Shown here: piece by piece, positions 1 to 24,646 of the stretch
Position numbering within the stretch: position 1 is the stretch's first letter
Layout of the letters: each line of letters begins with the position of its first letter
IMG/VR virus record: IMGVR_UViG_3300032242_003400
Location: 1 to 24,646 of that record
Length of the DNA: 24,646 nt
Origin: a virus
Direction: 5' to 3' (one strand)
Made by a program: the position numbers and the translations under genes
Notes under the pieces: generated by a model
What the model was told of the DNA's origin: nothing
Databases searched by the model: none
The model's input: only the letters and a program-made list of their open reading frames with translations

Positions 1-230
1 GATGGTTTTATTCTTTTAATAATTGGTCTTTCTATTTTAAATTGATTTCTATAAATTTTAACATTACAACGATTTGCCCAACCAAAAAAATTACCCATAA
101 AATTAGTGGTCAATAAAACTTGGGCGTCAGATATTTTTTTTTGAATAGAATACCAAGATGCAAAACTCATCCAGTTATCATGAAAACTAGGCTCGCATTC
201 TATAATAATCACTAAATCCTTTTCTTCCAT
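1..230 (-). CDS. Hypothetical protein, 3' end outside window
   Basis: An open frame starts at an ATG at 228-230 and runs off the left edge after 76 codons without a stop. The visible part begins MEEKDLVIIIECEPSFHDNW and contains a hydrophobic first strand (residues 5-11) and an aromatic-rich stretch (HDNWMSFASWYSI), which suggests the N-terminal strand-helix of an alpha/beta fold. Its opening loosely recalls the glycosyltransferase-like protein at 20880-21611 (short polar start, hydrophobic strand, then S-x-W), but that is too little for an assignment. It is the last visible gene of a leftward series, 15 bases after the stop of the 55-aa gene upstream. I do not recognise the family. Confidence 0.6.
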   Translation of the reverse strand, partial: MEEKDLVIIIECEPSFHDNWMSFASWYSIQKKISDAQVLLTTNFMGNFFGWANRCNVKIYRNQFKIERPIIKRIKP

Positions 231-245
231 GAAATAAAATAGTAA

Positions 246-413
246 TTATTTGTGAATAGTAGAAAGCGGATGTTTAACAGGATGGATATGAGGCTTGGCG
301 GGAATGAATCTTCTGCCCCCTTGTAAGTTGCCGCCAGATCTTAGTCCAGTAATGCTAATTTTTGTTCCAGAGCCTTTTCCGCCTTCTTTTACTAACCATT
401 CCTTAAAATTCAT
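246..413 (-). CDS. 55-aa protein with capsid-targeting-like N-terminus
   Basis: The start ATG at 411-413 overlaps the TGA of the upstream 104-aa gene (ATGA), so translation is probably coupled. The protein begins MNFKEWLVKEGGKGSGTKI and then is rich in Gly, Arg, Lys and His (several H-P pairs near the C-terminus), with no membrane segment. The first ten residues resemble the T4 internal-protein capsid-targeting peptide MKTYQEFIAE, including a Glu at position 10 followed by a small residue (E/G), where the gp21 protease would cut. The targeting role is inferred by analogy. The remainder, about 45 residues, is basic and may bind nucleic acid. No family is recognised. Confidence 0.6.
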   Translation of the reverse strand: MNFKEWLVKEGGKGSGTKISITGLRSGGNLQGGRRFIPAKPHIHPVKHPLSTIHK

Positions 414-724
414 TTCGTGCCTGCCGCTAATGCTGCTTGTCTCATTTTTGCAGCATTCATTGATAATTTAGCCGTCGCGGGAGCATCTCCTGCTGCGGCA
501 GCAGTTTTAGCTTGACGATCTGCTACATCGGCAGCTTGTCCAATTTGCTTAGCTAACATTATAGGATCTGCTTTATTACTAGCAATCTTTTTTAAAAGTC
601 CTGCTGTGGGGTCCATGGGTTTTTTAGCCATTCCAGTGCCTATTCCTGTCGTTCCCATCGGATTCATTCCGCCAGCCGGACCAGCTAGTTCCTTTAATTT
701 CATCCATTCTGTAAATTTTTTCAT
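410..724 (-). CDS. Ala-rich 104-aa protein with capsid-targeting-like N-terminus
   Basis: It starts 8 bases after the hldE-like stop and overlaps the next gene by ATGA. The N-terminus MKKFTEWMKLKELAGPAGG carries the F-x-E-W-M motif shared with 246-413, 4952-5119 and 5923-6468. The motif is followed by L-K-E and then a Gly/Pro/Ala/Met-rich low-complexity linker (about residues 13-40) and an Ala/Lys/Gln-rich helical C-terminal half (about 45-104). Such a composition suits a small packaged or scaffold-associated protein, but that is inference. No enzymatic motif is present. Its GC-rich Ala and Gly codons make the gene less AT-rich than its neighbours. Confidence 0.75.
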   Translation of the reverse strand: MKKFTEWMKLKELAGPAGGMNPMGTTGIGTGMAKKPMDPTAGLLKKIASNKADPIMLAKQIGQAADVADRQAKTAAAAGDAPATAKLSMNAAKMRQAALAAGTK

Positions 725-732
725 ACTATTAT

Positions 733-2091
733 TTAGATATGATTTTTAATTTTTTCTATAATTTTAGTAGTAGAAAATCCATCCAATACGGGACAAAGAT
801 AAACTTCTTTTACTAAATCTGCACCAACTGGCTCTTTATATTCTTCGCTTTTCACTAAAACATCAGGTTTTATTTTTTTGATAACATCTAATGGTGTGTC
901 TTCATCAAATTTAATTATATAATCAACACACTCTAGTGATTCTAGCATTTTACTTCTAGACTCAAAATTATTAATTAATTTATGAGATTTATTTAATCTT
1001 TGAACACTTTCATCTGAATTTAAGGCTACTACTAATTTATCAGCTTTAGATTTGGCAAATTTTAAACTATGTAAATGTCCTTGATGAAGAATGTCAAAAC
1101 ATCCATTTGTAAATGAAAGTTTGAAATTTCTATTAATTAATAAATCGGGGTGGATTGCCTTACTAGGAATAACATCCAAATAATGAATAGGTTCATTATA
1201 AACATTGCCAACATATTTAGAGGCAGCTTTATAAGCCAACTCAACAGAATTTCTAATCGAAATATCTCCGGCAATGGCAGCAGCAAAATATGCAACAAAA
1301 CAATCTCCTGCTCCTATAACTGAGTTCACTATGGATTTTGATTGTGGGCGGAATTCAAAATATTCATTATCTATTATTCCATATATGCCCTCCCCGCCTT
1401 TTGTGACCACCACCGCTTTTGCATCAGTCCTTGCTTGCAACATTCTAGATTGTGATTCAGAGTCTTTGCAACCAGTCATTTCATAAGCCTCTTTATAATT
1501 AGGCTTGAATATATCACAGCCAATCCATTTGTTTATATTTTTTTTAGGATCAACTATTTTTATACAATTTTTTCCAACTGCTTTAAAATATCTTTCTACT
1601 ATTCCTCGATAAGGAAAAAGCCCTTTATTGTAATAAGAAAATATGCAAATATCAAAATTTGATTTTTTTAAATTTTTGATTAAAGCCATGTGTAAATCAT
1701 ATAATTCTTCATCATTATAGCCTAGATTAGTTTTTTCTATGTCTATTCTGCACAAGGGAAATACGTCTTGATAAAATCTTTTTTTTCTAGGAACTTTATT
1801 TTTAATTAAAACGCAACCACTTAAATCAATAAATTTATAATTATTAATAACATCAATAGCATCTTGGTCTATCAAACTAAAATAATTTATATTTTTATTG
1901 AGATGAAAAAATTGATAACAAACATTAGCAGATCCGCCTGGACGAACATGTGTAGGATTATCTTTTTCTGATTGTAATATCGGTATGGGGAATTCTGGAC
2001 TTACTTTTTCTGCGTTAACATAGTGGTATTCATCAATTATGCAGTCTCCAACAACGGCTATTTTTTTATTATTATTAATTAATTTTATCAT
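733..2091 (-). CDS. hldE: Bifunctional heptose-7-P kinase / heptose-1-P adenylyltransferase (HldE-like)
   Basis: This is a fusion of two domains in the order of bacterial HldE (RfaE). Residues about 10-310 are a PfkB/ribokinase-family kinase with the sugar-binding PGGSANV (51-57) and the catalytic GAGD (260-263, Asp263 as base). Residues about 325-452 are a nucleotidyltransferase with FTNGCFDILHQGH (327-339; HxGH 336-339) and a C-terminal STT-x-I-I. In bacteria HldE phosphorylates D-glycero-D-manno-heptose 7-phosphate and, after GmhB acts, adenylylates heptose 1-phosphate on the way to ADP-heptose for LPS. At 452 aa it is close to full length (about 477) and both active sites look intact. It overlaps folA by 17 bases and has no Shine-Dalgarno of its own, so it is probably translated by coupling. 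Substrate identity in the phage is inferred. Confidence 0.88.
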   Translation of the reverse strand: MIKLINNNKKIAVVGDCIIDEYHYVNAEKVSPEFPIPILQSEKDNPTHVRPGGSANVCYQFFHLNKNINYFSLIDQDAIDVINNYKFIDLSGCVLIKNKVPRKKRFYQDVFPLCRIDIEKTNLGYNDEELYDLHMALIKNLKKSNFDICIFSYYNKGLFPYRGIVERYFKAVGKNCIKIVDPKKNINKWIGCDIFKPNYKEAYEMTGCKDSESQSRMLQARTDAKAVVVTKGGEGIYGIIDNEYFEFRPQSKSIVNSVIGAGDCFVAYFAAAIAGDISIRNSVELAYKAASKYVGNVYNEPIHYLDVIPSKAIHPDLLINRNFKLSFTNGCFDILHQGHLHSLKFAKSKADKLVVALNSDESVQRLNKSHKLINNFESRSKMLESLECVDYIIKFDEDTPLDVIKKIKPDVLVKSEEYKEPVGADLVKEVYLCPVLDGFSTTKIIEKIKNHI

Positions 2092-2599
2092 ATTGTGTGA
2101 TAGTAAAATCTGTTTGCCTATCTAATTCTTTTGAACTCCAATCATTCCAATTAATCTCTGGGAATTTGGTGTCGCCTTCGCAATTTCCTTTTACATGAGT
2201 CACTATCATTCTTTCTACAAGATCTTTAGATAAAAAATCTTCATAAACCTTGCCTCCTCCAATTATATAAAACTCTTTATCTCTAAACATATTTTCATAA
2301 GCTATTACTGCTTCGTTTGTATCTCTAACGGCAAATGTGTTCGTGGATGGAGGCGATCCAAAACTATTCATAAACTTATCCATATCATCATAATATGTTT
2401 TTGAAATTATTATATTTATCCTATTTGGCAAAGGTCTAAATTTATCAGGCAAGCTTTCCCATGTGTTTCTACCCATAACAACAACATTTCCTGTTGTCAT
2501 TTGTTTAAAGTTATTTAAATCTTTAGGAAGATGCCAAGGAAGAGAATTATCCTTGCCTATAAAATTACCTTCATCAAAAGCAACTATTAAATTAATCAT
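2075..2599 (-). CDS. folA: Dihydrofolate reductase
   Basis: At 174 aa this is a normal-length DHFR, which reduces dihydrofolate to tetrahydrofolate with NADPH and so regenerates the cofactor oxidised by thymidylate synthase. The N-terminus MINLIVAFDEGNFIGKDNSL leads into PWHLPKDL, with the acidic active-site residue at Asp27 as in E. coli. Further signatures are VVMGRNTWESL (NADPH binding), YIIGGGKVYEDF, and a Thr before the final strands (VTHVKGNCEGDTKFP). It lies two bases downstream of thyA and overlaps hldE downstream. No clear ribosome-binding site precedes it, which points to coupling within one operon. The pairing with thyA matches T4 frd-td. Confidence 0.95.
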   Translation of the reverse strand: MINLIVAFDEGNFIGKDNSLPWHLPKDLNNFKQMTTGNVVVMGRNTWESLPDKFRPLPNRINIIISKTYYDDMDKFMNSFGSPPSTNTFAVRDTNEAVIAYENMFRDKEFYIIGGGKVYEDFLSKDLVERMIVTHVKGNCEGDTKFPEINWNDWSSKELDRQTDFTITQYDKIN

Positions 2600-2601
2600 A
2601 A

Positions 2602-3534
2602 TTATACCGAGATTGGAACATTCATTTTATCTAAAGGATTATAATCTTCAAGAATAAAATCTTCTGCGGTGTATTCGTATATTGAATCTTTTTTATTCAA
2701 TTTTAATTTTGGAGAATTAACAATAGGTCTATTGAGATATTCTTCTACTAAAGGAATGTGATTGTTATAAATATGAAAATTACCTGACATAAAGTTAATA
2801 TGTTTAGGCTTCATATCTACTTGTTGAGCGATCATATACGTGTAAAACGCCGCGCCTTGCAAGTTGGTAGATAATGCCCCCACAAAAGCATCCGTGGATC
2901 TAGCATATACACAACAGCTTAGGTCTTTCATTTCGTTGTATTTATTTGGAGTTACAATAAAATGATAAATTAAATGACAACAATTCAATACAACATCTTT
3001 TTTTTCTACTTTATCGCCTCTCCAAAAAGAAAATAAGATTCTTCTAGAATTAGGATTTGTCTTTAATTCATTTATCACATAGTCAATTTGATTAACTCCA
3101 GGATTGCTTTCTAAATTAGAGAGGTCGCCACCACAATGAATTAAATTTGGACCATATCCATATCCAATACTAGATGGATGAAATCCATTTGAATTTGCCC
3201 AGTTTTCATCTCTCCAAGCATCCCATACTTTAGAACCCATTTTATTTAAATCATCAATTTTATCTGATCCCATAAGAAACCACAGATATTCTTTCAACAT
3301 AGATTTCCAAGAAGTTTTTCTTCTTGTAGGCACAGGAACTCTTTCAGAAATATCTACGAGAGTGGAAACAAAAGGCAAGTATTTTGTGCCCGTGCCTGTT
3401 CTGTCCATCATCTGATAACCTTGATCTAAAACCTTTTGAAGATTTTGATCAAATTCCATTAAGACATAATCTTTATTTTGTTCAATTTGTCTTTTTTCTT
3501 TTATTAGCTTTAGTTCTTCTAATTTTAATTCCAT
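2602..3534 (-). CDS. thyA: Thymidylate synthase family protein (dTMP synthase or related dNMP C5-transferase)
   Basis: I place the start at the ATG at 3532-3534, preceded by AAGGA at 3542-3546. The longer frame upstream would have to read through the tRNA-like leader. The 310-aa product has RTGTGT (45-50), SRR (163-165), the catalytic Cys186 in LNCCHLIYHF, RSTD (212-215), AQQVDM and HIYNNHIPLVEE, so it is a ThyA-fold enzyme that normally methylates dUMP with methylene-THF. The N-terminus is about 25 residues longer than E. coli ThyA. The usually invariant G-L-P-F-N-I-A-S-Y loop is replaced by G-A-L-S-T-N-L-Q-G-A-A-F with one extra residue, so base specificity (dUMP, dCMP or other) is not certain. 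It has its own promoter at 3702-3730. Confidence 0.9.
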   Translation of the reverse strand: MELKLEELKLIKEKRQIEQNKDYVLMEFDQNLQKVLDQGYQMMDRTGTGTKYLPFVSTLVDISERVPVPTRRKTSWKSMLKEYLWFLMGSDKIDDLNKMGSKVWDAWRDENWANSNGFHPSSIGYGYGPNLIHCGGDLSNLESNPGVNQIDYVINELKTNPNSRRILFSFWRGDKVEKKDVVLNCCHLIYHFIVTPNKYNEMKDLSCCVYARSTDAFVGALSTNLQGAAFYTYMIAQQVDMKPKHINFMSGNFHIYNNHIPLVEEYLNRPIVNSPKLKLNKKDSIYEYTAEDFILEDYNPLDKMNVPISV

Positions 3535-3695
3535 GGATAAATCCTTAGCGATCCTACGGGATTCGAACCCGCAAATCTCCAACCAGACCGGATCGTGAAC
3601 GAGGATTTCATCGAATAAAAATTCAGTCGGAAATTTCCTCAAACCGCTACAGTTTTATCCGTAAGTATGGCTATAACGTGTTGCACTTTACGCCT
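3534..3695 (-). ncRNA. Structured thyA leader with a tRNA-like element
   Basis: The leader of about 160 nt runs from the predicted start near 3695 to the thyA ATG. On the minus strand it contains a bulged hairpin near the 5' end, small hairpins around 3602-3640, and a tRNA-like element at 3549-3595. That element has a 6-bp acceptor-like stem (3590-3595 with 3549-3554), a D-like hairpin TCT-GGTTGG-AGA (3576-3587), and a perfect tRNA T-arm GCGGG-TTCGAAT-CCCGT (3556-3572). There is no anticodon arm and no encoded CCA. An outer 7-bp stem (3654-3660 with 3535-3541) directly abuts the start codon and leaves the Shine-Dalgarno in an internal loop. A 5-bp stem (3645-3649 with 3546-3550) competes by two bases with the acceptor-like stem. 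A decayed tRNA gene is the simplest alternative to a regulatory leader. Confidence 0.5.
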
Positions 3696-3701
3696 AGTAT
3701 G

Positions 3702-3730
3702 ATTATAGTAGATAAAATTTAATAAATCAA
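3702..3730 (-). promoter_or_regulatory. Sigma70-like promoter for the thyA operon
   Basis: Reading the minus strand, TTGATT (3725-3730) is followed after exactly 17 bases by a perfect TATAAT (3702-3707). The -35 overlaps the stop codon of the upstream nucleotidyltransferase gene. Transcription would start near 3695 and cover the tRNA-like leader, thyA, folA, hldE and the small genes that follow. Confidence 0.65.
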
Positions 3731-4962
3731 TGTTTAATGTATTTTATTATTTCTTCTTTAGAGTTGTGCAATTTGCCATGAAGAATCTGCGTTATTACAT
3801 CTTTTAATACACTTCCTATTTCTGGTCCTTTATATCCCATGGACATCAGATCATTTCCACTTATTTCTAAATCTGTTATGCTTTTAGGAGCATTTGAAGA
3901 TATGGATTTTTTAATATTTTCTGGTAGTAAATTCAAATTCAAACAACTAGGATGTATTTTATTTAGTTCAAAAACAATTACGTTAGGATTTTCGTCCTTC
4001 TTCTGCCATACAAGATACAATCCCTTTAATTGCTTTTCAGTATTCAGATCGCATTTTAATTTTTTACAAATTTGTAAAGCTTTGTTTTCATCAGCCGAAC
4101 CAAACATCATGAGAAAAAGAAACTCTGACATGTATTTGCTTTTGTCGAACATTTCTTTGTTGTGAACAGAACAAGACAAGCCAGATATCTCTTGCCATAA
4201 ACCAGTTTCGCACAAAAGGTCTGCTCCAGCTAATTGATTTCCTTTTTCAACAATTTTTTCAATTTCAATAAGAATTCTTTCTCCTGGTATTCCTTTTATC
4301 AAACTTACATTATCTTTTATTTCCTTGAACGTCTCTGGCTCTATTTTAAAATCAAATCTTGAAGCGAATTGAACGCCTCTAAGCATTCTTAATGGATCTT
4401 GAGAAAAAGCTTTTTTATCAACCATTCTAATGACTTTATTTTTTATATCTTCTATTCCATTATAAGGATCGATAATATTGCCTAAATGATCTTGAGCTAT
4501 AGCATTTATTGTAAAATCTCTTCTTCCCAAATCGCTATGAACTGGCATATTATGATCTGGCGATGTGGTGAAAGCTTGATAAGCAGAAGGGTATTTGCCC
4601 ACTCTTTTTTTATACTCTTCTTTCTCATCTTGATTCATGGGTCTTTCAGTTCTTGGAAGAGCTATATCAATCGGCTCATCAACCTCAAATTCATAAGGCT
4701 TAAATTTTATAACTCCAAAAGATTGTCCGACTTCATCAACCTTGCCAAAATTACGAAGTAAATTAATTAAATTTTCAGAACTTATACCAGAAATTATTAC
4801 GTCTATGTCTTTTGATTTTTTATTTAAATAAAAATCTCTTATGGCTCCGCCAACAAAATTCGGCTTTCCTTTGTTAGCAATAATGGCTTTTAAAAATTCG
4901 CTATTTAATATCTTTTCTTTAAGTCCGCCTGTTAATGATTCAAAAAAAATTCTAAATCTCAT
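3727..4962 (-). CDS. tRNA nucleotidyltransferase / poly(A) polymerase family protein
   Basis: I choose the ATG at 4960-4962 because GAGGAAG precedes it and it sits inside the end of the upstream 55-aa gene; an ATG eight codons further up lacks a ribosome-binding site. The 411-aa protein is a class II nucleotidyltransferase with VGGAIRD (37-43), catalytic D-x-D in DIDV (52-54), RRDFTINAIA (147-156) and DPLRMLRGVQFASR (189-202). It therefore adds CCA, or poly(A), to RNA 3' ends. The family fold is clear, but CCA versus A-adding specificity is not. A charged insert of about 40 residues (about 98-146) separates the head and neck motifs. It lies immediately upstream of the tRNA-like leader of thyA. 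Its N-terminus MRFRIFFESLTGG weakly echoes the F-x-E-W peptide of nearby genes. Confidence 0.88.
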   Translation of the reverse strand: MRFRIFFESLTGGLKEKILNSEFLKAIIANKGKPNFVGGAIRDFYLNKKSKDIDVIISGISSENLINLLRNFGKVDEVGQSFGVIKFKPYEFEVDEPIDIALPRTERPMNQDEKEEYKKRVGKYPSAYQAFTTSPDHNMPVHSDLGRRDFTINAIAQDHLGNIIDPYNGIEDIKNKVIRMVDKKAFSQDPLRMLRGVQFASRFDFKIEPETFKEIKDNVSLIKGIPGERILIEIEKIVEKGNQLAGADLLCETGLWQEISGLSCSVHNKEMFDKSKYMSEFLFLMMFGSADENKALQICKKLKCDLNTEKQLKGLYLVWQKKDENPNVIVFELNKIHPSCLNLNLLPENIKKSISSNAPKSITDLEISGNDLMSMGYKGPEIGSVLKDVITQILHGKLHNSKEEIIKYIKH

Positions 4963-5119
4963 TCTTCTTCCTCTTTTTCTTGTCATCTAAATATGGCCAA
5001 GTTCTTCTAACTATGCCGCCCATAGGCAATTTGAACTGAGCAATATCCCCAACCCCACCTGTAGGAGTAGATGCCATAGTTCCAACTTCATATAACTTTA
5101 ACCATTCTCTGAAATTCAT
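4952..5119 (-). CDS. 55-aa protein with capsid-targeting-like N-terminus
   Basis: The start ATG (5117-5119) overlaps the TGA of the upstream 130-aa gene (ATGA). The stop TAG (4952-4954) lies downstream of the nucleotidyltransferase start, so three genes are chained by overlaps. The protein begins MNFREWLKLYEVGTMAST, with F-x-E-W-L and then L-Y-E/V-G, matching the T4 prohead-protease pattern (hydrophobic)-x-E. The middle is Gly/Pro-rich and the C-terminus is a Lys/Arg tail (DDKKKRKKNEI). No known domain is visible. A small packaged peptide is a reasonable inference, unproven. Confidence 0.65.
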   Translation of the reverse strand: MNFREWLKLYEVGTMASTPTGGVGDIAQFKLPMGGIVRRTWPYLDDKKKRKKNEI

Positions 5120-5508
5120 GTTATTCCGCCTTCTAGTGGGGCTGCTGGTTGTTGATTTGCTTGTGTCATTAACGATTCTAGATCTTCTATAGGAACAAGA
5201 AAAGATTCTTCTTCATTGCTTTTATCAAGTTTCTCTCTATCTTCCTTGTCATATGACAAACTATTAAAATGCTTGTCTCTGATTTGCTTGACCTTAGCGT
5301 GTGTAATATCGCCTTTTTCATTTCTTTTAAAATCTAATATTGTATATATTCCTAAATTAAAAGGAACTTGTCCAAAAGAAAAAAATGAGGAAGATTGAGG
5401 AAATTTTTTATAATCATCCTTATCAATTCCTAATTTATTCATAGCTGTGAAGTATGTTTCTTCTTCATTTTTTAAAAAATCACTAAATGAAATATTATAT
5501 TTACTCAT
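5116..5508 (-). CDS. Hypothetical 130-aa protein
   Basis: It begins MSKYNISFSDFLKNEEETYF and ends with the start of the 55-aa gene (ATGA overlap). The N-terminal F-S-D-F-L-K-N-E resembles a looser version of the F-x-E-W-L peptide of its neighbours, displaced by about five residues. The rest is charged with a central hydrophobic stretch (GQVPFNLGIYTILDFKRN, about 47-64), an acidic segment and a Gln/Pro/Ala-rich C-terminus. No family is recognised. It diverges from the plus-strand gene at 5534 across a short intergenic region. Confidence 0.7.
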   Translation of the reverse strand: MSKYNISFSDFLKNEEETYFTAMNKLGIDKDDYKKFPQSSSFFSFGQVPFNLGIYTILDFKRNEKGDITHAKVKQIRDKHFNSLSYDKEDREKLDKSNEEESFLVPIEDLESLMTQANQQPAAPLEGGIT

Positions 5509-5515
5509 ATAAATA
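5508..5515 (+). promoter_or_regulatory. Possible T4-type late promoter (TATAAATA)
   Basis: An exact TATAAATA sits 18 bases before the ATG at 5534, at a workable distance upstream of the GGAGG ribosome-binding site. T4 late promoters have this octamer alone. In a genome this AT-rich about ten chance copies are expected on both strands of the window, so only the position supports it. Confidence 0.3.
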
Positions 5516-5533
5516 TATATCTATGGAGGCTTT

Positions 5534-5926
5534 ATGAATTCACCAAATTTTTCTGATTTTAGACAATTATTAGATCGCTGGGATGAGGTTAAAGATAAAT
5601 TTAATAAAAAATGTTTAATGGAAGATAATGACTTGGTGTTTTTCTTCCAAAAGGATAAAAAAATTTATGGGTCTGGCGAAAATGGACGTTTAGTTTTTGC
5701 AAGAATGAAAAATCCAGATGATGAAGATAAAGCATGGATATCTGGGGCAAGTTTTTCTGCCCATGATCTGGAGGATTCGTCTTCAAACAATGAAAGACTC
5801 TTTACTTCTAAAGATTTAAAAAATATTAAAATAATAAATCAAGAAGAAGCGGTTAAAAAATTAGAAAAAAAAGGAAAGAAATTCCCATCCATTTCTGATT
5901 CCAACACGGAAATTGACGAAAAATGA
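5534..5926 (+). CDS. Hypothetical 130-aa protein
   Basis: First gene of a two-gene plus-strand unit, with a good Shine-Dalgarno (GGAGG, 5524-5528) and an ATGA overlap with the next gene. It begins MNSPNFSDFRQLLDRWDEVK, with an F-S-D-F that loosely recalls the N-terminal peptides of the surrounding small genes. A beta-rich middle (DLVFFFQKDKKIYGSGENGRLVFARM, about 34-58, in two strands) is followed by an acidic and then Lys-rich C-terminus. It is strongly charged and soluble, with no membrane segment. No family is recognised. Coupling to the GNAT-like gene suggests the two products work together or share expression timing. Confidence 0.75.
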   Translation: MNSPNFSDFRQLLDRWDEVKDKFNKKCLMEDNDLVFFFQKDKKIYGSGENGRLVFARMKNPDDEDKAWISGASFSAHDLEDSSSNNERLFTSKDLKNIKIINQEEAVKKLEKKGKKFPSISDSNTEIDEK

Positions 5927-6468
5927 ATTTTAAAGAATGGCTAGGACAAGAAATAAAAACAAAAATTAATGAAACTGATAATTTAATAGAAGTTTCTTAT
6001 GTTGATCAAAATATAAAAGGATATATTCATGCGGAAAAAGATAATGAAAATCCAAAAATATATCGAGTCAATAGGGTTTCTGTAACTCCTACTGGGCAAG
6101 GATATGGAAAGAAATTATATTTAATTGCTTTGAATATAGCGACTAAAAAAGGAGCAATGCTCGCTCCCGCTAAACTTGCGACTTCAGATTCCGCATTGAA
6201 CATTTGGAAATCTCTTTATAAATCCAGTTATATAAAAAAAATTCCGCTTTCTGCAAAGGATTGGGGAACAGGACCAAGACATGAAAGAGTGACTAAAAAA
6301 TATCCTAATCTAAGATATCGTGATATTTCTACTTATCCACCAAAAGAAGATTTAGATTTTTGGATTTTAAATTCTGGCTATATTTCTGATGGGTCGATTG
6401 ATAATACACAGCTAAACTTAAAACTTCCACATGATGATCTGGGCGCTTTGGCGGATCAATTTAAATAA
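5923..6468 (+). CDS. GNAT-like acetyltransferase with capsid-targeting-like N-terminus
   Basis: The 181-aa protein starts MNFKEWLGQEIKTKI, the same F-K-E-W-L peptide as the protein at 246-413 on the other strand. Residues about 20-85 look like a GNAT core: a strand pair (IEVSYVD, IKGYIHAE), then YRVNRVSVTPTGQGYGKKLY (about 47-66). This has the motif-A pattern of a strand ending in V followed by Q-G-Y-G-K for acetyl-CoA pyrophosphate binding. SALNIWKSLYK follows, as in the GNAT helix after motif A. The C-terminal third, with DWGTGPRHERV, is not typical of the family. The acceptor substrate is unknown. If the N-terminus is a packaging signal, the enzyme may be carried in the virion. Confidence 0.6.
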   Translation: MNFKEWLGQEIKTKINETDNLIEVSYVDQNIKGYIHAEKDNENPKIYRVNRVSVTPTGQGYGKKLYLIALNIATKKGAMLAPAKLATSDSALNIWKSLYKSSYIKKIPLSAKDWGTGPRHERVTKKYPNLRYRDISTYPPKEDLDFWILNSGYISDGSIDNTQLNLKLPHDDLGALADQFK

Positions 6469-6506
6469 AAAAGCCGGTCGCAACCATTTCTGATTACGAC
6501 CGGCTT
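6464..6506 (-). terminator. Intrinsic terminator of the minus-strand non-coding RNA
   Basis: A perfect 10-bp GC-rich stem (6497-6506 pairing with 6471-6480, loop 6481-6496) is followed on the minus strand by TTTT-A-TTT. On the plus strand only CTTCTTC follows, so the site is oriented mainly for leftward transcription, although it may also stop the plus-strand unit ending at 6468. Confidence 0.8.
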
Positions 6507-7386
6507 CTTCAGGCAGTAAGATTATGCAATCAACTCATTCTTACGAGAGGAATGAATTACGCAAAAGTAGTTCGTCACTTTAGAGCAGTGCCCACAGGTA
6601 TCCACCACCATTTGAGCGTTTTTCGCCCACCATTGACCTGTGTGTGACAGTCGTGGTCTATTCGGCATTCGCATTTTTATTATTTGTAAGCTTTCCTATA
6701 AGATACCGCCTTTGACCAGCGGAACCTCTTATAGTTGGACTTTACAGTAATAAATTTACTTATACCGGACATTCACCTCGACATTCCTGATTTTTTATCG
6801 CGTTCAGGCTCACGCGTCGTTTCTAGGACATTTTTTGCTTGCTTTCGTATTTTTGTCCAGGCTCAATATCACTATGCATTGTCGCCACAATTGCTCCCTT
6901 TAGAGGAGGGGTTTTTAACAAAGATGCTGCTAGTTTCTTTGATTTATCCCGTGATACTTTGAGGACTGTTACTCTGTTTTCGCCAAGACCAATAGCTTGG
7001 AACTATTGGTTGCGTTCTTGACTATTACAAAGTCATTCATGCTGAGCTTTTGTTTCCCGCCTTTATTTCTAATTACAGGATTTATTTAGCCCAACCATCC
7101 TCTCTACGAAGCCCACCGTTGAGTTCCGATAAAATTTCCCCCTCGTAATTTAACAAACAAGGTTTTGTTTTATCATATATTGTTTGTTTTTACCTTACGG
7201 TATAACTCCCAATATCCTCGCCTTTTCTTTAGGATTAGGCTTTTGTAGTTGTGGACATCTTTTGAACATCCATCAACCGTCCCTACGGCTTAGTTTTTTC
7301 ACTGCTGCATTTCGGCAGCAGCAAGAACTTTTTTCAGTTGTCAAAGATCAACTCAGCGACTTGTTGTTTCCAACGTCATCGTTGAT
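6465..7386 (-). ncRNA. Large ornate structured non-coding RNA, about 920 nt (GOLLD/ROOL-like candidate)
   Basis: The gap between 6469 and 7474 has no convincing gene and is visibly more GC-rich than its flanks. On the minus strand it starts after a sigma70-like promoter and ends in an intrinsic terminator. Perfect stems include 7302-7308/7315-7321 (7 bp), 7152-7160/7180-7188 (9 bp), 6988-6995/7003-7010 (8 bp), 6696-6703/6727-6734 (8 bp with an inner CCGC/GCGG stem), 6593-6599/6636-6642 (7 bp enclosing a further hairpin) and 6532-6540/6550-6558 (9 bp with one G-U). Also visible are a TACC-GTAA-GGTA GNRA hairpin and an H-type pseudoknot (6786-6816). Known phage-associated giant RNAs of this size are GOLLD (about 800 nt) and ROOL (about 600 nt). 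I cannot verify membership by eye, and a new class is possible. Confidence 0.6.
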
Positions 7387-7392
7387 AGGCGA

Positions 7393-7420
7393 ATTGTAGC
7401 AGCCCTCCAGTCGATTGCAA
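7393..7420 (-). promoter_or_regulatory. Sigma70-like promoter of the structured RNA
   Basis: On the minus strand TTGCAA (7415-7420) and TACAAT (7393-7398) are separated by 16 bases. The predicted start near 7386 falls at the foot of the first hairpin (TCAACG-ATGA-CGTTGG). Read-through from the 52-aa gene upstream is the alternative source of transcript. Confidence 0.5.
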
Positions 7421-7474
7421 GCCCCTTGGAAAGATTATTCTCAAGTCCTGTTTTCTCAGGCAAAACTGCTGATG

Positions 7475-7633
7475 TCAGTGTTTAATTTCAAATAAATTTT
7501 TAGGATAAAAATATTCTTCGCCATTAAAATCTTCTATAAAGTAAAATTCATTTTCTTCTTTAATTACTTTGTATTCTTTTCCAATTTCTAAAGACAATGG
7601 ATAATATCTATTATCAATACAAATGACTTTCAT
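7475..7633 (-). CDS. Conserved-type 52-aa SH3-like small protein
   Basis: It starts at ATG 7631-7633 behind AGGAG and ends at TGA 7475-7477, immediately upstream of the structured-RNA promoter. The protein begins MKVICIDNRYYPLSLEIGKE and continues YKVIKEENEFYFIEDFNGEEYFYPKNLFEIKH: alternating beta strands with a G-K-x-Y-x-V turn and a closing Y-P-x-x-L-F. From family knowledge this resembles small SH3-like beta-barrel hypothetical proteins common in phages and mobile elements, function unknown. AT-rich codon use matches the real genes nearby and contrasts with the RNA region to its left. Confidence 0.75.
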   Translation of the reverse strand: MKVICIDNRYYPLSLEIGKEYKVIKEENEFYFIEDFNGEEYFYPKNLFEIKH

Positions 7634-7684
7634 ATTTTACTCCTATGTTTATTTTAATTTTAACATTTTATATATATATTTAAA

Positions 7685-8347
7685 ATGACTTTACCATTTC
7701 AAAATAATAATCTAAGAAAATATCAATGTTTTTGTTGCGGAATTGAGTTTGAGGAATATGAAGAATTTAAAGATCATATTGTTCAAAATCATGACGAAGG
7801 AAGAGAATATTTAGTTTGTCCTTTGGGACATTGTAAAGCACCAGTGCGTGATTTAATAATGCATTTTAAAGTAAAACATCCTAGCTTTGATCATAAAAAA
7901 ATAAAAGGACAACACAGAGCGATGGTTTGGCATGATTTTACAAAAAAAGGCAAAAAAACTAAAAAGCCTAAATTTAAACAGGGAAAATATCAATCAATAA
8001 AAACAGGCAAAGTCTTACCATACCGATCTGGTATGGAAGAAAAAGTTTATAAATTATTAGATCAGCATGAAGATGTTTTATCTTTTGATTACGAACCTTT
8101 TGAAGTGCCATACATACACCAAGGACAAGCTCATAGATACATACCAGATATTTTCGTAACTTTCTTGGATGGACACAAAGAGCTTTGGGAAGTCAAACCA
8201 TCAAGCCAAACTCATATGGAAGTTAATAAAAATAAATGGTTTGCAGCAAATGAAGCATGTAAAATTAGAGGATGGGATTTTCAAGTATTTACCGAAAAAA
8301 AAATCGAACAACTTGAAAAAATAATTAGAAATCAAAATTTAGATTAA
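7685..8347 (+). CDS. Double C2H2 zinc-finger, TnsA-like PD-(D/E)xK endonuclease
   Basis: The 220-aa protein has two zinc fingers followed by a nuclease domain. Finger 1 is C15-x2-C18-x12-H31-x4-H36. Finger 2 is C45-x4-C50-x9-H60-x4-H65. A Lys-rich linker (about 85-105) leads to SGMEEKVYKLL (115-125), YEPFEVPY (136-143), RYIPDIFV (151-158) and LWEVKPSS (168-175). The order E...PD...ExK (Glu118/119, Asp155, Glu169-Lys171) is that of TnsA-type endonucleases, including the phage head-completion-type nucleases related to T4 gp4. It likely cuts DNA. Use in packaging or head completion, or in homing or defence, cannot be settled here. It overlaps the convergent ClpP-like gene by nine bases. No clear Shine-Dalgarno precedes the ATG. 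Confidence 0.75.
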   Translation: MTLPFQNNNLRKYQCFCCGIEFEEYEEFKDHIVQNHDEGREYLVCPLGHCKAPVRDLIMHFKVKHPSFDHKKIKGQHRAMVWHDFTKKGKKTKKPKFKQGKYQSIKTGKVLPYRSGMEEKVYKLLDQHEDVLSFDYEPFEVPYIHQGQAHRYIPDIFVTFLDGHKELWEVKPSSQTHMEVNKNKWFAANEACKIRGWDFQVFTEKKIEQLEKIIRNQNLD

Positions 8348-8902
8348 TTCATCAATAACTCCAAATTTAATAGCTTCGGAAGAAGTCATGTACCAGTCTT
8401 TCTTTTTTTCGTAATTTTGCTTTAGCTGGTCTTTTGTTATCTTTGTTTTTTCTAAAACATGTTTTTCTATAATTGTTTGTAATCTTTTAACTTCTATAAC
8501 ATCATCTTCTATGTCCTTTAAAGTTCCCCATTTAAGACTACTGACTTGATGATACATAAAAGTAGAATGCTTATATCCAAATCTTTTATGACCACTAATC
8601 GATATTAAAAGACCACAACTCATAGCACAACCTGTGACTATAGTGTGGATGGGGGTGGTGCAATTTTTCATCACATTTATCAAGCCAAGACCTTGATACA
8701 CTTGTCCGCCATAGCTATCAATATATATTTTGATAGGATTTGGAGCGTATGAAATTCCATGAATTTTATATATTTTTTCAATATAAATATCATTATTGCT
8801 AATATCAATTAAATTCTTGGTTAATTCTGCAATCGTGTCGTTATTTACATCTTTTGAGAATAACAAGTTTCTTTCTTTGGGAACCGGTAGTTGAATTATC
8901 AT
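8339..8902 (-). CDS. ClpP-like serine protease
   Basis: The 187-aa protein is full length for ClpP. The catalytic triad can be read: Ser95 in TGCAMSCG (90-97), His118 in FMYHQ (115-119) and Asp169 in KKDWYMTSSEA (167-177). The oxyanion/substrate strand IDSYGGQVYQGL (61-72) matches the family's NSPGG region with SYGG. ClpP forms tetradecameric peptidase rings. Phage homologues act as prohead proteases or as accessory proteases with a host or phage unfoldase. No ATPase partner is encoded in the window. The ATG overlaps the stop of the dNMP kinase by ATGA. The N-terminal axial-loop region (about 1-25) is divergent, so interaction with host ClpX/ClpA is uncertain. Confidence 0.88.
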   Translation of the reverse strand: MIIQLPVPKERNLLFSKDVNNDTIAELTKNLIDISNNDIYIEKIYKIHGISYAPNPIKIYIDSYGGQVYQGLGLINVMKNCTTPIHTIVTGCAMSCGLLISISGHKRFGYKHSTFMYHQVSSLKWGTLKDIEDDVIEVKRLQTIIEKHVLEKTKITKDQLKQNYEKKKDWYMTSSEAIKFGVIDELI

Positions 8903-9462
8903 GATTTCTCCTGGAGGATAAGGTTGTCTATCTTTGAGCGAAGATCATCTAAATTTCCATTATTTATAATAAAATAATCAATCAAGCGGTCTTCTACTCT
9001 GCCTTCTTTTTCAAGTTTAATAAAAATATCAATAAGTTTTAGAACTTGAGATTCAGAATCATTATCCACATCGTTTCTAAAATCTGGTCTGTATACCAGG
9101 ACATTTACGCCACCTTTTTGTTTGACTTTTTCTAATTCATTAATGTATCTTCCATCTGAAAGAGCTATTTCTATAGGATCATCTTTAAATACTAGGTCTA
9201 TCCATATGTCTCTTTTGATTTTTCTAAAGCCATCTCCTATAAACATTAGGGCGTCTCTGACGCACATATCAAATCCGGGAGGCGGTTCCGGGATATTTTT
9301 CCACTTTTCTACAAAATCAAAGTCTACGCCAAAAGTTTTACAAAAAATATTTTTTACATTATATGCAAAAGACATTCTTTTAAAATTTAATTTTTCAGCC
9401 AAATAATTGGCGATTTCATCTTTTCCATTCCTTTTTTGTCCAGCCACACAAATAATTTTCAT
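8899..9462 (-). CDS. P-loop deoxynucleoside monophosphate kinase-like protein
   Basis: The 187-aa protein begins MKIICVAGQKRNGKDEIANY, a P-loop (G-Q-K-R-N-G-K-D, residues 8-15) typical of the dNMP kinase / AAA_18-like family that includes T4 gene 1. Such enzymes phosphorylate dTMP, dGMP and modified dCMP for phage DNA synthesis. Later signatures are RDALMFIGDGFRKIKRDIWID (acceptor-side helix) and SDGRYINELEKVKQKGG (Walker-B-like and LID region), as in that family. It is coupled to the ClpP-like gene downstream. Identification as a nucleotide kinase is strong; the exact dNMP range is inferred. Confidence 0.78.
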   Translation of the reverse strand: MKIICVAGQKRNGKDEIANYLAEKLNFKRMSFAYNVKNIFCKTFGVDFDFVEKWKNIPEPPPGFDMCVRDALMFIGDGFRKIKRDIWIDLVFKDDPIEIALSDGRYINELEKVKQKGGVNVLVYRPDFRNDVDNDSESQVLKLIDIFIKLEKEGRVEDRLIDYFIINNGNLDDLRSKIDNLILQEKS

Positions 9463-9521
9463 TTTTGTACTTTCTATATGTTATTATCTTACTATTTTAT
9501 GGTATATAATTCAATACAACT

Positions 9522-9782
9522 ATGAAAAAAAAAGAAGTTTGTGGAAATTGCAGAATTTATAATCCTGACAAGGGAACTTGTGGAGTTGCTGTTTTAATAG
9601 AAGGAAAACAGTATCACATGCCAGTATTTCCAAAAGATAAATGTCATATGGAAGAATTGGGAATTGAAATACAACAAGTTAGATGGTGGGTAGAAGGACA
9701 AGATGGAAAACCTACAGATGGTGATGGCAAGGTAAAGATTGAATATCCCAATAATTTTTTTGGTAAAGAATTAAATGACTAA
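9522..9782 (+). CDS. Small Cys-rich, probably metal-binding protein (86 aa)
   Basis: The N-terminal third reads MKKKEVCGNCRIYNPDKGTC, and a further CH lies near residue 47 (KDKCHMEE). The C-x2-C-x9-C spacing with a distal Cys-His pair suggests one bound zinc. The remainder, with QQVRWWVEGQDGKPTDGDGK, is hydrophilic. It is preceded by TATAAT-like sequence but no Shine-Dalgarno. It overlaps the next, strikingly Cys-rich gene by eight bases, so the pair is probably co-translated. No family is assigned. Confidence 0.7.
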   Translation: MKKKEVCGNCRIYNPDKGTCGVAVLIEGKQYHMPVFPKDKCHMEELGIEIQQVRWWVEGQDGKPTDGDGKVKIEYPNNFFGKELND

Positions 9783-10653
9783 TTGCTCTCTTACTGCAAG
9801 TTGTTCTGGTGGCGTATGGACGGGAGACGGAGCCTGTTTTGTAAATTGCTGTAATGTTTCTTGTCCTAATGGATGCGATTCAATAGAAATAACTTATTCA
9901 TGCGGTCAAATATTACGACCAAATGCTTCGCCTTCACTTGATTTTCCAGAGTGCTCCTGTTCTGGAGCACCTATGAGATATAGCGTGTCTGGGGTTTCTT
10001 TTGCTCCCAATCAACACCAAATTGAATCAAGCGAAACAAAAGAAATAGAGCTTTCTAAAGCTCCAAATCAAATAAATATAAGCGATATAGCAAATGAATA
10101 TTTTCAATCTTACGATGAGATAAAAGCTCAAAGCCATACGAATTGCGCGAACGTAACAATAACTATAAACACTGACGGTCCTTGCGGACTATCTTATAGT
10201 GCTCTATCAGTTGGAGTTCCAGCAGGAGATGGTTGCTGTTGTAAATATAACTCGCCAAACGTAAATTATCAAGCATCATTAACAGATAATTTAAGCAAGT
10301 GTAATTTTTATTTATCATGGACTACACTGTCAGTCCCGACAAGTTATCCTGTGGGATTTCCGCAATTATGTTCAAAAGCCGGCATAAATTCCAACCCAAG
10401 CGATTGCACAACGACCACTGCAGGAGATAAATGTCCAAGTACCGGATTTTATTGGAGTCGTGATCCCGCACTGTCTGAGGCATGTTTATGTTGTTTATGC
10501 GAAATCAAATGCAATACAGGCGTTTCTTTATGGAAAAAGAAAATTAAAAATAACAAAATAATAATAAAATTAAATAAAGCAGAACTCGCAAACCGAGTAA
10601 ATAAATTAATGCAACATAAAATTAAAATGCGAATGCGAAAAAAACTTCAATGA
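9775..10653 (+). CDS. Cysteine-rich 292-aa protein with basic C-terminal tail
   Basis: I count 24 cysteines in 292 residues, in runs such as NCCNVSCPNGC, DGCCCKY and EACLCCLCEIKC. There is no signal peptide and no transmembrane helix. The body is Ser/Thr/Asn/Pro-rich and looks like a disordered or beta-rich secreted or fibre-type protein. The last 45 residues switch to Lys/Arg/Asn-rich sequence (from SLWKKKIKNNKIIIK to the end), which could bind nucleic acid. Base use is a little more GC-rich than its neighbours in the Cys-rich part. It overlaps the small metal-binding gene upstream and, convergently, the helicase gene by seven bases. Function unknown; multi-metal binding, a disulfide-rich virion surface protein or an oligomer scaffold are all possible. 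Confidence 0.75.
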   Translation: MTNCSLTASCSGGVWTGDGACFVNCCNVSCPNGCDSIEITYSCGQILRPNASPSLDFPECSCSGAPMRYSVSGVSFAPNQHQIESSETKEIELSKAPNQINISDIANEYFQSYDEIKAQSHTNCANVTITINTDGPCGLSYSALSVGVPAGDGCCCKYNSPNVNYQASLTDNLSKCNFYLSWTTLSVPTSYPVGFPQLCSKAGINSNPSDCTTTTAGDKCPSTGFYWSRDPALSEACLCCLCEIKCNTGVSLWKKKIKNNKIIIKLNKAELANRVNKLMQHKIKMRMRKKLQ

Positions 10654-12665
10654 ACAGAAGAGGCGGCTTCAATAATTTCTTTAATTTTATCATCTTTCAT
10701 ATTTAAAACCTTCTTGACTTGATCTTGATTTGACAATAGATCAGACGGCTTTCTAAATCCTGCTGAGTATAGTTTTTCTGCTCTGACTCGTCCTATGTTT
10801 GGTATCTTGCAAAGTTGAACTAATTCCGGGCGAACACCATATGCTATTCTTAAAGCTAGCGTATTAAAAAAATCTTTCTTGTTCCATTTAGCAGCCATTG
10901 TGTCCAATGCATTCAAAACAGAAGCCGTTCTGTCAAAATCTAGTTGTATTCCCCTTGTCATCGAAACAAATGGACCGGGATCTTCTCCTCTTAAAATTTT
11001 ATAATATGCATATCCGCCCTTAATAGAAGATTCTAAATAGGCATCTCCAAATGATTTTTTAATCATGTATTGATAATCTCCCATTTCTTCTTTTTCACTT
11101 TTTGTAACAAAACCCATTCTTATAGAATCAACATTTCCTAAAGCCATAGATAAGGCAACATCATTGTTTTGCAAGTCCTTCATAAATAAAAATCTAAAAT
11201 TTCTTCGCAAGTCCGAAACATCAAAAGGACTATAATAAAACATACTTGAAACTTTGCCTATAGAAGTGGCTTCATATTTGCCATCTACTTCTTTTATTGC
11301 TCCAACTTGAATGAGCAATTCAATAGTTTTATCAACAATAGAATCATCTAAATCTAAAGACTGAAATCTGGCTAGGGATCGGTCGTACCAGTTGTGAATA
11401 TCACCTATGGTCTTGATTTCACCATGATGAATTTCGCTAACCAAATGAAAAGCCAATGTTTTATAATGTGGATTATCTTCATCTCCAATATATGTCAATA
11501 ATTGAGAATCAATATTTTGTGGTATTGATAATCTTTCTATATGATCGTCTGCCGACCTATTGGGCAAAAGAATATAAACATCGCCTTTTGGATCGTAACC
11601 CGGTCTGCCTGCCCTTCCTGCCATTTGAGCGATGTCATACGTCGGAACTTCTATGGTCCCTCTATGTACCCCTGTAATTATTACTCGTCTGGCTGGCAGA
11701 TTTAATCCCCAAGCCAAAGTACTTGTTGCTATAATTGCTCTTAATTGTCCTGATCTAAATTTATGCTCAACCTCATGTCTTTTTTCTTTTTCTAGATCAG
11801 CATTATGAAATTCACACTCTACTCCAAATTGTTTTAGTTGTTTTCTAACTTTCTCGCCAGTGTTTTTTGTATGAACAAAAATTAAAAATTTATCATCTTT
11901 ATGCTCTCGCAATATATCGATTGCCTTGTCAATCTTTGATTCTTCTTTCATTTCGTACGTACCAACATCTTCATATTCTTCATAATGAATTGTTAGCGGA
12001 CAAGGTCTATAAATAGAATTTATTAAATAAGTTTCTTTCTTGTTTAGATCCGAAATCCATTCCGATATTTGCTTCACATTGGGCATAGTCGCAGACAAAG
12101 CGACTATTCTACAATTAGGTGCAATTTGTGTAAACTTCATCAAGCCCGATTCTAAATGATCGCCTCTGCCTGCAACCGTTAGAAGATGAGCTTCGTCAAT
12201 CACTATAATTCCGGCTTGTTTTAGCCATTCATTAGATTCGCTTTTGTAATTTCTACATCTAGAATTTAACATTTCTGATGTCATTACAATTATATCTGCG
12301 TTTTCTAATTCTTCTTTTCTTTTCTCTGTAAGTCTATAGTCTCCTGTACATATCGACACATTCAAATCGCCAAAATGATGACTAGGGTCCGTCCAATCAT
12401 CAATTTTTTCTTTAGCCAAAGCTCTTAATGGAGCAAGATAAATCGCCTTCTTTCCATTTTCTCTTATTTCTCTTGCCATAAGCATTTCTGAACATACCGT
12501 CTTACCGGCGGATGTTTGAGCAGCAACAACCACATTACAGTCATGATTGTATATTTCAAAAATTCTACTTTGAACCGGATTAAACTTTTCAAATTTAAAT
12601 TTTGCATAATTAGGATATTTTGAGCATTCGACCAAGTCATTCTGATCTTGTAGTTCAATAGTCAT
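10647..12665 (-). CDS. Ski2-like / Hel308-type superfamily 2 DNA helicase
   Basis: I choose the ATG at 12663-12665 (MTIELQDQND). The frame can be extended to a start coupled to the upstream gene, but the extension would be translated from a perfect 13-bp palindrome. In the 672-aa product: motif I AQTSAGKT (49-56), motif II DEAH (157-160), motif III SAT (191-193), IFVHTKN (about 262-268), ATSTLAWGLNLPARRVI (about 313-329), and motif VI QMAGRAGRPG (347-356). A winged-helix/ratchet-like region and a C-terminal helix-hairpin-helix (KIPNIGRVRAEKLYSAGFRK) complete the Hel308 order. Hel308-family enzymes are 3'-5' helicases that act at stalled forks. In the phage it probably serves recombination-dependent replication with the RecA and gp32 homologues. 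Confidence 0.88.
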   Translation of the reverse strand: MTIELQDQNDLVECSKYPNYAKFKFEKFNPVQSRIFEIYNHDCNVVVAAQTSAGKTVCSEMLMAREIRENGKKAIYLAPLRALAKEKIDDWTDPSHHFGDLNVSICTGDYRLTEKRKEELENADIIVMTSEMLNSRCRNYKSESNEWLKQAGIIVIDEAHLLTVAGRGDHLESGLMKFTQIAPNCRIVALSATMPNVKQISEWISDLNKKETYLINSIYRPCPLTIHYEEYEDVGTYEMKEESKIDKAIDILREHKDDKFLIFVHTKNTGEKVRKQLKQFGVECEFHNADLEKEKRHEVEHKFRSGQLRAIIATSTLAWGLNLPARRVIITGVHRGTIEVPTYDIAQMAGRAGRPGYDPKGDVYILLPNRSADDHIERLSIPQNIDSQLLTYIGDEDNPHYKTLAFHLVSEIHHGEIKTIGDIHNWYDRSLARFQSLDLDDSIVDKTIELLIQVGAIKEVDGKYEATSIGKVSSMFYYSPFDVSDLRRNFRFLFMKDLQNNDVALSMALGNVDSIRMGFVTKSEKEEMGDYQYMIKKSFGDAYLESSIKGGYAYYKILRGEDPGPFVSMTRGIQLDFDRTASVLNALDTMAAKWNKKDFFNTLALRIAYGVRPELVQLCKIPNIGRVRAEKLYSAGFRKPSDLLSNQDQVKKVLNMKDDKIKEIIEAASSVH

Positions 12666-12687
12666 TTTATTATATTTATAAAAATTT

Positions 12688-12720
12688 AGGGGACAGCGTA
12701 CATTATATACGCTGTCCCCT
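12688..12720. promoter_or_regulatory. Perfect 13-bp inverted repeat with a -10-like box in its centre
   Basis: AGGGGACAGCGTA (12688-12700) and its exact complement (12708-12720) flank a 7-base centre, 22 bases before the helicase ATG. On the minus strand the centre contains TATAAT (12702-12707). A weak -35 TTGTGT lies 17 bases upstream (12725-12730). It may be an operator over the helicase promoter. It could instead be a terminator hairpin, since TAAATTTTT follows on the minus strand after a four-base interruption. Confidence 0.5.
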
Positions 12721-12745
12721 GATAACACAACATAACATTCATCCA

Positions 12746-13018
12746 TCAAGCTACAGATTCATTATTTTTTTTTCTCTTATCTAATTCAGCTACAGCTTGA
12801 TCTTGAATCGAATCTACTCTATCAAACCACTCTTCTGCACCTTTGGCTTGGCACAGCCATTTGTCTATTTCTTTATCTTTTTCAAAGATTAAAGAAACAT
12901 CCGCTCTATCTCCACATATTGGCTGCGTCAGTCTTTCTACAACCATATTCAAATCATCGTCAGAAAGTCTACGAACATACTCTTTTACTACCGCCGTCTG
13001 CTTAGGAGCTTTTTTCAT
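12746..13018 (-). CDS. Hypothetical 90-aa protein
   Basis: The start at ATG 13016-13018 is preceded by GAGG seven bases upstream; a TTG six codons earlier lacks a ribosome-binding site. The protein begins MKKAPKQTAVVKEYVRRLSD. It is mostly helical and charged with one C-G pair (QPICGDRAD) and one W-L-C, and ends in a KRKKN basic patch. The segment VVKEYVRRLSDDDLNMVVERLTQ looks like a helix-turn-helix-like or protein-interaction helix pair, but no family is recognised. It is divergent from the 13022 gene; the two starts are only three bases apart, so regulatory signals must overlap the coding ends. Confidence 0.65.
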   Translation of the reverse strand: MKKAPKQTAVVKEYVRRLSDDDLNMVVERLTQPICGDRADVSLIFEKDKEIDKWLCQAKGAEEWFDRVDSIQDQAVAELDKRKKNNESVA

Positions 13019-13021
13019 AAC

Positions 13022-13321
13022 ATGACCTCGCAACAACAGGTTTTTGATCCAAGAAAACTTGAAAAACTATTAATCAAGGATTGGATGCAATTCATCGACC
13101 CGCGAAAATTATTGAATTTTATTAAAAATAATATAGAGAATAATCACGATATTATTGATCCTAAAATTCAATCTCTAATGGTTTCTAATTGTGAATTAAA
13201 GCCAGAAGGTATTTCGCTTTGGATAGATTATAATATAGTAAATTCTAATAATAATGTCAATGTTACAAATGAAGTTTTACTATTGCCAAACGGAGATATC
13301 AATATATTAAATACTATTTAA
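13022..13321 (+). CDS. Hypothetical 99-aa protein
   Basis: It begins MTSQQQVFDPRKLEKLLIKD and repeats the element F(I)DPRKL twice (residues about 8-13 and 25-30: VFDPRKLEKLLIKDW, FIDPRKLLNFIKNN), an internal duplication of a short amphipathic helix. The C-terminal half is beta-rich (ISLWIDYNIV, EVLLLPNGDINIL). The only ribosome-binding-like site (GGAG) lies 13 bases from the ATG, so expression signals are poor. It faces the next minus-strand gene and overlaps its end by four bases. No family recognised. Confidence 0.55.
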   Translation: MTSQQQVFDPRKLEKLLIKDWMQFIDPRKLLNFIKNNIENNHDIIDPKIQSLMVSNCELKPEGISLWIDYNIVNSNNNVNVTNEVLLLPNGDINILNTI

Positions 13322-13620
13322 ATAACATCTAATATTTTAATATTTTCTCCATTTGAAGATATAGAATCGTGCTCACATATGATTTTTTTATCTTCGTATT
13401 TTAATCCTAAATTATATTCATCCATAGAAACTTCTCTTCCATTTTGGGAGGCTATTACCCAGCAATAATCTGGATTTTTTTCTAAATGTCCATATTTATT
13501 TTCTTGTGTAATTCCAACTTCTAATATCATATTATTAGGAAGAAGCAATTGAACTTGTCCTTCCTTAAGAAGATGGTTTATAAATACTTCCTGCACCTTA
13601 TTCTTTGTGATCTTTTTCAC
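13318..13620 (-). CDS. Hypothetical 100-aa protein with GTG start
   Basis: I choose the GTG at 13618-13620 because a perfect AGGAGG (13626-13631) lies six bases before it; the ATG nine codons upstream has no ribosome-binding site. The resulting protein starts (M)KKITKNKVQEVFINHLLKEG and is mostly beta: QVQLLLPNNMILEVGITQEN, PDYCWVIASQNGREV, KKIICEHDSI. The strand pattern with a helix first resembles small phage regulatory or beta-grasp-like proteins, but no motif is diagnostic. It follows the 148-aa gene in the same orientation by 26 bases. Confidence 0.65.
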   Translation of the reverse strand: MKKITKNKVQEVFINHLLKEGQVQLLLPNNMILEVGITQENKYGHLEKNPDYCWVIASQNGREVSMDEYNLGLKYEDKKIICEHDSISSNGENIKILDVI

Positions 13621-13646
13621 AGCAAACCTCCTTTTGGCTTCTATCA

Positions 13647-14093
13647 TCAGTATAAATTTAACTGTTCTGGAACCATGTAACTGTATTCGAATCCTTCGAA
13701 ATTTTTTATTTTCGTTTTTTCTTTAAGAGGAGAAGGAATTGGTCTTCCTCGGCTATCAACACAAACGTTCCAACAATAAACCTTCCTGTCTGTTTGATAA
13801 AATTCAACTAAAGATAAGCAATGTCCTCCTAGTACTTTTTGTCCTAGTTTTACCACTAAATTAAATGGCAAAAACGGAGCATTTTTGTTGTATATTTGAA
13901 AAGTTTCTAAATAATAATCTCCATAGCAAGCCTTATTGAAATGAATAACTATTGAATATCCATCTACTTCGGCTTCTGTTTTTTTTAAGCAAGAAATATC
14001 ATATTCATAATCCATTGGAGCCAATGGAAAATTATATGGAACTAGTTGCTCAGCAAGGTTTCTTATTATTTCTATTTTTTGATCAAAACTCAT
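13647..14093 (-). CDS. Hypothetical 148-aa protein
   Basis: It begins MSFDQKIEIIRNLAEQLVPY and is followed by an alternating strand pattern (YSIVIHFNKACYGDYYLETFQIYN, LPFNLVVKLGQKVLGGHCLSLVEFYQ, VYCWNVCVDSRGRPIPSP), which suggests a compact beta-sandwich with one N-terminal helix. Several aromatic and Cys/His residues (GGHC, YCWNVC) are notable but form no recognised site. It lies between the amidoligase gene and the GTG-start gene, all leftward; the ribosome-binding site (GAGG) is about 10 bases from the ATG. No family recognised. Confidence 0.7.
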   Translation of the reverse strand: MSFDQKIEIIRNLAEQLVPYNFPLAPMDYEYDISCLKKTEAEVDGYSIVIHFNKACYGDYYLETFQIYNKNAPFLPFNLVVKLGQKVLGGHCLSLVEFYQTDRKVYCWNVCVDSRGRPIPSPLKEKTKIKNFEGFEYSYMVPEQLNLY

Positions 14094-14110
14094 GGCTATA
14101 CGCCTCTATA

Positions 14111-15052
14111 TTATTTATCCTTTTGGAACAAATAACTGTTAATTTCTTTATCCAAATGTAAATTTTTTATTATTTTTTTTATTTCAATTATTGATTTTTT
14201 TCTAAAGTCTTTTTTCCAATAATTAACGTCGCTATTTATATTAGTTATTAACCTATTCAAAAACCATTTTGTCAAAATTATATCATTATCAAGATGTAGA
14301 AAGTTAAACACCTCGACAGGATCTATCCAACAAAGATCAGATGGCATTCCTTTTTTAATTGAACAATCTATAAAATTAATTAAAAAATTTATCCAATTTA
14401 CTGCTAAGTTGGAGTCTAAGCAAGCTTCTCCTTCTGCCAATCTAAATTCAACACTCAGCCTATCGATTTTAGATAAATGATATGTGTTCAAGCTATAATA
14501 TTTATTTTGACCTAAAACATTTATTAATTTTTTAGTATTAACATCATTCACAGACAAAATGTCTGATAGCCCTATGCACTGACAATATTTATTATTTTTT
14601 CTTTTGGTAGGAAAAGAGTCGAAAAATACCGCTTCGCATTTTATCCACCAAGAAATAATAGATCCTAATTTGTCTGATTTTTCAAAGTCTAATAAAAAGT
14701 TATTTTTTTCTATACAATCAGAAACATCTACATGAACATGCAAAGAACATCTGTCATCGATTGTGATTTTTGAATCTTTAGATAGCAAGTCTATTACACT
14801 TTTTATTTCTTCAAAGCTATCAGAAACAGGAGAACACAATTCAATTCCACAGCTTGCGTCTGGTTTGCATATCCATTCATTATTATTATGATTGTTTTGC
14901 CATCCTCTAAGTTCTACTTTATAATTATTATATTTTAGCAAATCAAATAAGTAATCTATACCTTCTGGTTTTTCGTTTTTAGCTAGTGGATTTTTTTTAA
15001 AATCTCTTTGATCAAAAGAATTTAATTCTATTTCAATTCCAAATTTTCTCAT
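14111..15052 (-). CDS. Putative amidoligase (GS/ATP-grasp-like COOH-NH2 ligase family)
   Basis: The 313-aa protein begins MRKFGIEIELNSFDQRDFKK. The F-G-I-E-I-E-L strand, WICKPDASCGIELCSPV (about 59-75), CSLHVHVDVSD (about 102-112) and RLSVEFRLAEG (about 198-208) are the ordered signatures of the Amidoligase_2-type family: E-x-E metal/ATP ligands, the D-x-S-x-G/E-(V/L)-x-(S/T)-P strand and the H-x-H-V strand. Family members form amide bonds using ATP and often sit with peptide-tagging or cell-wall functions; the phage substrate is unknown. No gamma-glutamyl cyclotransferase-type partner is seen next door. It is the first gene after a short divergent region, with a TATAAT-like box upstream. Confidence 0.72.
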   Translation of the reverse strand: MRKFGIEIELNSFDQRDFKKNPLAKNEKPEGIDYLFDLLKYNNYKVELRGWQNNHNNNEWICKPDASCGIELCSPVSDSFEEIKSVIDLLSKDSKITIDDRCSLHVHVDVSDCIEKNNFLLDFEKSDKLGSIISWWIKCEAVFFDSFPTKRKNNKYCQCIGLSDILSVNDVNTKKLINVLGQNKYYSLNTYHLSKIDRLSVEFRLAEGEACLDSNLAVNWINFLINFIDCSIKKGMPSDLCWIDPVEVFNFLHLDNDIILTKWFLNRLITNINSDVNYWKKDFRKKSIIEIKKIIKNLHLDKEINSYLFQKDK

Positions 15053-15118
15053 ATTGATTTTTTCTTATGCTTATTATATAATAATATGCAATTCCAACAA
15101 ATATAAGAACTAATAAAA

Positions 15119-15367
15119 ATGAAATGCCTTCTTGTGCAAACTAATGATAACAGAAAATTATTCACATATCAAAAAAACTACAAACACCTTCTAGAATACA
15201 TAAAAACTTTTAATGCAAAAGTTTTTATAGTAAAGGTAGATAAAGATCAACAAATATTAGATCTAAATAAATTAGTTTCGGCACTATGTGATAAAAACTT
15301 CAAAGTAAAAGAAATTAACTTTGAAATAATTCAAGAAAAAAATGTAAAGATAGAAAAAAATAATTAA
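15119..15367 (+). CDS. Hypothetical 82-aa protein
   Basis: It begins MKCLLVQTNDNRKLFTYQKN and shows a strand-helix-strand-helix-strand order (KCLLVQT, HLLEYIKTF, AKVFIVKVD, LDLNKLVSALCD, VKEINFEIIQ) ending in a Lys/Asn tail. That is consistent with a small alpha/beta protein. It is very AT-rich and lacks a convincing Shine-Dalgarno. It lies alone on the plus strand between two minus-strand blocks, opposite the amidoligase. No family recognised. Confidence 0.6.
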   Translation: MKCLLVQTNDNRKLFTYQKNYKHLLEYIKTFNAKVFIVKVDKDQQILDLNKLVSALCDKNFKVKEINFEIIQEKNVKIEKNN

Positions 15368-15370
15368 ATA

Positions 15371-15568
15371 TTATTCATCTACTAGACGAGCAACTGAGAA
15401 TTCTATTGGTTTTATAAAAAGATTGATCTTGCGAATATTCATTGGCAAGCCATTTGAAAAATCTGCCGTGAGATACGCTCCTATTTGCTCAATATAGGCG
15501 TAGCCATTATGCCAATCAGCTTCGTATTTATGACCATTATACAAAAATTTAATCATTTGTAATTGCAC
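15371..15568 (-). CDS. Hypothetical small beta protein (61-65 aa)
   Basis: The frame may begin at a GTG (15566-15568) overlapping the previous gene's stop, or at an ATG (15554-15556, MIKFLYNGHKYEADWHNGYA); neither has a good ribosome-binding site, so coupling to the upstream gene is likely. The protein is aromatic-rich with short strands and turns (Y-N-G-H-K-Y, H-N-G-Y-A-Y). The C-terminal segment KPIEFSVARLVDE ends the gene four bases from the convergent plus-strand gene. No family recognised. Confidence 0.55.
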   Translation of the reverse strand: MQLQMIKFLYNGHKYEADWHNGYAYIEQIGAYLTADFSNGLPMNIRKINLFIKPIEFSVARLVDE

Positions 15569-15852
15569 TATAGATCAAAAATAAAATTATTAGAAATGCC
15601 AGTAATATCTTTTTTATCTGGCGTTTCTTCTTCGTATTCTATTATACCTACGCATGAAGTAAACATGCTTTCATCTAAAACAAAGCATAATTCTTGCCAA
15701 CTATTTTTATGCATTATTATTATTCTTTTATCTGCTCCGAATATATTTTTTAATCTTAAATAAAATTGTCTTAATCTTATCCATGAATCAATATTATATT
15801 CGGCTATAGCAAAAACTTTATCTTCTTTGATTTTTACTATCTCAAAATTCAT
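15568..15852 (-). CDS. Hypothetical 94-aa protein
   Basis: The start overlaps the stop of the recA-like gene (15849-15852, ATGA), which implies translational coupling. It begins MNFEIVKIKEDKVFAIAEYN and alternates strand, helix and strand (FEIVKIKEDKVFAIAEYN, WIRLRQFYLRLKNIFG, KRIIIMHKNSWQELCFVL). That order is consistent with a small alpha/beta protein. Placement right behind recA suggests a role in recombination or simple operon sharing. No motif supports either. Confidence 0.65.
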   Translation of the reverse strand: MNFEIVKIKEDKVFAIAEYNIDSWIRLRQFYLRLKNIFGADKRIIIMHKNSWQELCFVLDESMFTSCVGIIEYEEETPDKKDITGISNNFIFDL

Positions 15853-17048
15853 TCTTCTTCTTCTTCATTGCCAACCAAATGAGCTATATCGCCAGTATTT
15901 GCATCTATTTGTTCTATGTCATCACTTGTTGTCAAAGATATAGCTTCGGACCATTCTTTTAGATACTCCCTAACCTCATCAGCACTTGCTGCGTCTATTA
16001 GATTAGGATATTTCAATAATACTTCAGAGTCCATAGGGACCGCTTTTGCTTGCTGGAATACGGCTTCTTCTTCGCCATTAGCCCATTCAGGCAAGACTCT
16101 ATATCTTCCTTTTGATGTGGCTTCAATTTTCTTGGCCATCAATAGAGCTTCCATTAATCCTCCAAGCGGATTAATTCCAGAATTGAAAAACAAAGGAATG
16201 TTTTCAATCTTTACTCCTGGTGTGAAATGTCTATTCTTTTTATTGGTAACGCTCATATTGACGCCAATCGGCAACTTAGTGTCTTTATCTTGAAAAGATT
16301 TTGGAGCACCACAACGAAGCCTCAAAGAAGCATAAAATTTAAGAGCTTCTCCTCCACCAGAAGTAGTCTCGTCATTACCAAACATAACGCCAATTTTTTT
16401 ACGCACTTGATTGATAACATATAGCGTTGCATCATTATCATTCAAGAATGGATTTAGACTTCTTAATATTTTATTAGCAGCCTTGGCTCTTTCTCCTGGA
16501 CGTTCATTTCCGCCAGCAGCTTGAATTTGCTGCACAGTTGGATTTTCCGGTAGATCTACCTGTTTCCATTCTCTATCTGATGGATTGACTCCGATTGAAT
16601 CCCAAACTATACCAATAGGCTTATCTGGGAATTTCTTCCTAATTGCCTTTGTGACTATAATAATTTTCTTTTCAACTTCTTCCAAAGTTATTGGATCATA
16701 AGTCAACAAAGTATCTGGATTTACGTGTCCGCAACGTTCTGCAAACTCTGATCCACTAGATCTTTCGCAATCTAGCAATATTGCAATTCCATTTTGTTTT
16801 TGAATTGCATGCATAAAGCAATAGCCTAAAAAAGATTTACCAGAAGCTTCAGGTCCAAACGCTTCGATAATTCTTCCGCCAGGAAAGCCGCCTTTTATAA
16901 ATTGCCCACTACAGGCATAATTTAGAGCCAAATTTCCAGTATCTACAAAATACGGAACTTGACCAGCACTTCTCAGCGTTTCGCCTTCTGTTTCGCTCAA
17001 TATTTCTGCGAGAAAATCAGCGTCGTTATTCTTCTTGCTTTTAGCCAT
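15849..17048 (-). CDS. uvsX: RecA/UvsX-family recombinase
   Basis: The 399-aa protein has Walker A GPEASGKS (65-72), the strand AILLDCERS after it, Walker B-like IGIVWDSIG, an Asn-Gln element ATLYVINQVRKKIG corresponding to the RecA Q-motif/L2 entry, then TTSGGGEALKFYASLRLR as in RecA L2 and the following helix. It polymerises on single-stranded DNA and drives strand exchange with ATP. The C-terminus ends in an acidic run (VGNEEEEE), as in many RecA proteins. The ribosome-binding site AAGGA lies close before the ATG. It follows the gp32-like SSB gene, separated by a strong hairpin, a natural pairing for recombination-dependent replication. The symbol follows T4 usage; bacterial-type RecA is equally apt. 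Confidence 0.92.
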   Translation of the reverse strand: MAKSKKNNDADFLAEILSETEGETLRSAGQVPYFVDTGNLALNYACSGQFIKGGFPGGRIIEAFGPEASGKSFLGYCFMHAIQKQNGIAILLDCERSSGSEFAERCGHVNPDTLLTYDPITLEEVEKKIIIVTKAIRKKFPDKPIGIVWDSIGVNPSDREWKQVDLPENPTVQQIQAAGGNERPGERAKAANKILRSLNPFLNDNDATLYVINQVRKKIGVMFGNDETTSGGGEALKFYASLRLRCGAPKSFQDKDTKLPIGVNMSVTNKKNRHFTPGVKIENIPLFFNSGINPLGGLMEALLMAKKIEATSKGRYRVLPEWANGEEEAVFQQAKAVPMDSEVLLKYPNLIDAASADEVREYLKEWSEAISLTTSDDIEQIDANTGDIAHLVGNEEEEE

Positions 17049-17075
17049 AAATTTTCCTTTTTATTTTTAAATTAG

Positions 17076-17107
17076 TCCTCCTGCCCGAATTGCTCCGGGC
17101 AGGAGGA
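17076..17107 (-). terminator. 12-bp GC-rich hairpin between ssb and recA genes
   Basis: TCCTCCTGCCCG (17076-17087) pairs perfectly with 17096-17107 around an 8-base loop, just after the gp32-like stop. On the minus strand CTAATTTAAAAAT follows, a weak U-tract, so it may be an attenuator that sets recA expression below ssb, or a 3'-end stabiliser of the ssb message. The plus strand would follow it with TTTT. Confidence 0.6.
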
Positions 17108-17146
17108 TTTTCCCAAACCAACTTACAAATCAACTTACAAAACAAA

Positions 17147-18139
17147 TCAACTTAACTTTCTAAGTTCTTCTAAAAACTCTTTATCAGCCATTTCGTCGTC
17201 ATCATCGTCATCGGCGGGAGCCGGAACTCTTTTTGTTACTTTAGATGTTACGACTTCTTCTGCATCTTCCTCTTCAACCCTAACCTTTGGTGCCGAAGAA
17301 GTTGCGACCGAAGAAGTTACAGCCGTTGGCGACTTGTACTTATTAGGATCAAAATTAGAACTTGTTTCCTGTTTTGCTCCTAAGTGAACCATTAATTCAT
17401 GATCCAATTCCTCGGAAGTTTTCAAAGACCTCAGAGAACCAAGATCATGAAGATTTTCCATCCAAGACTTACAATCATCTGGATCTCCTGCTGGAGATTC
17501 TTCCAAAAAGTGAGAGCTTTCGTAATTGGGATATGTATTTTCCCCAGATTTACGAATTGTCTTTACCAATTTGAAATCACGACCAGACTTGAAATCTGTT
17601 ACATCGCCCAAACGCGGCTGGTTCATTTCTGGGTCGCCGCAAATGCCTCTCAAAATAGCTTCGTGAACAGTCTTTCCAACAGACAAAATTTTGGGACCAA
17701 CATTTTTCTTCACATTCCCAGCATCGTCCGTTTCGGATCTTACAATCACGTTATAATAATATCTATCGATAGGCTTTAGTTGTCTGTACAAAGCCTGCAT
17801 TCTGTCTCTCTCGTCAGGCGAAGATTGCTCCGACTCTTTCCAGAGCCACTTTAGATAATCTCCAATTGGATTTTCTCCAACCCACCTACCATTAACCTTT
17901 TCACGAGGATCGTGCAAGCTCTTTCCATTAACCTTGTGAATTCTAGTGGCTTGAAAAAAAGGATTGTCTTTCTTACCAAACATGCCGTCTGGTGCCGGAG
18001 GCAAGATTCTTAGAATCACGCTTCCTTTGCCTTCCGGCATTCTCACAAAGTTATTTAGGTAAGAAGAGCTAGAACCTTCTGACTCTGCCGTTTTTGTTTC
18101 ATGATACTTTGTATTCAATCTATTGATATCTAAACCCAT
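17147..18139 (-). CDS. gp32-like single-stranded DNA-binding protein
   Basis: The 330-aa protein begins MGLDINRLNTKYHETKTAES, a short basic N-arm like that used for gp32 cooperativity. The core (about 30-230) carries FVRMPEGKGSVILRILPP (an OB-fold strand as in T4-like SSBs), YYYNVIVRSE, and a conserved strand region around VTDFKSGRDFKLVKTIRKSG. The C-terminus is a flexible Ser/Thr/Val linker ending in DDDDDDEMADKEFLEELRKLS, the acidic tail that recruits replication proteins. It coats single-stranded DNA and feeds the recombinase and replisome. A Cys/His zinc site like that of T4 gp32 is not evident. A strong dedicated promoter lies upstream (18202-18230). Confidence 0.85.
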   Translation of the reverse strand: MGLDINRLNTKYHETKTAESEGSSSSYLNNFVRMPEGKGSVILRILPPAPDGMFGKKDNPFFQATRIHKVNGKSLHDPREKVNGRWVGENPIGDYLKWLWKESEQSSPDERDRMQALYRQLKPIDRYYYNVIVRSETDDAGNVKKNVGPKILSVGKTVHEAILRGICGDPEMNQPRLGDVTDFKSGRDFKLVKTIRKSGENTYPNYESSHFLEESPAGDPDDCKSWMENLHDLGSLRSLKTSEELDHELMVHLGAKQETSSNFDPNKYKSPTAVTSSVATSSAPKVRVEEEDAEEVVTSKVTKRVPAPADDDDDDEMADKEFLEELRKLS

Positions 18140-18201
18140 GTAATTTCTCCGTTATAAAAAGTAATTGAAAGTAATAAATGCTGTGCATTCATCGTTCATA
18201 T

Positions 18202-18230
18202 GTTATAAGTAATATCGTTACTAAAGTCAA
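18202..18230 (-). promoter_or_regulatory. Strong sigma70-like promoter of the gp32-like gene
   Basis: On the minus strand TTGACT (18225-18230) and TATAAC (18202-18207) are 17 bases apart. A perfect 7-bp inverted repeat (18222-18228 and 18233-18239, centre AATA) covers the -35 and the stop codon of the previous gene and may be an operator. The leader to the ATG is about 55 bases with GGAG near the start. Confidence 0.7.
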
Positions 18231-18236
18231 TAGACT

Positions 18237-18668
18237 TTAATCTTTTTTTTCAGATAAATCTATTTCGCCAGTTTCTTGTTGTTTTTCATCCAAACCCTCT
18301 ATGGCCTTCTTCCCCATAGCTTTAACTTTTTCTTGCAAAGTTACATATCCTTCTGCCTCTAGCTCTGAATTCATCTCTTTTTTTCTATTCAATTCATCTT
18401 CATAATTTTTTTCCAATGCTTTTAATATCTCTGCATTTTTTTCTAATTTAGATAATATTTTTTGATTCTTCAAATCTTCCATCATTTTTCTCTTTTCTTC
18501 ATCTTTTATAATTGGATTTACTTTGTCTCTAAATTTTTTATTTAATCTAGATAGTTTTTTTTCGTCACTAGTTTGTTTTCTCAAAGAGTTTCGTCTTGCT
18601 AAAACTCTTTTTTTAGCAATTATTTCGCGCACTTTCTTCTTTCTTTCTTTTTGTTTTTTAGTAGACAT
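18237..18668 (-). CDS. Basic coiled-coil protein (143 aa)
   Basis: It begins MSTKKQKERKKKVREIIAKK and is strongly Lys/Arg/Glu-rich over its whole length, with heptad-like spacing from about residue 40 to 110 (KLSRLNKKFRDKV, LSKLEKNAEILKALEKNYEDEL). A long coiled coil with a basic, probably nucleic-acid-binding N-terminus is predicted; the C-terminus turns acidic. It shares a TAATG overlap with the upstream gene, whose last codons supply its GGAG ribosome-binding site. No enzymatic motif. Position between the 249-aa protein and gp32 hints at a replication accessory role, unproven. Confidence 0.7.
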   Translation of the reverse strand: MSTKKQKERKKKVREIIAKKRVLARRNSLRKQTSDEKKLSRLNKKFRDKVNPIIKDEEKRKMMEDLKNQKILSKLEKNAEILKALEKNYEDELNRKKEMNSELEAEGYVTLQEKVKAMGKKAIEGLDEKQQETGEIDLSEKKD

Positions 18669-19417
18669 TATTTACTCCTTATATCTGGCATGCTCTGCTC
18701 TGTACTTTGGTTTCTCCACAAATCTACATCTTTCTTTTCTTTTTCTGCCCCCACGTACTGATATTCATCAGAATTGTGCGACAATCCCATTGGGGGTGCA
18801 ATAAAGCATTCTGCACTTATTTCTGCCTCTCTGCCTCTGTCATCTTTGGTTACATATATAAGCAATCCCGCCCCCATAGACTTTTCTTCATAAATAGGAT
18901 ACTTCTTTCCCAAAGTTAATTTATAACCTTTTTGTTCAACTTTATGTCTTGCTGGAACTTCTGGGTCGTATATTTCTAATCTTAAGGCTTTTTTGTTTGT
19001 AGAAATTTTTGGAACGCTCATCATGGTTCCCAGTTGTTTTTCTTGAGTTATACCGATTGATTTTTTAATTTTTTCTAAAAGATTTTTGTCTTCTAGTATG
19101 CGGACTAACTCCTCGTCTTCATAAGATTCCGCACTAATAGACGCTCCACTATCAAAGCTAAATTTTTTATTTTTTATAAAAATTCCATTTTCGGTTTCTT
19201 TATATTTTATTTTATTTTTTGCATATTCATATATTTCTATATCGACGATCAATACATTTCTTCTAGCAAGTTGAGCCATGATTTTTCCAGCAACTTGTTC
19301 TATTGGTATTTCTTCATCGAACTTTCCTAGCTTAGAAGTTCTAGATAAAACTTCTTCTTTATATGTGCCTGGGGTTTCGTCTGCTTCTTTATAAAAATAT
19401 TTTATTTCATATCCCAT
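18668..19417 (-). CDS. Hypothetical 249-aa protein
   Basis: It begins MGYEIKYFYKEADETPGTYK. The N-terminal half is alpha/beta (KIMAQLARRNVLIVDIEIYEYAKNKIKYKE, about 45-74). A second domain (about 140-225) is beta-rich with KALRLEIYDPEVPARHKVEQ, YKLTLGKKYPIYEEKSMGAGLLIYV and AECFIAPPMGLSHN, in which short strands alternate with turns, reminiscent of an SH3- or OB-like barrel. No catalytic motif is recognised. It is part of the leftward unit upstream of gp32 and is followed by the coiled-coil gene with a one-base overlap. Its start is 23 bases after the preceding gene's start region and has GGAGG nearby. Confidence 0.7.
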   Translation of the reverse strand: MGYEIKYFYKEADETPGTYKEEVLSRTSKLGKFDEEIPIEQVAGKIMAQLARRNVLIVDIEIYEYAKNKIKYKETENGIFIKNKKFSFDSGASISAESYEDEELVRILEDKNLLEKIKKSIGITQEKQLGTMMSVPKISTNKKALRLEIYDPEVPARHKVEQKGYKLTLGKKYPIYEEKSMGAGLLIYVTKDDRGREAEISAECFIAPPMGLSHNSDEYQYVGAEKEKKDVDLWRNQSTEQSMPDIRSK

Positions 19418-19440
19418 ATGTGCCTCCTAAACTAAAATAG

Positions 19441-20058
19441 TTATTTGCAAATAATTCCAATTCCATATCTTGTATTAAAAATATTGCTTGGTCTATTTTG
19501 AACTTTGCAAAAATCTAAAAATATTTTTTCTATTTTTTTATCGTAATGCAAATAGTCCATCAACAAATGCCCATCTAAATTTAGATTTTGCCAAGATATA
19601 TCGATTACATTTTTAATTTCATCAAAATTTGTTTTTTCATTTATCATTATTAAATAACATGATGATATTTTCTTTATAAATTCATCATCATATATTTGCC
19701 CATAATAATAATCTATCTTTATCTTTTTACTAATACTTTTTATATTAGATAAGGCAAGTCTTTCTGAGTAAAAAGCGTCGTTATTTTTTTGAAATCCAAA
19801 AACTCTCTCTACCGAGTCATTGCCTTGTAGGAAACAGCAGGTTTCTAGTCCTAAATTTAGCCCTATTTGAGCTATGTTTTTCGGCTTTATAAACTTATTT
19901 AAATGAAAATAAAAAGGTAAATACAAAGGATCTTGATATTGTCCACTTTTTCTCGAATCCTCATCGACTAAGCAAAGTTTATCTAGCAATATTCTAGAAG
20001 AGACGTACTGTCTATTTACTTTTTCATTTAATTCTTTTTTAAAAAATAAATCATTCAT
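19441..20058 (-). CDS. Hypothetical protein, possible class I SAM-methyltransferase fold
   Basis: The 205-aa protein begins MNDLFFKKELNEKVNRQYVS. Residues about 55-75 (FIKPKNIAQIGLNLGLETCCF) look like a degenerate motif I of Rossmann-type methyltransferases, where E/D-x-G-x-G-x-G would bind SAM; here it reads Q-I-G-L-N-L-G-L. The following strand-helix order (VFGFQKNND, KIDYYYGQIYDDEFIKK, SCYLIMINEKTNFDEIKNVID, LNLDGHLLMDYLHYDKKIEKIFLDFCK) matches a Methyltransf_24-like layout, including G-G/H-L-L-M-D. The motif is weak, so the fold is tentative and activity uncertain. It is coupled by ATGA overlap to the 83-aa gene. Confidence 0.65.
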   Translation of the reverse strand: MNDLFFKKELNEKVNRQYVSSRILLDKLCLVDEDSRKSGQYQDPLYLPFYFHLNKFIKPKNIAQIGLNLGLETCCFLQGNDSVERVFGFQKNNDAFYSERLALSNIKSISKKIKIDYYYGQIYDDEFIKKISSCYLIMINEKTNFDEIKNVIDISWQNLNLDGHLLMDYLHYDKKIEKIFLDFCKVQNRPSNIFNTRYGIGIICK

Positions 20059-20306
20059 AAAGAAATAAATATTGGTTGATTTGGACGATATGACTTGTCC
20101 AATACGTCTTCTTCGAAATATTCAACAGCTTGTTCTAATGGCATGCCACTAGAGGTCAATATCGCTATGCACTTTTCTGTGTCATATACTGCAACCATAG
20201 GAAAACTATTCTGAGTGTATCCTACGATCGCTTGATCAAATCCTTCAGCCAACAAGGCTTTTGGATTTTCTTCCTTCACTCTTTGAATTATTTCGCTTGG
20301 TGTCAT
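20055..20306 (-). CDS. Conserved phage protein of unknown function (83 aa)
   Basis: It begins MTPSEIIQRVKEENPKALLA and continues EGFDQAIVGYTQNSFPMVAVYDTEKCIAILTSSGMPLEQAVEYFEEDV, ending NQPIFISL. I recognise this pattern (N-P-x-A-L, G-F-D-x-A-I-x-G, A-V-Y-D-x-x-K-C-I-x-I-L, G-M-x-x-E-x-A-x-E-Y-F, P-I-F) as that of a widespread hypothetical protein of tailed phages; no function is established to my knowledge. Its start lies 62 bases inside the end of the glycosylase-like gene in another frame, behind GGAAG. It overlaps the downstream methyltransferase-like gene by ATGA. Confidence 0.85.
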   Translation of the reverse strand: MTPSEIIQRVKEENPKALLAEGFDQAIVGYTQNSFPMVAVYDTEKCIAILTSSGMPLEQAVEYFEEDVLDKSYRPNQPIFISL

Positions 20307-20883
20307 TTTTGTTTCTTCCGCTATATTTATTCCATATCATCAAATCATATTCGGCAACAGACATGTCTGATTTTCTAACAATATCTAAAAATATTTTTTC
20401 TATTTCTAAATATTGTTTTCTAATAGGCGTCTGATTCGGCACATTATATCCTAGATCTTTCAAAAAATGCAAGATGTGAACGTCCAAACCAGCATAGCTC
20501 GCATCTTTTCTACTATGGATTATGAAACACCTACTAGTTTTCATTCCAATTCCATATATTTTCTCTAAATCTTCTGCGGTGCATTCTTGTAAGTCTAAAT
20601 TAGAATTTACTAATTCATATATTGTTTTAGATTTATTATTGTAACATCCAATTCCATGACTTTTTAATAAATCAGCCAATTCGCTTTTTTCAAATTTTAC
20701 TAAACATTCAAAAGGTCTATATGGATTTATATTAAATTTATTATGAACATTTATTAATAAATTGTCCAAACATCTACATGCAGTTGTTGCATTTTTGCCA
20801 GCAGCAAGAACCCAAAATAACAATACTTCTTCTAATTGTTCTTTTGTGTTATCAAATTTTGTTATATTTACAGGGTCTATCAT
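20245..20883 (-). CDS. HhH-GPD (endonuclease III-like) DNA glycosylase
   Basis: The 212-aa protein has the helix-hairpin-helix YGIGMKTSRCFIIHSR (110-125), with Lys115 at the position of the EndoIII catalytic lysine (G-V-G-x-K-T), and LDVHILHFL (133-141), with Asp134 at the catalytic aspartate. Both residues of a bifunctional glycosylase/AP lyase therefore seem present. N-terminal helices (EQLEEVLLFWVLAAGKNATTACRCLDNLL) fit the family's six-helix barrel. The C-terminal four-Cys iron-sulfur cluster of EndoIII is absent. The last 20 residues (Lys/Arg/Ser/Asn-rich) are read from bases that also encode the next gene. The role would be base excision on phage or host DNA; the lesion is unknown. Confidence 0.75.
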   Translation of the reverse strand: MIDPVNITKFDNTKEQLEEVLLFWVLAAGKNATTACRCLDNLLINVHNKFNINPYRPFECLVKFEKSELADLLKSHGIGCYNNKSKTIYELVNSNLDLQECTAEDLEKIYGIGMKTSRCFIIHSRKDASYAGLDVHILHFLKDLGYNVPNQTPIRKQYLEIEKIFLDIVRKSDMSVAEYDLMIWNKYSGRNKNDTKRNNSKSEGRKSKSLVG

Positions 20884-21611
20884 GTCATGTTCTCCAGTAA
20901 ATTCAAAAATCTCTGACTAATTACCATATTCGAAGTGTGACATTGATTTGATCTTCTACTAGGTCTATTAAATTTACATTCATTTATTGTATTTATTTCA
21001 TCGATTTCATATTGAATGTTTTTATCATCGTAATCCATTGTAGAAAATTCAATTGCATCCATATCATGCAGATCATATTTGTTTACAACTTGTATGAAAT
21101 CCTTAAAGACAACATTGTCATTTTTAACAACATTATTAATCATGACGTAGTCAACAATGCTAACTCTGTCAAAATCTAATAATTTAGGAATTAACCAATC
21201 TATACCAGATCCAGAATCATTTTCTTTTAAATAACTTTTAATTTTGCTCAAAGAATCAAAGTTAAAAGTTATAAACTTTGTCGGTATGATATTCACATTT
21301 CTCAATATGCATTTTGGAGAAAAGAATTTGCTATTTTTATAAGATGGACTAGAATAATTTAATTTATACTTGTTAAATATTTTTATATATTTTTCTAAAT
21401 CTTCAGAGGTAGATCTTACATCTGAGTCCAAAAAAGAAATGCTAGAATATTTTTTTAAATCATATTTATCATAAACTTCATGTATGGTTTTCCATCTATT
21501 TTCTATAACATCTATGAAAATAACATCATACAAATAATTATTAAGGTCTATCCAACTTGGATAGAACTCTCTTGATTTGAATATAAATACTATGTTTTTT
21601 TTACTAAACAT
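20880..21611 (-). CDS. Glycosyltransferase-like protein (DUF707-type, tentative)
   Basis: The 243-aa protein begins MFSKKNIVFIFKSREFYPSW. SISFLDSDVRSTSEDLEKY (57-75) carries a D-x-D (62-64) at the end of a hydrophobic strand, followed by a helix and KLNYSSPSY, which matches the layout of DUF707-like and GT-A folds that bind a nucleotide sugar through a divalent metal. IDWLIPKLLDFDRVSIVDYVMINN may form the acceptor side. It is coupled at both ends (ATGA with the glycosylase, single-base overlap with the 161-aa gene). Possible targets are phage DNA bases or host surface glycans; the sequence does not decide. Confidence 0.5.
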   Translation of the reverse strand: MFSKKNIVFIFKSREFYPSWIDLNNYLYDVIFIDVIENRWKTIHEVYDKYDLKKYSSISFLDSDVRSTSEDLEKYIKIFNKYKLNYSSPSYKNSKFFSPKCILRNVNIIPTKFITFNFDSLSKIKSYLKENDSGSGIDWLIPKLLDFDRVSIVDYVMINNVVKNDNVVFKDFIQVVNKYDLHDMDAIEFSTMDYDDKNIQYEIDEINTINECKFNRPSRRSNQCHTSNMVISQRFLNLLENMT

Positions 21612-22096
21612 TATCTCTTCCTAACTATGCTATCTACTTCGCTCATTCTAATGTCTGTGCCTAGTTTCTCCATTTCTTTTCTTACCATATGACCTCTACT
21701 TTGAGCGTTATCATGAGCTTTATCCCAAGATTTCAAATGCTGCTTTAGCAAAATTACCTTATGTCTTGCTCCTATAGTGTCCTTTTTATAATTTGAAACA
21801 GTGCTGTCTTTTTTGGCGTTTGCTTCTGCTAGCTTATCTGTACATCCTTCTTCTTTATATTTTTCATAAGCAGAACTAAAAGCTAGTTCATAGTCACATT
21901 CTTTTAGAGAGAGAAGAGTTTCTGCCTCTGCCAGCTTGTGAGAAAAATAATCGTACCACAAAGCCAAGTTTTCCATAAAAATATTAAGAGTGGATTCATT
22001 AAAAGCCAGTCTTGTATTATCCAAAACAATTTCTTGACCTCCAATAGTAATTGTAGTTCTAGAAACTGGTACTTTAAAATAATCTAATTCGCTCAT
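21611..22096 (-). CDS. Possible UvsY-like recombination mediator (161 aa)
   Basis: It begins MSELDYFKVPVSRTTITIGG, a short beta start, followed by long charged helices (about 35-155). The C-terminal stretch KVILLKQHLKSWDKAHDNAQSRGHMVRKEMEKLG resembles the end of T4 UvsY, where an S-R-G precedes a final basic helix. Length (UvsY 137 aa), all-helical character and position next to the replicative helicase fit a mediator that loads UvsX on gp32-coated DNA. Overall identity by eye is low, so this is a candidate call. It overlaps the helicase stop by ATGA. Confidence 0.4.
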   Translation of the reverse strand: MSELDYFKVPVSRTTITIGGQEIVLDNTRLAFNESTLNIFMENLALWYDYFSHKLAEAETLLSLKECDYELAFSSAYEKYKEEGCTDKLAEANAKKDSTVSNYKKDTIGARHKVILLKQHLKSWDKAHDNAQSRGHMVRKEMEKLGTDIRMSEVDSIVRKR

Positions 22097-23739
22097 TTTT
22101 CATCTCCTGTGTTTTTTATATCATCTGGCTTGTCTGGATCATCTGGCTTGTCTGGATCATCTAGTTCATTATTATAGCCAACGTCATTTTTAAATTTATT
22201 TTTACGCTTGCTTTCTTTCATTTTTTTATAAACTTCTTTTTGTTGTCGATCAGTATCAGATTCTTTGTCAATGCTTTTCATTTGCTGATCTTTCCAACGC
22301 CGATCATATTCCGCTCCGCTTAGCTCTCTCATTTCCAATGTGTTTTTGTCATATTCGACATGAAAAGTAAATCTACTTCTTCCGTGTCTATGTTTTATTG
22401 CAAATATTCTGGCTATGTTTGCTTCTTTTTCTTGATGCATCTGATTTATCGACCAACAACCATCCAAAGGTCTAATTTGACCATAAGAATCAGCCAAATT
22501 TGTATCATCTATTACGCCTGGACCTAGTGTGCTGTCTTTATTTTGTGCTTCTCTAGCACTTTTATTAGGCTGCATCGCTGTAAATATGCATATGTCCTCT
22601 TCAGTTGCTAGCCCTCTCAAATCTCTGACTATTCTAAATCTCGATTCCCACGTTGGCATTCCAGGATAATCTTTCATTTCTCCAATATAATCGATAACAA
22701 CTAAATCTGGTTTAAATCCAACCATGTATAATTGCTGCATGTAGGCTCTAAGAGTATTGACCGTCATGCTTCCTGCTGGAAATTGCTTAATGAGCAATAG
22801 TTTTTTGTCATCTTTATGAAGAACATTATCTTCAAAAGATTTTCTTATAGTATCCATATTCTCTCTTGCAGTGCCTATTTTTATGTTCGCTATCTGAGAG
22901 TCAAATCTCTCTGCGATTTTATCTTCATCCATTTCTAAAGAAACATACAAAACTCTTTTTCCTAATTCTTGAACATTTTTTCTAGCTGCGGAGACTAGTG
23001 CCAAACTTTTTCCAGTGCCGCTCAGTCCAATCCAAGAATATATTTCTCCCCTATGCGGACCTCCTCCTAACAAAGCGTCATCTATACTCTTGAATCCCGA
23101 AGTAAATCTTTCTTGAGTTTCTTCCTCTACCTTCATTCTTTCAAGACGTTCTTCTAGCGTCTCAAAATAATTAAGACCCTCATTGAAATTTCTATCAATA
23201 AGCAAAGCCTCTTTTAATACCGCCTGTATTTTAATCCATGTGGATTCTTCTTCTGGATCTTTTTTCATCAACTGAATTGATTCATCAAAAGCATTTTTTA
23301 AGCCCATTAACTTGGCAAAATTTAGTATTTTTTCTAAAAGATATTCTCTTGATTCTAAGTTAGGGACATATTTTTCATACAAAGATATTGTTTCTGCAAT
23401 AAACATTTGTTTTACTTTTGCAGCTTTTTTACTAACGTAATCTTCAATTTCTTGAATAACAAAAGATCTCTGTGGAAGATTTCCATATTTTTCTAAATGA
23501 AAAAATAAGCTTTCACATAAAAATTGATGAACTTCATTCGTAAAGTATTTTGGATTAATTAAATCTCTACACTGGACTGCAAACCATCTATCGTTTAGCA
23601 GTAGGGCAACTATGTTTTTCTGAAATTCTTCTGCCCAGTTATACTTTATTTCACTATCGCCGTCTGGGTTTGTATTATTTTTTAAAATCTCTTTTTCTTC
23701 TTCATTCAAATCATCTTCGAAATTATCATACTCTGTCAT
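22093..23739 (-). CDS. Replicative DNA helicase, gp41/DnaB type
   Basis: The 548-aa protein has an N-terminal helical domain (about 35-185, like DnaB N-terminal) and a RecA-like motor. This has RFTSGFKSIDDALLGGGPHRGEIYSW (211-236), Walker A GLSGTGKS (238-245), LYVSLEMDEDKIAERF (about 264-279, motif H1a), Walker B DLVVIDYIGE (345-354), the Q-containing strand ICIFTAMQPNKSA and KHRHGRSRFTF (arginine-finger region). It forms a hexameric 5'-3' helicase at the fork. The C-terminus carries a six-residue repeat (D-P-D-K-P-D) in an acidic tail. A promoter lies directly upstream. No primase domain is fused or adjacent in the window. Confidence 0.92.
   Translation of the reverse strand: MTEYDNFEDDLNEEEKEILKNNTNPDGDSEIKYNWAEEFQKNIVALLLNDRWFAVQCRDLINPKYFTNEVHQFLCESLFFHLEKYGNLPQRSFVIQEIEDYVSKKAAKVKQMFIAETISLYEKYVPNLESREYLLEKILNFAKLMGLKNAFDESIQLMKKDPEEESTWIKIQAVLKEALLIDRNFNEGLNYFETLEERLERMKVEEETQERFTSGFKSIDDALLGGGPHRGEIYSWIGLSGTGKSLALVSAARKNVQELGKRVLYVSLEMDEDKIAERFDSQIANIKIGTARENMDTIRKSFEDNVLHKDDKKLLLIKQFPAGSMTVNTLRAYMQQLYMVGFKPDLVVIDYIGEMKDYPGMPTWESRFRIVRDLRGLATEEDICIFTAMQPNKSAREAQNKDSTLGPGVIDDTNLADSYGQIRPLDGCWSINQMHQEKEANIARIFAIKHRHGRSRFTFHVEYDKNTLEMRELSGAEYDRRWKDQQMKSIDKESDTDRQQKEVYKKMKESKRKNKFKNDVGYNNELDDPDKPDDPDKPDDIKNTGDEK
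22120..22155 (-). repeat. Two exact 18-base tandem repeats in the helicase C-terminus
   Basis: The unit ATCATCTGGCTTGTCTGG occurs at 22120-22137 and 22138-22155, with a partial third copy to 22162. It is in frame and encodes a six-residue acidic/proline repeat in the disordered tail. Copy number could vary between isolates by slippage. Confidence 0.9.
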
Positions 23740-23757
23740 GCCTTCTCCTTTTTCTTT

Positions 23758-23785
23758 ATTATAGCGTTTGACAGAGATTAAACAA
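23758..23785 (-). promoter_or_regulatory. Sigma70-like promoter of the replicative helicase unit
   Basis: On the minus strand TTGTTT (23780-23785) and a perfect TATAAT (23758-23763) are 16 bases apart, in the 46-base gap after the GMP reductase stop. AAGGAGAAGG precedes the helicase ATG. Confidence 0.6.
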
Positions 23786-24646
23786 TCATCTGACTACTCT
23801 GACAAATTTAGCACACTTATTAAAGTGTTTTAGTTGTTTTGAGCCAATATATGCTCCGCAACTCCTTAATCCGCCTAAAATTTCTTGAACAACATCTTCT
23901 ACTGGACCTTTGTGCTCAATTTCAGAAACTTTGCCTTCAGATGCTCTGTATTTCTTTTTGCCGACCCCATGTTTTTCTTGAGCATAATGACTGCTCATTC
24001 CATAAAATGTAAGAGTTTTTTTACATCCATCAGAATGATATTCCCAATCCCCATCACATTCTTCCGTGCCTGCAAACATCCCTCCGACCATTACCCAATC
24101 AGAACCTCCGCATATAGCCTTGCAAATATCTCCAGGATCTTTACACCCGCCATCGCTCATAATCAGACCAAGCCTACTATCATCTGATCTTAATCCGTGA
24201 GCAGCGTGAGAACATTCTTGAACGCAAGAAAAAGTGCCGTAACCAACCCCAGTCATTTTTCTAGTTTCGCATTGAGATCCTGGTCCAATTTGAACTTTGC
24301 AAATATCAACCTTGCCATGAATTATTAATTCTTCACATATTTCAGGAGTGGTAACATTGCCAGCACATATTATGCTCTCTGGAAATTCATTCCTAACTTT
24401 TTCACAAAATTTAACAAAACTTTCCATATAGCCATTAGGAACATCAATTACAATATTCGGAGACACGCCCAGTTCATTCTGAACTTTCTTTATCTTTTCA
24501 ACATCTTCATCAGACTTTCCTATGCTAGTCCAAGCATATTCTATGCCCGATCTGCTCAGTATATTTGTCAAATTCTCAACATTATAATACTTGTGCAAAG
24601 CAGTGACCATTTTGAATTCGGACAATTTAATTGTCATCGCTTCTGA
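23786..24646 (-). CDS. guaC: GMP reductase, N-terminus outside window
   Basis: The frame has an ATG at 24637 but stays open to the window edge (codons for S-E-A precede it). By alignment with E. coli GuaC, MTIKLSEFKMVTALHKYY matches an internal helix and strand (M-A-S-A-L-A-S-F-D-I-L-T-A-V-H), so roughly 60 N-terminal residues are missing. Visible signatures are ICAGNVTTPE, KVQIGPGSQCETRKMTGVGYG with the catalytic Cys (residue 123 from that Met), IMSDGGCKDPGDICKAI, DWVMVGGMFAG, FYGMSS, and YRASEGKV...GPVEDVVQEILGGLRS. It reduces GMP to IMP with NADPH and releases ammonia. A GuaC-type rather than an IMPDH-type enzyme is favoured by the overall match and the absence of a CBS insert. Confidence 0.9.
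   Translation of the reverse strand, partial: SEAMTIKLSEFKMVTALHKYYNVENLTNILSRSGIEYAWTSIGKSDEDVEKIKKVQNELGVSPNIVIDVPNGYMESFVKFCEKVRNEFPESIICAGNVTTPEICEELIIHGKVDICKVQIGPGSQCETRKMTGVGYGTFSCVQECSHAAHGLRSDDSRLGLIMSDGGCKDPGDICKAICGGSDWVMVGGMFAGTEECDGDWEYHSDGCKKTLTFYGMSSHYAQEKHGVGKKKYRASEGKVSEIEHKGPVEDVVQEILGGLRSCGAYIGSKQLKHFNKCAKFVRVVR

Follow-up and report, generated by a model that had tools for sequence, protein, structure and literature searches.

The leader of the thymidylate synthase gene (thyA) in a phage fragment of 24,646 nucleotides (IMG/VR record IMGVR_UViG_3300032242_003400, the whole of which is referred to here as the window) contains, directly in front of the Shine–Dalgarno (SD) sequence, a small tRNA-like domain that has no anticodon arm (a mini-tRNA). 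The fold of this domain is conserved with compensatory changes in a related phage, and it belongs beside a wider family of such domains in other phages. The leader is tentatively read, with a confidence a little short of even, as a phage RNA element of ~150 nt that ends in the mini-tRNA as a processing signal for tRNA-maturation enzymes.

Gene context

The window (24.6 kb) encodes a UvsX-like recombinase, a DnaB-like helicase and a single-stranded DNA-binding protein. The ATG of thyA lies at 3534 on the minus strand and is preceded by the leader; the features discussed are collected in Table 1. Between thyA and a small gene at 5116–5508 lies the gene for a CCA-adding-enzyme-like tRNA nucleotidyltransferase; relatives of the small gene are found near thyA in two related records, L002 and L003.

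The nucleotidyltransferase gene was assigned by its domains, and it does lie immediately upstream of the leader, as a sequence-only reading of the window had noted; in L002 no such gene adjoins the element. It had no match in the L002 (83 kb) or L003 records and looks like an insertion specific to the phage of the window. It is probably not part of the element. Of the ten records tested, four (the window, G004, G008 and the record of L262) contained a CCA-enzyme gene. The enzyme was rejected as an obligate partner of the mini-tRNA because it had no match in the 83 kb L002 record, although present in G004, G008 and the L262 record, and the link between the mini-tRNA and its neighbour looks incidental.

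Table 1. Positions of the features in the window and of mini-tRNAs in other phage records
Feature	Position	Strand	Basis or remarks
thyA, thymidylate synthase, 310 aa	2602..3534	minus	PF00303, 4e-67; PHROG 160
Outer stem, 3′ arm AGGATTT, covering most of the SD AAGGA (3546–3542)	3539..3545	minus	Pairing in window and L002
Anticodon-less tRNA-like domain (mini-tRNA), 47 nt	3549..3595	minus	Fold, structural scan, pairing kept in L002, covariance model
Outer stem, 5′ arm AAATCCT (anti-SD arm)	3602..3608	minus	Pairing in window and L002
Conserved leader core, ~81 nt, GTGCAACAC...GATGAA	3606..3686	minus	Near-identity to L002
Sigma70-like promoter TTGATT-17-TATAAT, directly 5′ of the leader	3702..3730	minus	10/12 consensus matches
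CCA-adding-enzyme-like tRNA nucleotidyltransferase	3727..4986	minus	PF01743, PF12627, PF13735; PHROG 2244
G004 interrupted tRNAs Gln, Thr, Arg (L211, L215, L218)	C1:183007–183123, 197790–197908, 275593–275714		45–48-nt mini-tRNAs in anticodon loops
G008 (345 kb record) tRNA-Leu(TAA) (L214)	C1:236128–236290		Insert of 79 nt that opens with 31 nt containing a small hairpin and continues with the mini-tRNA
G010 (123.6 kb phage record) tmRNA, then 6 nt, then mini-tRNA with encoded CCA	L210:1108–1539		
Lak-A2 (Prevotella phage MK250019) inserts (L334, L336)	~417.4–417.6 kb (minus), 33234–33392		tRNA-Ser GCT, tRNA-Gly TCC

Fold of the mini-tRNA

All the parts noticed in the sequence-only reading were confirmed (positions on the minus strand): a T-arm of 5 bp including one G–U pair (GCGGG 3572–3568, loop TTCGAAT 3567–3561, CCCGT 3560–3556), an acceptor-like stem of 6 bp (CGATCC 3595–3590 with GGATCG 3554–3549) and a D-like arm (TCT-GGTTGG-AGA, 3587–3576), without an anticodon arm. 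The would-be seventh acceptor pair is a G–A mismatch and no CCA is encoded. A structural scan of the window returned one such element, against 0.06 per dinucleotide-shuffled window. The stability of the whole leader was ordinary (folding-energy z of −0.58 to −1.49), so that folding energy alone would miss the element and it is comparison that reveals the structure.

No tRNA or tmRNA was called at the element by ARAGORN, and no family of Rfam 15 was matched by it at gathering scores. At permissive E-values the window and L002 gave chance matches only, none near a gathering score. The element has neither the cloverleaf with anticodon arm of a tRNA gene (ARAGORN or RF00005) nor the marks of a tmRNA (RF00023, tag reading frame, pseudoknots), to which the window gave no match; L002 contained an 8.2-bit fragment of RF00023, far under the cut-off of 47.

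Comparison with thyA relatives

Seven thyA relatives in the viral_contigs collection were compared, the IMG/VR records being fragments. L002, the ThyA of which shares 83% protein identity with that of the window, has a related leader with a mini-tRNA at the same place. The leader of L003, the ThyA of which is likewise 83% identical, is short and lacks the element; the more distant relatives among the seven lack it too, and two thyA leaders only (window and L002) carry it. A blastn search of the leaders against named phages returned no related leader. A leader peptide or an upstream extension of thyA was considered and rejected, the open frame of the window being closed in L002.

The stems of the L002 mini-tRNA differ in sequence from those of the window and retain their pairing, which is what the covariation comparison proposed in the sequence-only reading was to look for. 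Compensatory changes numbered four in the acceptor stem, one in the T-stem, two in the D-like stem and two in the outer stem, and three positions paired in only one of the two phages. Since the stems are re-paired in L002, neither chance nor a decayed tRNA is likely to account for them. Decay of a tRNA gene, which that reading had offered as one of two explanations, is unlikely on the sequences compared: L002 is equally anticodon-less, with five compensatory changes in the acceptor and T-stems and two in the D-like stem, and the architecture recurs in unrelated phages. A complete tRNA at the same place, named in advance as the sign of simple decay, was sought in the relatives and none was found.

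Outer stem, Shine–Dalgarno sequence and leader core

The mini-tRNA is enclosed by a 7 bp outer stem (3608–3602 with 3545–3539, minus strand), as had been claimed, except that its 3′ arm overlaps the SD instead of lying between the SD and the ATG. The SD lies within the 3′ arm in L002 as well. Conservation of the stem, the loss of which would have spoken against the sequence-only reading, was found in L002 with two compensatory changes. It is nevertheless modestly supported: taken by itself, the stem of the window (7 bp) is not significant (shuffle p of 0.24) and that of L002 (11 bp) is moderately so (0.024). The competing pairing suspected earlier proved real: in both phages the anti-SD arm can alternatively pair with a GAGGAAA motif of the upstream core. 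The energies calculated for its two alternative duplexes were −11.4 and −11.5 kcal/mol in L002 and −8.0 and −12.1 kcal/mol in the window. The position of the SD in the outer stem and the alternative pairing with GAGGAAA would allow, rather than prove, a switch.

The core was missed by the sequence-only reading, as was the wider mini-tRNA family. It contains a hairpin (TACGG-ATAAAA-CTGTA) in addition to the GAGGAAA that can pair with the anti-SD arm, and is near-identical in L002 (84% over an 84-nt match and 96% over 48 nt), with flanks that hardly align; it is absent from L003. A DNA-pattern search of viral_contigs for the core gave, beyond the contig of L002, chance matches only, mostly inside coding sequence, and no third core. 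An RNase P RNA, prompted by GAGGAAA, was rejected as there was no CR-V partner and no Rfam match. Promoter-like sites with 10/12 matches, as in the window, were frequent in shuffles of the local AT-rich region; at the equivalent place L002 has TTGACA-16-TATAAT with 12/12 matches.

Mini-tRNAs in other phages

DNA matches to the leader in G001, G002 and G004 were chance matches, save that the one in G004 (a 332 kb phage record) pointed to a tRNA-Gln with a 46-nt mini-tRNA in its anticodon loop, the first further example. A scan of the G004 genome located two further inserts, in tRNA-Thr and tRNA-Arg. G004 also encodes a CCA enzyme and, alone among the records tested, a T4-like RNA ligase. The family was defined by a 7 bp acceptor stem stacked directly on a 5 bp T-arm, a TTCRANN loop, a short GG linker and the absence of an anticodon arm; its members usually have ATAGGAA in the D-like loop. 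Mini-tRNAs were found in tRNA anticodon loops, behind one tmRNA (G010) and in three other gene leaders (L256, L269 and L283).

In other IMG/VR phages five related elements interrupt tRNAs, whereas that of the window occupies the thyA 5′ UTR. Besides those of G004 and G008, the latter with a junction confirmed by an uninterrupted homologue, a mini-tRNA insert was found in a tRNA-Leu of L262, and the same insert again in contig L293. Before removal of the inserts the Gln, Thr, Arg and two Leu genes were unrecognised or misread; removal restored canonical tRNAs in all six cases tested [Gln(TTG), Thr(TGT), Arg(TCT), Leu(TAA), a second Leu(TAA) and Ser], which suggests, at the level of sequence, that the inserts are removed precisely. 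Three inserts end exactly in NCCA. In four of the five leaders (window, L002, L269 and L283) the mini-tRNA ends ~2–8 nt before the SD.

The Ser case is from Lak-A2, where the tRNA-Ser insert is 93 nt long with the mini-tRNA at its end. Both Lak-A2 inserts consist of a 5′ hairpin with an A-rich hexaloop, AAATTAAA, followed by a mini-tRNA with a perfect 7 bp acceptor stem. They are likely to be the introns left unexplained by Devoto et al. (2019; PMC6784885), who reported introns in the tRNAs of Lak phages, termed them enigmatic and noted of one that it 'may encode a tRNA'.

Several neighbouring observations were recorded. In L269 (~2710–2756, reverse strand) and L283 (~532–573, reverse strand) a terminator-like hairpin precedes the mini-tRNA, the SD of the following gene comes after it, and the upstream gene reads as capsid-like; relatives of the downstream proteins were sought in named phages and none was found. 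A tRNA gene of G008 (C1:250751–250905; L339) has an anticodon-loop insert of ~82 nt with no obvious mini-tRNA, and just upstream of it, at 250690–250741, lies a tRNA-like element that contains GAGGAAA. tRNA-like genes in L072 (~13818, reverse strand) and G004 (C1:198848–198953) have anticodon-loop inserts of 35–55 nt that do not fold as mini-tRNAs.

The members were supplied by pattern scans of viral_contigs followed by a structural filter, which biases them towards pairing. In eight aligned mini-tRNAs from six other phage records all 12 pairs were formed throughout and 11 had changed on both sides, the members having been chosen for pairing. Full folds were obtained for 9 of 172 distinct pattern matches, against 0.28 expected with the acceptor strands re-dealt, the nine including one ordinary tRNA-Lys and one second copy of the L262 insert. 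In a pattern scan of bacterial genomes the 80 matches listed, out of 114, could be put down to variable arms of ordinary tRNA-Ser and tRNA-Leu or to chance, and none of the 80 was a convincing mini-tRNA.

A covariance model from which the window, L002 and L262 had been withheld scored L262 at 32.3 bits and L002 at 22.7 bits (E = 0.004, top of its 83 kb record). The element of the window scored 16.6 bits (E = 0.05–0.11) and was the top of its record; the scores of both thyA-leader elements are weak. Over 3.3 Mb of large phage records the model gave two weak matches only, one of them real (the Lak-A2 tRNA-Ser insert). Six of seven acceptor pairs and all five T-stem pairs are formed in the window, and seven of seven with a 4 bp T-stem in L002. 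The D-like linker is TCTGGTTGGAGA in the window and ATAGGGG in L002, in place of ATAGGAA. With the family architecture but without ATAGGAA, the element of the window was not filed as a proven member; it appears to work like the family.

Discussion

The simplest explanation for the recurrent placement in anticodon loops, behind a tmRNA and right before an SD would be that the mini-tRNA is a cut signal for tRNA-maturation enzymes, and the modelled fold of the thyA-leader mini-tRNA fits known minimal RNase P substrates (PMC11143913). We infer the cleavage steps, the enzymes and their order, and the effect on translation of thyA. The leader would comprise its own promoter, the conserved structured core and, at the 3′ end, the mini-tRNA with its acceptor/T-arm stack and D-like loop. 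Before cutting, the arms that flank the mini-tRNA would pair and mask the thyA SD. RNase P would cut just 5′ of 3595 and a tRNA 3′-end nuclease just behind 3549. Once cut, the arms would part, the core would come free as an RNA of its own, and the thyA mRNA would keep a short, compact leader (~15 nt) with the SD in it. Mini-tRNAs of this kind appear to serve phages elsewhere too, in tRNA anticodon loops as inserts that can be removed and before other genes as punctuation marks. Against this processing model, two thyA leaders only have the element, the mini-tRNA of the window scores weakly and is without the ATAGGAA of the family, the outer stem of the window is not significant by itself, and the SD of the window could still pair locally with UAUCC after the 3′ cut. 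The sequence-only reading had suggested a regulatory mimic controlling thyA translation; translational control may plausibly operate, and a tmRNA-like mimic is less likely than a processing signal.

The extension of the processing model to large phages in general is possible though doubtful: mini-tRNAs would be portable cut signals, excised from anticodon loops with the exons sealed by RNA ligase and, before genes such as thyA, unmasking the ribosome-binding site. In the inserts of G008 and of the Lak-A2 tRNA-Ser, additional sequence separates the 5′ exon from the mini-tRNA, and precise removal of these inserts would be beyond RNase P acting alone; this counts against the processing model of the thyA leader as well.

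The same larger inserts bear on an unlikely alternative, in which core and mini-tRNA are one mobile or excisable, intron-like element in the thyA 5′ UTR that is spliced or cut as a unit. The mini-tRNAs of G008 and Lak-A2 form the 3′ end of inserts that begin with a hairpin with an A-rich six-base loop, to which the core hairpin with its ATAAAA loop is similar; L003, whose homology to L002 restarts right behind the mini-tRNA, resembles an empty site, and the RNA ligase occurs in G004 with its three tRNA inserts. The core is, however, far bigger than the 5′ parts of the tRNA inserts and has no clear sequence in common with them, a 5′ UTR has no need of exons, and each of the two copies is closely preceded by a promoter-like site of its own.

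Riboswitch-like control without cleavage, in which a tRNA-binding protein (EF-Tu, TruB, RNase P or some other) would bind the mini-tRNA while the anti-SD arm switched between the SD and GAGGAAA, is quite unlikely. The near-equal energies of the two pairings in L002 suit it, as does the fact that thyA output is something a phage may tune; but GAGGAAA is SD-like and so pairs with any anti-SD, there is no candidate ligand, and switching would be senseless for the mini-tRNAs in anticodon loops and beside the tmRNA.

The location next to the SD also weighs on a further explanation that we hold improbable, namely that the core is a noncoding RNA gene of the phage in its own right, transcribed from a promoter of its own and given a tRNA-like 3′ end that serves to mature or stabilise the RNA in the manner of tmRNA, and that thyA merely lies downstream. 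A promoter-like site is present directly upstream in both phages, the core is conserved far better than its flanks, and a mini-tRNA also follows the tmRNA of G010; yet in both phages the SD follows the mini-tRNA within a few nucleotides and is covered by the flanking arm, and in the search of viral_contigs the core turned up only in front of thyA. Decay of a tRNA gene or chance resemblance is highly improbable: although ARAGORN and Rfam do not see the element and it has one acceptor mismatch and no ATAGGAA, the compensatory changes in L002, the one element observed against 0.06 expected, the relatives without a full tRNA at the same place and the recurrence of the architecture in unrelated phages all argue against it.

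If the processing model is true, phages put the tRNA-maturation enzymes of the cell to two uses, the interruption of tRNA genes and the control or punctuation of mRNAs; splicing by such enzymes together with an RNA ligase of the phage could then be tested by a simple in vitro assay.

Comparison with known systems

In the open-access literature, to which the search extended (subscription papers lay outside it), no mRNA leader with an element of this kind was found described. The oddity of the thyA leader is now tied to the enigmatic megaphage introns (PMC6784885): the Lak-A2 anticodon-loop inserts likewise end in an anticodon-less mini-tRNA, and their excision and function were left unexplained there. 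The Lak introns interrupt anticodon loops, whereas the element of the window belongs to an mRNA leader and lies behind a conserved core.

Acceptor/T-arm hairpins are sufficient substrates for RNase P, and tRNA-like substrates are known in pre-tmRNA, phage M3 RNA, the C4 antisense RNA of P1/P7 and the gene 32 mRNA of T4 (PMC11143913, PMC4919922). Like the mini-tRNA, these are acceptor/T-arm-like structures outside tRNAs, partly in phage RNAs and mRNAs, but they have no known sequence relation to the element and none is described as an anticodon-less tRNA near a thyA start. The closest functional analogy is provided by the t-elements of plant mitochondria and by MALAT1 and MEN-beta, tRNA-like structures in non-tRNA transcripts that are cut by RNase P and, in MALAT1, also by RNase Z (PMC4919922); these are eukaryotic nuclear or organellar and unrelated in sequence. 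The tRNA-like domain of tmRNA (RF00023) shares the D-like loop and the lack of an anticodon arm, but the element has no tag reading frame or pseudoknots and, instead of being formed from both ends of a long RNA, is a compact hairpin-type domain of 47 nt.

All phage introns known at the time of a 2014 review were in protein genes (PMC3984707). Group I introns occur in phage genes and in bacterial tRNA anticodon loops (PMC3984707), as the mini-tRNA inserts do, but at 45–50 nt the latter fall far short of the size of a group I ribozyme. Were the reading as portable cut signals true, it would amount to a protein-dependent form of RNA splicing and punctuation in bacterial cells, unlike that of group I and group II introns.
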